The notes below the pieces were generated by a model. It was not told the origin of the DNA. It was given only the letters and a program-made list of their open reading frames with translations, and did no database searches. Both the position numbers and the translations under genes were made by a program. From positions 3,472,001-3,536,000 of the forward strand of contig NZ_CP072014.1 of assembly GCF_017603825.1 (NCBI RefSeq): 64,000 nt of DNA, written 5' to 3'. Positions 1-64,000 of the stretch are shown here, piece by piece. Source of the DNA: Arthrobacter crystallopoietes. Lineage in GTDB: Bacteria > Actinomycetota > Actinomycetes > Actinomycetales > Micrococcaceae. How positions within the stretch are numbered: position 1 is the stretch's first letter; the number at the start of each line of letters is the position of its first letter.

Positions 1-231
1 CAGCGCATCGATTCCGCCGGTTGCCAGCACATCCGCGACCAGACTGTCCACTGAGGCATTATCGGTAATATCGGCGGCATAAGCGGCGGCCCCGGTTTCG
101 GCCGCCAGGTCTTCAAGCCGCTCCGCCCTGCGCGCGACCGCTATCACGTCCCAGCCACTGGCACGCAGCGCCCTCACCGATGCCTCGCCGATGCCTGAAC
201 TTGCCCCGGTCACCACTGCACGTTTGCTCAC
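1..231 (-). CDS. SDR family oxidoreductase, 3' part outside window
   Basis: The first 77 residues of a short-chain dehydrogenase/reductase are present; the gene runs off the left edge. Translation from a GTG at 231 begins MSKRAVVTGASSGIG, which carries the glycine-rich TGxxxGxG cofactor-binding motif of classical SDRs at residues 8-15. An ALRASGWDVIAVARR segment follows, the second strand of the Rossmann fold, where Arg residues often mark NADP preference. The catalytic YxxxK lies outside the window, so the substrate cannot be inferred. No convincing Shine-Dalgarno sequence precedes the GTG. The family call is secure; the function is not. Confidence 0.85.
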   Translation of the reverse strand, partial: MSKRAVVTGASSGIGEASVRALRASGWDVIAVARRAERLEDLAAETGAAAYAADITDNASVDSLVADVLATGGIDAL

Positions 232-249
232 AGGACCAGCGTAAACAGG

Positions 250-609
250 TCAGGTGCGCAATCTCCCGTTTAAGTACTCGTATAACACCACGGCTTGGTT
301 GTGCTCTTCGTCCTTCGCGCTGAAGAGCAATGTCATCCGGTCGTGGCTCCCTGCGGCGTCGATCAGGACCTGGACAGCATCGGACTGCCGCAGCTCCTTG
401 CGGTAGGCCTGGGCAAAATCATCGAATTTCTCCGGATCGTGGCCGAACTCTTTACGGAGCCCGTCGGAGGGACCGACGTCTTTGAGCCATAGGTCGATCT
501 GCGCGTCGTCCTTCTTGATGCCCCGGGGCCACAGCCGGTCCACCAGCACACGGTATCCGTCCGCTGGATCGGCTTCTTCGTAGATGCGTTTGACCCGGAT
601 ACTTCCCAT
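250..609 (-). CDS. DUF488 (YeaO-like) family protein
   Basis: This 119-residue protein has the DUF488 signature: an N-terminal IRVKRIYE strand, DGYRVLVDRLWPRGI near residues 18-32, a DLWLKDVGPS segment, and a C-terminal hydrophobic strand (MTLLFSAKDEEHNQA). Family members are small cytosolic proteins of unproven biochemistry. The ATG at 609 has no Shine-Dalgarno sequence but lies six bases after a TAGCAT hexamer, so the mRNA may be leaderless. The start codon also lies in one arm of a 13-bp perfect inverted repeat (602-634). The gene diverges from valS. Family assignment is good; function unknown. Confidence 0.85.
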   Translation of the reverse strand: MGSIRVKRIYEEADPADGYRVLVDRLWPRGIKKDDAQIDLWLKDVGPSDGLRKEFGHDPEKFDDFAQAYRKELRQSDAVQVLIDAAGSHDRMTLLFSAKDEEHNQAVVLYEYLNGRLRT

Positions 610-634
610 AGGCGCATGCTACGCCTATGGGAAG
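602..634. promoter_or_regulatory. 13-bp perfect inverted repeat over the DUF488 start
   Basis: Arms 602-614 (CTTCCCATAGGCG) and 622-634 (CGCCTATGGGAAG) pair perfectly around a 7-base loop. The left arm contains the complement of the DUF488 ATG. On the minus strand TAGCAT (621-616) sits six bases before that ATG, the usual spacing for an actinobacterial leaderless -10 box. The repeat may be an operator for autoregulation, or a hairpin in longer transcripts read towards valS. Confidence 0.5.
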
Positions 635-713
635 GGCGCTTCCGGCAGAGCCCTGCGAGCGGGCCGCTACCGCGGATATGAATCCGTTCCCGCTGTCATG
701 GGAGAATGACCCC

Positions 714-3335
714 ATGGCTGAACATGAACCGGGCACAGACACGCCCGCAACCGTAAACGTCCCCGACAAGCCGGCCCTCGAAGGCCTTGAGGCTGTCCTC
801 ACCCAGCAGTGGCGCGAAAAAGGAACCTACAAGTTCAACCCGGACACTACCCGGGAACAGGTTTACTCGATCGACACTCCGCCGCCGACCGCATCGGGAT
901 CGCTGCATGTGGGCCACATGTTCTCCTACACGCAGACCGACGTTCTGGCCCGTTTCCAGCGCATGCAGGGCAAGAACGTTTTCTATCCGATGGGCTGGGA
1001 TGACAACGGCCTGCCCACCGAACGCCGGGTGCAGAATTTCTACGGTGTCCGCTGCGACCCGTCCGTGCCGTACAACCCCGATTACCAGCCACCGGCAAAA
1101 CCCGCAAAGAACCAGCGTGATTTCGACGTCGTGTCCCGGCGGAACTTCATCGAGCTCTGCGAGGAGCTTGCCGTCGAAGACGAAAAGGTCTTCGAAAACC
1201 TTTTCAGCACGCTCGGCCTGTCCGTCGACTGGGAACTGACCTACCGGACCATCGACGACGTTTCCCGAGCAGTCTCCCAGCGTGCCTTCCTGGCGAATCT
1301 GACCGCCGGCGACGCATATATGGCCGAAGCCCCGACGCTTTGGGACGTCACGTTCCGCACTGCGGTTGCCCAGGCTGAACTCGAAGACCGGGAAATGCCC
1401 GGGGCGTACTACCGTTATGCCTTCGAAACGCCGGACGGCGAGAAGATCCACATCGAAACCACCCGGCCCGAACTGCTGGCCGCTTGTGTGGCACTCGTTG
1501 CCCACCCCGACGACGAGCGCTACCAGCCGCTGTTCGGCACGAAGGTCAAATCCCCGTTGTTCGGCGTCGAGGTAGAAGTCAAGGCCCACCCGCTGGCTAA
1601 GCCGGACAAGGGCGCCGGCATTGCCATGGTCTGTACCTTCGGCGACCTTACCGACGTCACCTGGTGGCGTGAACTGCAGTTGCCTACCCGGGCCATTGTG
1701 GGACGGGACGGCCGCATCGCCGCCGAAACACCGGAATGGATCACTTCCGACGAGGGCAAGGCCAATTACGCCGAGATCGCCGGCAAGACTGTCTTCTCCG
1801 CCAAGGAGAAGGTCGTCGAACTGTTGGACGCTGCCGGAGAACTGGACGGCGAGCCGAAGAAGATGTCCCACCCGGTCAACTTCTACGAAAAGGGCGACAA
1901 GCCGCTCGAGGTCGTCACGTCTCGCCAGTGGTACATCCGCAACGGCGGCCGCGACGCCGACCGCCGGGAGCGGCTGATCGGCCGTGGCCGGGACATCGAG
2001 TTCCATCCGGCCTTCATGCGTTCCCGCTACGAAAACTGGATCGAAGGACTCAACGGTGACTGGCTGGTCTCCCGCCAGCGGTTCTTCGGGGTTCCGATCC
2101 CGGTCTGGTACCCCTTGGATTCCGCAGGGAACCCGGATTACGACAACCCGGTGCTGCCGGCGGACGAGATGCTGCCAGTGGATCCCGCAGCGGAACCAGC
2201 CCCGGGTTACGCCGAATCCCAGCGCGACGTTCCCGGCGGCTTTACCGGAGACGCCGACGTACTGGACACCTGGGCGACGTCCTCACTAACACCTCAGATC
2301 GTGGGTAAGTGGAGCCGCGACGAAGAGTTCTTCGGCAAGGTCTTTCCGTTCGACCTGCGTCCGCAAGGCCACGACATCATCCGTACCTGGCTCTTCTCCA
2401 CCGCGGTGCGCGCGGATGCGCTCAACAGCTGCGCACCGTGGAAGCATGCCGCGATCTCCGGCTGGATCCTTGACCCGGACCGCAAAAAGATGTCCAAGTC
2501 CAAGGGCAACGTCGTGGTTCCGACGGATGTCCTCGAGCAGTTTGGTGCCGATGCGGTGCGCTATTGGGCCGCATCGGCCAAGCTGGGCGCAGACACGGCT
2601 TATGAAATCGCACAGATGAAGATCGGCCGCAGGCTGGCCATCAAGCTGCTCAACGCCTCCAAGTTTGTGCTCAACCTGGGGGCCACCGAAACGTCGGTCA
2701 TCTCCTCCGACGCATCGGTGATCACCAACCCGCTGGACAAGTCGCTGCTGGGACAGCTGGCCGATGTGGTCGAGCAGGCTACTGCGGCATTCGAGAAGTA
2801 CGATTACGCCCGGGCGCTCCAGATCAGCGAGAGCTTCTTCTGGTCCTTCACGGACGACTATGTCGAGCTGATCAAGGACCGCGCCTACGGCGGCGCCGGT
2901 GATGCGGAGCAAGCGAGTGTGCTGGCGACGCTGGCCACAACCCTGGACGCCCTGCTGCGACTCTTCGCACCCTTCCTGCCGTTCGCCACTGAGGAAGTCT
3001 GGGGGTGGTGGCGCGCCGGTTCCGTCCACCGAACGGAGTGGCCGACGACGGCGGCGCTGTCAGGTATCGCCGCGGACGCCGACAAGGATTTGCTCGGCAC
3101 GGTCGCACTGGCCCTCGGCGGCATCCGGAAGGCAAAGTCCGAGGCCAAGGTCAAGCAGCGTACCGAGGTCGTGACTGCTTTGATCAGCGGATCCGCGCAG
3201 CAGGTGGCGCAGCTGGAAGCCGGTCTGGGCGATCTGAAGGCGGCAGGCAACGCCAATGAGCTGAAGCTCACGGAAGCGGACGGTGAATTAACAGTCTCCG
3301 GCGTCGAACTCGCAGCAGCTGAAGAGCCGGCGTAA
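714..3335 (+). CDS. valS: valine--tRNA ligase
   Basis: This 873-residue class I aminoacyl-tRNA synthetase charges tRNA-Val. The HIGH-type motif is HVGH at 65-68 and the KMSKS motif lies near 592-596 (KKMSKSKGN). The CP1 editing domain contains the ETTRPELLAA segment, and an anticodon-binding domain follows. The ATG at 714 is chosen because GGAGAA (701-706) lies seven bases upstream; an in-frame extension to 627 would reach into the divergent palindrome. After the HVGH motif it has a DNGLPTER stretch in place of the DHAGIATQ typical of most bacterial ValRS, which places it in the archaeal/rickettsial-like branch. The C-terminus is short, without the usual long coiled-coil arm. Identity is secure. 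Confidence 0.96.
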   Translation: MAEHEPGTDTPATVNVPDKPALEGLEAVLTQQWREKGTYKFNPDTTREQVYSIDTPPPTASGSLHVGHMFSYTQTDVLARFQRMQGKNVFYPMGWDDNGLPTERRVQNFYGVRCDPSVPYNPDYQPPAKPAKNQRDFDVVSRRNFIELCEELAVEDEKVFENLFSTLGLSVDWELTYRTIDDVSRAVSQRAFLANLTAGDAYMAEAPTLWDVTFRTAVAQAELEDREMPGAYYRYAFETPDGEKIHIETTRPELLAACVALVAHPDDERYQPLFGTKVKSPLFGVEVEVKAHPLAKPDKGAGIAMVCTFGDLTDVTWWRELQLPTRAIVGRDGRIAAETPEWITSDEGKANYAEIAGKTVFSAKEKVVELLDAAGELDGEPKKMSHPVNFYEKGDKPLEVVTSRQWYIRNGGRDADRRERLIGRGRDIEFHPAFMRSRYENWIEGLNGDWLVSRQRFFGVPIPVWYPLDSAGNPDYDNPVLPADEMLPVDPAAEPAPGYAESQRDVPGGFTGDADVLDTWATSSLTPQIVGKWSRDEEFFGKVFPFDLRPQGHDIIRTWLFSTAVRADALNSCAPWKHAAISGWILDPDRKKMSKSKGNVVVPTDVLEQFGADAVRYWAASAKLGADTAYEIAQMKIGRRLAIKLLNASKFVLNLGATETSVISSDASVITNPLDKSLLGQLADVVEQATAAFEKYDYARALQISESFFWSFTDDYVELIKDRAYGGAGDAEQASVLATLATTLDALLRLFAPFLPFATEEVWGWWRAGSVHRTEWPTTAALSGIAADADKDLLGTVALALGGIRKAKSEAKVKQRTEVVTALISGSAQQVAQLEAGLGDLKAAGNANELKLTEADGELTVSGVELAAAEEPA

Positions 3336-3352
3336 CCAGCCGTTAACGAGGG

Positions 3353-3388
3353 GAAGCCCCATCAGCGTTTAGCCGTTGGTGGGGCTTC
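3353..3388 (+). terminator. hairpin after valS
   Basis: GAAGCCCCA (3353-3361) pairs with TGGGGCTTC (3380-3388) across an 18-base loop, 18 bases after the valS stop. There is no strong T-run, which is common for actinobacterial terminators. Confidence 0.6.
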
Positions 3389-3544
3389 GACTCGATGATT
3401 CATGTAGTGACATTCAGAATCTCCCGAACTCCGCAGAACTTCAGGTCTTCCAAGCCTTGTCACTGGCTGGCAGTTGGTGGAACTGAGTCCATTCAACTTG
3501 TCTCTGAATCTTTGGTGTTCGTTCCCGCATCTTTTGGGGGATGC

Positions 3545-3560
3545 GTATAAACATTTATAC
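3545..3560. promoter_or_regulatory. AT-rich palindrome in the valS/dsbA-like gap
   Basis: GTATAAA-CA-TTTATAC is a perfect 7-bp inverted repeat of almost pure A+T in an otherwise GC-rich chromosome. It lies between two convergent genes in a 293-base stretch (3336-3628) that holds no gene. It resembles an operator or an isolated -10 region, but no gene start is nearby. A small CAGCG/CGCTG hairpin at 3614-3626 follows the downstream minus-strand gene and may help terminate it. Confidence 0.3.
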
Positions 3561-3628
3561 TCCCCCGCAAGCCGACACGCCAGAGGTTGAGAAATTTTTT
3601 TCTGCTAAATCTCCAGCGTGCCGCTGCT

Positions 3629-4249
3629 TTAGTCGAACTCGGGACTGGTCGTGCGGGAGCGCTTGATCTCATAGAAGTACGGGAATTCCGCCAGCGCGAC
3701 GGCGCCATCGAAGATCCGTCCGGCCGTATCTCCACGGGGAATCCGTGTCAGTACCGGTCCAAAGAAGGCGGTTCCGTTGAAAGCAACTACCGGGGTTCCG
3801 ACCTCATCGCCCACCAGACTGATGCCTTCCTCATGGCTGGCGCGCAACTGCTCGTCATATTCATCAGAGGTGGCGAATCCAGCCAGGTCTGCCGGAAGGC
3901 CTGCTTCCGCCAGCGACGCCGTGATGACGGCCTCGATGTCCTTGTTGCCTTCGTTGTGGATACGGGTTCCCATGGCGTCGTACAGCCGCTTGACGAAGTC
4001 GGCACCGTGCAGTTCCCGGGCGGCAATGATGACGCGGACCGGGCCCCAGGCGGTCTTCAGGAATTCCTTGTAATTGTCCGGCAACTCATCCCGGCCATCG
4101 TTCAGTACTGCCAGGCTCATGACGTGCCAGTCCACTTTAACCTCACGGACCTTTTCAACCTCCAGCATCCAGCGTGAGGTGATCCATGCGAACGGGCATG
4201 CGGGATCGAACCAGAAATCAACGGTCGATGGTGAGTTGTTATCGGACAT
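3629..4249 (-). CDS. DsbA-family protein, mycothiol-dependent nitroreductase homologue
   Basis: This 206-residue thioredoxin-fold protein is very like M. tuberculosis Rv2466c, a mycothiol-dependent reductase that activates nitro-prodrugs. The shared segments are DFWFDPx[33 protein letters not shown], VGTPVVxxNG and [13 protein letters not shown]. The mycobacterial enzyme has a CPWC active site; here residues 18-21 read CPFA, so only the first cysteine remains. Reduction by mycothiol through a mixed disulphide could still work with one thiol. The gene lies downstream of the two clpX genes with a 55-base gap and may share their transcript. No signal peptide is seen, so it is cytosolic. Family is secure; enzymatic activity is inferred. 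Confidence 0.88.
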
Positions 4250-4304
4250 ACTCAGAACTCCTTATTGTGGAAACACTTGTGGTACTGAAATGCGCAACCG
4301 GGAA

Positions 4305-5597
4305 TCAGGCGGATTTGTTCCGGCGCAGGGCAGCAACGTCCTGCGGGATCAGGATGGGATTGCCTTTACCCTTGATGACGTCGCCGGTTATGACCACGGA
4401 AGCGATATCCTGCCGGCTCGGTATCTCGAACATCACCGGCTGCAGCGCTTCTTCCACAATGGCACGCAGTCCGCGGGCGCCGGTCCCCCGCTCGAGGGCG
4501 AGATCCGCAACCGTTTCGAGGGCCTCCGGCTCGAACGAAAGCTCCACACCGTCGAGTTGGAACATCTTCTGGTACTGCTTGATCAGTGCGTTCTTCGGCT
4601 CTGTCAGGATCTGGATAAGCGCCGGGCGGTCCAGTTTCGATACCGTGGTAATCACCGGCAGGCGTCCGATGAATTCCGGTATCAGTCCGAACTTCAGCAA
4701 GTCCTCCGGCATGACCTGCCCGCGGCTGTCCACGTCCTTCGAAACCTCGCGCAGCACCGCGCCAAAGCCGACTCCCTTGCCTCCGGACCTGCTGTCAACG
4801 ATTTCCTCTAGTCCGGCGAAGGCGCCGGCCACGATGAAGAGCACGTTGGTCGTATCAAGCTGGATGGCTTCCTGCTGCGACTGCTTCTTGCCGCCCTGCG
4901 GTGGAACGGAGGCTACGGTTCCCTCGAGGATTTTCAGCAGTGCCTGCTGGACACCTTCACCGGAAACGTCGCGGGTGATGGATGGGTTCTCGCTCTTGCG
5001 CGAGATCTTGTCGATCTCGTCTATGTAGATGATCCCCTGCTCGGCCTTCTTGACATCATAGTCAGCGGCCTGCAGAAGCTTGAGCAGAATGTTCTCGACG
5101 TCTTCGCCCACGTAGCCGGCCTCGGTCAGGGCCGTCGCATCCGCTATGGCGAACGGAACGTTGAGCCGGCGTGCCAGGGTCTGCGCGAGAAAAGTCTTGC
5201 CGCAGCCCGTCGGACCGACCAGCAGGATATTGGATTTGCCGACCTCGACGTCGGCCAGCGGACCGGCGTCGGCGGAATCAGGAGAAGCTTCGGATACCGG
5301 AGCCGGCTGGGTACGTTTGTAGTGGTTGTAGACCGCAACAGCCAGGGCGCGCTTCGCAGGCTCTTGCCCAATGACGTATTCCTGCAGGGACTCGAAGATC
5401 TCCCGCGGTTTGGGCAGTTCGAAGCCGTCAGGCTCGGACGCTACCGAAAATTCTTCCACGAGCATCTCGTTGCACAGCCCGATACATTCGTCACAGATGT
5501 AGACCCCGTGGCCCGCGACCAGCTTTCGGACCTGTTTCTGGCTTTTGGCGCAGAAAGAGCATTTGAGCAGGTCGCCGTTTCCACCAATGCGGGCCAT
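4305..5597 (-). CDS. second ClpX-like AAA+ unfoldase (divergent paralogue)
   Basis: This 430-residue protein aligns without gaps to the ClpX encoded immediately upstream. It keeps the zinc-binding cysteines C13/C16/C35/C38, Walker A GPTGCGKT (128-135), the GYVG pore-1 loop (161-164), Walker B IIYIDE (189-194), the arginine-finger segment [11 protein letters not shown] and the sensor-2 GTGARGLR motif, so ATPase activity is expected. Two functional loops differ: the pore-entrance RKH motif is KKQ (237-239, followed by SQQEA), and the ClpP-docking IGF tripeptide is VGF (276-278). Changes in RKH are known to alter recognition of ssrA-type tags. The gap to the upstream clpX is 51 bases, so the two are probably cotranscribed. 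It could form mixed hexamers with canonical ClpX, or serve a separate substrate set. Confidence 0.9.
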
Positions 5598-5648
5598 ATT
5601 CCGTCCTCTACCTGGTCGTCTTTCTGGATTGTGCGGCGCCCGTTCCGG

Positions 5649-6941
5649 TCAGGCGGACTTGTTACGTCGCTTGGCAACCACGTCATGGGAAATCAGCGAA
5701 GGCTCCCCCTTGCCGTTCACCACATCGGCGGTAATCACCACGGAAGCGATGTCTTCGCGGCTGGGCAGGTCGAACATCACAGGTTGCAGAGCTTCCTCGA
5801 CAATGGCCCGCAGTCCGCGGGCACCTGTCCCCCGTTCGAGCGCGAGCTGGGCCACGGCATCCAGAGCCTCCGATTCGAAGGAGAGCTCGACACCGTCCAG
5901 TTGGAACATTTTCTGGTACTGCTTGATGAGTGCGTTCTTGGGTTCGGTGAGGATCTGGATCAGCGCGGTGCGGTCAAGGTTCGACACCGTAGTGATCACC
6001 GGCAGGCGGCCGATAAATTCAGGGATCAAGCCGAATTTCAGCAAGTCTTCCGGCATGACTTCGCCGTAACTGTCGGCGTCCTTGCTGGCGTCGCTCAGTG
6101 GGGCACCGAACCCGATGCCCTTGCGTCCGGCGCGTGAACCGATGATTTCCTCCAGCCCGGCGAAGGCGCCGGCCACGATGAAGAGCACATTTGTGGTGTC
6201 GATCTGGATGAATTCCTGATGCGGGTGCTTCCGGCCGCCCTGCGGCGGAACGGAGGCTACGGTCCCCTCGAGAATTTTCAGCAGTGCCTGCTGGACCCCT
6301 TCACCGGAAACGTCGCGGGTGATGGATGGGTTCTCGCTCTTGCGCGAGATCTTGTCGATCTCATCAATGTAGATGATGCCCTGCTCGGCCTTCTTGACGT
6401 CATAGTCGGCGGCCTGGATGAGCTTGAGCAGAATGTTCTCGACGTCTTCGCCGACGTAGCCGGCCTCGGTCAAGGCCGTTGCATCCGCGACGGCAAAGGG
6501 AACGTTGAGCCGGCGTGCCAGGGTTTGGGCCAGATAGGTCTTGCCGCAACCGGTGGGGCCGATCAGCAGAATGTTGGACTTGCCGACCTCAACATCGTCC
6601 AGCGGACTGGTGTCAGCGAGGTTCGCTGAGCTCTTGGGTGCGTGCCCCGATTGGATGCGCTTGTAGTGGTTGTAGACGGCAACAGCCAGTGCCCGCTTGG
6701 CCGGTTCCTGTCCGATGACATATTCCTGCAGGAAGTCGAATATTTCACGCGGCTTGGGCAGCTCAAAGGAACCGAGGTCCGAAACCTCGGACAGCTCTTC
6801 TTCGATGATCTCGTTGCAGAGCTCAATGCATTCGTCACAGATATAGACGCCGGGGCCAGCGATCAGCTTCCGGACTTGCTTCTGGCTTTTGCCGCAGAAG
6901 GAGCACTTGAGCAGGTCAGCGCTCTCACCAATGCGAGCCAT
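5649..6941 (-). CDS. clpX: ATP-dependent Clp protease ATP-binding subunit ClpX (canonical copy)
   Basis: This 430-residue AAA+ unfoldase feeds substrates to ClpP1P2. It has the N-terminal C4 zinc finger (C13, C16, C35, C38), Walker A GPTGCGKT (128-135), pore loop GYVG (161-164), Walker B IIYIDE (189-194), an intact RKH loop (237-239, [11 protein letters not shown]) and the ClpP-docking IGF tripeptide (276-278). The ATG at 6941 is preceded by AAGGGGACTGAAT, a good ribosome-binding site. Because it keeps all consensus loops and lies nearest clpP2, it is taken as the housekeeping copy. The coding DNA is nearly identical to the downstream copy across the ATPase core, which indicates tandem duplication or gene conversion. 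Confidence 0.96.
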
Positions 6942-7079
6942 ATTCAGTCCCCTTACTTGGTCCTACTGGAATCGGTCAACGCCCGGGAGCGGCACCTGGA
7001 GCTCCCATGCTCAGACGAATGAAGGCGGCTGACTAGCTTCCACTCTAAATCACTTGGCTGACAGTTTCAGTAACCACAG

Positions 7080-7111
7080 AGCCCGTGGTGCCATGTTAAG
7101 CACCACGGGCT
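7080..7111 (-). terminator. hairpin between clpP2 and clpX
   Basis: AGCCCGTGGTGC (7080-7091) and GCACCACGGGCT (7100-7111) form a perfect 12-bp stem with an 8-base loop, 37 bases after the clpP2 stop. It should end or attenuate the clpP1P2 transcript, so clpX probably has its own promoter in the remaining 138 bases. Confidence 0.75.
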
Positions 7112-7147
7112 GAGTGGATCAGCAATGACGCTGCCAGTACACAATCA

Positions 7148-7822
7148 TTAGGCCTTGTTGATGGCCGGCTTGTGGATCTTACGAGAATCGAGGACCTGGT
7201 CGATCAGTCCGTAAGACAACGCATCTTCCGCCGTCAGGATCTTGTCTCGCTCGATGTCGACGTTGACCTGCTCCGAAGTCCTGCCGCTATGCAGCGCCAG
7301 AGTGTCTTCGAGCCAAGTGCGCATACGCATGACCTCGGCTGCCTGGATCTCCAGGTCAGAAGCTTGCCCACGCTCACCGCCCCCGAGTGCCGGCTGGTGG
7401 ATCAGCACGCGTGCGTTCGGCAACGCCAGTCGCTTGCCCGGGGTACCCGCCGCCAGCAATACGGCGGCAGCGCTGGCCGCTTGTCCGAGGCAGACAGTCT
7501 GGATCTCGGGACGAATGTACTGCATCGTGTCGTAGATAGCCGTCATTGCGGTGAAGGAACCACCCGGCGAGTTGATGTACAGCGTGATGTCGCGGTCCGG
7601 ATCCGTGGATTCCAGGACCAGCAACTGTGCCATGATGTCGTCCGCCGAGGCGTCGTCCACCTGCACGCCGAGGAAAATGATCCGGTCCTCAAAGAGCTTG
7701 GTGTAGGGGTCCTGGCGCTTGAAGCCGTAAGGCGTGCGCTCCTCGAACTGCGGCAGCACATAGCGGCTGGTCGGAAGGTTGGCTGCGTGGCCGCCGGCAG
7801 CGGCAGCAAAATTGTGGTTCAT
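7148..7822 (-). CDS. clpP2: ATP-dependent Clp protease proteolytic subunit 2
   Basis: This 224-residue serine peptidase is one of the two subunits of the mixed ClpP1P2 barrel. The catalytic triad is visible: Ser117 in GQAASAAA, His142 in LIHQP, Asp193 in [10 protein letters not shown]. The INSPGGSF and YDTMQYI segments are typical of ClpP. A 20-residue N-terminal extension resembles the propeptide that is trimmed in actinobacterial ClpP2. It lies 51 bases downstream of clpP1 in the same direction and forms an operon with it. The ClpX genes follow beyond a terminator. Confidence 0.95.
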
Positions 7823-7873
7823 CGTGATTCTCCTGCTTCTAATGATCGTAGGGACGTATCGCAGAACCTGCGA

Positions 7874-8500
7874 TCATGAATCCTGTGAAGTTCCGCCGCC
7901 GCCGGTAACGCCGCCGGCGTGGGCCGAAATCTTGTCGAAGAAGCCGTACTCGAGGCCTTCCTCAGCGGTAAACCACTTGTCGCGGTCATTATCCTTGAGG
8001 ATCTGCTCCACAGTCTGGCCGGTCTGCTCTGCGGTCAGCTCAGCCATAACGCGCTTCATGTGCAGAATCAGCTCGGCCTGGATCTTGATGTCGGACGCAG
8101 TACCGCCGATACCGCCGGAGGGCTGGTGCATCAGGATGCGCGCGTGCGGAGTGGCGTAGCGCTTGCCCTTGGTTCCCGAGGACAGCAGGAACTGGCCCAT
8201 GGAAGCTGCCAAGCCGGTGGCGACCGTGACGACATCATTCGGAATGAACTGGATGGTGTCATAGATGGCCATGCCTGCCGTCACCGAACCGCCGGGCGAG
8301 TTGATGTAGAGGTAGATGTCCTTGTCAGGATCCTCGGCCGAAAGCAGCAGCAGCTGGGAACAGATGGCATTGGCGTTCTCGTCCCGCACTTCCGAGCCAA
8401 GCCAGATAATGCGTTCCTTCAGCAGGCGATTGTAGATGTAGTCTTCCCGGGTGGCCGGGTCGACGGTGGCCATCTTCGGAGTGGTTGATTCACTGGACAT
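7874..8500 (-). CDS. clpP1: ATP-dependent Clp protease proteolytic subunit 1
   Basis: This 208-residue ClpP has the triad Ser100 (GLAASMGQF), His125 (LMHQPSGG) and Asp174 ([11 protein letters not shown]). The ATG at 8500 is chosen because AGAGG lies about nine bases upstream; a longer open frame reaches 8536 without a ribosome-binding site. ClpP1 pairs with ClpP2 in a heterotetradecamer that is essential in mycobacteria. A match to the ClgR operator lies about 120 bases upstream (8621-8634), so the operon is probably induced by protein-folding stress. The glycine-rich C-terminus (GGVTGGGG) is probably disordered. Confidence 0.95.
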
Positions 8501-8620
8501 TCTGAAATACCTCTCGCTTGTCCCCACAGGCTGCACCGGTGGCCGGTGCAGTCCCCAGGTTCTTTTTCCTTCTTGGACACTAACGCGGATCAGTGCCCGT
8601 TTCTGCCTTATTTACGGGCT

Positions 8621-8634
8621 GTTCGCTGACGGCG
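8621..8634 (-). promoter_or_regulatory. putative ClgR operator upstream of clpP1P2
   Basis: GTTCGCTGACGGCG matches the streptomycete ClgR motif GTTCGC-N5-GCG exactly, and matches the core CGCYNANRGCG described for Corynebacterium. It lies between tig and clpP1, 121 bases upstream of the clpP1 ATG. The 3' outer half (CAT) is not symmetric. The motif is recalled from the literature. No such site was found in the gap upstream of clpX, where the nearest candidate has six rather than five spacer bases. Confidence 0.6.
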
Positions 8635-8672
8635 CATCAGAGCGCCGGGACGTTGCAGGCAGGTGGTTAAAC

Positions 8673-8709
8673 GCGGCAGCCGCCCACCCCGTGAAGGGCA
8701 GGCGGCCGC
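8673..8709 (-). terminator. GC-rich hairpin after tig
   Basis: GCGG (8673-8676) and CCGCC (8680-8684) pair with GGCGG (8701-8705) and CCGC (8706-8709), leaving a three-base bulge and a 16-base loop. It lies just after the tig stop on the minus strand and probably ends that transcript before the clpP1 promoter. Confidence 0.45.
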
Positions 8710-8725
8710 CGTGAAACTCTGCTGT

Positions 8726-10147
8726 TTAGGCCTTGGACTCGGCAGCGCTGTCGTCCGCGCTCTCCTCCGAGGTGCCCTCTGCCGGAGCTTCCTCCGCCTG
8801 AGCGGCTTCTGCTTGCGCAGCCTGGATCATGTCCTCAACGTTCGGCTCTTCTTCACCGGCGGGGCGGACGAAGTCGCTGAGGTCCACCTCGGCACCGTTG
8901 GTGTCCGTTACCTTGGCCAACTCCAGCACCTTGGCCAGCGCCTTGCGGCGGCGGACCTCGGAAACCATCATCGGCACCTGGCCGCTCTGGTCGATGAGCT
9001 GTGCGAACTGGTTCGGATCCATGCCGTACTGGCCGGCGGAGGAAACGATGTAGTCGATCAGCTCTGCCTGGCTGACGCCGACCTCTTCCTTGTCCGCCAC
9101 GGCGTCGAGGATGATTTCGTTCTGGAAGGCACGCTCAGTGTTCTGGCGGACCTCGGCGCGGTGCTCGTCGGTGTCGTGCTCTTCGCTGCCGTCGCTGTTC
9201 TCCGGGCGGAAGTGCTGCTCGAGCTGCTCTTCAATCACGGAATCGGGCACGGGAACCTCAACGAGTTCCACCAGCTTGTCCAGCACCTTGTCGCGCGCTT
9301 CAACGCCCTGCTCCATGACCTTGCTGTCGGCGGCCTGCTTCGCCAGGTCTTCCTTCAGCTCGGCAATGGTGTCGAATTCGCTGGCCAACTGGGCAAAGTC
9401 ATCGTTTGCCTCCGGCAGCTCGCGCTCCTTGACGGCCTTGATGACAACCTTGACTTCGGCTTCTTCACCGGCATGCTCGCCACCGGCCAGCGTGGTCATG
9501 AAGGTAGCGTCCTCGTCGGCGCTCAGGCCGGTGACGGCTTCGTCCAGGCCCTCGAGCATGGTTCCGGCGCCAACCTGGTAGGACAGGTCCGCTGCGGAGT
9601 CAACCTCTTCGCCGTTCACCTTCGCGGTGAGGTCCATGGTGATGAAGTCATCCTGAGCAGCGGGACGGTCAACAGACTTCAGCGTGCCGAAGCGGCCGCG
9701 CAGGTCGTCCAGGGCCTTTTCGACGTCGGCGTCGCTGGCTTCGGCAGCTTCCACGGTGACCTCGAGTCCGGAGTACTCCGGCAGTTCGATTTCGGGGCGG
9801 ATGTCCACCTCGACGTGGAAGGACAGCTGGCCTTCGGTGGCAGCCGGGTCCGGGACCTCGGTGATCTCAACCTCGGGGCGGCTCAGGGGGCGGATACCGC
9901 TCTCCTGCACAGCATTCTGGTAGAAACCGTTCAGGCCCTCGTTGATGGCCGTCTCGATGACGTAACCGCGTCCAACCCGCTGGTCGATGAGCTTGGAGGG
10001 AACCTTGCCCTTGCGGAAGCCAGGCACCTGGATCTGGGAGCCGATTGTCTTGTAGGCCTCGTCAATGCTGGGCTTGAGTTCCTCAAAAGGAACCTCAACA
10101 TTGAGCTTGACCCGGGTGGGGGTGAGGTTTTCGACAGCGCTCTTCAC
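8726..10147 (-). CDS. tig: trigger factor (ribosome-associated chaperone and prolyl isomerase)
   Basis: This 473-residue trigger factor holds nascent chains at the ribosome exit. The N-terminal domain has the ribosome-docking signature GFRKGK near residues 43-48. The FKBP-type PPIase domain covers roughly 160-240 ([29 protein letters not shown]). An alpha-helical C-terminal domain follows ([26 protein letters not shown]). The last 40 residues are an acidic Ala/Glu/Ser-rich tail ([16 protein letters not shown]), usual in actinobacterial members. It precedes clpP1P2 as in most actinobacteria, linking folding and degradation. The start ATG at 10147 gives the expected MKSAVENL N-terminus. Confidence 0.97.
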
Positions 10148-10201
10148 AGCGTTAGAACTCCTGATAGCTATAGGGGTTGGGTCTGCACCAAGAATACAGA
10201 G

Positions 10202-10274
10202 TCGGGGCGACAGGACTCGAACCTGCGATCTCCTGCTCCCAAAGCAGGCGCGCTAGCCACTACGCTACGCCCCG
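10202..10274 (-). tRNA. tRNA-Pro (anticodon TGG)
   Basis: The reverse complement folds as a cloverleaf: acceptor CGGGGCG/CGCCCCG, anticodon stem CCTGC/GCAGG with loop TTTGGGA (anticodon TGG), and T-loop GGTTCGAATCC. CCA is not encoded. It lies 54 bases upstream of the tig start, on the same strand. Confidence 0.95.
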
Positions 10275-10384
10275 TAGTGCACGGCAAGTCTACGGCCTAA
10301 GCAGACTCCGTGCACAATCGGCGGCGGCAAAGGACTGCCGCCTTAACGAAAAAGACGGACCGCTGCCGGCCCGTCTCATCGCAG

Positions 10385-10455
10385 AGGGGATGACGGGAAT
10401 CGAACCCGCGTAATCAGTTTGGAAGACTGAGGCTCTACCATTGAGCTACATCCCC
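10385..10455 (-). tRNA. tRNA-Gly (anticodon TCC)
   Basis: The reverse complement gives acceptor GGGGATG/CATCCCC, D-arm GCTCAATGGTAGAGC, anticodon stem TCAGT/ACTGA with loop CTTCCAA (anticodon TCC), and T-loop GGTTCGATTCC. CCA is not encoded. Confidence 0.95.
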
Positions 10456-10519
10456 AGGACGTTGAAACTCTAGCATGACCACAGACCTGTTTCGCAAATC
10501 GGCGGGCACGGCGCTCCGT

Positions 10520-11407
10520 TCAGGCCTGCTGGCAGCTGGGACACCAGTAGAGCTTGCGGTTTCCCATCTCTGCCAGCACGACGTCAGCGCCGCAGACGCG
10601 GCAGCCGAGCCCCTGGCGCTGATAGACATAGTGCGCGTTGTCCGGCCACACCGGCCGCCCGCTGCCATCACGGTGTTCGGCACGCGTCGTGATGATCCGC
10701 CCGTCCCGGACACCGTCGTGCATTACCAGGGCAATGTCCTCCCACAGCAGCGCCGCTTCCTCCGATGACAGGCTTTTGCCCGGGCGCCAGGGATTCAGCC
10801 CGCGGCGGAACAACGTCTCCGCCCGGTAGATGTTGCCGACACCGGCGATGACATCCTGGCTCATCAACAACGTGCCCACCGCGGAGCCTTTGGATGTCAG
10901 CCGCTGGACAAACTCGTCCGTGCGGGCCTCCGGCTGCAGCGGGTCCGGCCCCAATTTGGCGACGACGGCGGACCGCTCGCCTTCGGTGATCACTTCGCAG
11001 GCCGTCGGCCCGCGCAAATCCGCCCAGCCATGCGCTGATACGAGCCTTGCGCGCACCTGGCCCACCGGCTCCGGCGGGCCGTCGTACGCAAGGTGGGGAT
11101 CGTCGTCGTACGCTTCACGCTCCCCCACCCGGCGCGGGGCACCAATGCTGGAGGCGCCACGGAACGTCTCGTCGCCGCCGAAGTCCCAGGCGCCGTAGAG
11201 ACCCAGGTGGACGCGCAGAATCAACTCGTTGTCGAAGTGCAGGAACAGTTGCTTGCCGTGTGCGCGGGCGGCGTCCAGGATGTGTCCGTTGACCCGCTCC
11301 GCGCCGGCAGCGAAACGGCCCTGCGGACTGCTGACGGCGAGGCGCTGACCGCCAAAGACGGAATTGAACTGCGCGGCGAGGCGGTGGACCGAGTGGCCTT
11401 CAGGCAT
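10520..11407 (-). CDS. nei2: Fpg/Nei-family DNA glycosylase/AP lyase
   Basis: This 295-residue base-excision repair enzyme starts PEGHSVHR, in which the exposed Pro2 amine is the Schiff-base nucleophile and Glu3 the acid. The helix-two-turn-helix region contains MSQDVIAGVGNIYRAETL, with the lesion-binding GVGN motif. The C-terminal zinc finger is CRVC...CPSC (last ~35 residues). It matches M. tuberculosis Rv2464c (nei2) closely, including SSPQGRFA, VHLGLYG and ADLRGPT. The gene starts five bases after the rpiB stop and has no separate ribosome-binding site, which points to translational coupling. Lesion specificity cannot be read from the sequence. Confidence 0.92.
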   Translation of the reverse strand: MPEGHSVHRLAAQFNSVFGGQRLAVSSPQGRFAAGAERVNGHILDAARAHGKQLFLHFDNELILRVHLGLYGAWDFGGDETFRGASSIGAPRRVGEREAYDDDPHLAYDGPPEPVGQVRARLVSAHGWADLRGPTACEVITEGERSAVVAKLGPDPLQPEARTDEFVQRLTSKGSAVGTLLMSQDVIAGVGNIYRAETLFRRGLNPWRPGKSLSSEEAALLWEDIALVMHDGVRDGRIITTRAEHRDGSGRPVWPDNAHYVYQRQGLGCRVCGADVVLAEMGNRKLYWCPSCQQA

Positions 11408-11412
11408 GTGCT

Positions 11413-11886
11413 TTAGGCGGGAACTTCGCGGGTGGTTTCGTACGCGGCGATCTTGCCGATCCGCCGCACATGGCGTTCGGCGTTGGAAAACGGCTCGGCC
11501 AGGAAAGCTTCGATGATCGCGGTAGCCTCTTCGACGCTGTGCTGGCGGCCGCCGACCGCGACGACGTTCGCATCATTGTGCTCGCGCGCCAGTTTGGCCG
11601 TATCCAGGTTCCAGGCCAGCGCCGCACGTGCGCCCTTGACCTTGTTGGCCGCGATCTGCTCGCCATTGCCGGATCCGCCCAGCACGATGCCGAGGGCGTC
11701 CTGGCCCGCTGCCTGGTCTGCCACTACTGCGAGCGCCGCGTTGATGCAGAACGACGGGTAGTCATCCTCGGCGTCGTATTCCTTGGGGCCGTGGTCGATG
11801 ACCTCGTACCCTTTGCCGGTCAGGTGGTCGATCAGATGGTGGCTTAGCTCGAGTCCGGCGTGGTCGGTGGCAATGTGAACGCGCAT
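11413..11886 (-). CDS. rpiB: ribose-5-phosphate isomerase B
   Basis: This 157-residue enzyme of the RpiB/LacAB fold interconverts ribose-5-phosphate and ribulose-5-phosphate. The N-terminus MRVHIATDHAG and the segments YPSFCINAA and GGSGNGEQIAANK are diagnostic. As in M. tuberculosis RpiB, the catalytic cysteine of E. coli RpiB is absent and the Glu of GNGEQ is the expected base. The ATG at 11886 follows AAGGA with seven bases spacing; a longer frame to 11946 lacks support. It is the first gene of an rpiB-nei2 operon divergent from pepN. Confidence 0.94.
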   Translation of the reverse strand: MRVHIATDHAGLELSHHLIDHLTGKGYEVIDHGPKEYDAEDDYPSFCINAALAVVADQAAGQDALGIVLGGSGNGEQIAANKVKGARAALAWNLDTAKLAREHNDANVVAVGGRQHSVEEATAIIEAFLAEPFSNAERHVRRIGKIAAYETTREVPA

Positions 11887-12137
11887 GTACGGTCCTTCAG
11901 GCGGGAGGGGCGGAAGAATGACGGCTTCAAGCCTACTCTGAACCAACGTGCTTGCTAGCGGCCACGGGCGGACCGGGGACGCAACGGAAGCGCAACTTTT
12001 CCTTCATCGCATCACGCCGGTGCTGTACATCCGCTGGGGCGGTGAAAGAATGGCCGCACTGTGCAAGGGTTCCTTCAGACAGCCCCTGCACTCCGCACCG
12101 TCCCGCCGGGACCCGCTACGACACTGGAGGCATCACT

Positions 12138-14699
12138 TTGCCAGGTTTGAATTTGACCCGCGCCGAAGCCCGCGAGCGCGCCGCATTGCTCAACGTTGAG
12201 TCCTACGACGTCACCCTCGACCTGACCCGGGGCGAGAAGGTCTTCGGCTCCACGACCGTTGTGAAGTTCTCCGCAACGGCGGGTGCGTCAACTTTTATCG
12301 ACGCCATCACGGAGACGGTGCGCTCCGTAACGCTGAACGGTGTGGAGCTGGACCCAGCGAAGGTTTCCGACGGCGTCCGCATCCAGTTGCCCAACCTGGC
12401 GGCATCCAATGTCCTGACCATCGACGCGGACGCGCTGTACATGAACACCGGCGAGGGGCTGCACCGCTTCGTGGACCCGGTGGACAACGAGGTCTACCTC
12501 TACAGCCAGTTCGAGGTGCCCGACTCCCGCCGCATGTTCGCCGTCTTTGAGCAGCCGGATCTGAAGGCAGCCTTCCGGTTCACAGTGACTGCGCCGTCGC
12601 ATTGGGACGTCATCTCCAACTCCCCCACTCCCGAGCCAGTGGCCGCAGGACCCATCGGGGAAGACGGCGGCGCCTCCACCTGGGACTTCGAGCCGACTCC
12701 CCGTATCTCCTCCTACATCACCGCGCTCATCGCGGGCCCGTACCAGTCGGTGCGCAGCGAGCTCACCAGCTCCGACGGCCGCACCGTCCCGCTGGGCGTC
12801 TTCGCCCGCAAGTCGCTGATGCAGTACATGGACGCGGAGAACATCTTCGAACTCACGCGCCAGGGCTTCGCATTCTACGAAAAGCAGTTCGGCACGCCCT
12901 ACCCGTTCGCCAAGTACGACCAGCTCTTCGTCCCCGAGTTCAACGCCGGCGCGATGGAGAACGCGGGCGCCGTGACCTTCCTGGAGAACTATGTCTTCCG
13001 GTCCAAGGTGGCGGAGGCCATGGTGGAGCGCCGGGCCATCACCATCCTGCACGAACTCGCACACATGTGGTTCGGGGACCTGGTGACCATGCGCTGGTGG
13101 AACGACCTGTGGCTGAACGAGTCCTTTGCCGAGTTCATGTCCACGCTGGCTGCTGCGGAAGCCACCGAGTGGAAGCAGGCCTGGACCACCTTCGCCTCCA
13201 TGGAGAAGTCCTGGGCCTACCGCCAGGACCAGCTGCCCTCCACACACCCCATCGTCGCGGACATTCCGGACCTGCAGGCGGTGCAGGTGAACTTTGACGG
13301 CATCACCTACGCCAAGGGGGCCTCCGTCCTGCGCCAGCTCGTGGCCTGGGTTGGCCAGGAGCAGTTCATGGCGGGCGTGCGTGAATACTTCGGCAAGCAC
13401 GCCTGGCAGAACACTGAGCTGGAGGACCTGCTCTCGGAGCTGGAGGTTTCCAGCGGCCGCGACCTGAAGGAATGGTCCGCGCTGTGGCTGGAGACCGCCG
13501 GCGTCAATACGTTGCGACCGGAAATCACAACGGACGACGGCGGCAAGATCACCTCGTTCGCCATTCTCCAGTCCGCGGTCCCCGACTTCCCGACCATCCG
13601 GCCGCACCGGCTCGCCGTCGGCTTCTACAACCTCGACGCCGAGGGCAAGCTGGTACGCACCCACCGCGAGGAGCTCGACGTTGACGGCGAGCGCACGGAG
13701 GTGCCCGAACTCGCCGGCTTCGAGCGGCCCGCCCTGGTGCTCCTGAACGACGACGATCTGGCCTACGCCAAGATCCGGCTGGACGAGGTCTCTCTCGCGA
13801 CGTCGAAGGCCCACGTGAAGGACTTCACCGAGTCCCTGCCGCGGACCCTGGTGCTCGCCTCCGCTTGGGACGCTACCCGCGACGGCGAAACCCCGGCACG
13901 CGAGTACGCGGAGCTGATCCTGAACAACATCGCCTACGAGTCCGATTCCTCAGTGGTGCTGGTACTGCTGCGCCAGCTCGCCACCACGCTGGCCTTCTAC
14001 GTCAACCCGGCGGACCGCAAGCGCCTGACCCTCGCTGCGGCCGACCGGCTGTGGGAACTCGGCCAAAGCGCCGAGGCCGGCTCAGACGCCCAGCTGCAGT
14101 TCGTCAAGGCCTTCGCCCTGCATGCCCAGACCGATGCCCAGCTCGACGCGGTAGCCTCGCTGCTTTCCGGCGAGCGCGTCTTGGACGGCCTCACAGTCGA
14201 CGCGGACCTGCGCTGGGAGCTGCTGACGTCGCTGGTGGCCGGCGGCGAATTCGGGCAGCCGGAGATCGACGCCGAACTCGAGCGCGACGCCACGGCCACC
14301 GGCCAGCGCGCCGCAGCCCTGGCCAAAGCCGCCATCCCCACTGCCGACGCGAAAGCGGAAGCCTGGGAAGCCGTCGTCGTTCGCGGTGATCTGCCCAACG
14401 CCACGCAGCAATCCGTCATCGCCGGCTTCAACCGGGTCCACGATACTGCCCTGCTGGAGCCCTACGCCGGCGCGTACTTTGCCGCGGTCGAGGACATCTG
14501 GAACACCCGCACGCATGAGATCGCGCAGCAGATTGTGGTGGGGCTCTACCCCTCGCAGCTGGCCACGCAGTCCACCGTGGACCTCACCGATGAGTTCCTC
14601 GCGGCGCTCGGCACAGACTCGCCGGCACTGCGGCGCCTGGTGCTGGAAAGCCGCGACGGAATTGTGCGGGCGCTGAAGGCCCAGGCCGCCGACAAGTAG
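12138..14699 (+). CDS. pepN: aminopeptidase N (M1 family zinc metallopeptidase)
   Basis: This 853-residue enzyme has the exopeptidase motif GAMEN (271-275) and the zinc site HELAHMWFGDLVT starting at His305, with the third ligand Glu in NESFAEF. The C-terminal helical ERAP-like domain follows. The TTG at 12138 is chosen because GGAGG (12126-12130) lies seven bases upstream and homologues start at PGLNLTRAEA; the open frame to 11952 is longer but has no ribosome-binding site. It removes N-terminal residues from peptides in the cytosol, downstream of Clp proteolysis. A strong hairpin terminates it. Confidence 0.96.
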   Translation: MPGLNLTRAEARERAALLNVESYDVTLDLTRGEKVFGSTTVVKFSATAGASTFIDAITETVRSVTLNGVELDPAKVSDGVRIQLPNLAASNVLTIDADALYMNTGEGLHRFVDPVDNEVYLYSQFEVPDSRRMFAVFEQPDLKAAFRFTVTAPSHWDVISNSPTPEPVAAGPIGEDGGASTWDFEPTPRISSYITALIAGPYQSVRSELTSSDGRTVPLGVFARKSLMQYMDAENIFELTRQGFAFYEKQFGTPYPFAKYDQLFVPEFNAGAMENAGAVTFLENYVFRSKVAEAMVERRAITILHELAHMWFGDLVTMRWWNDLWLNESFAEFMSTLAAAEATEWKQAWTTFASMEKSWAYRQDQLPSTHPIVADIPDLQAVQVNFDGITYAKGASVLRQLVAWVGQEQFMAGVREYFGKHAWQNTELEDLLSELEVSSGRDLKEWSALWLETAGVNTLRPEITTDDGGKITSFAILQSAVPDFPTIRPHRLAVGFYNLDAEGKLVRTHREELDVDGERTEVPELAGFERPALVLLNDDDLAYAKIRLDEVSLATSKAHVKDFTESLPRTLVLASAWDATRDGETPAREYAELILNNIAYESDSSVVLVLLRQLATTLAFYVNPADRKRLTLAAADRLWELGQSAEAGSDAQLQFVKAFALHAQTDAQLDAVASLLSGERVLDGLTVDADLRWELLTSLVAGGEFGQPEIDAELERDATATGQRAAALAKAAIPTADAKAEAWEAVVVRGDLPNATQQSVIAGFNRVHDTALLEPYAGAYFAAVEDIWNTRTHEIAQQIVVGLYPSQLATQSTVDLTDEFLAALGTDSPALRRLVLESRDGIVRALKAQAADK

Positions 14700-14738
14700 C
14701 GACGCCGAAAGACTCTCCCCCGAGAGGTCGCACAACTC

Positions 14739-14778
14739 AGGACATGCCTGCGGAACTGGTTCCCCGCAGGCATGTCCT
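14739..14778 (+). terminator. 15-bp perfect hairpin after pepN
   Basis: AGGACATGCCTGCGG (14739-14753) pairs perfectly with CCGCAGGCATGTCCT (14764-14778) around a 10-base loop, 40 bases after the pepN stop and before the next gene on the same strand. Confidence 0.85.
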
Positions 14779-14825
14779 GTCTATATTCTGGCAGGAGGCA
14801 GCACACCGGGCTGTGAGGTGGATCT

Positions 14826-16820
14826 ATGTCCTGGGTTGCGATCGGCCAGCTAACAGCGCTTCTGGCGGTCTTCTATATCCCTGGGTATATGGTTCTGCGC
14901 GGGCTACGGCTCAGCCGCCTGAGAGCCGTGGTCATGGCCCCCGCGGTATCCGGATCCCTCGTAGCTGTCGGAACCGTGCTGTGCCGGATCACCGGCATCC
15001 GCTGGGGCCCGACGGTGCTCCTTGCTGTTAGCTTGTTGGCTGCCCTTCTCACCGCTGGCCTTCACCTGCTGATCCAGCCACGGCAGCTACCGACGGCTGA
15101 GCCAGGTCCTTCGTGGCCAATGAAATTCCTCCTAGCGAGCTCGCTGCTTGCTGCGGCGGCATTCAACGCGTGGACGATGCTCGACGCTATGGACAACGTC
15201 GATAGAGTCAATCAAGCCTGGGACCCCAGCTTTCACTTGAACGCTCTCCGCTGGATCAAAGAGAACGGCCAGGCATCGCCTTGGGATATCAATCCCGTCT
15301 ACAGCCAGGGAACAGGTTTTTTCTATCCGTCCGGCTGGCACGCGCTGGTGGCACTGGCGCCGGGTGACGTTGTTACCTCAGCAAACCTGGCCACGCTCAT
15401 CGTGGCGTGCATCGTGTGGCCCGCTTCGCTGACGTACCTGGCCGTAGCCCTGTTCCCTCGTCGGAGCATGACTTGGCTGCTGACGCCCATCGTGGCCGCC
15501 GGAGTCATTGCTTTTCCTATCATTCAGCAGAGCCGCAGTGCGCAATGGCCAAATGCGTTCGCGGTAGCGCTGGTGCCCGTAGTCCTCGCCCTGGGAGTCG
15601 AACTCGCTGCCGGTCGGCACCAGCAGCGCGTGAGTTCAACCGCAGATGGGCTGCCCATGCATCCGGACGGGCGGAACCACAGCGTAAAAACACTCGCGCT
15701 CCTGCTAGCGGCGGCGGGTGCAGCCTGGATCCATCCCAGTGCCATCTTCGCCCTGCTCGCCCTGGGCTGTGTCTACGTTCTGCGGCACATCGTCCTGCTG
15801 GGCCGCGCCAAATGGTCGCAGGATCAGCGGCAAGGTTATCTCTGGTTTGCCTTCTGGGCTCTTTCTACGGGTGGGGCAGTCTGGCTGGTCAGCGTCTCCC
15901 CCATTGTCGCTGGCATGGCAGATAACACTGGTGTCAACGCACCGTTCCGGGACGCCGTCGAACGCCTGTTCTTCGATCTCCCTCGGTCCCCCGATGATGA
16001 GCGGATCCAGCTCAGCGACTACAACTTCTGGATCGGCCCGCTGGTTATCCTCGGCACCTTCTGTGCACTGCGGCGGACGCGAAGCTGGCCTGCTGCCGTG
16101 GGCCTTGGCATAACCGTTGTTCTCTACCTGGCCGCTCTTCACCACGCCAGACCGCTCTCGTGGATAACAGGTCTTTGGTACCACGATGCAGTACGCATCG
16201 CGGCCGTCAGCGCCGTGTTCGCCTGCGTATTTGCCGCCTACGCACTCGATCAAATATTCGCGGTGCTGTTGAGGTATGTGCCGATCAGGGGAAGAACCGT
16301 GACCGCGGCTGCCATCGTCGCCGCAACCGTCTGCACCATGGTCGCTTCGGGCGCCTTCCGTTACGACACGCGACTGCTAGCGGCGGCGCCTCACTATGAC
16401 GTTGAGACGGACGAGTTCGGGCGCAGCATATTGTCAGGCGAGCAAGACTTCATCGAGTCGCTGGCCGACGTCCTGCCCGCGGACGCAACCGTCATAGGGG
16501 ACCCGTTCAATGGATCGACGTTCATTTATGCGCTCACGGGACGACACGTCGTCTATGCCCAGTACGGTTTTGCTGACCGCACTGCGGACGCGAAGTTCCT
16601 GCGTTCACGGTTCCGCGACATTCATCGTGATCCGGAGGTCTGTGCAGCCTTAGAGCGCACTGGTGCAGAGTACGTGTACCTAGGTGGAGCCGAACGGGCG
16701 CGGCAGTTCAACCCTTATCTTCAGTGGCCCGGTTTTTACGACGTGGACGTTTCCCAAGGATTCGAGTTGTTGGCGTCCGCTGAACACGCTGCCCTGTATA
16801 AAATCACCGCGTGCGGCTGA
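14826..16820 (+). CDS. polytopic membrane protein, DUF6541-like
   Basis: This 664-residue protein has about a dozen hydrophobic segments (LLAVFYIPGYMVL, LLAVSLLAALLTAGLHLLI, SLTYLAVALF, ALLLAAAGAAWI, LGITVVLYLAAL and others) and a hydrophilic C-terminal part from about residue 520. The layout resembles GT-C-type membrane glycosyltransferases and the actinobacterial DUF6541 family. The luminal loop after TM3 contains WDPSFHLNALRWI, where an acidic residue could be catalytic. GYMVLRG near the N-terminus and the YPSGWHA segment recur in related proteins as I recall them. It stands alone after a terminator. Substrate unknown; a lipid-linked sugar donor is only a possibility. Confidence 0.75.
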   Translation: MSWVAIGQLTALLAVFYIPGYMVLRGLRLSRLRAVVMAPAVSGSLVAVGTVLCRITGIRWGPTVLLAVSLLAALLTAGLHLLIQPRQLPTAEPGPSWPMKFLLASSLLAAAAFNAWTMLDAMDNVDRVNQAWDPSFHLNALRWIKENGQASPWDINPVYSQGTGFFYPSGWHALVALAPGDVVTSANLATLIVACIVWPASLTYLAVALFPRRSMTWLLTPIVAAGVIAFPIIQQSRSAQWPNAFAVALVPVVLALGVELAAGRHQQRVSSTADGLPMHPDGRNHSVKTLALLLAAAGAAWIHPSAIFALLALGCVYVLRHIVLLGRAKWSQDQRQGYLWFAFWALSTGGAVWLVSVSPIVAGMADNTGVNAPFRDAVERLFFDLPRSPDDERIQLSDYNFWIGPLVILGTFCALRRTRSWPAAVGLGITVVLYLAALHHARPLSWITGLWYHDAVRIAAVSAVFACVFAAYALDQIFAVLLRYVPIRGRTVTAAAIVAATVCTMVASGAFRYDTRLLAAAPHYDVETDEFGRSILSGEQDFIESLADVLPADATVIGDPFNGSTFIYALTGRHVVYAQYGFADRTADAKFLRSRFRDIHRDPEVCAALERTGAEYVYLGGAERARQFNPYLQWPGFYDVDVSQGFELLASAEHAALYKITACG

Positions 16821-16882
16821 ATGAGCACGAGGCAATACCGTTTCTCTCCACGCATATGTCCTGGGCGTGCTTTAATCCGGTC

Positions 16883-17353
16883 ATGGACCTCAGCAACCAC
16901 CGCTACCGTGTATCACTGGCCTGGACCGGCAACCGTGGCGAAGGCACTTCGTCATACCGGAGCTACGGACGTGAACACGTCATCACCGCACCGGGACTTC
17001 CGGACCTGGCCGGCACCGCCGACCCCACCTTCCATGGGGACAAAGACCGGTGGAATCCGGAGCAGCTCCTGCTCACCGCACTGTCCCAGTGCCACATGCT
17101 CTCCTACCTGCACCTCGCGGTGAAACACGGCATTGTGGTCACCGAGTACACGGACGACGCCGAGGGTACTCTACGCCTGAACCGGGACGGCAGCGGGGAA
17201 TTTACTTCCGCAACGCTTCATCCGCGCGTCACTGTTGCGGACCCGGCACACAAAGAACTGGCCCAGAAAATGCACCACGACGCGAACCAAGTGTGCTTCA
17301 TTGCCCGCAGCGTCAATTTCCCTGTAATGCATGAACCTGTAACCGCGAACTGA
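16883..17353 (+). CDS. OsmC/Ohr family protein
   Basis: This 156-residue protein has the OsmC fold, with both redox cysteines in the expected places: ALSQCHMLSYL (after about residue 70) and NQVCFIARS near the C-terminus. Family members reduce organic hydroperoxides. The ATG at 16883 gives MDLSNHRYRVSLAWTGN, matching homologues; an upstream frame to 16811 overlaps the previous gene and is unlikely. Ribosome-binding site is weak. The gene stands alone. Confidence 0.9.
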   Translation: MDLSNHRYRVSLAWTGNRGEGTSSYRSYGREHVITAPGLPDLAGTADPTFHGDKDRWNPEQLLLTALSQCHMLSYLHLAVKHGIVVTEYTDDAEGTLRLNRDGSGEFTSATLHPRVTVADPAHKELAQKMHHDANQVCFIARSVNFPVMHEPVTAN

Positions 17354-17440
17354 CGCGCATTGCGCGCCAGAGCCCGCCCCGCTCCACCCCGCCCCCGCCC
17401 CGGATGAGGCTTGGACGCACAACGCGCCCGTGCAGGGTGT

Positions 17441-17884
17441 TCAGCGGCGGCGGGCCAGATCGCTCAACGCGGTGAACCCGGCGCGCCACGCCGTGAGGTT
17501 CACCGCTGCCAGTTCGCGGGCTTCCACCATCGACCCGGCGATCTGCTCGAATCCATGCTCGATCACAAAGAGCCTGGTGCCGGTCCCCTCCGGCTCCAAG
17601 CGGAAGGTCACCACGGTACTGGCGCCCAGTTGCGGTTCCGTCTCGGGCTGTGCGGCGTATCGGTACTGGAAAAGTCCGTACGGCTGGACCTGCAGCACCT
17701 TGCCCAGGAAACGGCCATGTTCACGCCAGGTGTGTTCGATCCGGCCGCCGTTAACCGTTTCGCAGACCGCACCGTCGAACGCGTACCAGCGCCGGATGGA
17801 GTCGGGATCGGTCAGCAGGCTCCAGACACGCTCGGGCTGCGCATCGATGACCAGATCATGTTCGATGCTGATGTCCTCATGCAT
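17441..17884 (-). CDS. SRPBCC (START/AHSA1-like) domain protein
   Basis: This 147-residue protein has the SRPBCC lipid/ligand-cavity fold: the N-terminal strand IEHDLVIDAQPERVWSLLTDPDSIRRWY, GGRIEHTW in the middle, and the C-terminal helix WRAGFTALSDL. Similar proteins act as polyketide cyclases, stress proteins or co-repressors, and no partner is adjacent here to choose between them. It converges on the OsmC gene. Confidence 0.85.
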   Translation of the reverse strand: MHEDISIEHDLVIDAQPERVWSLLTDPDSIRRWYAFDGAVCETVNGGRIEHTWREHGRFLGKVLQVQPYGLFQYRYAAQPETEPQLGASTVVTFRLEPEGTGTRLFVIEHGFEQIAGSMVEARELAAVNLTAWRAGFTALSDLARRR

Positions 17885-18016
17885 GCCTGCGCCCTCCTGC
17901 TCATCGCAACATCTCCCGCTGCCACCAGCCTAAGTCCTCTCCCCCGGTCCGGCTTCAGAGCCACCGGGAATTAGCGGCAACAGGTCATCGTTGGAGACAA
18001 TGGGACCCAGACACCA

Positions 18017-18574
18017 ATGAACAGGCTGCCAATAGTTATGACTGACAAAGACCTCCCCTCTGCCTCCCGGCCGGAAGCTACCCCCGCCGCGGCCACGGCC
18101 GGCGGTGCCGCTGGCGTCCCCCTGCAGTCCCGGTTCGGCCAGCCCATCGCGACGCTGCAGCCGGCGGCAAGGGCTGCCAACGCATTCCAGCAGCCCGAGT
18201 ACACGGACAACTTCTACGACGCCGTCGGCGGGCACGAGACCTTCGTGAAACTTGTGGATGTTTTCTACGAGGGCATCGCCGGGGACGAGGTGCTCCGGAA
18301 GATGTACCCGGAGGAGGATCTGGGGCCTGCCACGGTGCGCATGCGGATGTTCCTCGAACAGTACTGGGGCGGTCCCGGCACCTACAGCGAGCAGCGCGGC
18401 CATCCCCGGCTGCGCATGCGCCACCAGCCGTTCAAAGTGGACTTCGATGCACGCGACCGCTGGTTGAACCACATGCGCAAGGCCGTGGACTCGCTTGAAC
18501 TGCCGCCACTCTACGAACAGACGCTATGGGACTACTTCGAGCGGGCGGCCCACTCCATGGTCAACAGCGCCTGA
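18017..18574 (+). CDS. group II truncated haemoglobin (HbO-like globin)
   Basis: The globin core begins about residue 60 ([22 protein letters not shown]) and contains the group II features: the YWGGP segment, RLRMRHQPF with the proximal His, and a C-terminal [13 protein letters not shown] helix. The first 55 residues are an Ala/Pro-rich extension ([16 protein letters not shown]) not needed for the fold. Two ATGs are possible, 18017 and 18038 (MTDKDLPS); neither has a clear ribosome-binding site. HbO proteins bind oxygen and can detoxify NO or peroxide. Single-gene unit. Confidence 0.9.
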
Positions 18575-18646
18575 GCCTGGGCCGCCGTGTGCGACGGCCC
18601 ATTGGTGTCCTAAATTAACGCGGGCTGCTGCCCGGGACCGCCCGGC

Positions 18647-19303
18647 TCAGAGGGCCGCACCGCTCCGGATCAGCACATGTCCTCTGGCCGTCGACAGCCG
18701 CAGCCACCGCCCGCTGCGGAACAGCGACGCCGGTTCGTCGTCGAGGAAGCCCAGCGTCAAGGCGGCGAACGCCGCGCCCGCCGGAAGCGCCACGGTTGCC
18801 CCGGGTAGAGTCCGGCCCCACACCTTGCTGCGGGCATTGTTGACCATAAGTTGGCCCGGGTTCTGGGGCACGGCCGCCGCAACTTCCCGGATTCCAGCCT
18901 CGGCCGCGCTCCGCAGGTCTCCGGCGGCCAGCTGCTCGACCGGTTCCCAGCCTGACCGCGGCGGCAATACCCCGGTCCATGATTCCTTCACCTGCATCGG
19001 GGGCAGCGGCAGGACAACGTCGTTCTCCTCCATCCTGGCCAGGCGGTCCGCCATGGACGACAGCGAAACCGTCAGCTCCGTCTGCGCGGGCCTGCCCAGC
19101 GGCATGGTCCGCAGTCCAAGGATGGTCGGCGTCGCCTCGCCCAGCAGTCGCGGCCGCATGAGGCATACATAGGCCGCCAGCACCGAGCCCATGGCCTGCA
19201 GGTGCACGGCGCCGTCGTCGGCAGCGCGGGCACGGGTGACGTAGGTGCGCAGGTCAGCCGTAACCTGCGGATCGGCCAGGGTCAGCATCTCCGGCGCGTT
19301 CAC
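18647..19303 (-). CDS. unknown protein translationally coupled to a thioesterase
   Basis: The family of this 218-residue protein is not recognised. It is Ala/Leu-rich with no signal peptide or clear membrane segment; the C-terminal half contains a hydrophobic AALTLGFLDDEPASLFRSGRWLRLS stretch read as strands. The start is placed at the GTG at 19303 because it overlaps the upstream thioesterase stop by four bases (GTGA) and AAGGA lies seven bases upstream; the open frame to 19324 is less likely. Tight coupling suggests that it acts with the thioesterase. Confidence 0.7.
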   Translation of the reverse strand: MNAPEMLTLADPQVTADLRTYVTRARAADDGAVHLQAMGSVLAAYVCLMRPRLLGEATPTILGLRTMPLGRPAQTELTVSLSSMADRLARMEENDVVLPLPPMQVKESWTGVLPPRSGWEPVEQLAAGDLRSAAEAGIREVAAAVPQNPGQLMVNNARSKVWGRTLPGATVALPAGAAFAALTLGFLDDEPASLFRSGRWLRLSTARGHVLIRSGAAL

Positions 19304-19797
19304 GTGGTTTCCTTCCCCACGCACTGCGAAGCACGACGGCGGAAGGGCACTTCCGGGCCCCGGCGGCGTTCCAATGCGGCCCTGTACTGCCCGGGCAGGG
19401 CGACGGAGCGGCCGGAGTCCCGATTCACCAGCACCATGGTCGTGGCGCCAACGGCAAACGTCTTCGACTCGTCTTCCTCGGACACGACGTAGCCCAACTC
19501 AAAGCTGGATCGCCCGATTCCCGCCACCCATACGCTGACGTAGACCGGTTCCGGCCTGAACAGCAACGGCGCCAGGTATTCGATTTCCTGCCGGCCCACC
19601 AGGGCGAAGTTCTCCGCCCCGGCAAGTTCGCGGACGGATGGTTGTCCGCCGTCGTTCGTAGAAATTCCCGACGGCGACTCGTGCAGCCGCACGCGCGCGG
19701 TCTCCAGGTAGCTCAGGAAGGCCACGTTGTTCACATGGGCGTAGGAGTCTATGTCGCTGAATCTGAGCTGGAGTGGGAACCGGAAGGCATTGGGCAT
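19300..19797 (-). CDS. acyl-CoA thioesterase, 4-hydroxybenzoyl-CoA type hot-dog fold
   Basis: This 165-residue protein has the 4HBT motif RFSDIDSYAHVNNVAFLSYLE, where the Asp (DIDSYAHVNN) is the usual catalytic residue. EIEYLAPLLF and the SSFELGYVVSEEDE strands complete the hot-dog fold. It hydrolyses acyl-CoA thioesters of unknown chain type. The downstream unknown gene overlaps it by four bases. It diverges from tesB. Confidence 0.9.
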   Translation of the reverse strand: MPNAFRFPLQLRFSDIDSYAHVNNVAFLSYLETARVRLHESPSGISTNDGGQPSVRELAGAENFALVGRQEIEYLAPLLFRPEPVYVSVWVAGIGRSSFELGYVVSEEDESKTFAVGATTMVLVNRDSGRSVALPGQYRAALERRRGPEVPFRRRASQCVGKETT

Positions 19798-19923
19798 GGG
19801 CCCATACTCTCAAAACCGGGGGGCACGGCGCGAACCATGCGTCGGTAGTTGAGCAGTGCGAACGCGCAAACTACGCTCTGAAGAAGGTTCCACTACTCCC
19901 GGGTAACACCAACAAGGAGAAAC

Positions 19924-20826
19924 ATGACTGCTTCTGACGAACGGATCGACCCGACTGCGGCGCTGCTGAAGCTGCTGGATCTCTCGGATGCCGATGGCGC
20001 AAACACGGACGAGGACATCTTTGTCGGGATCTCCGAGCCACAGCCGCACGGGCGGGTCTTCGGTGGCCAGGTACTAGCGCAGTCCATCCTTGCCGCCATC
20101 CGCACAGTGCCCGGCGACCGGCAGATCCATTCCATGCACGGTTACTTCCTGCGCCCGGGCGATGCGAACGAACCGATCACGTTCGGTGTTCAGAAGCTAC
20201 GGGACGGCCGGTCGTTTTCGGCCCGCCGGACCCATGCATACCAGAACGGCGTGCCGATCCTGTCGATGATCGCTTCCTTCCAGGTGCCGGCCGAGGGGCT
20301 GGACCACTGCGAACCGTTCCCCGAGAACATCCCGGATCCCGAGTCCCTGCCCAGCACGGCGGACCTCCTCGGTGAATTCGACCATCCCATCGCGCAGCAG
20401 TGGGCTTATCAGCGGCCCTTCGATATCCGCCATGTGCAGCAGCCGCTGTACATCAGCGCGGAAGGCGAGCGGGAACCGACCAACGCCGTGTGGATGAAGT
20501 CCAAGGGACCGCTGCCTGATGATCTTGACCTGCATCGGGCCGCCCTGGCCTATGCCAGCGACTACACGCTGCTGGAGCCGATCCTGCGCCGCCACGGCAT
20601 CGCGTGGATCAGTCCCGGCATGAAATTCGCCAGTCTGGATCACGCCATGTGGTGGCATCGTCCCTTCCGCGCAGACGAATGGCTGCTCTACGTCCAGAAT
20701 TCCCCCAGCGCGTCCGGCGCCCGCGGGCTCGGGGTCGGCCGGGTCTTCAGCCGCAGCGGCGAACTCGTAGCAACGGTGGCCCAGGAAGGCATGATGCGGG
20801 TCCCGGTGGAAGCAGCCGACGCGTAG
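19924..20826 (+). CDS. tesB: acyl-CoA thioesterase II
   Basis: This 300-residue double hot-dog thioesterase has the TesB signatures GRVFGGQVLAQSILAA, HSMHGYFLRPGD and the C-terminal SLDHAMWWHRPFRADEWLLY with the catalytic Asp/His region. AAGGAGA just before the ATG at 19924 is a strong ribosome-binding site. It releases fatty acids from acyl-CoA. A long terminator follows immediately. Confidence 0.95.
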   Translation: MTASDERIDPTAALLKLLDLSDADGANTDEDIFVGISEPQPHGRVFGGQVLAQSILAAIRTVPGDRQIHSMHGYFLRPGDANEPITFGVQKLRDGRSFSARRTHAYQNGVPILSMIASFQVPAEGLDHCEPFPENIPDPESLPSTADLLGEFDHPIAQQWAYQRPFDIRHVQQPLYISAEGEREPTNAVWMKSKGPLPDDLDLHRAALAYASDYTLLEPILRRHGIAWISPGMKFASLDHAMWWHRPFRADEWLLYVQNSPSASGARGLGVGRVFSRSGELVATVAQEGMMRVPVEAADA

Positions 20827-20829
20827 GAA

Positions 20830-20881
20830 AGCGGAGAGGATCCGGGCGGCTGCAGTAACAGCCTGCCGGATCCTCTCCGCT
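20830..20881 (+). terminator. 16-bp perfect hairpin after tesB
   Basis: AGCGGAGAGGATCCGG (20830-20845) pairs perfectly with CCGGATCCTCTCCGCT (20866-20881); the loop contains a further GGC/GCC pairing. It begins four bases after the tesB stop. Confidence 0.88.
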
Positions 20882-20890
20882 GACGAAACG

Positions 20891-20915
20891 TCCCCCGCTA
20901 TAGGCTAGCGGGGGA
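20891..20915 (-). terminator. hairpin after ettA
   Basis: TCCCCCGCTA (20891-20900) pairs with TAGCGGGGGA (20906-20915) around a five-base loop, ten bases past the ettA stop. Together with the tesB hairpin it forms a back-to-back pair between convergent genes. Confidence 0.8.
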
Positions 20916-20924
20916 CGGTTTGCC

Positions 20925-22607
20925 TTAGTCGCGCGTCAGCTTGCGGTGCGTGACACGGTGCGGCTTGGCCGCATCCGGACCAAGCCGATCGACCTTGTTC
21001 TGCTCGTAGGCCTCAAAGTTGCCCTCGAACCAGTACCAGTTGGCCGGGTCCTCTTCGGTGCCTTCGTAGGCGAGGATGTGCGTAGCCACGCGGTCCAGGA
21101 ACCAGCGGTCGTGGGAAATCACCACGGCGCAGCCGGCGAATTCCAGCAGAGCGTTTTCCAGGCTGGAGAGGGTTTCGACGTCGAGGTCGTTGGTAGGCTC
21201 ATCGAGCAGCAGCAGGTTGCCGCCCTGCTTGAGTGTCAGCGCCAGGTTCAGGCGGTTGCGCTCACCACCGGAGAGGACGCCGGCCTTCTTCTGCTGGTCC
21301 GGCCCCTTGAAGCCGAAGGCCGAGACATAGGCGCGGGACGGCATCTCCACCTGCCCCACCTGGATGTGGTCAAGTCCGTCGGAGACGACCTCCCACAGGG
21401 ATTTGTTCGGGTCGATGCCCCCGCGGCTCTGGTCCACGTACGAGATCTTGACCGAATCACCGATCTTCAGGTCGCCGCCGTCGAGTTCCTCAAGGCCGAC
21501 GATCGTCTTGAACAGCGTGGTCTTACCCACACCGTTGGGACCGATGACACCGACGATGCCGTTACGCGGCAGGGAGAATGAGAGCCCGTCGATCAGCTGG
21601 CGATCGTCAAAGCCCTTCTGCAGGTTCTTCCCTTCAACAACCAGCGAACCCAGACGCGGTCCCGGCGGGATCTGGATCTCTTCGAAGTCCAGCTTCCGGG
21701 TGCGGTCGGCCTCGGCGGCCATTTCCTCGTACCGGGCCAGCCGGGCCTTCGACTTGGTCTGGCGGCCCTTGGCATTGGAGCGCACCCATTCCAGTTCCTC
21801 GGAGAGGCGCTTGGCCATCTTGGCGTCTTTCTTGCCCTGGACCTCCAGACGGGCGCGCTTCTTCTCCAGGTATGTGGAGTAGTTCCCTTCGTACGGGTAC
21901 AGGTGCCCGCGGTCGACTTCGGCGATCCATTCGGCCACATGGTCCAGGAAGTACCGGTCGTGGGTGACGGCCAGGACTGCGCCTGCATAGGCCTTCAGGT
22001 GCTGTTCCAACCAGAGGACGCTTTCGGCGTCGAGGTGGTTGGTCGGTTCATCGAGCAGCAGCAGGTCGGGCTTCTGCAGTAGGAGCTTGCACAGTGCAAC
22101 GCGGCGGCGCTCACCACCGGAGAGCACGGTCACGTCCGCATCGGCCGGCGGGCAGCGCAATGCGTCCATGGCCTGCTCCAGCTGGGAATCGAGGTCCCAG
22201 GCGTCCGCTGCATCAATGGCTTCCTGCAGCTTGCCCATCTCTTCGAGCAGGGTGTCGTAATCCGCGTCAGGGCTGGCCATCTCTTCGGAAATCTCGTTGA
22301 AGCGCTGGATCTTGCCGTAGATTTCGCCGACGCCTTCCTGAACGTTACCCAGGACGGTTTTCTCTTCGTTCAAGGGCGGTTCCTGCAACAGGATTCCCAC
22401 CGAATAGCCGGGGCTAAGCCGGGCCTCACCATTGGAAGGTGTGTCCAGTCCGGCCATGATCTTCAGAATGGTGGACTTACCGGCGCCGTTTGGGCCGACG
22501 ACGCCGATCTTGGCACCGGGGTAGAAGGACATGCTCACGTCATCGAGGATGACCTTGTCGCCAACGGCCTTGCGGGCCTTGGTCATTGTGTAAATAAATT
22601 CCGCCAT
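20925..22607 (-). CDS. ettA: energy-dependent translational throttle protein EttA (ABC-F)
   Basis: This 560-residue soluble ABC-F ATPase has two nucleotide-binding domains: Walker A GPNGAGKS and GPNGVGKTT, signatures LSGGERRRVALC and LSGGERNRLNLA, Walker B LLLLDEPTNHLD and LLLLDEPTNDLD. The RARLEVQGKKDAKMAKRLSEELEW helices form the P-site tRNA-interaction linker. EttA binds the ribosomal E site and gates the first translation steps according to ATP/ADP. The ATG at 22607 gives the family N-terminus MAEFIYTM. No Shine-Dalgarno sequence is seen, but TAGCCT lies seven bases upstream, so translation may be leaderless. Confidence 0.95.
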   Translation of the reverse strand: MAEFIYTMTKARKAVGDKVILDDVSMSFYPGAKIGVVGPNGAGKSTILKIMAGLDTPSNGEARLSPGYSVGILLQEPPLNEEKTVLGNVQEGVGEIYGKIQRFNEISEEMASPDADYDTLLEEMGKLQEAIDAADAWDLDSQLEQAMDALRCPPADADVTVLSGGERRRVALCKLLLQKPDLLLLDEPTNHLDAESVLWLEQHLKAYAGAVLAVTHDRYFLDHVAEWIAEVDRGHLYPYEGNYSTYLEKKRARLEVQGKKDAKMAKRLSEELEWVRSNAKGRQTKSKARLARYEEMAAEADRTRKLDFEEIQIPPGPRLGSLVVEGKNLQKGFDDRQLIDGLSFSLPRNGIVGVIGPNGVGKTTLFKTIVGLEELDGGDLKIGDSVKISYVDQSRGGIDPNKSLWEVVSDGLDHIQVGQVEMPSRAYVSAFGFKGPDQQKKAGVLSGGERNRLNLALTLKQGGNLLLLDEPTNDLDVETLSSLENALLEFAGCAVVISHDRWFLDRVATHILAYEGTEEDPANWYWFEGNFEAYEQNKVDRLGPDAAKPHRVTHRKLTRD

Positions 22608-22614
22608 GACCACA

Positions 22615-22620
22615 AGGCTA
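22615..22620 (-). promoter_or_regulatory. possible leaderless -10 box of ettA
   Basis: On the minus strand TAGCCT (22620-22615) ends seven bases before the ettA ATG. TANNNT at this spacing is the usual actinobacterial leaderless promoter. No -35 element was identified. Confidence 0.4.
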
Positions 22621-22713
22621 GTGGTTGCCGGGGCATAACTCATATTCCTAGGAAGCGGTTTCGGCCCGGAAATGCCTCCTAGCAAGCACGGCGGACCACA
22701 CCAGGGCCCGTGG

Positions 22714-23208
22714 TCAGGATTCGCCGCCTACGAAGCAGTCGCCGTCAGCCAGCACGGGGAGCACGGACATGGCGACCTTCCCCTCACGGACCTGGCCGAT
22801 AACGCATTGGTCTTCCAGGGGTACCGCCGCCTCAATTGCATCCACGGCTAGCCCCGTTGGAGTTATGTCCGCGGACACTTCGACTTCGGATTCGGCAAAG
22901 CCCGCTTCGGCCATGGCCGCAAGCATTTGCGAAGAGTTCGGGCGGGGAGAGGAAGCTGCGAGCTTCTCCAGCTCCTCGCGCACCCTATCCTTGCTCGCTT
23001 CCGCGGGCGTCGGTTCAGCCGGCTCCTCCGAAACCTCGGCTTCCTCAGCTGGCTCAGTTGTGGAGCCACTTGTTGGAACCGAGGGCACGGATTTTGTCCC
23101 AGTCTCCTGAGCTACCAGCGAGCAGGCGCTCAGACCAGCCCCGATCGACAGGAGCAACACAGAGCAGGCAAGTCGCTCGACAGCTTTGGACGGGGTCGAA
23201 GGTTTCAC
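22714..23208 (-). CDS. small secreted lipoprotein, DUF6993-like
   Basis: The GTG at 23208 opens a 164-residue protein with a signal peptide (ACSVLLLSIGAGLSAC) ending in a lipobox, LSAC. An acidic Pro/Glu/Thr linker follows (STTEPAEEAEVSEEPAEPTPAEASKD in parts), then a small globular domain with two cysteines (DQCVIGQVREGK and DGDCFVG) that may form a disulphide. It resembles the actinobacterial DUF6993 proteins usually found near ettA and ssb; that name is from memory. Function unknown; located outside the membrane. Confidence 0.75.
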   Translation of the reverse strand: MKPSTPSKAVERLACSVLLLSIGAGLSACSLVAQETGTKSVPSVPTSGSTTEPAEEAEVSEEPAEPTPAEASKDRVREELEKLAASSPRPNSSQMLAAMAEAGFAESEVEVSADITPTGLAVDAIEAAVPLEDQCVIGQVREGKVAMSVLPVLADGDCFVGGES

Positions 23209-23242
23209 TGTGCCATTCTGACATGCACGCGTGCGCTTCGAC

Positions 23243-23827
23243 TTATCCCGCCATCCGCAGCTCATCGGGGTCGGCATCAATTTCGGGTTCGCCCCTAGCC
23301 TCGTCCTGATGTAATGCCTGACCCGACAACGACGGCTCCGCCGTCCATGGGTAGACCTCCCCTGTAGCAGCCGACACGTTCTCGGGCACCTCTTCGTCCG
23401 CGGCCATTCCTTCGAAATTCCCACCGTTAGAGACCTGGGCCGGTTCCTGGCTACTGCCGTACCGGCCCTTGTTGCTCTTGACGAAGTTTGAGGTGCCCCA
23501 TTTAAGGTCGTGCCCGATACCATCTGCTTCGATCTCAGGTGCGGTTCCGTGGCGGCCGTCGTCGCTGCTCCATTGCCGAAGCTTCAGCTTGCCCGTAACC
23601 ACTACGGGGTCGCCTTTGTGCAGGCTCGAACCGACGTTCTGCGCCAGATAGCGGTACGTCTTGACCGTGTACCAGTTCGAGGCCGCGTCGACCCATTGGC
23701 CAGTCTCCTGATCCTGGCGGCGTTCCTTCGAAACAAGGCGGAACTCTGCCGCCGGCCATCCATTCTTGGTAGATCCACTGTTGATATCCGTGCCGACGAT
23801 GCCGCGAACAGTAATGATGTCTGACAT
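23243..23827 (-). CDS. ssb: single-stranded DNA-binding protein
   Basis: This 194-residue protein has an N-terminal OB fold (MSDIITVRGIVGTDI, FRLVSKERRQD, NWYTVKTYRYLAQNV, GDPVVVTGKLKLRQW). The C-terminal half is acidic and disordered but does not end in the DDDxPF tip typical of replication SSB; it ends DPDELRMAG. It is therefore probably the accessory SSB paralogue of actinobacteria. The ATG at 23827 is preceded by GAAGGCAGGACC. The gene lies upstream of the lipoprotein with a 34-base gap. Confidence 0.9.
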   Translation of the reverse strand: MSDIITVRGIVGTDINSGSTKNGWPAAEFRLVSKERRQDQETGQWVDAASNWYTVKTYRYLAQNVGSSLHKGDPVVVTGKLKLRQWSSDDGRHGTAPEIEADGIGHDLKWGTSNFVKSNKGRYGSSQEPAQVSNGGNFEGMAADEEVPENVSAATGEVYPWTAEPSLSGQALHQDEARGEPEIDADPDELRMAG

Positions 23828-24026
23828 GGTCCTGCCTTCTTTCGGTCGGGCCGGCAATGTCGCCGGCAACATCAGTCTGGTCACCACAGATACCGCTCTC
23901 AAGGACAAAAACATCTCATGTGGGCAACGTTGCATCAGCGGCTCCTTGTGTAGGCATGGTGCCCGACTTCGAAGATCGACGGTCAAGAGGATAAACTTGC
24001 TGACTGGTGGAGCCCATCCACCGTCA

Positions 24027-24099
24027 GCCTCGGTAGCTCAGCGGATAGAGCAGGAGCCTTCTAATCTCTTGGTCGCAGGTTCGATTCCTGTCCGGGGCA
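24027..24099 (+). tRNA. tRNA-Arg (anticodon TCT)
   Basis: Cloverleaf: acceptor GCCTCGG/CCGGGGC with a central T-G wobble, D-arm GCTCAGCGGATAGAGC, anticodon loop CTTCTAA (anticodon TCT) and T-arm GCAGGTTCGATTCCTGT. The anticodon stem GGAGC/TCTCT has a C-T mismatch at the loop-closing pair 31-39. CCA is not encoded. It marks the left edge of the wall-polymer region. Confidence 0.9.
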
Positions 24100-24267
24100 C
24101 ACAATGTGAATCAACATCCGTCAGTTCAACGAAGGCTCCCCCTAGTGCATCCACTGGCGGGAATCTACAGGCTGTTAGCGTAACGATCCGGTGACACTTG
24201 ACGGCGGGCAAGCGCCCCGCCCGGGATACGCCCTGTAGCGTCCCCCGGCCTGCAGTAATCTCGAGTT

Positions 24268-26208
24268 ATGCAGCCGACAGTCCATTTCCCCGTGAGTACG
24301 CTTGCCCTGCAACGAGGCGGGCTGGTCAAGGCGGTCCGCAACCGTGCAAACACGCTGGCAGAGCACTCGGGCTTGGACCACATCCATATCGATGTCTTGG
24401 GGTTCCAGCCCCGTCTCGAGGCCGACGTGGCCAGGTTGAAAGCGGAGGGGCATCTGCATCCGGACGTCCAGGTTTCCAGCGTCCTGTTTTCCCTTGATCC
24501 GAGCCCGTCCGTCGAACGACGGCGGGCATCCGTGCCGCATCTAGACAAGCAATTGGTTAAGATCCAGGACGGCGCCGACGCACGCTCGAACCGTTACTTC
24601 CGGGACGGACTACTTGAACTGTTTGTGCGGGCCGACCCCAACGGTACGCCCCGTTATATCGACTACTTCAACAGCGAACGGCACCGAGTCAGGCGCGAAG
24701 AGATGGATCAGTCAGGACGTACCGTCCGGGTTGTCCACTACCCGACCGCCCCTAACAACGTCGTCGTACAGCGTTATATCGGCCGCGACGGGCACTGTTT
24801 CTTAACGATCTGGCAGGCGCCCGGCAGCAGCCACTGGGATCAAAGCTTCCTGTTCGGTCCAACCCCCCTCCATTTTTCGGACACTGGCCAGCTGTACACG
24901 CACGCTTTCGAGCGGCTTCTCGCCAAGCACGAGAGCGCTGCCATCACCACGGAATTCCGGGAGAATCTGGATATCCTCCCCCACCACAGCCTCGACGAAG
25001 TGGTGCGCAGCATCCGACACCCGAACTTACGCAAGATCGTCACCGCGCACAGCAACCATCTTGAACCTCCGTACATCGCCGGGTCCCGGGTGAGCCGCAA
25101 CTGGCGCGCACTGATGGACCGTCTCGACGAATACGACGCCTTGGTTGTCCTGACCGAGGCGCAACGTAAGGACATGGCAGCCGACTTCGGGCATGCCGAA
25201 CGGCTCGAAGTCATTCCCCAGGTGGCCCCGCCCCGGAAGAACCACAAGGCTGACACCGATAGCAATCGGCTCATCCTGGTGGCCCGGACTCATCCCAAGA
25301 AACGCGTGGACGAGGCAATCAGGGTGTTCCGCAAGGTGCTTGACGGCAACCCCAACGCGGTCCTGGAGATTTTTGGCTTCGGGTACAACGACGACGAAGA
25401 GCAGCGCATCCACCGGCTGATCGCGGAGCTAAAGGTCGAGGACCATGTCCGGTTCATGCCCTTCACCAACAACCCCGAGCGCATCTACGCCACGGCCTGC
25501 GCAACGTTGCTAACGTCGGCGTCGGAGGGGTTCCCGCTCATCCTGCTGGAAAGCATGTCCTATGGCGTCCCCGTGGTTGCCTACGACTCGAATTACGGGC
25601 CGCGGGACGTCATTGTCGACGGCGAAAACGGCTACCTCGCGGATTTCGAGGACAGCGACGCCTTGGCCAAGAAGATCCTTCAACTAATGCAGGACCGTGA
25701 GCTCCGCTCCCGCTTTGGAGAAGCGTGCTTCAGCACCCTGTCCCGCTTCGACACAAAGACCTTCGTCGCCAACTGGGTCCGGGTCGTGTCTGCCCCGCCC
25801 CGATCTGACCGCGTAAACCGGACGCCTGGCGGCGCCGTCGTCGATCAGGTGTCATGGAACGGGAGCAGGATGCTTCTGCGTGCCGGCTCCGACGTCGCCC
25901 CGGGGACGAAGCTGATCTTCCGGCGCAGGCACGGCAGCAGCGTTGCAGTCGCAGCCCTGGCCGAGGGGCAATGGACGATCGAGCTGCCCGAAAGCCGCCC
26001 CGGCGACATTTTCGACGCGTATGTCCGCGCTCCGGAACAGCCGGCGGAAAAGCGTCTGGCCTACGCCGGCCTTCAGGCTTTCCAGCGGGCACCCTTGGAG
26101 GTCTATCCGACCAAGCACGGCTCGCTGTCGGTACGCCACCGGGACAACCGGTTCGTTGTGCGGGGCCGGAAGTGGCTCAGGCGCCAGCTCGGCAGGAAGC
26201 GTCAATAA
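24268..26208 (+). CDS. GT4 glycosyltransferase, TagE-like (poly-glycerolphosphate glucosyltransferase type)
   Basis: This 646-residue protein has a GT-B catalytic part at about residues 240-510: TAHSNH, VARTHPKKRVDEAIRVF, EIFGFGYNDDEE and the E-x7-E motif EGFPLILLE followed by YGVPVVAYDSNYGPRDVI. The N-terminal 240 residues contain the VHFPV / NRANTLAEH arrangement seen in teichoic-acid glucosyltransferases such as TagE. The last ~120 residues form an extra domain of unknown role. No signal peptide; it acts at the inner face of the membrane. Its context with TagD, TagF and an exporter supports sugar decoration of a wall polyol-phosphate polymer. Acceptor identity is inferred. Confidence 0.85.
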   Translation: MQPTVHFPVSTLALQRGGLVKAVRNRANTLAEHSGLDHIHIDVLGFQPRLEADVARLKAEGHLHPDVQVSSVLFSLDPSPSVERRRASVPHLDKQLVKIQDGADARSNRYFRDGLLELFVRADPNGTPRYIDYFNSERHRVRREEMDQSGRTVRVVHYPTAPNNVVVQRYIGRDGHCFLTIWQAPGSSHWDQSFLFGPTPLHFSDTGQLYTHAFERLLAKHESAAITTEFRENLDILPHHSLDEVVRSIRHPNLRKIVTAHSNHLEPPYIAGSRVSRNWRALMDRLDEYDALVVLTEAQRKDMAADFGHAERLEVIPQVAPPRKNHKADTDSNRLILVARTHPKKRVDEAIRVFRKVLDGNPNAVLEIFGFGYNDDEEQRIHRLIAELKVEDHVRFMPFTNNPERIYATACATLLTSASEGFPLILLESMSYGVPVVAYDSNYGPRDVIVDGENGYLADFEDSDALAKKILQLMQDRELRSRFGEACFSTLSRFDTKTFVANWVRVVSAPPRSDRVNRTPGGAVVDQVSWNGSRMLLRAGSDVAPGTKLIFRRRHGSSVAVAALAEGQWTIELPESRPGDIFDAYVRAPEQPAEKRLAYAGLQAFQRAPLEVYPTKHGSLSVRHRDNRFVVRGRKWLRRQLGRKRQ

Positions 26209-26227
26209 GGGCAGGCCAGCCAACAAA

Positions 26228-26243
26228 TGGCAACTCGTTGACT
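26228..26243 (+). promoter_or_regulatory. hexuronate operator 1 with promoter, upstream of uxaC
   Basis: TGGCAACTCGTTGACT shares TGGCAACT-N-STTG with two other sites at 29156 and 32019. Its right half TTGACT can serve as a -35; AACGAT lies 18 bases downstream (26262-26267) as a -10. A repressor bound here would block the polymerase. Position is 30 bases upstream of uxaC. Confidence 0.65.
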
Positions 26244-26273
26244 GCACTTCGGCCGCTTGGAAACGATGGTGCA

Positions 26274-27680
26274 ATGTCAACTTCAATAGCCGCCGAACCT
26301 GATCGGCTCCTTCCTGCTGAACCAGGAGTCCGTGCCATCGCGCGGGGCCTGCTGGAGCTGGTTCAGGACCTTCCCATCATCTCTCCGCACGGCCACGTGG
26401 ACGCTGCCGTCCTCGAAAAAGACGTGCCCTTCCCTGATCCTGCAACGCTGCTGATCAGCCCCGACCACTACGTCACACGCCTCATCCACGCCAGCGGGGT
26501 TCCACTGGAGCGACTGCGCGCCGGCGGCACCACCAACGTTTCTCCCCGCGAGGTCTGGCACGAATTCGCGAAGGCCTGGCCGCTGTTCGACGGCACTGCC
26601 TCTGGCTACTGGCTGCGTTCTGAGTTCGAGCATGTCTTCAAGCTCAAGCAGGACATCTCGGAGGAAAGCGCAGACGCCACCTTCGACGCCATTCAGGCCA
26701 GGTTGGACGAGCCGGGGTTCCGGCCGCGGCAACTGTTCAAGGACTTCAACATCGAGGTCCTCGCCACCACAGACGATCCCCTGGATAGCTTGGAGTCCCA
26801 CGCAGCTTTGGCTGCGGACAGCACGTTCCACGAACGGGTCCTGCCCACCTTCCGCCCCGACGCCTACCTAAACATCGCCCACCCGACATGGCTGGAAAAC
26901 GTCGACCGGCTGATCACCGCCGCGGGCGATGGCACCACCGGGTACGCCGGGTACATCCGTGCTCTCGAGAACCGCCGCCGGCACTTTATTGACCACGGAG
27001 CCGTTTCGGCCGACCACGGGGTCCGCACGCCGCTGACGCTCAAGCTGGACCGGGCCGAAGCGGAAAGCCTCTTTAACAAGGCGCGCCGCGGAGAAGCAAC
27101 GGATGCCGAGCGTGATGTGTTCGAAGGACACATGATGTACGAGATGGCACGCATGTCGGTTCAGGACGGGCTCGTCATGACCGTCCATCCCGGTTCTTTC
27201 CGCAACCACCATCTACCGACCTTCGAGCGGTTCGGCGCGGACACCGGCCACGACATCCCCTTCGCCATCAACTACACCGAGGCCATCCGCCCGGTCCTGC
27301 AGGACTTTGGCACTTCCAAGGACTTTAACCTCATTCTCTTCACCCTGGACGAGACCGTGTTCTCCCGCGAGCTCGCCCCGATGGCCGGCTTCTACCCCTC
27401 GGTGTACGTGGGCGCGCCGTGGTGGTTCCTGGACGCACCGGATGCGATGCTGCGCTTCCGGTCGGCCATCACGGAGACGGCAGGCTTCTATCGTTCCTCC
27501 GGCTTCATCGACGACACCCGCGCCTTCTGCTCCATCCCGGCCCGCCACGACGCGTCCCGCCGGATCGAAGCTTCGTTCCTCGCGCGGCTGGTTGCCGAAC
27601 ATCGCGTTTCCGAGTCCCGTGCCGCAGAGCTCATCGTGGACATCGTCGATGCCGCACCGCGGAGGGCTTTCAAACTATGA
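26274..27680 (+). CDS. uxaC: glucuronate isomerase
   Basis: This 468-residue enzyme of the amidohydrolase superfamily converts D-glucuronate to D-fructuronate (and galacturonate to tagaturonate). The metal-binding SPHGHVD motif is near residue 40, and NYTEAIRP, GFYPSVYVGAPWWFLD and the C-terminal NDARAFCSIPARHD-like region are characteristic. Length is normal. The ATG at 26274 is the only start giving the family N-terminus, although the ribosome-binding site (GGAAA, ten bases away) is modest; a much longer open frame from 25854 overlaps the glycosyltransferase and is spurious. Its stop overlaps the uxuB start (ATGA), so the two are coupled. Confidence 0.95.
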   Translation: MSTSIAAEPDRLLPAEPGVRAIARGLLELVQDLPIISPHGHVDAAVLEKDVPFPDPATLLISPDHYVTRLIHASGVPLERLRAGGTTNVSPREVWHEFAKAWPLFDGTASGYWLRSEFEHVFKLKQDISEESADATFDAIQARLDEPGFRPRQLFKDFNIEVLATTDDPLDSLESHAALAADSTFHERVLPTFRPDAYLNIAHPTWLENVDRLITAAGDGTTGYAGYIRALENRRRHFIDHGAVSADHGVRTPLTLKLDRAEAESLFNKARRGEATDAERDVFEGHMMYEMARMSVQDGLVMTVHPGSFRNHHLPTFERFGADTGHDIPFAINYTEAIRPVLQDFGTSKDFNLILFTLDETVFSRELAPMAGFYPSVYVGAPWWFLDAPDAMLRFRSAITETAGFYRSSGFIDDTRAFCSIPARHDASRRIEASFLARLVAEHRVSESRAAELIVDIVDAAPRRAFKL

Positions 27681-29119
27681 CTGCACAAACCGCAACCCAG
27701 CCGCTGAACCGGCAGACGTATAGGGCAGGCAAACCAGCGCCGATCCGGATTGTCCACATCGGGCTGGGCGCCTTCCACCGTGCCCACCAGGCGTGGTATA
27801 CGCACAAAGTAGACGCCAGCCACGAATGGGGTATCGCTTCCTTCACCGGACGCAGCCCGCAAGCTGCCGAAACTCTTGAGGCGCAGGACGGGCTCTACAC
27901 CCTCGTCGAGCGGGCGGAAGAGGCAGACAGCTTCGAGGTTATCGAAAGCATCAGTGCGGCGTACGACGGCGGCAATATCGGGCGGCTCGCAGAGCTACTG
28001 TCGCTATCGACGACCGCGATCGTCACCCTGACGGTAACGGAAGCTGCGTACAACCTCGCATCCAACGGACAGCTCGATTTGACGGCAGAGGCGGTAGCGG
28101 CCGACGCAGCCTTGCTAAGCCAGTGGTGGAAGGCATCGGCAGCGCTCGTTGGTTCCAGCGGATCCGGCCGTCGCGGCGTCCCCTCGACCGCAGCTGCACG
28201 CTTGCTTACCGGCTTGGACGCGCGCCGCCGGGCAGAAGCCGGGCCTATAGCGGTGGTCTCCTGCGACAACCTCAGCGCCAACGGCACGGCTGCACGCAAT
28301 GCCATCAGGGGATTGGCATCGGCGATCGCGCCGGAACTGGCAGGATGGATCGACGCCAACGTGTCCTTCGTGGATACGTCCATTGACCGGATTACGCCAC
28401 GGACTACGGATGAGGACACAGCCGGCGTGGCCGCTGCAACCGGTTTTGCTGACCAGGCACCGGTGGTGACCGAACCGTTCCATAGCTGGGTCCTCTGCGG
28501 CGCTTTCCCTGCCGGCCGTCCGGCTTGGGAAAAGGCCGGCGCAGTATTCGTCGAGAAAATTGAGCACTTTGAACGGCGCAAGCTGTGGTTGCTGAACGGA
28601 GCCCACTCCCTGTTGGCCTATGCCGGCCAACTGCGTGGCAGCGACACCGTAGCGCAGGCTTTGCGTGATCCCGCTTGTGCGACCTGGATCGAAGAATTCT
28701 GGAATGAGGCCGTCGAACACCTGACGGAGCCGGAACTCAAGGTCGACGAGTACCGGGCAGCACTGCTGGAAAGGTTTGGCAATTCGCGTATAGCCCACAT
28801 GCTGGCCCAGATCGCCATTGACGGGAGCAGCAAACTGCGCATGCGCGCCGTTCCTGTGATCCAGGCGGAACGCACGGCCGGACGCCCCGGACAGGCAGCC
28901 GCCCGCCTGATCGCCGCGTGGATCGACTACCTGGCAAAAGCCGCTGACGACGGCGCCGGCGTGCGCGATGCCGAGGCCGAACGCATTGAGCCCTTGCTGT
29001 CGTTGAATGGGCGGGAACAGACCGCTGCGCTAGTGGAACTGCTGGACCCGGACTTCGCCGCAGAGGACGGCATCATTGATATGGTCCATGCCCTGCGCGG
29101 ATCGTTCCAGGACCAGTAA
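27677..29119 (+). CDS. uxuB: fructuronate reductase / mannonate oxidoreductase
   Basis: This 480-residue long-chain polyol dehydrogenase reduces fructuronate to D-mannonate with NADH. The N-terminal dinucleotide fold IVHIGLGAFHRAHQAWY, VVSCDNLSANG, SFVDTSIDRITPRT and the C-terminal KLWLLNGAHSLLAYAG (catalytic Lys region) are typical. It overlaps uxaC by four bases. The order uxaC-uxuB-manD follows the pathway. Family members also act on mannitol, but the neighbours favour fructuronate. Confidence 0.93.
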   Translation: MTAQTATQPLNRQTYRAGKPAPIRIVHIGLGAFHRAHQAWYTHKVDASHEWGIASFTGRSPQAAETLEAQDGLYTLVERAEEADSFEVIESISAAYDGGNIGRLAELLSLSTTAIVTLTVTEAAYNLASNGQLDLTAEAVAADAALLSQWWKASAALVGSSGSGRRGVPSTAAARLLTGLDARRRAEAGPIAVVSCDNLSANGTAARNAIRGLASAIAPELAGWIDANVSFVDTSIDRITPRTTDEDTAGVAAATGFADQAPVVTEPFHSWVLCGAFPAGRPAWEKAGAVFVEKIEHFERRKLWLLNGAHSLLAYAGQLRGSDTVAQALRDPACATWIEEFWNEAVEHLTEPELKVDEYRAALLERFGNSRIAHMLAQIAIDGSSKLRMRAVPVIQAERTAGRPGQAAARLIAAWIDYLAKAADDGAGVRDAEAERIEPLLSLNGREQTAALVELLDPDFAAEDGIIDMVHALRGSFQDQ

Positions 29120-29155
29120 GGAAAATGGGCGCTGTGCCGGGAATCCGGCAACTTG

Positions 29156-29195
29156 TGGCAACTCCTTGCCACCGGGTTTCCGGCATAGCTACGGT
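29156..29195 (+). promoter_or_regulatory. hexuronate operator 2 with promoter, upstream of manD
   Basis: TGGCAACTCCTTGCCA (29156-29171) is a palindrome with arms TGGCAA/TTGCCA. TTGCCA also reads as a -35, and TACGGT (29190-29195) lies 18 bases downstream as a -10. This is the best copy of the three shared sites. It gives manD-gntK its own regulated promoter in the 110-base gap after uxuB. Confidence 0.75.
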
Positions 29196-29229
29196 TACGT
29201 GAAGATTTGAAATCATTGAAAGGCCTATC

Positions 29230-30459
29230 TTGAAGATCATTGCTGCTGATGTCATTGTGACCAGCCCCAGCCGGAACTTTGTGACCCTGAAAATCACCAC
29301 GGAGGACGGTGTGACCGGGCTGGGAGATGCCACTCTGAACGGCCGCGAGCTGGCCGTGGCGGCTTATTTGAAGGAACATGTTGCCCAGCTGCTGATCGGC
29401 AAAGATCCGCACCGGATTGAAGACACGTGGCAGTTCCTCTACCGCAGTTCCTACTGGCGCCGTGGCCCTGTCACCATGGCCGCCATCGCTGCCGTCGACA
29501 TGGCTCTGTGGGACATCAAGGGCAAGGTTGCCGGGCTGCCGGTCTACCAGCTGCTGGGTGGCGCCTCAAGGACCGGTCTGCGCACTTACGGGCATGCCTC
29601 CGGCCGCGACATCCCGGAGTTGTTCGACTCCATTCGGCAGCATCTGGAAGAAGGCTACAAGTCCATCCGTGTGCAGACCTCCGTGCCGGGAATCAAAGCA
29701 CTCTACGGTGTTGCTGCCCAGGCACAGGCGACGGGTGAGCGCTATGACTTCGAGCCCGCCGGCCGCGGTGCGCAGCCCACCGAGGAAGACTGGGACACTC
29801 GGGCCTACCTGCGCCATCTCCCCACTGTCTTCGAAGCGGTCCGCAACGAATTCGGCCCGGAGTTGCCGCTGCTGCATGACGGCCACCACCGGATGACCCC
29901 GATCCAGGCAGCCAAGCTGGGCAAGTCACTTGAACCGTACGATCTGTTCTGGCTCGAGGACTGCACCCCCGCTGAGAACCAGGAAGCCCTCCGTCTGGTC
30001 CGCCAGCACACCACAACCCCGCTGGCGATCGGTGAAATCTTCAACACGGTCTTCGATTTCCAGACGCTGATCAAAGAACAGCTGATCGATTATGTCCGTG
30101 CGGCTTCCACCCACTTCGGCGGCATCTCCCCGCTGAAGAAGGTCATGGACTTCGCCGCCCAGTACCAGGTCAAGTCAGGTTTCCACGGCCCTACGGATGT
30201 CTCTCCGGTCGGCCTTGCTGCGCAGACCCACGTCGGGCTGGCTATCCATAACTTCGGTATTCAGGAATACATGGAGCACAGCGAGAAGACCAACACAGTG
30301 TTTGAACAGTCCATGGTCTTTGCCGACGGCTACCTGCACCCAGGCGACAAGCCCGGACTCGGCATTGAGTTGAACGAAGAAGCCGCGGCATCTTTCCCCT
30401 ACCAACAGGCCTACCTGCCGTACAACCGTCTCGCCGACGGCACGGTACACGACTGGTGA
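29230..30459 (+). CDS. manD: D-mannonate dehydratase (enolase superfamily, ManD/RspA type)
   Basis: This 409-residue enolase-superfamily enzyme dehydrates D-mannonate to 2-keto-3-deoxygluconate. Metal ligands are visible in LLHDGHHR (Asp), [10 protein letters not shown] (Glu) and AIGEIFNT (Glu); the DGHH His and the Arg of [10 protein letters not shown] correspond to catalytic residues. The C-terminus ends TVHDW as in characterised ManD. The TTG start at 29230 is preceded by AAAGG. Some ManD homologues have low activity and also use gluconate, so turnover cannot be predicted. It replaces UxuA, which is absent. Confidence 0.93.
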
Positions 30460-30965
30460 TCAAGTTCAAACCGTTCCACGTCGTCGTTATGGGGGTTTCC
30501 GGTTCTGGGAAATCCACCGTCGGTGAACTGCTGGCCGAACACCTCGGCGCACAGTTCACCGACGGCGATGCCCTGCATCCGCAGGCCAACGTGGACAAGA
30601 TGGCGGCGGGTACGCCCCTGAATGACGACGACCGCAAGCCATGGCTCGAGGAAATCGGGGCGGCCTTTGCCCGTAGCCCCGGCCCGCTGGTCATCGCCTG
30701 CAGCGCGCTGCGGAGGTCATACCGTGACCTCATCCGCGCCACGGATCCCACCGTCGTCTTCATCCATCTCGACGGCGGCAAGGACCTGTTGTCGAGCCGC
30801 TTGTCCGCTCGCAACGGGCACTTCATGCCCGCCGCGCTGCTAGAGTCCCAGCTGGACACCTTGGAACCGCTCGATGCAACGGAGTCCGGCGTCGTCCTTG
30901 ACATCGCCGCTTCGCCGCCGGAGTTGGCGCAGTCGGCCAAGCTGTGGCTGGAAAAGACCAGCTAA
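30456..30965 (+). CDS. gntK: gluconokinase
   Basis: This 169-residue P-loop kinase phosphorylates gluconate to 6-phosphogluconate. It has Walker [10 protein letters not shown], the FTDGDALHP substrate segment, [12 protein letters not shown] and the [10 protein letters not shown] motif, all typical of GntK. The GTG start overlaps the manD stop by four bases (GTGA). It is the only sugar-acid kinase in the module; a KDG kinase would be expected if mannonate catabolism were complete here. The gene overlaps the convergent regulator gene by four bases. Confidence 0.93.
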
Positions 30966-31972
30966 CGCTTGGTCCGCTTGGCTGTTGAATTACGCACAAT
31001 CAATCGGGTCGGCAGGACAACCGGCTGACCCGATTGGGACTTAGCCCCAGCGGCGAATGCGAGCAGATTATTCACCGCCGTTGTGCCCAAGGCATATAAC
31101 GGTGCCGCAACGGTCGTCAGCGCGGGCGTTATCAGATCGGCGCCGTAGCTGTTGTCAAAGCCCACGACGCTGACGTCTTCGGGAACGCTAAACCCCTGTT
31201 GCTGGAGCGCTCGGATGAATCCGATGGCCATCTGGTCGTTGTATGCGACGACTGCCGACGTGCGATGCTGGAGCCACTCGGCTGCCACGTCCTCGCCACC
31301 GCGAACCGTGGGCTGAGCCGGCGCCGTGCGTCGGACATTCAGTTCAAGCTCCAGAGCCGCTTCCCGTAGGGACCGCCAACGCATGCCGTCAGCCCAGGAT
31401 GCTTCGGGGCCTGCAAGATAGGTGATGGTGTCGTGGCCGTGTTCGCCCAGATGCTCTGCGGCACGACGGATCCCCCTGGCGTTATCGGTCACCACGCTGG
31501 CAACATCGGCAACTGCCCTGTTCATCACGATGGTTGGTTTCTGCTTGGCCATCATTCGAATGGCAGAATCCGACATACGGGAACTGGAAAGCACGATTCC
31601 GTCAACCGTGGACATGGCCCGCTCCAACGCCTGGCGTTCGCGGCGGTCGGATTCCTGGGTGTGTGCAAGGAGCATCGTGTAGCCAGCTTCGGCTGCCGCA
31701 GCTTCAGCGCCACGGACCATCTCCGCATACACTGGGTTGCGGATGTCGGCGATGACCAACGCGATCATGGATGTGCGCGTTCCGCCAGGCTGCCCTGCTC
31801 CATTCATCGGCTTGGACCGATAACCGAGCTCGATCGCGGCGGCAAAAATCTTCTGCGCCGTTTCATGGCTTACCCGACCCGGCCGGGCAAAGGCCCTCGA
31901 AACCGTGGATGAGGACACGCCAGCAACCCGGGCGACGTCGTAGATAGTCGGCGTCCCCTGAATTTCACTCAT
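30962..31972 (-). CDS. LacI-family transcriptional regulator of the hexuronate module
   Basis: This 336-residue regulator has an N-terminal helix-turn-helix (PTIYDVARVAGVSSSTVSRAF) and a periplasmic-binding-like effector domain (ALVIADIRNPVYAEMVRGAE, VVAYNDQMAIGFI, DVSVVGFDNSYGADLITPALTTV). The ATG at 31972 has AGGAGG six bases upstream; the longer open frame to 32386 is not used. A site of the shared operator lies 47 bases upstream of its start, so it probably represses itself, uxaC, manD and perhaps the divergent TRAP genes. The inducer is likely a pathway hexuronate or mannonate/KDG (inferred). Confidence 0.93.
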   Translation of the reverse strand: MSEIQGTPTIYDVARVAGVSSSTVSRAFARPGRVSHETAQKIFAAAIELGYRSKPMNGAGQPGGTRTSMIALVIADIRNPVYAEMVRGAEAAAAEAGYTMLLAHTQESDRRERQALERAMSTVDGIVLSSSRMSDSAIRMMAKQKPTIVMNRAVADVASVVTDNARGIRRAAEHLGEHGHDTITYLAGPEASWADGMRWRSLREAALELELNVRRTAPAQPTVRGGEDVAAEWLQHRTSAVVAYNDQMAIGFIRALQQQGFSVPEDVSVVGFDNSYGADLITPALTTVAAPLYALGTTAVNNLLAFAAGAKSQSGQPVVLPTRLIVRNSTAKRTKR

Positions 31973-32018
31973 ACTTGTCCTCCTGCAGAACATCTTACGG
32001 GTCGGCCAAGGCAATATA

Positions 32019-32034
32019 TGGCAACTGCTTGCCG
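32019..32034. promoter_or_regulatory. hexuronate operator 3, between regulator and TRAP genes
   Basis: TGGCAACTGCTTGCCG differs from the palindromic manD site at two positions. It lies 47 bases before the regulator ATG and 222 bases before dctP. Towards the regulator, TAAGAT (31997-31992) could be a -10, although spacing from TTGCCA is long (21). Confidence 0.68.
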
Positions 32035-32094
32035 CGCACCCTCCATTTTTGGCTGAATCATTAGAACGCATGCATGGCGCTACATGCCATTCCG

Positions 32095-32120
32095 GTGCAC
32101 GCACAACGGGGCGTGTGCAC
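32095..32120. promoter_or_regulatory. imperfect inverted repeat in the dctP upstream region
   Basis: GTGCACGCAC (32095-32104) and GCGTGTGCAC (32111-32120) pair at nine of ten positions counting one G-T. It lies in the 283-base regulator/dctP gap, which otherwise contains operator 3 and an ATGGC-N7-GCCAT repeat at 32074-32090. It may be a second operator or part of the dctP leader. Confidence 0.35.
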
Positions 32121-32255
32121 AGATTGGGGCGGATTCGCAGCATGCCTGAAGACAACGGTTCCGCTGCGTTTAGCAGTTGGAACAGGCAAGGGAAATGCCG
32201 CGGATTCTCTGCGGCGACACACAATGCCCGCTCAGTGGGCAGGAAAAGGTAAACC

Positions 32256-33272
32256 ATGAAGGGCAACAAAGCTTTTGCAGTGATGGGGTCCGTGGCAGCG
32301 ATGGCGTTGGCACTGACAGCCTGTGGTGGCGGTTCCGGCGGTGCTGATGGCGGCGCGGACGGCAAGACCATGCGACTGGCGCTCAACCAGACCGAAACCC
32401 ACCCCTCTTACATCGCCCTGAACAGCTTTGGCGAACGGCTGTCGGAATCGACCGAAGGCCGCTGGGACATCGACGTCTACGCGAACGAAACTCTTGGCGC
32501 GCAGCAGGAAGCCATCCAGCTGGTCAGCAACGGAACTGTGGAGATGGCCATCGTCTCCGGGACCCAGCTGGAGAACCTCAATGAAGACTTCCGCGTCTTC
32601 AACCTGCCTCAGGTGTTCGACGATGTGGAGCACCAGATGCAGGTTGTCGGCGACCAGGAAATCACCGGGGAACTCTACTCGTCCCTCGAGGATCAGAAGA
32701 TCACTGTCCTCGGCGGCTTCACTCAGGGAACACGAAGCGTTTACAACACCGAGAAGCCAGTCAACACCCCCGAGGACCTCGCAGGGATGAAGGTCCGCGT
32801 CCAGGAGTCGGACGTCCACATGAAGATGATCGAGCTCATGGGCGGCTCCGCAACTCCAATGGCATTCGGCGAGGTTTACACCGCACTGCAGTCAGGCGTG
32901 CTTGACGGTGCGGAGAACAATGAAATCTCCTACCTGACGCAGAAGCACAATGAGGTTGCCGAGTACTTCTCGAAAACGAACCACCTTGTTGGCCTCGACT
33001 ACTTGGTGATCAACACCGACGTGCTCGCTGAAATGTCCGAAGAGGACCGCGCTGCCTTCGACTCCGAGTGGGATGCAGCTGTAACCGAGCACACTGAGCT
33101 GTGGCTTTCCGAGACCGAGAAGGCCATCAAGGAGCTTGAAGCCGCCGGGACCAAGTTCAACGAGGTCGATACCGAGGCCTTCCGCACAGCACTGCAACCG
33201 CTCATCGATGAATACGTGACCACAGACTCTGCCAAGGCACTGTACGAAGCCACCCGAGCCGCGGCCGAGTAA
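32256..33272 (+). CDS. dctP: TRAP transporter solute-binding lipoprotein (DctP family)
   Basis: This 338-residue protein has a lipoprotein signal peptide with LTAC at Cys23, as expected for a binding protein tethered outside a Gram-positive membrane. The DctP fold is shown by NGTVEMAIVSGTQL, MKVRVQESDVHMKMIELMGG (the Arg of KVRVQ normally binds the ligand carboxylate) and GEVYTALQSGVLDGAENN. AGGAAAAGGT precedes the ATG. Ligand is probably a hexuronate or aldonate, judged only from the neighbours. Confidence 0.93.
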   Translation: MKGNKAFAVMGSVAAMALALTACGGGSGGADGGADGKTMRLALNQTETHPSYIALNSFGERLSESTEGRWDIDVYANETLGAQQEAIQLVSNGTVEMAIVSGTQLENLNEDFRVFNLPQVFDDVEHQMQVVGDQEITGELYSSLEDQKITVLGGFTQGTRSVYNTEKPVNTPEDLAGMKVRVQESDVHMKMIELMGGSATPMAFGEVYTALQSGVLDGAENNEISYLTQKHNEVAEYFSKTNHLVGLDYLVINTDVLAEMSEEDRAAFDSEWDAAVTEHTELWLSETEKAIKELEAAGTKFNEVDTEAFRTALQPLIDEYVTTDSAKALYEATRAAAE

Positions 33273-33331
33273 TCCCTTATGGCGATACCGGTTACCGGTG
33301 TGAGCATCATTTTCTAGGGCATTTTTCACAC

Positions 33332-33379
33332 GATTGCCGTTCTGCGAGGCGAAGACGAAGCTACCGCAGAACGGCAATC
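33332..33379 (+). repeat. 15-bp inverted repeat between dctP and dctQ
   Basis: GATTGCCGTTCTGCG (33332-33346) and CGCAGAACGGCAATC (33365-33379) are perfect arms around an 18-base loop. Placed between the binding-protein gene and the permease genes of one operon, it may attenuate transcription or protect the dctP mRNA, giving more binding protein than permease. A small ACCGG-TTA-CCGGT hairpin lies upstream at about 33286. Confidence 0.7.
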
Positions 33380-33458
33380 CGGACGTTATCTAGGATCTCG
33401 TGCCGATAATCACCACAGCGGCCAGCGCCTGCGCTGCCCGCCCTCAACGGAGGAAAGT

Positions 33459-34079
33459 ATGAGCAGCAAGAAGCGAGCAGGTGCGGGCGATGACGGCCTG
33501 GCCGGATCGGGGCGGACGCCAGCGGGGCCGGGCGAGGCACGCCCCACCGGCGGGCCCCTTGTAGCGGCCCTGAACACAACTCGACGGTTTATTGATCGCG
33601 TCTTGGCGGTGACGTGTGTGGCAATCTTTGCCGCGCTGGTCATTGTGGTCGCCTGGCAGGTGATTTCCCGCCAGGTACTTCAATCACCAGCATCGTGGAC
33701 GGAGGAATCGGCACGATACGTCTTCGTGATTCTGGCCCTGCTCGGGTCGGCACTGGTGTTCTCAGAACGCGGACACATCGCCGTCGAACTTCTAGTGAAT
33801 AAGTTTCCCGTACCGGCTCAGAGGATCGTAGCCCTCGCCGTAGAAGGTTCGATTATCTTCTTTGCCGGGTACGTGATGATCTACGGAGGTTTTGCGGTGG
33901 CAGCGAACGCCTGGACTCAGAACATCTCGACCATGCCGGTAAGTGTAGGCCAGGTGTACCTCATCCTGCCGGTTGCGGGCGCGCTAATCACATTTTTCGC
34001 GCTCTGCCACATTGTGGGCATGTTCGCTGGCACCGAAAAGCTGGTGCCTGAGATCGACGAAAACAACCAAGGCATCTGA
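33459..34079 (+). CDS. dctQ: TRAP transporter small permease (DctQ)
   Basis: This 206-residue protein has four membrane segments (VLAVTCVAIFAALVIVVAWQV, YVFVILALLGSALVF, IVALAVEGSIIFFAGYVMIY, VYLILPVAGALITFFALCHIV) and the family motif SWTEESARY after TM1. The first 40 residues are a hydrophilic Gly/Pro-rich extension. GGAGGAAAGT precedes the ATG. It forms the membrane complex with DctM, encoded seven bases downstream. Confidence 0.92.
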   Translation: MSSKKRAGAGDDGLAGSGRTPAGPGEARPTGGPLVAALNTTRRFIDRVLAVTCVAIFAALVIVVAWQVISRQVLQSPASWTEESARYVFVILALLGSALVFSERGHIAVELLVNKFPVPAQRIVALAVEGSIIFFAGYVMIYGGFAVAANAWTQNISTMPVSVGQVYLILPVAGALITFFALCHIVGMFAGTEKLVPEIDENNQGI

Positions 34080-34086
34080 GGTCATC

Positions 34087-35397
34087 ATGGAACCCACCAC
34101 ACTCGCCGCGATAGTCCTAGTCGGCGGCTTCATCCTCGGGCTCATGTTGGGTGCCCCAGTGGCGGTTGCCATGGGCGTTCCCTCGGCCTTGGCCATCGTG
34201 GTCCTCCTTGGCTGGGATGCTGGGGCGCTGACGTCGGCGCAACGCCTGTTCACCGCTAGTAACTCCTTCGCACTGCTTGCAATACCGTTCTTCATCCTCG
34301 CTGGCGGCTTGATGAATACCGGCGGAATCGCGCAACGACTTATCGACCTGGCACAAGTTGTCGCAGGGCGCCTTCCCGCCTCTCTAGCCCAAACAACCGT
34401 TGTCTCCAACGCTATGTTCGGTGCGGTATCCGGCGCCTCCGTCGCTTCTGCCGCCGCCGTAGGGTCTGTGCTGTCCCCACCAATGCGCAAGGCTGGCTAC
34501 GACCCGGCTTTTTCCGCTGCGGTAAACGCGGCCGCCTCGCCTGCAGGAATGCTGATTCCGCCCAGCAACACGTTCATTGTCTACTCTCTCGTCTCAAGTA
34601 CTTCTGTCGCAGCGCTTTTCATGGCCGGCGTCGGGCCTGGGTTGGTTTGGGCGCTCGTCTGCATTGTCATGGTTGCGCTCTACGCTCGCAAGCATCCCGA
34701 GCTGCGCGGCGGGCAGCGTCCTACAGTTCGCCAGGCCGGAATCGTCTTGTTGCGCGCCCTACCCGCCCTGCTGATGATCGTTATTGTCATTGGCGGCATC
34801 CTTACCGGGTATTTCACCGCCACGGAGTCGTCCGTCGTCGCAGTGTTCTACGCTCTTGTTCTCGGCTTGATTCAAAAGACCTTGCCAGTGCGCGCGCTGC
34901 CCTCAATCACTCTTGAGGCCGCGAAAACTACCGCGATCGTCATGCTGCTCATCGGTGTCTCAGGCATTCTCGCGTGGGTAATGTCCTTCGCCCGTGTGCC
35001 TGTACTCGTCGCTGACGCTCTCCTGGGCTTGACCGACAACCCAATAATCATCCTGGTTTTGATCATGATCATTCTGCTTCTGGTCGGCACCGTTATGGAC
35101 CCGACACCAGCAATCCTGATCTTCACGCCAATTTTCCTGCCAATCGTCACCCAACTGGGCGTCGACCCCATCCATTTTGGAACAATGATGGTGTTTAACA
35201 TGTGCTTGGGGAACATCTCCCCGCCCGTAGGTAACAACCTCTTCGTGGCGGCACGAGTGGCCAAGGTACGCATCGAACCTATGATCAAGCGAATCATGCC
35301 CTTCTTCTGGGCGCTAACGGTCGCCCTATTTATCGTCGCGTTCGTCCCTGCGCTATCCATGTGGCTGCCCACAGTCATGGGTCTCGTCACGCCGTAA
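34087..35397 (+). CDS. dctM: TRAP transporter large permease (DctM)
   Basis: This 436-residue protein has about 12 membrane segments and the ion-transporter family signatures: LLAIPFFILAGGLMNTGG, SGASVASAAAVGSVLSPPM, PAGMLIPPSNTFIVYS, GNISPPVGNNLFVAARV. It is the ion-coupled translocation subunit of the DctPQM importer. The ATG at 34087 is chosen as the first start after dctQ; an in-frame extension would overlap dctQ. A strong terminator follows. Confidence 0.94.
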   Translation: MEPTTLAAIVLVGGFILGLMLGAPVAVAMGVPSALAIVVLLGWDAGALTSAQRLFTASNSFALLAIPFFILAGGLMNTGGIAQRLIDLAQVVAGRLPASLAQTTVVSNAMFGAVSGASVASAAAVGSVLSPPMRKAGYDPAFSAAVNAAASPAGMLIPPSNTFIVYSLVSSTSVAALFMAGVGPGLVWALVCIVMVALYARKHPELRGGQRPTVRQAGIVLLRALPALLMIVIVIGGILTGYFTATESSVVAVFYALVLGLIQKTLPVRALPSITLEAAKTTAIVMLLIGVSGILAWVMSFARVPVLVADALLGLTDNPIIILVLIMIILLLVGTVMDPTPAILIFTPIFLPIVTQLGVDPIHFGTMMVFNMCLGNISPPVGNNLFVAARVAKVRIEPMIKRIMPFFWALTVALFIVAFVPALSMWLPTVMGLVTP

Positions 35398-35417
35398 CAC
35401 TGATGAGAATGTACGCC

Positions 35418-35448
35418 AAAGGGCCTCCGTGACACACGGAGGCCCTTT
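35418..35448 (+). terminator. 14-bp perfect hairpin after dctM
   Basis: AAAGGGCCTCCGTG (35418-35431) pairs with CACGGAGGCCCTTT (35435-35448) around an ACA loop, followed by GCTTT. It begins 20 bases after the dctM stop. Confidence 0.9.
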
Positions 35449-35484
35449 GCTTTACCTAGGAACTCCCCTAGTTGAGCCGAAGAT

Positions 35485-35530
35485 GTAACATCATTAACTC
35501 TAGTCACAATTTTCACATCGGTGCTACGGT
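35485..35530 (+). promoter_or_regulatory. four-fold 9-bp direct repeat and promoter of the GH25 gene
   Basis: Pentamers of the form KTMAC recur with an exact 9-base period: GTAAC (35485), TTAAC (35494), GTCAC (35503), TTCAC (35512). TACGGT (35525-35530) can serve as the -10. Direct repeats with such spacing fit an OmpR-type response regulator; the mycobacterial MtrA site, as I recall it, is a repeat of GTCACA-like units with this period, and MtrA controls wall hydrolases. Confidence 0.6.
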
Positions 35531-35607
35531 TTAACGGTCGACGACCACAACTGCCGCTCTCTCGGGCAGCCAAACCCCGTCGCTTGGGGAAACTCCGGAG
35601 TAAATCT

Positions 35608-38475
35608 ATGAACACTCGCCCACTGTTCCACTCCCCTTCGGCCGCCACGCGGATACGGGGAACCGGGATCGCCGGCCTGACCGCCCTTTCTCTCGCCGTC
35701 TCGGGTTTCATCCTCCCTCCAGCCGCTAACGGGGCCAACGAAACAGCACCACCGGTGGTCACTTCGGATCCGGCAGCGACCGATCCGTCAGTTCCTGGCA
35801 GCACGGCCACCGCTGTGCCCACGGTGGATGAACTCCCCCAGCCCTCGCCGGCCGCAGATGCACCGGAAGAATCGAACCCGGCGGACACGCCTGCACTTCA
35901 CGAACCCAGCGTCATTGAACAACCAGCTCCGTTACCGTCAGTAGAATCTACCCACGAACCCCGGCCTACATCGACGGAGGGTGGAACTCCTTCTAATAAC
36001 GCTGACGTCGAAGTTCCGGTAGAGGAACTCACTCAGGAGCAGCTGAGGGAATTGCTTGAAGTGCTTCAAGGCGACCATGGTGCCCAGATGGGCCATGGAC
36101 TTGCACAACGACAGCAACGAGAGGCCGAACTAAAGCAACCAGAGAAGCAGGAAGAGCTCCAAGAGCAGCTGGACGTCCTGGAAATCGATCGGACCAGCTC
36201 CTTGCAGGCATTGTCGGTCCCCATGGTCAACCGCGACAAGTGGAGCCCGGATGGGATCCAGGGCATCGACGTCAGCAGCCACCAGCCCAACGTGGACTGG
36301 ACCACCGAGTGGAACTACGGATCCCGGTTCGCCTATGTCAAAACCACGGAGGCCCTGTCCTACCAGAACCCGGAATGGGCAGAGCAGTACACCGGCTCCT
36401 ACAACGTCGGCATGATCCGGGGCTCGTACCACTTCGCTATCCCCAACGTCTCGTCGGGCAAGGACCAAGCCGACTACATGGTTGACAACGGCGGCGGCTG
36501 GTCCGCGGACGGCCGGACGCTGCCGCCACTGCTCGACATCGAATACAACCCCTACCCCGAGCTCGGCAACACGTGCTACAACATGTCCCCGAGCGAGATG
36601 GTCGCTTGGATCGACGATTTCTCCAACACGATCAAGGCGCGCACGGGCAGGCTGCCTGCAATCTATACAACGGCCGACTGGTGGAACTACTGTACGGGCA
36701 GCAGCACGGCTTTCAAGGACCACCCGCTCCACGTGGCCCACTATCCCCTGGATGGGTATACTCTGGCCGAACCGCGCCTGCCCGCGGGCTGGACGAGCTT
36801 CGATATCTGGCAGTACAGCTCGAGCGGTCCGTTCGCCGGCGACTCGAATGTCTGGCACGGCACCATGACCGAACTGCGCGACTTTGCCCAGAACAGGGAT
36901 ACCGTCACTACCTCGGTCCTCAGCGCAGCCCCAGGAGACTTGAATGGGGACGGCCACGGCGACCTGCTTTCCCGCCGCACCGACGGCGCCCTTTGGTACT
37001 ACCCGGGTAACGGCGCCGGCGGCTACGGCACGCCGACCCGCGTTGGCGGCGGCTGGCAAATCTACAACGCGCTGATCGGTGTAGGAAATTACGACGGCGA
37101 TGCGCAGCCCGATCTCCTGGCCGGCCACAGCGATGGCTCTCTGTGGTTCTACAAGGGCAAGGGCGGCGCTTCGTTTGAACCGCGCGTTATGGTGGGCACC
37201 AGCGGCTGGAACCAGTTCACCGATGTCGTCGGAGCCGGGGATCTGAACTCCGACGGCCACACAGACCTCATTGCCAAGCGACCCGACGGCATCGTCTACC
37301 TGTATCCTGGCCGCGGAACCGGCCAGACCGCTTCCAGGATCCGGATTGCGGACGGCTGGCAAGGCTACGACCAACTGGTGGCGCCCCGGGACTTCTCTGG
37401 TGATGACCGCGCGGACCTGATTGCCACGAAACCCGATGGTTCGCTCTGGCTACTCCGCGGCACAGGCAGGGCTCCTGCCCTCGACGCTTCCTTTTCCAGC
37501 GAGGAACGTATCGGCGCCAGCGGCTGGCAGGCGTTTACACAAATCCTGGGCGTGTGGGACAACAACCGCGACGGCAAACAGGACCTGCTAGGAATCTATG
37601 CCGACGGACAACTCGGATTTTATGCCGGCACCCGCTTCACAGAGAGCGAAGGATACAAATCACGCGTCGCGACGCGTAACTCGGGCTGGGAAGCCTACAA
37701 CCAGATGGTCACGCCAGGCGACTTCGACGGCGACGGCACCGCCGACCTCATCGGCCGTATGTCGGATGGCACCCTGTGGTTCGTGCCAGGCAATGGCGAG
37801 GGCGGCTATGGGAGCCGGATGCGGATCGGCCACGGGTGGCAAATTTACTCCGAGATCCTTGGCGTCGGTGATTACGACAGTGACGGCACGAGCGACCTGC
37901 TGGCACGGCAAGCCGACGGAACGCTGTGGTTGTACTCGGGGACGGGAAGGGTCGACTCGTCGAACGAAGGCTACGAACGGCGCGTGAAGATTGGCACCGG
38001 CGGCTGGCAGCAGTTCTCGCAACTGCTTGGGGCAGGGGACGTCAATCGCGACGGCGACAATGATTTGCTGGCTGTCCGCCCCGATGGTTCCGTTTGGCTC
38101 TACGCCGCCCCCGGCGACGGCGGGCACGGTCCCCGCAGCCAGATCGCTTCCGGGTGGGACGCCTACAACCACCTGACGGCAGCCGGCGACTACAATGGCG
38201 ACGGAACGGGCGACGTTGTCGCTAGGAAGCCCGATGGCACGCTCTGGTTCCTCCCAGGAAAGTCAACCTACTCATCGGGCTGGTTTGCGGCCGAACGGAA
38301 AATCGGCAACGGCGGCTGGAACATGTTCCGCAGCATCATTGGCCCTGGCGACTTCAACAGCGACCGCCGGGTCGATCTCCTCGGAATCGAACCTGATGGA
38401 GCGATGTGGTTCTACGCGGGCACGCAGTTCAGAACCGGAGCTGTTCTGCCCAGACAGATGGTCGGCTCACTCTAG
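35608..38475 (+). CDS. secreted GH25 lysozyme with C-terminal FG-GAP/VCBS repeats
   Basis: The ATG at 35608 follows GGAG with seven bases spacing and opens a 955-residue protein. A Tat/Sec-like signal peptide ([20 protein letters not shown]) is followed by a Pro/Thr/Glu-rich linker and a short charged helix of Gln/Glu ([17 protein letters not shown]). The GH25 muramidase domain spans about 215-400, with Asp221 in GIDVSSHQ and Asp310/Glu312 in LLDIEYN, the expected catalytic acids. From about 440 to the end there are roughly ten repeats of the type GDLNGDGxxDLLxRxxDGxLWxYPG, which bind calcium in related proteins and may hold the enzyme on the wall. It probably remodels peptidoglycan or lyses competitors. 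Confidence 0.93.
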
Positions 38476-38567
38476 CCAAATCGCCGGCACGAGTGCGGCG
38501 CTGCTCGCGAGAATTTCAGGCGAAGACCTCCCCAGCATTCTTCCGGCGCAGATCACCCGGCATTTAC

Positions 38568-40025
38568 CTAACGCAAATCCAGACTGAGGTTCCCATGAAT
38601 GGTCGAATAGGCCCGGACACCGTTTTCGCGGGAGGGCAGCGGCACGTCATCGCCTATGAGCACTCGCTGTGGCGGCCCGGAGAAGCCGCCGACACTGGCT
38701 TCCACAAAGCAGTCCACAATGTTCCCCTGATAGCCGCGCAGCAGCCCACCAGGCACTGTGACCGAGTAGATGTCTGAACCGGCGGAGCCGGACTGCAGCA
38801 GCAACTTCTCGTCCTTGCCACCACCGCGTCTTCTGAGGGCAAGGAACAGCTCATCGAAACCGCCGGCTGGCTCCATGCGGAAGGCGAGGACGGCCGAGCC
38901 GTCGCTGTTAATCTGCACGGATGACGAGTGGGGTATCGCCCGAAGCAACGCCTCAGATCCGGCGAGCCGTTCCAGGCCGTCAACATCCCGGGCACGGACA
39001 AGTTGTGACCGCTGCCGGAAGATCGGTGATAATTCGCTCTCCAGTGACTCAGGGATGTAGCGCTCCACGAACTCCGCGTGCGCTTCTACCCATCGGCTCC
39101 GGATAGAGCGGCCAAGCCGGCCGAAGCGCTCAGGGTCGTAGGTCCGCAAGCACTTGCGCCGGTACAGGTCCAGGACCATCAGGTCAGCCCGGTCCTGGTC
39201 CTTCTCGTTCTCCTTGATGATGCGGGCGATCTCCCCCACCGACCAGGTGTAGCCCTCGGCCACAGTCCGCTCGGAGCTGATGTTGAGCCCATCGTCGCGG
39301 GTCCTAATGAAGTAATAGTCGTAATCCGCCAAGACGGATACCCTGTTGGCGAGCAAATAACACCGCGCCATCACCATGCCGTCTTCCAACCGAACCTTGT
39401 CCTCGTGGAATCTGATGTTGTGGTGTTCCAGTAATTCACGGCGGATCATCTTTTGTGGTGACAGCGTCCCAAGAATCTTGCGCCTGTCGATGTCCAGTTC
39501 CGTCACCTTGAATAGTGACGCTTGGACTCGACGGCCGTTGATGCCAACAAGCTTGGGAACCAGAACATCCACGTCATGCTTAAAGGCGTAGTCCACCATG
39601 CGTCGCAATGAATCGGGCCCAAGCCTGTCATCCGCATCGCAAAAGAAGACATAGGGCGCCGCGCTCGCGGCAATGCCAACGTTCCGAGGCTTGCCGGGCC
39701 AACCACTGTTTGGCTGATGGATAACGCGAAAGTGAGGATTTGTCCTGGCATAATCGTCCAACACCTTACCGCTGGCGTCAGTCGATCCGTCATCAACGGC
39801 AATGACCTCGAACAGCGCCTGATCCAGCTCTTGTGCCTGTAGGGAATCGAGCATTTCTGTCAGATATGGCATAGCGTTAAAGACCGGTATAACCACGGAC
39901 ACTTTGGCAGTTTCCGCGCTTGAGCTGGGTCCGCTGTCCCCCGGCAAAACCTGCGGGGCCTTGCGTTTGGCGGAAAACCTCTTCAGGCGCCGTTGAAGGG
40001 CCGCAACCCGGTCCCGGACGATCAT
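38568..40025 (-). CDS. GT2 glycosyltransferase (wall-polymer type), paralogue A
   Basis: This 485-residue protein has a GT-A domain at the N-terminus: VSVVIPVFNAMPYLTEML, VIAVDDGSTDASG, the donor-metal motif FFCDADDRLG, and an acceptor segment KVRLEDGMVMARCYL. The C-terminal 170 residues form a separate domain rich in strands. It resembles the TarS/TarP-like enzymes that add sugars to teichoic acids. It is clearly paralogous to the protein at 48536-49984, including the shared C-terminal tail (IHGNLSLDLR). It lies downstream of the TagF-type gene in the same direction with a 42-base gap. Donor and acceptor are not determined. Confidence 0.88.
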   Translation of the reverse strand: MIVRDRVAALQRRLKRFSAKRKAPQVLPGDSGPSSSAETAKVSVVIPVFNAMPYLTEMLDSLQAQELDQALFEVIAVDDGSTDASGKVLDDYARTNPHFRVIHQPNSGWPGKPRNVGIAASAAPYVFFCDADDRLGPDSLRRMVDYAFKHDVDVLVPKLVGINGRRVQASLFKVTELDIDRRKILGTLSPQKMIRRELLEHHNIRFHEDKVRLEDGMVMARCYLLANRVSVLADYDYYFIRTRDDGLNISSERTVAEGYTWSVGEIARIIKENEKDQDRADLMVLDLYRRKCLRTYDPERFGRLGRSIRSRWVEAHAEFVERYIPESLESELSPIFRQRSQLVRARDVDGLERLAGSEALLRAIPHSSSVQINSDGSAVLAFRMEPAGGFDELFLALRRRGGGKDEKLLLQSGSAGSDIYSVTVPGGLLRGYQGNIVDCFVEASVGGFSGPPQRVLIGDDVPLPSRENGVRAYSTIHGNLSLDLR

Positions 40026-40067
40026 TCGTATCCCTTTGCTGGAAGGAGTTTTAGTAACTGTATCGGT

Positions 40068-43000
40068 TCAGAAGAGCTGGTCGACTACGCGCTCTGCAGC
40101 ATGACCATCGTCCTTGGGAGCAAATTTAGCCACGAAGGATTCATGCTTCGCCTCGCGTTCGGGATCCGGAAGTGACGCTCCCTCGATGGCTTTGTATAGA
40201 GACTCCTCTGTTTCCACGATAGGCCCAGGAAGTTCAGTGTTGTAGTCAAGGTAAAAGCCACGAAGCGTATCCCGGTACAGTTCCAAGTCATAGGCGTAAA
40301 AAATGATCGGACGGCGCAGTAGCGAAAAGTCGAAAAACACCGATGAGTAGTCTGTTACCAGAATGTCACTGGCCAGATACAGTTCCTGAATTTCAGCGTA
40401 GCCTGAGACATCCAGAACTGCATCCCGAACGCTTTCCGGGATTTGAATTCTGTTACTAACCAACACATGCATACGGAGCAGCAGAACTGTATCGGTTCCA
40501 AACTTCTCATGGAAGCGCTCGAGGTCGAACGGCAACTCAAAAGAAAACTTGCCTGCCCCACTGCTTTGGGAGTCACGGAACGTGGGCGCGTACAGCACTA
40601 CCCGTTTATTCTCTGGTATGCCTAGTTTGCGACGCACGTCCTTGCTTAAACCACTGTTCTGTCCGGCGGCTAAAACGTCGTTCCGCGGATATCCTTCCTC
40701 GAGTACTTTCCCATCGTATGCAAAGGCACTGCGAAAGACTGCGGTCGCGTACGGGCTTGGGGAAAGCAACACACTCCATTGCCGTACAGCATTACTGACT
40801 CTGCGAAGGTAATCCTCATCGCGGCCGTGGACCTCAACCAAGTCGTGAAGCATGCGTTTCAAGGGTGTTCCGTGCCAAGTCTGGACCATGATGGCGTCTT
40901 TTCGACGCCGTATGTAGTGAGGAAAGTTCTGATTGTTGACCCAGTACTTGGCCTTGCCGAGATACCAGTAGTATTCCGGTGACAGTCGCTTCACCACGCG
41001 CGTGTTTGCGTCCTCGTGCGGCAGCTTACCCCGGTAGATCCAGATCTTGGTACGTGGATCTTCTCGCCTCAAGAGCTCTTCATATATGTATCGGGGGCTA
41101 TCTGCGTACTGTTTTCCCAGACCGCTTTCAAAAACGATCAGATTCTCGTCCATCGGCATTCGCCGCACCATTTTATAGAACTGACGCATGGCTGGGAAAT
41201 AAAACCGGCTTCGTCGAAAACGGCCAAATACCCGTTCGCTTAACTCCGGATCAATGAATTTACGCAGTCGGGATTCTGTCGGCCGGGCTTCGCTGACTGC
41301 CTCGAAGATCCGACTGCAATTGTTCTGATCGCGATACTTTAGAAAACGGCGAGCACGCCCCATGTACTCCTCCGGCATTCGGCATTCGGAAGTGTAGGTT
41401 TCCACAAGCCCAGTTATCAGTGAGTCAAGATCAAATGAAATGCGGCCCGGCAGCTCGGCGTCGAGGTCGAGGTGCGACCCCCTCGGGCCAAGGAAGCGTT
41501 CCCTGTCGAACTGGTAGTAGTGGACCGGCTTTTGCAGAAAACTGAAATCAAAGCCCACGCTCGAGTAGTCGGTGACCATAACTGCGCTTTGCTTAAGCAG
41601 GTATTGGACGTCCACTTCGCCTTGAGAAATAACTCGCGCCGGAACACCTTCGAAGTGGTGGCGGAATTGCTGCATGTTTGGATGCAAGCAGAAAATGATT
41701 TCGGTGCCGAACCGGTCCACTAGTTCCCGCAGTCGCCGGTCATGCAGCAGTTCGTTCCATGCCTGGAAGTACTCAGACTCGGTAAAAACTGATGGATCTT
41801 GCAGCCAGTCCCGCCACGTCGGAATGATAAGGAGCTGTTTGGGTTTGACTTCGACATCTCCGGCGAACAGCGCGTCAAAGCGGGACAAGCCAGTGACGAC
41901 CACGTCCTTGTTAGCGTATCCGAAGTCGCCAACGATGTATTCCTTCTCGCGCTCAGAACTGACGACGAAGACATCAGTGTCGAAGCCAGGTGCCTTCTTT
42001 CCATAATTGGGAACCATCCATTTAGTACCCATGACGCCGTGCTGCAGGAAGACCTTGACGCCACCCACGGCCCTGCGGAACTGCGGAAGCCGCGTCGGGT
42101 AGAGGAAGTCTGGATGATGCGAACCGATGAACCGTTCCGCTTGTAGAGCTAGTTCAAAGTGGCGTTTGGACCGGTATGCAACGATATTGCCCAATCCCTC
42201 GAGGTTTCGAACCTCGGGCGAGGCAAAATCGATCACATAATAGGCGTCTATTTCTGGTTTGTGCTCCCGCAGGTACCGAAAAAAGTGCAGTCCCGTATCC
42301 TGCGCCTTATAGGGGCGCTCCCCCACTAACCACACGGGTTTGTCTTGTGTCCTCTTGGACAGAGGCATCCGTGTCTTCTTCTGCAGGTATTCAAAGGCCT
42401 CAGTATCCAACAGTTCTAAATGGAAAGAGGTCTTCTTCGCCTTGAAGGTGTAGTACGGGGTGATGCTCAAGGTCTTATCGCCGCGATTTTGCCAGCCGGC
42501 CCGGGACAGTTTCCGAACTATGTATTTAGTCCTGCCGACCCGCACGCGATGGGGATCTTGGGCACCGCCCTCGTGGACTTCCAGCCATGCATCAAGCGTA
42601 TCGTCGGCGGATAGTTGTTCATTTGAAAAAGTCTTGAGGTCCAGTCGGGCCCGGAGCAGATACTCGCGCAAGCCAAAACGACTGGCAGTACGCTTTTCAT
42701 CCAGCTTGATATTAGTGGCACCAACATAACGGATGCCGCTTTGCCGGCCGACTAGTACCAGTTCGGCTTTAGTCGGACTGCCATGACGTACCAAAAGCCT
42801 GGCGGAAAGCCGGATGGAGCCACCGGCAACGGACAGACGCTTAACGTAAACTGCGTTGTACGGTTTTAGAACCCGGTTGAGGGCAAGAGTTAGGAAGCCC
42901 TTGCGATTCACATAACCGACGATTGTGTTGTTTGCCGCAGCGACCGCTCGTAGCAAACCGACGTTGGTTCGCAAGAATCGGCCGAAGGCCAGGCGCGCTG

Positions 43001-43511
43001 TACACGTTGCATCAGGTTCCACCGCGCCTGACTCTAATGCTTCGCGAAATTCCGCGAAGGACATGCCTACTTGAGCCCCGCCTACCACACTAATGTGCCG
43101 GCTGTATCGCGGAACATCGATCGCAGAGCATGAAATCTCCAGGAACAGGGGAAATAAACCTTCCGCGTCTGCGTTCCCTTCACGAGAAATCTGCGCCGTG
43201 TCTAACTGATGAACCAGGTCTGTGGCCAACCGTTGAAGATCCACAGACACGGCGAAGGAAGGGTATCCCGTCCGTGCAAGCTTTCCGGTGGCTTCCGCAT
43301 CAACTAACCTGATCCAGGAGTCGCCCTCATGAAGTGTCCACAGAGCGATTGGAGTGAGCCCATGGCTCAACTCAAATTCTGAAGTGAGTACCGAACCGTC
43401 TTGCGAAATGGCGAGTTCACGCAGTTCTTGCCGTGCCGATCTGGAACCAGGATCAAGAAGACGCTCCACCTTCGACCTAGCTTTGGAAAACGCAGATTTC
43501 GGATCGGACAT
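40068..43511 (-). CDS. double-domain CDP-glycerol glycerophosphotransferase (TagF-type)
   Basis: This 1147-residue protein has two Glyphos_transf-type catalytic modules. Module 1 (about 380-720) has His491 in FLQHGVMG and His610 in CLHPN, with VTDYSSVGFDF. Module 2 (about 780-1147) has His880 in WHGTPLK and His1015 in RMHV, with VTDYSSVFFDF. These correspond to the two catalytic histidines of TagF, so both modules look active. The N-terminal 370 residues are a beta-rich domain of unknown role. TagF enzymes polymerise or prime glycerol phosphate on a lipid carrier. The start codon overlaps the Stealth stop by one base (TAATG), so the two proteins are coupled. Two different polyol-phosphate additions in one chain are possible. 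Confidence 0.9.
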   Translation of the reverse strand: MSDPKSAFSKARSKVERLLDPGSRSARQELRELAISQDGSVLTSEFELSHGLTPIALWTLHEGDSWIRLVDAEATGKLARTGYPSFAVSVDLQRLATDLVHQLDTAQISREGNADAEGLFPLFLEISCSAIDVPRYSRHISVVGGAQVGMSFAEFREALESGAVEPDATCTARLAFGRFLRTNVGLLRAVAAANNTIVGYVNRKGFLTLALNRVLKPYNAVYVKRLSVAGGSIRLSARLLVRHGSPTKAELVLVGRQSGIRYVGATNIKLDEKRTASRFGLREYLLRARLDLKTFSNEQLSADDTLDAWLEVHEGGAQDPHRVRVGRTKYIVRKLSRAGWQNRGDKTLSITPYYTFKAKKTSFHLELLDTEAFEYLQKKTRMPLSKRTQDKPVWLVGERPYKAQDTGLHFFRYLREHKPEIDAYYVIDFASPEVRNLEGLGNIVAYRSKRHFELALQAERFIGSHHPDFLYPTRLPQFRRAVGGVKVFLQHGVMGTKWMVPNYGKKAPGFDTDVFVVSSEREKEYIVGDFGYANKDVVVTGLSRFDALFAGDVEVKPKQLLIIPTWRDWLQDPSVFTESEYFQAWNELLHDRRLRELVDRFGTEIIFCLHPNMQQFRHHFEGVPARVISQGEVDVQYLLKQSAVMVTDYSSVGFDFSFLQKPVHYYQFDRERFLGPRGSHLDLDAELPGRISFDLDSLITGLVETYTSECRMPEEYMGRARRFLKYRDQNNCSRIFEAVSEARPTESRLRKFIDPELSERVFGRFRRSRFYFPAMRQFYKMVRRMPMDENLIVFESGLGKQYADSPRYIYEELLRREDPRTKIWIYRGKLPHEDANTRVVKRLSPEYYWYLGKAKYWVNNQNFPHYIRRRKDAIMVQTWHGTPLKRMLHDLVEVHGRDEDYLRRVSNAVRQWSVLLSPSPYATAVFRSAFAYDGKVLEEGYPRNDVLAAGQNSGLSKDVRRKLGIPENKRVVLYAPTFRDSQSSGAGKFSFELPFDLERFHEKFGTDTVLLLRMHVLVSNRIQIPESVRDAVLDVSGYAEIQELYLASDILVTDYSSVFFDFSLLRRPIIFYAYDLELYRDTLRGFYLDYNTELPGPIVETEESLYKAIEGASLPDPEREAKHESFVAKFAPKDDGHAAERVVDQLF

Positions 43512-45037
43512 TACTCTCCTAGTTCGAAGGAACTTGGGACGGGAAAATAGGATTGTAGGAACCGCTGCATGAGCTGATCCTGTGAGGGCAGGTTGATGGC
43601 CGAGCCCCCGATTTCATTGAGACAGAAAACATCGGCATCGCGGTCTCTTAATAGCCGAAGCAGCTTCGCTTGAGCAGAAGCCTCTCCAATATCGCAATAG
43701 CGGTACTTGAGATTGCTTGGTACCGCCGCGCCAATCATGTAGCCGTAATAGTGTGCCAGAGAGGACGGGATGGATATGTCCGACGGACTCCGGAACTGTG
43801 ACCGGGACGTTTCTGCGTGCTTCGCAGTAAAGTCCTCCTCCAATTGACGCAAGGTGCTCACTCTTTCCGGATGAGCAGTGTGCTTGAACTTGAATCGAAC
43901 TGTGCGGCCGAATCGTTGCTCAATCAACGCCCTGTTTTGTTTGGCAGCGCTATCAACCGGTAGGTCAGCGGAATTGGGAGGTCCTCCATCGATCTCTTGA
44001 TCCGAGAGGAAAAACCGGCTTAGGCCGCTGCCCTCAAAAAACAGATCTGGCATCACCCTGCGGCCCAGGAACACGTCATCGTTCAGATAGAGAAAGTGTT
44101 CGCTCAGTCCCGAGATGTGATGTAGGCGAGCTTCAATTGCATGCGAATTGAACGTTGGCAAGGCGTCGTCTGGGAAAATTGCCTCGTGATCGACCATGGT
44201 TATGCGTGGATTCGATGTGTCCAGCCAATCCGGGGTCTGTCCCGCAGACACTAGATAAATGTGGCTGATCCACGGTGCAAAATAGTCCAATGAACGAAGC
44301 GAATAGCGTAGTTCGTCGTGTGAACGGTAGCGCTCGTCATTGGCAGAATATTGATTCAGTTCGCCCATGTGTATTCGGGACAGTGCCTCTGCCTTTTGCG
44401 CGCGCCACTTCGGATCCCCGCCGTCGACCCATGTATACACAACGTCGATCGGCTCCAACAGTTCAGTGACAGACGAATAGGGAGTCCGTTCCGGCTCCTC
44501 TATGACCTCGCAACCAAGTTCATGACCTGCCAGCATCAGACCGTCGGCTGACTGCGGCTCAAAGACGGTGAGCTGCGGCACGTCGACTTGGTCGAGCTCG
44601 CTGAGCAGTACAGGCGCAGACCGGCCCAACTTGGCATACAGCGGACGCCCGACGGAGACGCCTTTAAGAGCATGAAGGAGTTCTGGCAACTTACCCGTAC
44701 CGAGCACCAGGAATGCAGGCTTGTTTGGGTTCGGTTGTTCGACCCGATACTCCATGTCGGCCACGTCCGCAGCGAACTGGACTAGTTCACGGTTTGTCCT
44801 GATGGCTTCAACAGCCGAAAACCGCTCCACCGGCCGGGTCGCGAAAACTTGTCCATCGGATATTACGGGAGTCACACGGCCCGTCATGCCGGCGAACTGC
44901 GTTCGGGCAAGGAAACGTGCGGTATGTGAGTGTACTGACGTCTGCAGCTGTGTCCTGCCGTGGAATACGTCGAAAACAGTCTGGACGAGGGGCTGCGGTA
45001 ACTTACGCGCGAAGGCGCCACGCAGTCCGGCGATCAT
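43511..45037 (-). CDS. Stealth family hexose-1-phosphoryltransferase
   Basis: This 508-residue protein has the four Stealth conserved regions: CR1 IDVVYTWVDGGDPKW (about 210), CR2 with YRSHDELRYSLRSLDYFAPW, DDALPTFNSHAIE and FLYLNDDVFLGR, CR3 HTAHPERVSTLRQLE, and a short CR4 with CLNEIGG. Family members transfer sugar-1-phosphate to make phosphodiester-linked polymers and include GlcNAc-1-phosphotransferases. The ATG at 45037 is preceded by GGAAGGAATTA; an upstream in-frame start (45079) lacks one. Coupled to the TagF-type gene, so the polymer probably contains sugar-phosphate and glycerol-phosphate units. Confidence 0.9.
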   Translation of the reverse strand: MIAGLRGAFARKLPQPLVQTVFDVFHGRTQLQTSVHSHTARFLARTQFAGMTGRVTPVISDGQVFATRPVERFSAVEAIRTNRELVQFAADVADMEYRVEQPNPNKPAFLVLGTGKLPELLHALKGVSVGRPLYAKLGRSAPVLLSELDQVDVPQLTVFEPQSADGLMLAGHELGCEVIEEPERTPYSSVTELLEPIDVVYTWVDGGDPKWRAQKAEALSRIHMGELNQYSANDERYRSHDELRYSLRSLDYFAPWISHIYLVSAGQTPDWLDTSNPRITMVDHEAIFPDDALPTFNSHAIEARLHHISGLSEHFLYLNDDVFLGRRVMPDLFFEGSGLSRFFLSDQEIDGGPPNSADLPVDSAAKQNRALIEQRFGRTVRFKFKHTAHPERVSTLRQLEEDFTAKHAETSRSQFRSPSDISIPSSLAHYYGYMIGAAVPSNLKYRYCDIGEASAQAKLLRLLRDRDADVFCLNEIGGSAINLPSQDQLMQRFLQSYFPVPSSFELGE

Positions 45038-45190
45038 TAATTCCTTCCAGAAGCACAGTGTTCCCCATGGGCAGTCCAAGATTCGTTACAGTTTACCAAC
45101 AGAAAGCTGAACGGATTCTGAACTCTACAGATACTCCCCCTGGCTGCTTCGGTACGCTGGGTGCTTCCCGATCCTCTAACAGGAGACTCT

Positions 45191-46396
45191 GTGTCATTCA
45201 ACGCGAAGGCCCGCAGGGGCTTGAACCTCATTGCCGATCACGTCGGCAACTTCTTGTTGGATAAGAGGGTACGTAAAGAGCTGGATGCTCGAAACTCTAC
45301 GGCACCTGCACGGTATGAAGCCGCTCTGTACTTTGCAGACGATCCCTCGAGCGCATACCAGATTCGGCAGTGGTTCGGTCCGATGCTTAAACTGTCCGAA
45401 CGGCATCCCGTGGCTGTCCTGGTTCACAAGGCGACGACTGCCGCCGCCATTTTGGGGGATTGTCCATTGCCGGTCTACCTGACGAGCGGCATTGATGAAG
45501 TTGAACGGTTCGTTAGCGCCAACGGAACACGTGTCGTGTTCTACGTCAACAACAACCAGGCCAACTTTACGGTCCTGCGGCTGACGAATCCTGTGCACAT
45601 TCATCTAAGCCACGGGGAAAGCGACAAGGTCTCGATGGCCTCCAACCAACTCAAGGCATACGACTTCGCGTTCATTGCTGGCGAAGCATCCAGACAACGC
45701 ATCCTCGCCAATGTCCCCCGACTGGATCCCCAAAAATTGGTTGAAATTGGACGTCCTCAACTCGACGGTGCTGCCGCACAAGGAGCACAAAATAACCACG
45801 GCGGCCGTGTGACTGTACTTTACGCGCCTACTTGGGAGGGTGACCGTGATGCCATGGCCTACGGCTCCGTAGTTTCCCATGGCCTGCCCCTTGTTCGATC
45901 ACTCCTTGCTGATTCCCGCTACCGCCTGATTTTCCGACCTCATCCGCGCACAGGCGTACGTCTTCGAGCGCATGGGGACGCTGTAAAACAGATCGATTCG
46001 CTGATCGCCTCCGCCGTGGAAAACTCCCCGGATGCCGGGCATTACCGTGATCACTCTCTGGATTTCAACAGTGCCATGGCAGAAGCTGACATTTGTATCT
46101 GTGATGTTTCGGCAATGGCAATGGACTGGCTTCCTCATCGCAAACCCCTGCTGATAACCAAACCAACCGAACCGGCTGCCGTTGTCGATCCCAAAGGGAT
46201 CACCAGCGTCGTACCTCTGTTGGCTGCAGTTGAGGCGGAGCGGACGCCCTCTGTGCTAGACGACCTGCGGTCCCGTCCAATCAGCGAAAAGCAGCTCGAC
46301 TTGATCCGATACCACTTCGGAGAGACGGACGCTGGTGCAAGCACCCGACGTTTTCTGTGGGCGGTTGATAGAGCCATGCAGGAGCCAAGCTTGTAA
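45191..46396 (+). CDS. TagF/CDP-glycerol transferase-like protein, single domain
   Basis: The GTG at 45191, with AGGAG six bases upstream, opens a 401-residue protein. HLSHGESDK resembles the first His motif of CDP-glycerol transferases, VTVLYAPTWEGDRD the usual APTWR-like strand, FRPHPRTG the second His motif and DICICDVSAMAMDWL the VTDYSS-like segment. It therefore has the GT-B polyol-phosphate fold with divergent motifs. It is divergently transcribed from the Stealth-TagF pair across a 153-base gap that must hold both promoters. It may prime the chain or add a terminal group. Confidence 0.8.
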   Translation: MSFNAKARRGLNLIADHVGNFLLDKRVRKELDARNSTAPARYEAALYFADDPSSAYQIRQWFGPMLKLSERHPVAVLVHKATTAAAILGDCPLPVYLTSGIDEVERFVSANGTRVVFYVNNNQANFTVLRLTNPVHIHLSHGESDKVSMASNQLKAYDFAFIAGEASRQRILANVPRLDPQKLVEIGRPQLDGAAAQGAQNNHGGRVTVLYAPTWEGDRDAMAYGSVVSHGLPLVRSLLADSRYRLIFRPHPRTGVRLRAHGDAVKQIDSLIASAVENSPDAGHYRDHSLDFNSAMAEADICICDVSAMAMDWLPHRKPLLITKPTEPAAVVDPKGITSVVPLLAAVEAERTPSVLDDLRSRPISEKQLDLIRYHFGETDAGASTRRFLWAVDRAMQEPSL

Positions 46397-46451
46397 AATA
46401 GTCCACCACCGCCGTACCGTTCGCCGAACTTCGTGGCCTTCAGGAGGAAGA

Positions 46452-48518
46452 ATTATCAAAGAAAACCCACCTGCAACATCAAAGAACAGCGGATTTCGTC
46501 CGGATATTCAAGGGCTGAGAGCTCTCGCCGTCTCGTTGGTTATCGTGTATCACTTGTGGCCGGAACGGCTTACAGGAGGCTACGTAGGCGTGGACGTTTT
46601 CTTCGTCATTTCCGGCTTCCTCATTACTTCCCACCTGATTCGCAAGCCGCCGCGAAGTGGCGTGGAAATGGCTCAATTCTATGGGCGCCGGATCAGAAGG
46701 CTACTGCCTGCTTCTTTTACAGTCCTCGCTGCGACCGCAGTTGCAACCCGGCTAGTAGCCGCTCCCACGCAATGGGAAGGCATCGCGAAGGAAATCATTG
46801 CCTCCGCCCTGTACGTCCAGAACTGGGTTCTCGCTGGCAGTTCAGTGGACTATCTGGCGGAAGGAAACGATCCGACGCCAACCCAGCACTTCTGGTCACT
46901 GGCAGTAGAAGAACAGTTCTATTTGGTCTGGCCGCTCATGATCATGGCCGTTTTCTGGACTGCAGCCAGAGGACGGCTCAAGGCAGCTGTTGTGGCACGA
47001 TGCGCTATTGCCGGCGTCGTTGTTGTTTCACTCGTGATCTCGGTACTGGCAACGACGGCGGACCCAGGTGCTGCATACTTCATTACCCCTACAAGGATGT
47101 GGGAGCTCGCCGTCGGCGGCCTGATTGGTACGGTCGCCCCGTTGGCCGCCACTCGTCTAAATCCGTCGGCCAACGCGCTACTGGCCTGGGTAGGGATACT
47201 CGCAATTGTGGTGGCCGGCATTACCTACACCGATGCCACGCCCTTCCCCGGATCTGCAGCGCTTCTTCCCGTCCTAGGAACTGCTTTGGTCATCTTGGCG
47301 GGCACTGATCACGGCTTCTCCCCCAGCGGTATCTTCCGTTTGGCACCGGTGCAATGGCTGGGCGGGATTTCGTACTCCGTCTACCTTTGGCATTGGCCTC
47401 TTATTGTTTTGTTGCCCTACGTGAGCGGGGGCGAACTCGGGTGGCTGGATAAGGCCGTCATCCTGATAGGGACGTTGGTGCTGGCAGCGCTAAGCAAGAC
47501 GTTCGTCGAAGACAAATTCCGTTTCACTAAGTCAGCACAAGGTCTCATACCGACATTCAGGTTCGCGGCCGCAGGAATGGTCTTGATAACTGTCTTGGGC
47601 GGGGCGCAGCTTGCGGAGGTCAACTATCGCACGCAACAGGCACAGCAACGGTTGTTGGCCGTAGAGACGAGCGACGACCCCTGTCTCGGCGCCGCCGCTA
47701 TCGCCAAAGGGTTCGAGGTATGCGAGCCGAATCCCAGCTCCGAGCTAGTTCCAGAACCCGAATTGGCGAAGGATGACCGGTCAGATGCCTATGCCGACGG
47801 CTGCTGGTCAAACGCGCCGTTCACAGAACGGCCTATCTGTACCTATGGCAGTGGTGAGAAGCAGGTTGCTCTCGTGGGGAATTCACATGCGGGCCATTGG
47901 CTCCCCGCCCTGCAGAAACTGGCAGAACGCAATGACTGGACGATCTCAACGTTCTTGGTTTCGCGCTGCAATCCCACCGACGCGCCTCTGCAGTTGGAGA
48001 CGCGAGAACAAACCAATAACTGCCTCGCCTACGGCGACTGGGTCATGGAGCAAACCAAGGGCGACAAGTTTGATCTCGTTGTTACATCGGAGAGACAATC
48101 CGTACCTGTCGAGGGCGAGTCTTGGGAAACGACGAAAGCCCCTGCAGCCGCCGGTTACAAGTCCTATTTGTCCAGTTGGGCAGAAGCAGGCACCAATGTG
48201 GTTGTCATAAAGGATCCATTGTTTCCAGGCGGTTCGATCCCCGATTGTCTAGCGGAGAATCCCGGGAATCCGGAGGCTTGCGCCGGTACGCCCGAAGACT
48301 GGTACTGGATGGACCCACTGACCGACGCGGCGAAAGAGCTGTCCCTGCCCAACATAGAAATCGTCAACATGGACGAGTATTTCTGCGAGCACAACATTTG
48401 CCACGCAGCAATCGGATCCGTCGTCACCTTTTTCGACGGCTCCCACATCACCGCAACGTACGCCAAAACGCTTGCACCGTATCTGGGCCAGTCCCTGCAG
48501 AAGGTGCTGCGAAACTAG
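46452..48518 (+). CDS. OatA-like O-acetyltransferase (acyltransferase-3 + SGNH)
   Basis: The protein (about 688 residues) has an N-terminal acyltransferase-3 membrane domain (FRPDIQGLRALAVSLVIVYH, GGYVGVDVFFVISGFLI, FYGRRIRRLLP, HFWSLAVEEQFYLVWP; about ten segments) and an extracytoplasmic SGNH domain with Ser in VGNSHAGHW and the DGSH dyad near the C-terminus. Such proteins O-acetylate wall polymers or peptidoglycan. The start is unusual: no ATG, GTG or TTG lies between the conserved N-terminus and the preceding gene, yet a perfect AGGAGG (46442-46447) stands four bases before an in-frame ATT (46452) and seven before ATC. A TTG at 46365 or a GTG at 46335, inside the upstream gene, are the alternatives. 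Confidence 0.88.
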   Translation: MIKENPPATSKNSGFRPDIQGLRALAVSLVIVYHLWPERLTGGYVGVDVFFVISGFLITSHLIRKPPRSGVEMAQFYGRRIRRLLPASFTVLAATAVATRLVAAPTQWEGIAKEIIASALYVQNWVLAGSSVDYLAEGNDPTPTQHFWSLAVEEQFYLVWPLMIMAVFWTAARGRLKAAVVARCAIAGVVVVSLVISVLATTADPGAAYFITPTRMWELAVGGLIGTVAPLAATRLNPSANALLAWVGILAIVVAGITYTDATPFPGSAALLPVLGTALVILAGTDHGFSPSGIFRLAPVQWLGGISYSVYLWHWPLIVLLPYVSGGELGWLDKAVILIGTLVLAALSKTFVEDKFRFTKSAQGLIPTFRFAAAGMVLITVLGGAQLAEVNYRTQQAQQRLLAVETSDDPCLGAAAIAKGFEVCEPNPSSELVPEPELAKDDRSDAYADGCWSNAPFTERPICTYGSGEKQVALVGNSHAGHWLPALQKLAERNDWTISTFLVSRCNPTDAPLQLETREQTNNCLAYGDWVMEQTKGDKFDLVVTSERQSVPVEGESWETTKAPAAAGYKSYLSSWAEAGTNVVVIKDPLFPGGSIPDCLAENPGNPEACAGTPEDWYWMDPLTDAAKELSLPNIEIVNMDEYFCEHNICHAAIGSVVTFFDGSHITATYAKTLAPYLGQSLQKVLRN

Positions 48519-48535
48519 CCGGCCCCGTGGTGCCT

Positions 48536-49984
48536 CTAGCGGCGGAGGTCCAGGCTCAAGCTGCCATGAATCGTGGCGTACGGGCGTCGGTGGTCTCTCT
48601 GCGTGGGCAGATCCAGTTGCTCGCCCACGGTGACGCGCTGGAGCTTGCCCGTCATTCCTCTGCTGCTCGCCTCCGTGAAAAAGTCCACAATCGCACTCGG
48701 AAGATCGTCCAGCTGCGAATAGGGCAACTCCGCATGGAAAAGGGAAGCTTCGTTGCCCGCGCGTCGCATCGTGAAGGAACGTTCGGCCCCTGCGTCTCGA
48801 CTGCGAACCAGCAGATCAACAGTGTCCACGTCGCCATGCTCGAGGGAAACCTCCATAGCGAGACCAGAGGCGCGGAATTCCATCCCCGTTGCCCGAGCTG
48901 TCGGCTGAAGCGAGCTCTCCAGCTTGCAGTATTCCAGCATTCCGGCCACATCCCTGTTACGGATAAACTGCGTTTTCTGCTTGAATGGCGTCACCAGTTC
49001 GGCCTCAAGATCTTGAGGAATGTACCGATCAACAAAGTCCGCATGTGCTGCCATCCAGCGCTGCTGGATCTCAGACGTGAACTTCAGGAAACGTTGCGGT
49101 TCGTAGACACGCAGGCATTTCCGCCGATACAGGTCAAGGACGAGCAGTTTTGCCCGGCCCGCGTCTTTGTCGCCTTCCGTTAGGATACGGGCGATTTCCC
49201 CGACAGACCACGTGTAGCCCTCGGGGATGGTCGGCGTGCTGCTGATATTGGCGCCGTCCTCGCGGGTCCGGATGTAGTAGTAATCGTAATCGGCGAGGAT
49301 GGACGTCCGCTGCGAGAGCAGGTAGCACTGGGACATAACCATCCCATCTTCAAGCCGAACCTTGTCTTCATGGAACGTGATGCCGTTCTTGACTAGGAGT
49401 TCCCGTCGCACCATTTTCTGTGGGGAGAGGGAGCGCAGGATCTCCCGAAGGTCTACGTCTTTGACTGTCCGCTCGAACAGAGAAGCCTGTACACGGCGAC
49501 CACCGATACCGACCATCTTGGGGACAAGGACGTCCACGTCGTTTTCGCACGCATAGTCAACCATCCGCCGCAGGGCTTGGGGCCCGAGACGATCGTCGGC
49601 ATCGCAAAAAAAGACGTACTGCGCCTTGCTCGCGGCTATCCCGACGTTGCGGGGTTTCCCGGGCCAGCCGCTGTTCTCCTGATGAATTACCCTGAAGTTC
49701 GAGTTGCGCGCAGCGTAGACATCAAGAATTTCTCCGCTGAAGTCTGTTGAACCATCATCGACAGCGATAAGTTCGAACAGGGAAGCATCTAAGTCCTGAA
49801 CCTCAAGCGAGTTTAAGAGTTCAGTAAGATAAGGCATGGCGTTGTAGACCGGAACGATGACGCTTACTTTCGCGGTATCGGCGCTGCCGCTCGCACCGCT
49901 GTCGCTGGTGACATTGGCCACTTGCGCCTTCGCAGCCCCCCGGACGTCGCGCCGTATAGCAGCCCACCGCTCACGAATAGCCAT
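48536..49984 (-). CDS. GT2 glycosyltransferase (wall-polymer type), paralogue B
   Basis: This 482-residue GT-A enzyme is paralogous to that at 38568-40025: VSVIVPVYNAMPYLTELL, DDGSTDFSG, FFCDADDRLGPQALRRMVDYA, RRVQASLFER, HEDKVRLEDGMVM and the tail IHGSLSLDLRR are shared in order. The donor-binding DAD motif is intact. It converges with the OatA-like gene 17 bases away. The two copies may add different sugars to the same polymer or share one step. Confidence 0.88.
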   Translation of the reverse strand: MAIRERWAAIRRDVRGAAKAQVANVTSDSGASGSADTAKVSVIVPVYNAMPYLTELLNSLEVQDLDASLFELIAVDDGSTDFSGEILDVYAARNSNFRVIHQENSGWPGKPRNVGIAASKAQYVFFCDADDRLGPQALRRMVDYACENDVDVLVPKMVGIGGRRVQASLFERTVKDVDLREILRSLSPQKMVRRELLVKNGITFHEDKVRLEDGMVMSQCYLLSQRTSILADYDYYYIRTREDGANISSTPTIPEGYTWSVGEIARILTEGDKDAGRAKLLVLDLYRRKCLRVYEPQRFLKFTSEIQQRWMAAHADFVDRYIPQDLEAELVTPFKQKTQFIRNRDVAGMLEYCKLESSLQPTARATGMEFRASGLAMEVSLEHGDVDTVDLLVRSRDAGAERSFTMRRAGNEASLFHAELPYSQLDDLPSAIVDFFTEASSRGMTGKLQRVTVGEQLDLPTQRDHRRPYATIHGSLSLDLRR

Positions 49985-50161
49985 TCATAAACTCCGTAGT
50001 CGAACTAGTAATCATTAGATTGACTTCATGAATTCTGCCATGGATCGACGGCATTAGAGATGGTACTCCCGCTACGCCAGTAGTTTCCGTCGTGTCGATC
50101 TGATTGAACTAGTAACGTTGGCACAGTTCTGCCCACAATTTCCGAAGGACCGGCAACTCCC

Positions 50162-51199
50162 TTGAGTCAGGATCTATCGAAACCCCAAACAGCACTTTCC
50201 GTCCGCCAGACGTGGATAGACCAGGCCCGGTGGTGCGCCATCGTGCTGGTAGTAGTTGGACACGCTGTAGGTCTGCTTCGAGGTACGAGCGATCTGGCAG
50301 TTGTCATTTCCAATTTCGTCTACATGTTCCATATCCCAGTACTCGTGCTCCTTGCTGGCTGGGGTGCACGCCGGACCAACGCGGACGGCAACACGTTAGC
50401 GAAGATCTTCTGGCAATTGCTCCTGCCTTACGTCATTTTCCAGCTCATTGCATTCCTGTTTAACTTCCTCTTCGAAGACGACTCCCCCAGCTGGTCCTTC
50501 ACTTCGCAGACGTTCGGCCTTTGGTTCCTGGTTGCCCTAGCTGGGTGGCGTTTGCTGGCGCCCTGGTTCCACGGGCTGAAATACGCCGTCCCGCTAGCCG
50601 TCCTTGTCGCATTGCTGGCCGGGTTAAGCCCTAACATCGGCGGATTCCTATCGCTTTCACGCATTCTTGTCTTCCTGCCGATGTTTCTCGCCGGCCCGTG
50701 GCTTATCGACAAGATCGCCGTATGGCGTCACGACCTCCGGTACAAACTCGCGGCCGCTGCCGTGCTGCTTGTCGGAGCAAGCGCCACACTGCTGATGCGC
50801 CGCGACTTCTGGCGCACGCCATTCTTCGGAAATGCGGGTTATGAAGCCTTGAACGTCGATCCGGTAGAGGGGATGCTTTGGCGTCTGCTTGTACTTACGG
50901 TCGGAACCGCGATGGCTGCGGCGTTCATGCTCGTACTGCCAGGAAAGCCGGGTGCTCCTTCGCCTATCGGCGCTTGGGTTGCAAATGCCGGTCAAAGGAC
51001 GATGTACGCGTATCTGCTACATTTGCCGGTTATCACGGTCATAGGCTCAACCGCCGCGACCGACATATTCGCACCGAGTGCTCAAACAGCCCTCTATGTC
51101 GCAGGAGCCTTCGTCTTCTGCATCCTCGCAGTGTCCAGACTCGTCACGACGCTGGCTACTCCTTTGGTTGAACCGAGAAGGATTCTACTGCAGAGATAA
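50162..51199 (+). CDS. membrane acyltransferase-3 family protein
   Basis: This 345-residue protein has about ten membrane segments and the family's N-terminal motif RQTWIDQARWCAIVLVVVGHAVG with the catalytic-type His (VVGHA). FHIPVLVLLAGW and TMYAYLLHLPVI match fucose-4-O-acetylase-like members. Start is a TTG at 50162; AAGGA lies about 13 bases upstream, so the start is uncertain. No SGNH domain is present, unlike the OatA-like protein. It probably acetylates a wall sugar before or after export. Confidence 0.85.
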   Translation: MSQDLSKPQTALSVRQTWIDQARWCAIVLVVVGHAVGLLRGTSDLAVVISNFVYMFHIPVLVLLAGWGARRTNADGNTLAKIFWQLLLPYVIFQLIAFLFNFLFEDDSPSWSFTSQTFGLWFLVALAGWRLLAPWFHGLKYAVPLAVLVALLAGLSPNIGGFLSLSRILVFLPMFLAGPWLIDKIAVWRHDLRYKLAAAAVLLVGASATLLMRRDFWRTPFFGNAGYEALNVDPVEGMLWRLLVLTVGTAMAAAFMLVLPGKPGAPSPIGAWVANAGQRTMYAYLLHLPVITVIGSTAATDIFAPSAQTALYVAGAFVFCILAVSRLVTTLATPLVEPRRILLQR

Positions 51200-51705
51200 C
51201 CTGCCGGTGTTCGAGTGACAACGTACTGCGCCCAACTCACCGCGCTGGCACGGATGTATCTGGAGGCGCGGCGTTACGTCAGAGGTAGGTGTGAGATCCG
51301 GATCATGACGACGAAAAAACATGGGGCTGTGCAAGCTGCCGTTGTTCGATTTCGACGCGGACCAAGCAAAGGCCAACATTGCGGTCCCGGCCTCGAACCT
51401 CAGCTCCTGCTTCAGCTCGCAGCCCTCCCGAACGGCGCCATGCCAGGCCTGGGACAAGAAATGCTGGCCGCCACCGGCTCTTCGCCCATCGCCGGGACAA
51501 TCATCACAGAGCTGGCAGGGACTATCTACTGCTACCCGGTACCGCCCTCGGAGCGACCGCCGATCAACATCCTACTTGAGGCATGCTCTCGGATCACCGG
51601 AGCCAGGCCCCGTTGCTAACTTAAGCTTCAGGTTAACAGTCGTATTGGCTCATCAAGTGAACCGCCACAGTTATGCGAGGGATCCTCAGACCTGACAAAT
51701 CGGAC
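51200..51705. other. 506-base stretch with no convincing gene
   Basis: Short overlapping open frames exist on both strands (longest about 134 codons), but none has a recognisable motif, a good ribosome-binding site or consistent third-position bias. It separates two transcripts that run into it (acyltransferase from the left and tagD from the right). It may hold the remains of a deleted gene, but no source family was recognised. Confidence 0.5.
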
Positions 51706-52167
51706 TCAGCTCAGCTCTTTTACGATCTGGCTAAGACTGTCCAGAGTTCGCTTCAATTCCTCTACATGCCGTTCGTCGAAGGCGCTGAGAACTCGCTTCA
51801 TTTCTGTGGTCGAAATACCGCTCGTTCGGGGCAAGTAGACAACTTCGACTTTGTCTTCAAGCTCGTCAAACTTCCCTTTCCAATCTTCCCCGATACCAAA
51901 TATCTGGACACCGAATTTTTCGATGTCCTCCCGTTTTTGGCTCCAACGCTCCTCAGGAATCGCCATGTCCACATATTTGATGGAGCGGACAATTTCGATG
52001 CGTTGCTCGAACGGCACAATAGGCCTCTTGCCTTTGACCGCATTGAATTCGTCAGTCGAAACCCCCACGATCAAGCGGTCACCCAAGGCGCGCAACCGCT
52101 TGAGGACGTTCAAGTGACCTATATGAAATAGATCAAAAGTTCCGTAGGTCAGTACTGTCTTGGTCAC
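51706..52167 (-). CDS. tagD: glycerol-3-phosphate cytidylyltransferase
   Basis: This 153-residue enzyme makes CDP-glycerol from CTP and glycerol-3-phosphate, the donor for TagF-type enzymes. The nucleotidyl-transfer HIGH motif is at 15-18 (TYGTFDLFHIGH) and the RTSGISTT signature at 114-121; the GIGEDWKGKFD region matches B. subtilis TagD. About 20 further residues follow as in longer members. It is the firmest evidence that the locus makes a glycerol-phosphate polymer. Confidence 0.95.
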   Translation of the reverse strand: MTKTVLTYGTFDLFHIGHLNVLKRLRALGDRLIVGVSTDEFNAVKGKRPIVPFEQRIEIVRSIKYVDMAIPEERWSQKREDIEKFGVQIFGIGEDWKGKFDELEDKVEVVYLPRTSGISTTEMKRVLSAFDERHVEELKRTLDSLSQIVKELS

Positions 52168-52240
52168 GCTTGCACCTCATGTTGTCTATGACTGGGTAAT
52201 TCCGCTGATGAGTATATGGGACTATTCGTTACGATTATTC

Positions 52241-53467
52241 TCACCGCACAGGCAATGTACGAATCGCCGGTTCAGGTGCGAGGGACAAAATTCCGCTACT
52301 GACGTGCCTACGGATCAAGGGGCCGAACGGCGTCTCAATGTACCTCCAGATGGCCCATGCCACACCACAGCACACACCGAGGGCCAGCAATAAGGTTATT
52401 TCAGAGGGCAGTGCATCGTGGATGAGGTGAATGACCCACCAGCCAACGTACTCATGTATTAGGTACAGCGGATAGGTCAGCGCACCGGCGAAGCTAAGTC
52501 CTGTCCATGAGAGGCGACTCAGCTGGCTTAAGGTAGCCGCAGCGACAACGGCAAAGCAGCCGGCGACGACAAGCCAACATGCCACGGAGGGAAAGGACAA
52601 GCCCGTGATGTCTTCCATGCGCTTGAATTGACCCGTTTGGGTTTGTTGCGCGGCCAGTGCCACGTTAATCAGAATTCCAAACCAACAAACGAAATTTCTA
52701 CGGTCCTCAAGCAGCACGAACAGGAGCATCCCACCAGCGAACAGGGGCGCATAATCCGGCATGAGGATCTCGGAGAGGAGGTTATTGTCTGCCATCTCCG
52801 CTATTGCGGCCACAATCGGCCACATTATCGATACGGCCAGGACGCGCAGCTTGGTGATCCCGAGCATCATGAATAGGCCGATGAGCGCATAAAACTTCAA
52901 CTCCACCCATAACGTCCAATAGACTCCGTCCACATGATCAACCCCCAGAGGAGTCTGGAGCATCGTGAGATTGGCTAGCACTTGAGTAATGCTGAGGTCC
53001 GCGGCCTCGGGCCAGACAACAAGCAGCAAACCGCCAGTGAGCAGGACTCCTGCCCAATATCCCGGCAGCAGCCGGCCAGCTCGCGACGCGATGTAGTCTC
53101 CAATGGACCTTCCGGACGCAGACATCAAGATGACAAACCCACTAATGATGAAAAATAGCTGCACTCCCAAAGCACCAAAAGCAGCAACCGGAGCAAAATC
53201 GGGGAATACGTCCAAGACCGGGCGACCCCAATACGGATTCTCTCTGGCGGTGAAGTGATACAGGACAACGGCGAGGGCTGCAAAGATCCGCAGGCCGTCC
53301 AAAAGCCGGAATCGGGGCTTGGGCAGGGATGAAAGGTTCATGTCATCCGCGCTTTTATTATCGGATGGATGCTTCCTTCCCGCGGACGACACAGGGATCG
53401 GTGATTCGTCGAGTGCAGCAGGCCCGTCTGCTGCACTCCGTTGCTCGCCCAAGCCTTCCAACGCCAT
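52241..53467 (-). CDS. acyltransferase-3 family membrane protein
   Basis: This 408-residue protein has the motif FRLLDGLRIFAALAVVLYHF (about residue 50) and FGALGVQLFFIISGFVI, then SRAGRLLPGYW and YWTLWVELKFYALIG, with about ten membrane segments. It is of the OafA/exopolysaccharide O-acyltransferase type without an SGNH domain. The ATG at 53467 follows AGGTGG; an upstream TTG (53491) is less likely. The first 50 residues are hydrophilic. It lies upstream of tagD with a 73-base gap. Confidence 0.87.
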   Translation of the reverse strand: MALEGLGEQRSAADGPAALDESPIPVSSAGRKHPSDNKSADDMNLSSLPKPRFRLLDGLRIFAALAVVLYHFTARENPYWGRPVLDVFPDFAPVAAFGALGVQLFFIISGFVILMSASGRSIGDYIASRAGRLLPGYWAGVLLTGGLLLVVWPEAADLSITQVLANLTMLQTPLGVDHVDGVYWTLWVELKFYALIGLFMMLGITKLRVLAVSIMWPIVAAIAEMADNNLLSEILMPDYAPLFAGGMLLFVLLEDRRNFVCWFGILINVALAAQQTQTGQFKRMEDITGLSFPSVACWLVVAGCFAVVAAATLSQLSRLSWTGLSFAGALTYPLYLIHEYVGWWVIHLIHDALPSEITLLLALGVCCGVAWAIWRYIETPFGPLIRRHVSSGILSLAPEPAIRTLPVR

Positions 53468-53626
53468 GATCCACCTAACTCGGTTACTCAATACTGGGTG
53501 GCCTTACACGACGTGCCCAGCAGTTCCTCCTCCCCCAAGCCAGAATGAGTCTAAGCAGGACTTTGGCACAAATTGAAACGGAATCGTAATACGATCACGG
53601 AAAGTCGGGCCCTGCGAGTGGGACGT

Positions 53627-54559
53627 CTAGACTATGGGCCAGCGGCCCGCGACACCCATCCGGAAAATTGTGGCCCATCTTAGTTTCCGACGCTCTTCGT
53701 TCGGGCCCCACGGATTTTGCTGCCACCCGGATCGCCAACCAGCGAACCAAGGTTTGAGCTGCTCCGGTTGCCTGCGAGAGCGCGCGACCTGCACCAAGGT
53801 CCATGAGGCGACGTAAATCCAGCTAAAGGGCCAGTGGAGGTTCCTGCGTGCCAGCCAGACTCGGTTCCGTGCGTTAAGCCGGAAGAACTCCTCATGGCGC
53901 CGGGGATCGATCACCGGATGCCCGGCGCGGAGATCACCGGCATACCACGTCCGGAAACCTGTGTCCCAGACACGCCACGCGAACTCGATGCCTTCATGGG
54001 CGTACCAGAATGTCGCAGGCCAACCGTTGGTTCGGTCAAAAACCTCCCGGCGCATGACGATGGCCATCTCGACAACGGAGAATACGTTGCTGGACTTGGT
54101 ATCTTCACGTTTATTCAGACGCGGAATCCACCGCTGGGGCGCATCGGGATTGGCAGGATCTTCGATGCGCGGCTGGATCATGCCAATGTCCGGCTGGCTC
54201 CGAAAGAGCTGGGCTGCATTCCACAGGAAGTACTCGTCCGGCAGCCAGGCATCGTCGTCAAGGAAGAACAGATACTCGCCCGATACGTGCGGCACCCCCG
54301 CATTGCGCCCGGCAGGAATGCCCAGGTTCTCTTGCAAATGGAGTGACTTGAATCCCGTAGGTAATCCCTCCGGCCGCCAGCCGTTGCCAACCACCACAAC
54401 GTCCAGCGAAACGCCTTGCTGTGCCTGCAGCGAGGCGAACCCACGCTGCAGGTCATCCGGGCGAGTTCCCTGCGTCAGGATTACGACGCCGAAGGTCGGC
54501 GACGCTGTGGACTCATCTCCCGCCGTCGTTCTCTCTTGGGTGCCTTCCATTGCGCTCAC
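53627..54559 (-). CDS. GT2 glycosyltransferase (rhamnosyltransferase-like)
   Basis: This 310-residue GT-A enzyme has TFGVVILTQGTRPDDLQRG, VVGNGW, LGIPAGRNAG and the metal motif FFLDDDAWLPDEY, then a WYAHEGIEFAWRVWDTGF acceptor helix. The fold is that of rhamnosyl/galactofuranosyl transferases acting on undecaprenyl-linked glycans. Its start overlaps the upstream CDP-alcohol transferase stop by four bases, forming a coupled five-gene unit that ends here. Sugar donor unknown. Confidence 0.88.
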   Translation of the reverse strand: MSAMEGTQERTTAGDESTASPTFGVVILTQGTRPDDLQRGFASLQAQQGVSLDVVVVGNGWRPEGLPTGFKSLHLQENLGIPAGRNAGVPHVSGEYLFFLDDDAWLPDEYFLWNAAQLFRSQPDIGMIQPRIEDPANPDAPQRWIPRLNKREDTKSSNVFSVVEMAIVMRREVFDRTNGWPATFWYAHEGIEFAWRVWDTGFRTWYAGDLRAGHPVIDPRRHEEFFRLNARNRVWLARRNLHWPFSWIYVASWTLVQVARSRRQPEQLKPWFAGWRSGWQQNPWGPNEERRKLRWATIFRMGVAGRWPIV

Positions 54560-55380
54560 TTCCGCAGCCTTGGCGAGGCCATGATGGCGACGAAATGGCC
54601 TAGATTCACAAAAATCACTCCGGGTACGAGGATGTAGAGCAGCCAGCGCTCCCCCAGCACCGGCTGCGCGGCGACGAGGGACACGATCGAGGCCGCCAGG
54701 ATGAGCAGGCTCATCTCCACCGAGTGCAGCACACGGTGGAAGGGCAGGAACCGTGCCAGCCGGCGCAGGCGCCCGACGAAGCTGGCGGAAGGCACGGCCT
54801 TCGCATCCACGGTGTCCGGCAGCTTGTCCATTCCGGCCAGGGCACGGGAGGCATGGACCATCTCGTTCTGTGCCTTGTTCAGGACGATCCCCAGTGCCAG
54901 GACGGCGCCGAGGAAAAGGTGCAGGTACGCGATGCCCGGATCGGTTTGCAGCAGGTCGAGGTCACCGAGGCACCGCAGGCCCAGGGCCAACGGGATCAGG
55001 CCCTCCGTGGTGTAGTGGCCGATCTTGTCCAGGAAAATTCCCTTGGGGCTCTGGGTTCCGCGCCAGCGGGCGACTTCGCCGTCGCTGCAGTCGAAATAGA
55101 GCTGGAGCTGGGAAAAGAAGACCGCAAGCAAAGGTCCCCAGATTCCTGGGATCAGGAGGGAAGCTGAGATGGCCCAGCCGGACAGAATCATGAGGCCGGT
55201 GACGCCGTTAGCCGAGATCGGCGTGCGCACCAGCGCGCTGGTCAGATAGATCGAGATGTGGCGCAGGTACAGTTCCGCAGTCCAGTGCTCGGCGTTCTTG
55301 CGGCTGCGCACCTCCGGAGGCTGGGCGACTGCGCGCAACTGCTCCAGGGTGGGTCGGGCGGGACGCTCGGTGCGGGTCAT
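54556..55380 (-). CDS. CDP-alcohol phosphotransferase family membrane protein
   Basis: This 274-residue protein has about six membrane segments and the CDP-OH-P signature: Asp97, Asp100-Gly101, Ala104-Arg105, Gly114, Asp118. The eighth conserved position, normally the Asp that acts as base, is His122 (DKIGHY). The enzyme class joins a CDP-activated alcohol to an acceptor, for example in phospholipid or polymer primer synthesis. Position within the wall-polymer operon suggests that it uses CDP-glycerol or a related donor. ATGA overlaps on both sides show tight coupling. The His substitution may define a subfamily or change chemistry. Confidence 0.86.
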   Translation of the reverse strand: MTRTERPARPTLEQLRAVAQPPEVRSRKNAEHWTAELYLRHISIYLTSALVRTPISANGVTGLMILSGWAISASLLIPGIWGPLLAVFFSQLQLYFDCSDGEVARWRGTQSPKGIFLDKIGHYTTEGLIPLALGLRCLGDLDLLQTDPGIAYLHLFLGAVLALGIVLNKAQNEMVHASRALAGMDKLPDTVDAKAVPSASFVGRLRRLARFLPFHRVLHSVEMSLLILAASIVSLVAAQPVLGERWLLYILVPGVIFVNLGHFVAIMASPRLRK

Positions 55381-56450
55381 GACTTCCTCCTGCTGGTGTC
55401 CACGGCTCCGCGGGCGCCCATGATCCGGCCGCGGACGTAGCCCAGCCCCCAGCTGATATGAATGCTGGGCAGCACGATAAGCATTCTGAGGCGCTCGGTC
55501 ATGGTCAACCGCGCTTTGATGGTGAGCGCAGCATAAATAATGCCTAGCGCGTACAGGACCGGGACGAATCCGGCCAGCAGCACCAGCACGGCGAGCCAAA
55601 CCGGCCACGTGTCCGGGACTTTCGCCAGCAGGAGTACCTCGGCCACGAGGCCCAGGGCGAGCCCCAGCACAAGCAGCGGCGGCAGGAAATGCCGTATAGA
55701 CTTACCTTCTTTGTGGCGGCGGGCGAGTTCGGCACGCCAGATGCCGGCGGCATAGAACTGCCGGATCAGCTTGTTCCAGTTTGAACGCGGCCAATAAGTG
55801 ACTGTCAGTTCCGGATCGAACCAGACGGTGTATCCGGCCTGGCGGAGGCGCAGGCACATATCCCAGTCCTGTCCGCGCCAAAGGGACTCTTCGAAAAGCC
55901 CGACGGCGTCCAAGGCTTCGCGGCGAAAAATCCCTAGGTAAGCAGACTCTGCCGGACCTTCCGGAGCTCCGCTATGATATGCCGCGCCGCCAAGGCCGAG
56001 CGGGGAATGGTAGGCCGTTGCTACCGCCCGTTGAAAGGCAGTCTTCCCCTGCGCATCCATCAGTCCGCCAACATCGGCGGCACCAGTGCGCAGGAGGGTG
56101 GCAACTCCCCTGGCAGTGTAGTGCGGCTCCAGTTCCGTATGTGCGTCCACTCGGATGATGACCGGGTACTGCGAACCCTCGATCGCGAGGTTCAGCCCGG
56201 CCGGAGTCCGACCAGTGGGACTCGTCACCGTGCGCAGCCGCGGTTCCTCGCGTTGCAGCTGCTCGATGACCTCATTGGTCGCATCCGTGGATGGTCCCAG
56301 GGCCAGCACGACCTCCTTGGGGCCTGCGTACTCCTGATGCAGGATGCTGCGGATGGCTCCCTCAATGTGCTCAGCCTCATTGAGGACAGGCATCACATAG
56401 GAGACACCGGGATGCGGAGCAAGCGATGCGAGTTCAGGCGTCAACGGCAC
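55377..56450 (-). CDS. GT2 glycosyltransferase, ExoA-like, membrane anchored
   Basis: This 357-residue protein has a GT-A core (VSYVMPVLNEAEHIEGAI, ALGPSTDATN, GLNLAI, VIIRVDAHTELEPHY, FWRGQDWDMCLRLRQAGYTVWFDP with the Q/DWD-type acceptor motif) and two to three C-terminal membrane helices (FLPPLLVLGLALGLVAEVLLL, WLAVLVLLAGFVPVLYALG). It resembles processive ExoA-type enzymes. A GTG start at 56450 overlaps the ABC ATPase stop by one base (TAGTG). Confidence 0.87.
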   Translation of the reverse strand: MPLTPELASLAPHPGVSYVMPVLNEAEHIEGAIRSILHQEYAGPKEVVLALGPSTDATNEVIEQLQREEPRLRTVTSPTGRTPAGLNLAIEGSQYPVIIRVDAHTELEPHYTARGVATLLRTGAADVGGLMDAQGKTAFQRAVATAYHSPLGLGGAAYHSGAPEGPAESAYLGIFRREALDAVGLFEESLWRGQDWDMCLRLRQAGYTVWFDPELTVTYWPRSNWNKLIRQFYAAGIWRAELARRHKEGKSIRHFLPPLLVLGLALGLVAEVLLLAKVPDTWPVWLAVLVLLAGFVPVLYALGIIYAALTIKARLTMTERLRMLIVLPSIHISWGLGYVRGRIMGARGAVDTSRRKS

Positions 56451-57241
56451 TACTTCTTGGTTTCCTGGTAAGCGTCGACAACTTCCTTTGGATCTCCGTC
56501 CATCTGCAGGACACCTTTGTTGATCCAGATGACGCGGCTGCAGGTATCCAGGATGGACTTCATGGAGTGGGACACCAGGAAAACAGTACCGGCGTTCTCA
56601 CGGATCTCGCGGATGCGCGCCTCGCTACGCTTCCGGAATCGCTGGTCCCCTACAGCCAGCGCTTCGTCCACGATCAGGATCTCGTGCTGCTTGGAGGCGG
56701 CGATGGCGAACTTTAGCCTGGCCTGCATGCCGGAGGAATAGGTGCGCATGGGCAGGTCGATAAACTCTTCCAGCTCGGCGAACTGGACGATGTCATCCCG
56801 CAAGCCGTTGATTTCCTGCTTCGAAAAGCCGAGCGCAAGACCGCCGAGCTGGATGTTCTTTTCACCCGAAAGGTCCGGGATCAACGCTGCGCCGACGCCC
56901 AGCAGGTTCGGACGGGAAGAGGCATAGACCGCGCCATCGCTGGGCGGCGTCAGACCTACCAAAGTCCGCATCAGCGTGGACTTGCCGGAACCGTTGGAGC
57001 CGATTACGCCGATGGACTCGTTTTCGTAGGCAGTGAATGAGACACCCTTGAGGGCGTGCACCTCGCGGATTCCACCGCCGCTGCGCTTGAGCAGCGACCG
57101 GCCCGTGCCTTTGACGGGCTTGCCCCCCGCATAGACCCGGTACTTGACGTGCAGATCATCAACCACCACTACCGGCTTCCGCCCGTTGGCTGACGCGTCC
57201 TGATTGGCCAAATCCACTCCCGTTTTAGTCGACTCGGCCAT
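56450..57241 (-). CDS. polysaccharide/teichoic-acid ABC exporter ATPase (TagH/Wzt-like)
   Basis: This 263-residue ATPase has Walker A GSNGSGKST, signature YSSGMQARL, Walker B EILIVDEAL and the switch His in VSHS. The N-terminal KYRVYAGGK...GIREVHALKGVSF pattern is that of O-antigen and teichoic-acid exporters. The extended C-terminal carbohydrate-binding domain of some Wzt is absent. It overlaps the permease gene by 17 bases and pairs with it to move the lipid-linked polymer outward. Confidence 0.93.
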   Translation of the reverse strand: MAESTKTGVDLANQDASANGRKPVVVVDDLHVKYRVYAGGKPVKGTGRSLLKRSGGGIREVHALKGVSFTAYENESIGVIGSNGSGKSTLMRTLVGLTPPSDGAVYASSRPNLLGVGAALIPDLSGEKNIQLGGLALGFSKQEINGLRDDIVQFAELEEFIDLPMRTYSSGMQARLKFAIAASKQHEILIVDEALAVGDQRFRKRSEARIREIRENAGTVFLVSHSMKSILDTCSRVIWINKGVLQMDGDPKEVVDAYQETKK

Positions 57242-58073
57242 AACGCTCCTCAGCGGACCAGAAGAACAGTACGCCCGCAACGAATACCGCTACGGACCAG
57301 ACCGAAAAGTACAGCCAGTACATCGGGTCGTAATCAAGCCCGGGCATCAGCGCTCCACGGGCAATGGATAGGACCTCGTGCAGCGGATGGTAGTCAAACA
57401 GCGCAATCGCCCACGGGTGGGATGCCAGTATCGTCTCAATCGAGAAGAGGACACCGGAGGTGTAAAACAGGATCCGCGTGAACAACGGCAGCAGTTGAGT
57501 CAGGTCCCGAACATGCACGGTCAGACGCGCGCCGATCAGCGCGACGCCCAGGTTGAACATGGTGAAAATCGCTACCAGCGGGATCATCAACAGCCATTCC
57601 AGGGTGATGGGCGCGCCCAGCAGCAGAATGTAGACAACCATGACGCCCAGCATCGGGACCAAGGTCATCAGTTGCTGGATCACTGTGGAGACGGGCAGCG
57701 TGATGCGAGGGAATGCCAGCGACTGGACCAGCGCGCCGTTGCCGGTGATGGACTTGGCGCCGTTATTCATCGAGGTGGAAAAAAACTCGAACAGGAAAAC
57801 GCCGATAACCACGTACATCGGAAAGTTTTCCGGCCTGCTCGCGCCCTGCAGGATGCCGAAAATGGCCCCGTACAGCAGCGCGTTCAGCGTCGGCTTGATG
57901 AAAATCCACAGCATGCCCAACCGGTTGCGCTGGTTGGATGCCTCGATTTTGTACTTGGCCATGGCGATGGCGAAGTCACGGCGCCCCCAGGCATCAGCTA
58001 GATATCTGGGCAGTGACGGCCGGGCCCCGACTCGGTGGAGTCGGTTCCGGTCCGCATATTCGGCAAGGCTCAT
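57225..58073 (-). CDS. ABC-2 type exporter permease (TagG/Wzm-like)
   Basis: This 282-residue protein has an N-terminal amphipathic region (AWGRRDFAIAMAKYKIEASNQRNRLGMLW) and six membrane segments (LNALLYGAIFGIL, YVVIGVFLFEFFS, LMTLVPMLGVMVVYILLL, WLLMIPLVAIFTMFNLGVALI and others), as in Wzm/TagG. The ATG at 58073 is used because the longer frame has no valid start with a ribosome-binding site nearer than this. It is the first gene of the seven-gene minus-strand export and glycosyltransferase unit. Confidence 0.92.
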   Translation of the reverse strand: MSLAEYADRNRLHRVGARPSLPRYLADAWGRRDFAIAMAKYKIEASNQRNRLGMLWIFIKPTLNALLYGAIFGILQGASRPENFPMYVVIGVFLFEFFSTSMNNGAKSITGNGALVQSLAFPRITLPVSTVIQQLMTLVPMLGVMVVYILLLGAPITLEWLLMIPLVAIFTMFNLGVALIGARLTVHVRDLTQLLPLFTRILFYTSGVLFSIETILASHPWAIALFDYHPLHEVLSIARGALMPGLDYDPMYWLYFSVWSVAVFVAGVLFFWSAEERYGRVD

Positions 58074-58160
58074 GCCAGGTAGTTCCCTTACGCGCGAATG
58101 GTTTGGTGCGGCGCCTGGCCCGGACTCGGGCCGGAGGCGCACATACCGAGTTTAGAGGAT

Positions 58161-58595
58161 TTAGCTGGGCAGGCCGTTTACCGGCTCTGTGCGAAAGTAC
58201 ACACGCAGTTCCAAGCTGTGCTGACCGCTGGCGTCCTGGGAGTACGTGGCCTTGCCAACGATTCCTTCCAGGTCGCCGGTGCCGGATCCGGGAATGATGT
58301 GTCCGGCGCTGGCAGCTGCTTCGCCTTCGGCGAGGCCCCAGTGCTGGATGATCATGCTCCCCTCTTTGCCGTCCACCGTACCGGTGAATACCTCGGAAGC
58401 GACGTAGCCGGCGCCTCGCGTGTTTCCGGCCATCAGCAGCTCGGCCCGGCTGGTGCCAGTGATCAGTCCGTCAAAAAGCTTGGTGACCCGGACCCGGCTC
58501 AGGTCAGAGTTCGAACCTTCAATTTCGTAGGGTTCCGGATCCCATTCGGTGACGTCAAAATCTGCTGCAATTACTTCTTCGGCCTCACTGGTCAT
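58161..58595 (-). CDS. DUF3224 domain protein
   Basis: This 144-residue protein contains GTSRAELLMAGN, GAGYVASEVFTGTVDGKEGSMIIQHWG and IIPGSGTGDLEGIVG, the DUF3224 pattern, a beta-barrel related to allene-oxide-cyclase-like folds. No signal peptide. Function is not established. It lies upstream of the exporter permease with an 87-base gap on the same strand. Confidence 0.88.
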   Translation of the reverse strand: MTSEAEEVIAADFDVTEWDPEPYEIEGSNSDLSRVRVTKLFDGLITGTSRAELLMAGNTRGAGYVASEVFTGTVDGKEGSMIIQHWGLAEGEAAASAGHIIPGSGTGDLEGIVGKATYSQDASGQHSLELRVYFRTEPVNGLPS

Positions 58596-58689
58596 TGCAC
58601 CAGTATCTCCGGTATTGCCGGCGGTTGCATCTTGATGCGTTCGCGCGCGGCCCTAAATCCCGCCATCGGAAGGTCCACAGGAGGTCAAA

Positions 58690-60219
58690 TCAGAACAGCC
58701 GGTTATCGGCAGGGTCTTCGTATTTCTTCCGGAAAAGCGTGCGCGTTTTGGGGTCGAAAAACACCAGATAGACGGCGAACGCAACGGCGACAAAAGCAGC
58801 CAGCAGCCGGGCAGCGCCGAGGTCGAACTCGATGTACGGGAAGATATCCAGCTGGTCGGCTATGGCATAGACCATCAGGAAGGACGTGACGGAGTACACG
58901 GTTTTAACCTGCCAGTCATTCCGGATTCCGGTCGCGGCAAAGAGCGGGAGCAGCCAGACGACATACCAAGCCTGGATCATCGGGGCGAGAAACACGACGG
59001 CGGCCAGGGCTAGAGCCAGCCTGCGGACTATCCGGTCATGTTTGCCACGGAACATCAGATAGAGCACGACGCCGATCGACGCCACCGTGCCAGCCTTATG
59101 TACCAGCCAGGTGATCAATTCGCCGTCGAACGAGAACGCTCCTCCTATACCGCCGAGGACGGCGCCCAGCAGCCCGATCGGCGCGTACCAGATCCAGACG
59201 CTGCCAGGAGTACTCAAGGCTCCTACCCAGCCGAATCCAAAGCCGTTCATCAGACCGAGGATGCCCAATAAACCAAACGATAATCCGGCGGTAAGCGCCC
59301 AGAATCCGAATTTCCGGCCCCAGCTCGCCCCGCGCCCGGCCCAGAGAAGTCCGATGAAGGGCAAGAAGATGATGGTAATCGGTTTGATGCCGATGGAGAG
59401 CGTGACCAGCAGAACGCCCAGCAGCGGCTTCTTGGTCGCTGCCAGGTACAGCCCGCCCAAGGCCAGGCCCAGCATCAACGCGTCATTGTGGATGCTGGCG
59501 ATGAACGTCGTCAGGAACAGCGGATTCGCGCAGGCGAGCCACAATGCACGGTTGGGGTTGATGCCGTGCAGCTCGGCCAGTTTCGGACCGTAGTAGATGC
59601 ACATTGCGGCCCCCGCCAGTGCGATGATGCGGAAGAAAATGATGGAGTATTCCGGGTGGCCGCCTGTCAGCCAGACGACGAATTCTTCCATCCACAAGAA
59701 GATGGGTCCGTACGGCGTCGGACTTCTGGCCCAGAGATCGTCGGCACCTGTCTGCAGATAGTTCGAAAGCTGGTCATACCCGTCAACGTACGGATTGAGG
59801 TTATTGACCATGACTTTGCCCTGGGCAATGTAGGCGTAGACATCGCGGCTGAAGAGCGGGATGCTCAGGGCAAGCGGGGCGCCCCAGGCAGCTATCGCCG
59901 TATAAGTGGCTTTGCGCGCTTCGGCCCCCCAGACGGTGAACTGCTGCCCCAGCCGCAGCCAGGAGCGGATCATCAACATGCCGCCCAGGGCGAGGAGGAC
60001 AACCGAGACGACGACGCCTTCCGGTTCAATCCGCAGCCAGATCAACAGCGGCCATCGCCGCAGGTCCGATACTGATGCCAGCCATCCCACTCCCAGCGAG
60101 CCAAAAAACATCATGAAGGAACCAACGGTCCCCTCGATAATGCTCTTCGCCGAACGCCCCGGGCCCTCTTCGCCTCCGGCAGGCGTGGAGGGATCAGTCG
60201 CGGGCATGTTGGCGGTCAT
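58690..60219 (-). CDS. polyprenol-phosphomannose-dependent alpha-1,6-mannosyltransferase (MptB-like GT-C)
   Basis: This 509-residue protein has about 12-13 membrane segments and an acidic loop motif SRDVYAYIAQGKV after TM3, the catalytic-type Asp of GT87/GT-C enzymes. LNPYVDGYDQL, TPYGPIFLWMEE and ASIHNDALMLGLALGG match MptB of lipomannan synthesis. In Micrococcaceae it probably builds lipomannan at the outer face of the membrane. It is not clearly part of the exporter operon, being separated by DUF3224. The Asn-Asp pair is consistent with polyprenyl-phosphate donors. Confidence 0.88.
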   Translation of the reverse strand: MTANMPATDPSTPAGGEEGPGRSAKSIIEGTVGSFMMFFGSLGVGWLASVSDLRRWPLLIWLRIEPEGVVVSVVLLALGGMLMIRSWLRLGQQFTVWGAEARKATYTAIAAWGAPLALSIPLFSRDVYAYIAQGKVMVNNLNPYVDGYDQLSNYLQTGADDLWARSPTPYGPIFLWMEEFVVWLTGGHPEYSIIFFRIIALAGAAMCIYYGPKLAELHGINPNRALWLACANPLFLTTFIASIHNDALMLGLALGGLYLAATKKPLLGVLLVTLSIGIKPITIIFLPFIGLLWAGRGASWGRKFGFWALTAGLSFGLLGILGLMNGFGFGWVGALSTPGSVWIWYAPIGLLGAVLGGIGGAFSFDGELITWLVHKAGTVASIGVVLYLMFRGKHDRIVRRLALALAAVVFLAPMIQAWYVVWLLPLFAATGIRNDWQVKTVYSVTSFLMVYAIADQLDIFPYIEFDLGAARLLAAFVAVAFAVYLVFFDPKTRTLFRKKYEDPADNRLF

Positions 60220-60443
60220 CTAAATGCGGTCCAATCAATCTGGGGGTGTACGTCGTTCGCAGCCTGTGGCTTGGCCGCGGGTGCCGTGGAGAATGCACGC
60301 CTCAGAACGGTCAGGCGAATGGGTGCAGCCCGGCTGGCTCGCCGGGGCACTTGTTGTGGATTTTAGCACCGTGGACCGGACGTTTTGTCGGAGGATCCGC
60401 GGTGGCCGCTTGGTTCACCGGGCATGGGCCGTTGCCGACGCGG

Positions 60444-60449
60444 TACATT
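60444..60449 (+). promoter_or_regulatory. possible leaderless -10 box of orn
   Basis: TACATT ends six bases before the GTG of orn. No Shine-Dalgarno sequence is present, so initiation on a leaderless mRNA is likely. The 236-base divergent gap to the MptB-like gene shows no other clear element. Confidence 0.45.
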
Positions 60450-60455
60450 TGAGCG

Positions 60456-61070
60456 GTGCCTATCTCTAATGAACATATTGTCTGGATCGATTGCGAAATG
60501 ACCGGACTGGACCTCGAGGCAGATGCGCTCATCGAGGTGGCAGTGCTGGTCACCGACTCGGAGCTGAACGTGCTCGGGGAAGGTGTGGACGTGGTCATCA
60601 AGCCCTCCGATGAGTCCGTTACCCAGATGAATGACTTTGTCCGGGAAATGCACACCACTTCCAAGCTGCTCGATGAACTGCCGCACGGCATGACCATGAC
60701 TGAGGCGGAAGACAAGGTCATGGAGTACATCACCGCTTGGGTTCCCGAGCCCCGCAAGGCACAGCTCGCCGGGAACTCGGTGGGCACCGACCGCAACTTC
60801 CTGGCCAGGGACATGCCGAAGGTCATCGACTTCCTCCACTACCGGATTATCGACGTCTCGACGATCAAGGAACTGTCGCGCCGGTGGTTCACGCGCGCAT
60901 ACTTCCAGTCCCCGGCCAAGAGCGGCGGGCACCGGGCCCTCGGAGACATCAAGGACTCGATCAATGAGCTGCGCTACTACCGCCAGGCAGTCTTCGTCCC
61001 CTCCCCCGGCCCCGACTCGGCCACTGCCAAGAAGATCGCTGCCGAGATCACCCAATCTGCTGTGCTCTGA
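60456..61070 (+). CDS. orn: oligoribonuclease (DEDDh 3'-5' exonuclease)
   Basis: This 204-residue enzyme degrades 2-5 nt RNA (nanoRNA) and pGpG. The DEDDh residues are visible: Asp12 and Glu14 in VWIDCEMTGLD, Asp in GNSVGTDRNFL, and HRALGDIKDS with the His and final Asp. Start is a GTG at 60456. In actinobacteria it usually adjoins tRNA-His as here. Length is normal. Confidence 0.96.
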   Translation: MPISNEHIVWIDCEMTGLDLEADALIEVAVLVTDSELNVLGEGVDVVIKPSDESVTQMNDFVREMHTTSKLLDELPHGMTMTEAEDKVMEYITAWVPEPRKAQLAGNSVGTDRNFLARDMPKVIDFLHYRIIDVSTIKELSRRWFTRAYFQSPAKSGGHRALGDIKDSINELRYYRQAVFVPSPGPDSATAKKIAAEITQSAVL

Positions 61071-61243
61071 CACCGCCCCTGCGATGTTAGCTGCACCACA
61101 TTTTGCTCGATTCGGGCCAAAATGGCGGGAGGCGGTCAAAAGCACCCCGAAAAGCATGTAGACTTATCTGCGTTGCCTTTTGTGGTTGAAGACCGGCAGG
61201 AACCGCTAGAGTGGGATCTGCCGGGAGGAACAAAGAGGCATAT

Positions 61244-61317
61244 GGTGGGTATAGCTCAGCTGGCAGAGCGCCTGGTTGTGGTCCAGGAGGTCGCGGGTTC
61301 AATCCCCGTTACTCACC
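61244..61317 (+). tRNA. tRNA-His (anticodon GTG)
   Basis: Cloverleaf with acceptor GTGGGTA/TACTCAC, an encoded G at -1 (61244) opposite C73, D-arm GCTCAGCTGGCAGAGC, anticodon stem CCTGG/CCAGG with loop TTGTGGT (anticodon GTG), and T-loop GGTTCAATCCC. The -1 G is the identity element of tRNA-His. CCA is not encoded. Confidence 0.96.
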
Positions 61318-61355
61318 CCGAATGAGGCTGGTGGCTTACACCGGTAGCTTCACAA

Positions 61356-61389
61356 GAAAGCCGCCTTGGAGATGATCCAGGCGGCTTTC
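61356..61389 (+). terminator. hairpin after tRNA-His
   Basis: GAAAGCCGCCT...TGGA (61356-61370) pairs with TCC-AGGCGGCTTTC (61376-61389), leaving one bulged T; the stem is followed by TTCATG. It is a strong stem 38 bases after the tRNA. Confidence 0.85.
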
Positions 61390-61466
61390 TTCATGTTCAG
61401 CCGGTCAAGCCCGGCACTCAGCGGACACGATGCTGAGCCGAGTAACAGCTTGAGGAGAAGACGGTT

Positions 61467-61730
61467 ATGGAGCGCGATCTCTACGAAGTAGATCATGAGA
61501 TGTTTCGCGAAGTAGCCGTTGAGCTCAATTCGCGCGACGTCGCGCCGCACCACCAGCAGTGGGGCCACCTGCTACCGACCGTTGCCGGCAATTGCACGGC
61601 GGTTACGGCTACATCCCGGAATATTCTGTCGCCCAGGCCTACCTGGCCGCACGCCTGCTCCCGATCTTCGGCGGCAGCAGTGAGGCCATGCGCGATGCCG
61701 TTGGCCCGGATCGCCAACTAGCATTTCGAG
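61467..61730 (+). pseudogene. acyl-CoA dehydrogenase remnant with internal deletion and frameshift
   Basis: The open frame from 61467 starts MERDLYEVDHEMFREVAVEL and PHHQQW, the N-terminus of long-chain acyl-CoA dehydrogenases. After about 35 codons similarity stops; in a different frame from 61589 the DNA reads QLHGGYGYIPEYSVAQAYLAARLLPIFGGSSE, the FAD-binding C-terminal end of the same family. The roughly 300-residue middle, with the catalytic Glu, has been lost, and the two ends are joined out of frame near 61575-61589. A GAGGAG-type site stands upstream of the start. It cannot make an active enzyme. Confidence 0.87.
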
Positions 61731-61750
61731 CTTTCGCACTGAGGAGAAGC

Positions 61751-62323
61751 ATGCCCGTCCGTCCAGTCACCATCACCGGTGAACCCGTCCTGCACCGCCG
61801 CGCCGCCGCCGTCACCGAGTTCGACGACGACCTCCGCGACCTCGTCGAGGATATGTACGAGACGATGGATGCGGCCCACGGGGTGGGACTGGCCGCGCCG
61901 CAGATCGGTGTCGGCCTGCGCCTGTTCACCTACGAATTCGCTAACGACGACGGTGTACCGGCGCGCGGCGTGGTGATCAATCCTTCGCTGACTCTCTCGA
62001 AGATATCCGGCGCCGACCCGGACCCCGAGGAGGAAATCGAAGGCTGCCTGTCTGTGCCGGGACTGAGCTACCCGCTCAAGCGTGCTGAATGGGCCAGAGT
62101 CCAGGGTTTCGACGTCGACGGACAGCCGATGGACTTCGAAGCCACCGGCTGGTTCGCCCGCGTCATGCAGCATGAATACGACCATCTTGACGGCAAGCTG
62201 TACATCGATCGGCTCAATGATCGGTGGGGCCGGCGCGCACGCAAGCACATAAAGAATGAGGGCTGGGCCAAAGAAGGACTAACCTGGATGCCGGGTGTGG
62301 ACCCGGATCCATTCGGACACTAA
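61751..62323 (+). CDS. def: peptide deformylase
   Basis: This 190-residue enzyme removes the N-formyl group from nascent proteins. Motif 1 is GVGLAAPQIG (44-53), motif 2 EGCLS with Cys99, motif 3 QHEYDH with His141, Glu142 and His145; together these bind the metal. GAGGAGAAGC lies just before the ATG. The gene lies downstream of the pseudogene remnant on the same strand; its natural promoter may be within the remnant. Confidence 0.96.
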   Translation: MPVRPVTITGEPVLHRRAAAVTEFDDDLRDLVEDMYETMDAAHGVGLAAPQIGVGLRLFTYEFANDDGVPARGVVINPSLTLSKISGADPDPEEEIEGCLSVPGLSYPLKRAEWARVQGFDVDGQPMDFEATGWFARVMQHEYDHLDGKLYIDRLNDRWGRRARKHIKNEGWAKEGLTWMPGVDPDPFGH

Positions 62324-62329
62324 TTCCAG

Positions 62330-62539
62330 TCAGGAGTCCGTCAATCCCGACCGATGCTCCTTCTCGCACCGCAGATAGTCTTCCTCGGCGATGTCCTTCA
62401 GCCGGGTCAACTCGTCAACGCGCTTCTGCTGGACGTCTCCCCGTGCGAAGGCAGACTGCGCTTCCTTGAGCAAGCGCTGCGCCTCCTTGTAGTTGGCCTG
62501 CGCCCGTTCCCATCTCGACAACTCCGTCTTTTCAGTCAT
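62330..62539 (-). CDS. small coiled-coil protein, unknown
   Basis: The 69 residues are almost entirely charged and helical (WERAQANYKEAQRLLKEA, KRVDELTRLKDIAEEDY), with heptad spacing of Leu/Ala that suggests a coiled coil. No known family recognised. It converges on def with a six-base gap. The compositional bias and tidy boundaries make it a likely real gene, but not certain. Confidence 0.6.
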   Translation of the reverse strand: MTEKTELSRWERAQANYKEAQRLLKEAQSAFARGDVQQKRVDELTRLKDIAEEDYLRCEKEHRSGLTDS

Positions 62540-62602
62540 GGGCCCATTCTAGGAACGGCCTCGTAGCAAAAGCCATAGCCGCTGCCCGCGTGCCGCAAAT
62601 GC

Positions 62603-62641
62603 CGAGAGGCCGGCGACGTATAAAACGCCGTCGGCCTCTCG
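62603..62641 (-). terminator. hairpin after GAPDH gene
   Basis: CGAGAGGCCG (62603-62612) pairs with CGGCCTCTCG (62632-62641); the loop carries a partial inner ACG/CGT pairing. It lies 21 bases past the GAPDH stop on the minus strand. Confidence 0.75.
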
Positions 62642-62661
62642 ATATACAAGGTTCCGTCAGG

Positions 62662-64000
62662 TCAGCTGATCGCCTCGACCACGGGTTCCTTGGCGACAAC
62701 CGGGAACAGCATCGGGTGCACCCCGGCCATTTCCTCGAGGACTCGGATGACCTGGCAGCTGTAGCCAAATTCGTTGTCGTACCAGACATAGAGGACGGCG
62801 TTCTTGCCGTTGGCAATCGTTGCGAGGCCATCGACAATGCCGGCGCGGCGCGAACCCACGAAGTCGCTCGAGACAACTTCGGGCGAGTCGATGTAGTCAA
62901 TCTGCTTGTGCAGTTCGGAATCCAGCGACATACCGCGCAGGTACGTGTTCAGTTCTTCCTTGGTGGCATCCTTTTCCAGATTCAGGTTCAGGATGGCCAT
63001 CGAGACGTTCGGGGTAGGAACGCGGATGGCGTTGCCCGTCAACTTGCCTTCGAGCTCGGGCAGAGCCTTGGCGACTGCCTTGGCGGCACCGGTCTCGGTG
63101 ATCACCATGTTCAGCGAAGCAGCACGGCCGCGGCGCTCACCCTTGTGGAAGTTGTCGATCAGGTTCTGGTCGTTCGTGAACGAGTGCACCGTCTCCACAT
63201 GGCCGTGGACCACGCCGTACTTGTCGTTGATGGCCTTCAGCACCGGCGTGATGGCATTGGTGGTGCAGGACGCGGCCGTGACGATCTTGTCGTCGGAGGT
63301 GATGTCCTTGTGGTTCACACCGTGCACAATGTTCTTCAGGCCGCCCTTGCCCGGGGCCGTCAGTACAACGCGGGAAACACCCTTGCTCTTCAGGTGCTGC
63401 GACAGGCCCTCTTCATCGCGCCAGCGGCCGGTGTTGTCCACAACAATGGCGTCGTTGATGCCGTACGCGGTGTAATCAACCGTGGACGGATCGTTGGAGT
63501 AGATCACGTTGATCAGCGTGCCGTTGGCGAGGATGGTGTTCTGTTCCTCGTCCACCGAGATTGTCCCCTCGAACGGGCCGTGGACGGAGTCGCGGCGCAG
63601 CAGGCTCGCGCGCTTGACGAGGTCATTCTCGGATCCCTTGCGGACCACGATGGCGCGCAGCCGCAGGCCGTGCCCGCCGCCCGAGTGGCCGATCATGATC
63701 CGGGCCAGGAGGCGGCCGATGCGGCCGAAACCGTAAAGAACGACGTCGGTGCTGACGCGGGCGTCCGCTCCACGCTTACCGACAATCTCGGCCAACTCTT
63801 CCCGCAGGAAGTCCTTCAGTTCGCTGCCCGCGGCTTCGGTCTTGAACTTAGCCAGCAAGCGGGCCAGATCGACAGAGCCGGCACCGAGGTCCAGCTCGGT
63901 CAGTGCCTGCAGCACCGGGAAAGTTTCTTCCAGCGGCAGTTCGACTTCATCGATCTGCCGGGCAAACCGGTGGGCCTTGAGGATGCCGACTACGGACTGG
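62662..64000 (-). CDS. gap: glyceraldehyde-3-phosphate dehydrogenase, long type (5' end outside window)
   Basis: The open frame continues past 64000, so only the last 446 codons are seen. The Rossmann motif VVLYGFGRIGRLLARI comes after at least 85 residues of N-terminal extension, which distinguishes this long (about 480-residue) GAPDH from the 335-residue glycolytic form. The catalytic Cys is in TAASCTTNAITPVL, and VWYDNEFGYSCQV is the C-terminal signature. Corynebacterium GapB is of this type and works in gluconeogenesis; a similar role is inferred. It lies downstream of a hairpin-separated coiled-coil gene. Confidence 0.93.
   Translation of the reverse strand, partial: QSVVGILKAHRFARQIDEVELPLEETFPVLQALTELDLGAGSVDLARLLAKFKTEAAGSELKDFLREELAEIVGKRGADARVSTDVVLYGFGRIGRLLARIMIGHSGGGHGLRLRAIVVRKGSENDLVKRASLLRRDSVHGPFEGTISVDEEQNTILANGTLINVIYSNDPSTVDYTAYGINDAIVVDNTGRWRDEEGLSQHLKSKGVSRVVLTAPGKGGLKNIVHGVNHKDITSDDKIVTAASCTTNAITPVLKAINDKYGVVHGHVETVHSFTNDQNLIDNFHKGERRGRAASLNMVITETGAAKAVAKALPELEGKLTGNAIRVPTPNVSMAILNLNLEKDATKEELNTYLRGMSLDSELHKQIDYIDSPEVVSSDFVGSRRAGIVDGLATIANGKNAVLYVWYDNEFGYSCQVIRVLEEMAGVHPMLFPVVAKEPVVEAIS

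Follow-up and report, generated by a model that had tools for sequence, protein, structure and literature searches.

The 64,000-nucleotide stretch of Arthrobacter crystallopoietes DNA analysed here (the window) carries two clpX genes in tandem, and the downstream copy, B, is without the RKH motif of the pore-entrance loop. Judging from sequence, we put it at slightly better than even that B would be a functional ClpX acting on the same ClpP1P2 as the upstream copy, A, that it would read the ssrA tag poorly, and that it would have a shifted set of substrates, either alone or in mixed rings. Among the genomes sampled, ClpX was almost always encoded by one tightly constrained gene. A conserved natural paralogue with changes in the loop that E. 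coli mutants have identified as the reader of the ssrA tag would make it possible to ask how an otherwise normal ClpX behaves once relieved of tag clearance, and whether ClpX rings mix subunits in nature.

The locus lies on the minus strand of the window, with the gene order tig, clpP, clpP, clpX A, clpX B and then a gene at 3629..4249. The ClpP and ClpX identities were assigned from family-profile matches; the first gene is one we take to be tig, and the last is presumably DsbA-like by its appearance. The first clpP of the operon was placed at 7874..8536, as an open reading frame from GTG, although translation may really begin at an internal ATG, and the second at 7148..7822. Each clpX encodes 430 aa. 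The A copy (5649..6941) grouped with the single-copy ClpX of the genus in trees, and the orthologues of the B copy (4305..5597) in three genomes of the genus, G001, G003 and G007, were 94-96% identical to it. The gene at 3629..4249 directly follows clpX in the examined single-copy relatives too.

A spacer of 51 bases (5598..5648, minus strand) lies between the two genes, from the end of the A stop codon to the first codon of B. By eye, the 3′ end of the spacer, GACCAGGTAGAGGACGGAAT, resembles the stretch immediately before A, GACCAAGTAAGGGGACTGAAT, and the duplication therefore probably brought the ribosome-binding region along. Including the stop codon, the spacer measures 54 bases in A. crystallopoietes (G000) and 61 in G008, another genome of the genus with a tandem pair, and both spacers end in the stretch resembling that before A. 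A consensus scan placed no promoter-like site in the spacer and gave no excess of promoter matches (2 vs. a shuffle mean of 1.6) or of terminator matches (3 vs. 4.6). A candidate joint promoter for A and B, GTTACTGAAACTGTCAGCCAAGTGATTTAGAGTGGAAGC, was picked out by eye upstream of A (7036..7074, minus strand). This element was recognisable by eye, with letter changes, before clpX in 10/10 genomes of the genus and was partly present in G298, G104 and G240; it was absent from the promoter matches of the consensus scan. A hairpin, GCCCGTGGTGC...GCACCACGGGC, was also seen on the minus strand at 7081-7110 of the window, between clpP and clpX A. By eye its form is kept, with changed letters, in several relatives, and it may separate clpP from clpX transcription or be an RNA element.

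The two proteins are colinear, without gaps and 83% identical (17% protein divergence), and no other ClpX match reached E≤1e-10 in the genome, which is a single contig of 4.38 Mb. Both exceeded the two NCBIfam ClpX equivalog cut-offs (TIGR00382 / NF003745): against the cut-off of 359 bits A scored 656.3 and B 625.4, and against that of 370.75 bits A scored 641.6 and B 608.8. The zinc-binding cysteines (CSFC and CDEC) are present in both copies, and GPTGCGKT, IYIDEI, the GR at 311-312 and RGTGARG are identical between them; GYVGE is unaltered in B. The first two of these identical stretches are Walker A and Walker B, and GYVGE is pore loop 1. At residues 237-239, A has RKH (CGG AAG CAC, 6225..6233) and B has KKQ (AAG AAG CAG, 4881..4889). 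At residues 276-278, in the ClpP-docking loop, IGF of A (6108..6116) is VGF in B (4764..4772), which thus conforms to the docking tripeptide [ILV]GF. The initial annotation had described two gapless 430-residue tandem ClpX proteins at 4305..6941, with the ATPase and zinc-finger residues kept and with these two motif changes in the downstream copy, and it was correct as to both positions and residues. Alignment to the solved chain 8e91_A placed residue 237 at 228 and residue 276 at 268, equating the two motifs with E. coli 228-230 and 268-270; 228 and 268 are the numbers given to the E. coli RKH and IGF motifs in the portion of the published work drawn on here (PMC7112951).

The other changes in B had been called scattered, a description that needed correction since they are clustered. 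Sites were counted as B-specific where all four KKQ-bearing copies differed from all ten A copies of the genus. By this count only 4/107 sites were B-specific in the core (119-225), versus 11/52 in the zinc domain, 5/10 in the linker, 11/22 in the stretch 97-118, 4/24 in the RKH loop, 11/33 around the IGF loop (263-295) and 9/30 in the C-tail. B passed every ClpX sequence feature tested except RKH and, as RKH is a signature of function and natural ClpX proteins without it are known, according to partial texts, in human (PMC7652416) and in Myxococcus xanthus ClpX2 and ClpX3 (PMC11423568), B was still classed as a ClpX.

Two ClpX were found in 5/10 genomes of the genus (G000, G001, G003, G007 and G008), in each case as a tandem pair at the same place. 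The A copies carry RKH and IGF in 10/10 genomes. The second copy carries both KKQ and VGF in 4/4 of G000, G001, G003 and G007, and RKN and LGF at the same location in G008. A search with a KKQ pattern, confined to the genus, matched the same 4/10 genomes and no other. The statement in the initial annotation that most actinobacteria have a single clpX held in the samples: two matches were obtained in 4 of 398 genomes of the phylum (G000, G756 and G481/G750; 390 with a match), 2 of 396 of the order (G000 and G855; 389 with a match) and 7 of 395 of the family (the five genomes above, G317 and G322; 388 with a match), in overlapping surveys that each include G000, where contigs may be broken and where a third or weak copy could escape because only four candidates were scored per genome.

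The ClpX matches of G481/G750 were pieces, and the three pieces that cover the loop keep RKH. The extra copies of G317 and G322 (on another contig, C2, of 375-401 kb), G756 and G855 are, like B, full-length and stand beside another ClpX in the genome; unlike B, they are non-tandem (on another contig or about 106 kb off) and keep RKH. Duplication as such was rejected as the cause of RKH loss, since these three other full second copies and the loop pieces of G481/G750 retain the motif. Some of these loci had features of their own. The contig with the extra ClpX in G317 and G322 (L130, 8857-10167, and L131) is possibly a plasmid, and the neighbouring open reading frames in L130, judged from their translations alone, resemble a dihydrofolate reductase and a UmuD/UmuC-like pair. 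The second copy of G855 (L158, contig C13) has an AAA+ part almost identical to that of the first copy (L157) and a quite different zinc domain, as if the core had been homogenised. The second ClpX of G756, a member of another family of the class, lies about 106 kb from the first (L154, contig C19) and has CVEC for the zinc-domain CDEC.

The rarity of KKQ was assessed in an alignment with 112 other ClpX proteins. These comprised the 10 A copies, 22 proteins of the same family from a whole-genome search and 80 genome-collection loci, which were taken from the matches listed and chosen by nearness to B and include one, L016, labelled Vibrio. Repeat fetches of the same genes (L002 and L012-L015) were excluded, and L118 of G327, which keeps RKH and has an odd N-terminus, was left out of both the 112 and the trees. 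R237, K238 and H239 were invariant in 112/112 of these proteins and KKQ occurred in 0/112; F244 was F in 110/112. Site 276 was I in 79, V in 18, L in 13 and M in 2, with the G and F of the tripeptide invariant. Among these proteins KKQ thus stands out, whereas VGF does not. No KKQ copy was present among the 80 loci kept from the matches listed, the search patterns for which included a KKQ-bearing peptide; close relatives of the window may be missing from those matches.

At the level of the family, the canonical-motif pattern QGG[R/S]KHP was matched in 379 of 395 genomes, and its reversed control in 2. The initial annotation had looked to conservation of KKQ across genera as support for function; the copies with KKQ that were seen instead all belong to a single clade within one genus, and outside that genus the canonical motif was matched in 369/385 family genomes. 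In 7 of the 16 family genomes with no motif match, ClpX itself gave no match at E≤1e-100 either. The other 9 all belong to the genus g3 (G011, G041, G106, G241, G312, G328, G332, G339 and G342) and have a ClpX match and no match to the canonical motif; in most of them the ClpX match was weaker than elsewhere in the family. These nine may have a single-copy ClpX with an altered loop, a differing neighbour letter or a broken or masked gene, and because of them it is possible that some genomes of the family with just one ClpX lack RKH.

The proposed function of B draws on published mutants, as reported in the portions of those papers drawn on here. Arg228 and His230 of E. coli ClpX touch the ssrA degron; with R228A or H230A the KM for ssrA substrates is much higher, and R228A in addition makes the enzyme more specific for N-degrons. 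Human ClpX has Leu at position 230 and leaves ssrA-tagged proteins undegraded (PMC7652416). Changing RKH to AAA abolishes degradation of ssrA substrates, AKH, KHR and KRH slow it, and a ring in which 2/6 RKH loops are AAA has a KM about 3-fold higher (PMC7112951). Chlamydial R230A retains the hexamer and ATPase activity and loses tag reading (PMC9601184).

In the mechanism we propose, B would have arisen by tandem duplication of clpX within the tig-clpP-clpP-clpX locus and then been retained. As it retains the zinc domain, the ATPase, pore loop 1 and the docking tripeptide, it would still form a ClpX subunit and would most likely share ClpP1P2 with A as its docking partner. In the RKH loop of B, both side chains that contact ssrA-type degrons are gone (R to K and H to Q), and because of this loss rings of B, as well as rings mixing A and B, are predicted to be poor readers of the LAA tag. 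B would shift to other substrates, e.g. N-terminal degrons or adaptor-delivered proteins, and A would retain ssrA clearance. Mixed A/B rings are plausible because the genes are adjacent and the core is near-identical. The effect may be milder than that of R228A, as R to K keeps the charge. The expression, ring assembly, ClpP docking and substrate shift of B are what we infer. The earlier suggestion that the copy may choose different substrates is supported to the extent that the equivalents of R228 and H230 are changed, H239 is invariant in the aligned ClpX proteins (112/112), KKQ is kept (4/4) and the apparently separate second copy of G008 has lost the same His. Counting against the proposal are the confinement of KKQ to one clade of one genus and the faster change of B than of A in two of three dN/dS comparisons, which is also expected under relaxed constraint.

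A tag-reading ClpX would still be required and is still there, as A keeps RKH in 10/10 genomes and the tmRNA tags read in all 10 (11 of the 12 loci fetched) end in LAA. In the four KKQ species the ssrA tag is A(E/D)SKQHDFALAA, and the remaining six have AESKRTDF(A/E)LAA (loci L135-L144 and L146); lying in one clade, the QH/RT difference is indistinguishable from shared descent. A changed ssrA tag was considered as the cause of B and set aside, since all tags read end in LAA and the QH/RT difference is confined to that clade. G006 has a second tmRNA, with the tag AKPMRTDFELAA.

The nearest precedent is ClpX2 of M. xanthus, which has ClpX1, ClpX2 and ClpX3 and in which deletion of clpX2 leaves fruiting-body development deficient (PMC11423568). 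As in B, K replaces the R of RKH in a genome with more than one ClpX. The part of that report drawn on here names only R to K for ClpX2, whereas B has also replaced H, and B sits directly behind clpX at the clpP locus, unlike the extra copies of M. xanthus. The same text calls multiple ClpXs rare in bacteria, and extra ClpX genes are therefore rare but already known (PMC11423568). With the canonical ClpX of E. coli and M. tuberculosis B shares the zinc domain, AAA+ module, pore loop 1 and docking tripeptide, and it differs from them in having KKQ where they have RKH. In human mitochondrial ClpX, according to the available portion of the report, Thr199 of pore loop 2 is replaced by Leu as well, whereas B keeps that stretch (PMC7652416). 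No tandem clpX in actinobacteria was found in the literature titles and abstract openings covered, a scope mostly outside the subscription journals.

A somewhat unlikely alternative is that B mainly adds ClpX dosage or a share of the ring subunits and that its RKH and docking loops drift since A handles ssrA, with no new substrate choice selected. NG86 estimates of dN/dS were 0.008 for A and 0.116 for B between G000 and G001, 0.023 and 0.062 between G000 and G003, and 0.137 and 0.070 between G003 and G007, a near-identical pair with very few changes. Judged by these values, far below 1, B is under purifying selection, less tight than that on A. The faster change of B in 2/3 comparisons is what drift would predict, and B has also diverged in the zinc domain, linker, 97-118 stretch and C-tail. 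Moreover, the three other full second copies (G317/G322 C2, G756 and G855) keep RKH, so that duplication has no fixed outcome, and the nine g3 genomes may vary at the motif without a duplicate. Drift of the loop does not readily account, however, for the constancy of KKQ across four species whose B copies have diverged from one another by a dS of as much as 0.44 and in which residue 240, just after the motif, is S or P, or for the change of the same His to an amide in both types of B (His239 is Q in the KKQ copies and N in G008_B).

The KKQ copies and the G008 copy are more likely, from the trees, to derive from two separate tandem duplications than from one. The trees were built from hand-chosen rows, 24 for the protein and DNA approximately unbiased (AU) tests and 21 for the segment tests. 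In the 24-row DNA tree the KKQ copies formed a clade (100/100) adjoining the A copies of the same four species. G008_B was sister to G008_A in the protein (96/94) and DNA (99/98) trees, and the G008 pair fell within a group with the single-copy G004 and G006 (90/87, DNA tree). A single B clade was rejected on DNA (p-AU 2.6e-5), without columns 151-240, i.e. on the non-core part (p=0.0007), and on the C-part (0.0003).

An unlikely rival history, concerning origin and compatible with any functional reading of B, has one duplication in the ancestor of the genus; some lineages would then have lost the copy, and gene conversion between A and B would mimic a separate G008 event. It agrees with the AU tests that gave no rejection of a single B clade, on protein (0.073), the N-terminal segment (0.10) and the core (0.064), and with L50F, S418P and K424L/M being common to both B types, P418 also occurring in two outgroup rows. 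The conversion-like stretches in the KKQ genomes and an identical run of 18 codons in G008 (302-319, P=0.009), both described below, point the same way. The three DNA rejections oppose it, as does the comparison of third positions, in which G008_B was not clearly closest to a KKQ copy in any of seven 60-codon windows; in codons 1-60 G000_B was nominally the highest to G008_B (0.54), but the seven rows compared ranged from 0.49 to 0.54.

The best 40-codon windows between A and B in the KKQ genomes, starting at 164-182, shared 35-37/40 codons, with 0/2000 shuffles as high; in G000 the best window had 36/40 identical codons (0/2000). A possible gene-conversion tract covers B codons 176-236 (4890..5072, minus strand), where codon choice is unusually close to that of A at 6234-6416. 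The conversion-like tract of G000 reaches near the RKH codons, and in G003 and G007 synonymous differences resume at about residue 226. In G008 the best A-B window had P=0.12, beside the 18-codon run. Among A-A controls, G002-G005 gave a 28-codon run and a window of 38/40 (0/2000, residues 2-29), stronger than the A-B run, and G005-G004 gave P=0.014-0.02 near 159-198; three other controls had no signal. As A-A controls also fire, such stretches can come from recombination or from codon constraint. The pattern fits a conversion of the core that would have kept the RKH loop apart.

The two B types also overlap in the conserved sites they have changed. Of 162 positions invariant in the 112 proteins, the KKQ copies changed 5 and G008_B changed 4, with 2 shared (I45 and H239; hypergeometric P=0.0045), and of 199 positions at least 98% conserved they changed 8 and 6, with 4 shared (P=1.6e-5); both P values are post hoc, depend on a sample of 112 picked near B and assume independent origins. 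G008_B also changed N204, near pore loop 2, and the two B types are hence unlike in some relevant respects. If the origins are truly separate, evolution would have run in parallel, on a small scale, at a residue whose mechanistic role is understood. A bolder extension, which we regard as quite unlikely and offer tentatively, is that after two tandem duplications in one genus each daughter changed His to an amide (Q or N), the core being kept alike by conversion, and that the ratio of RKH to tag-blind subunits in mixed rings would tune the preference of ClpXP for ssrA-tagged waste versus regulatory substrates. If true, this would be a natural control of degron choice by subunit mixing in ClpX.

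It is very doubtful that B unfolds proteins independently of ClpP or works with another protease. The docking site does matter: in the part of the E. coli work drawn on here, I268L, F270L and V274A cause severe ClpP-binding defects (PMC7112951). Both B types have altered site 276 (to V and L), and 263-295 is rich in B-specific changes (11/33 in the KKQ copies). Yet V (18/112) and L (13/112) are found at site 276 in other ClpX proteins, the G and F are invariant, and the ClpX of M. tuberculosis uses LGF loops to dock on ClpP2, according to a partial text of the report (PMC11992174). A search with one ClpP query (E≤1e-10) gave two matches in each of 10/10 genomes of the genus, both in this operon. 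The idea that the copy pairs with another ClpP-like partner, raised in the initial annotation, was set aside, as a third ClpP was not found in the 10 genomes at this threshold and V at the IGF site is common. An assembly artefact or decaying pseudogene can be dismissed, with nothing found in its favour, on the 17% protein divergence between the copies in a single-contig genome and the stop-free frames and identical gene order in five assemblies.

The alignment set also gave an observation on the locus labelled Vibrio cholerae (L016, record WNZI01000002.1). Its ClpX grouped with that of Arthrobacter echini in a 69-row tree (100/92), and the record looks mislabelled or contaminated.
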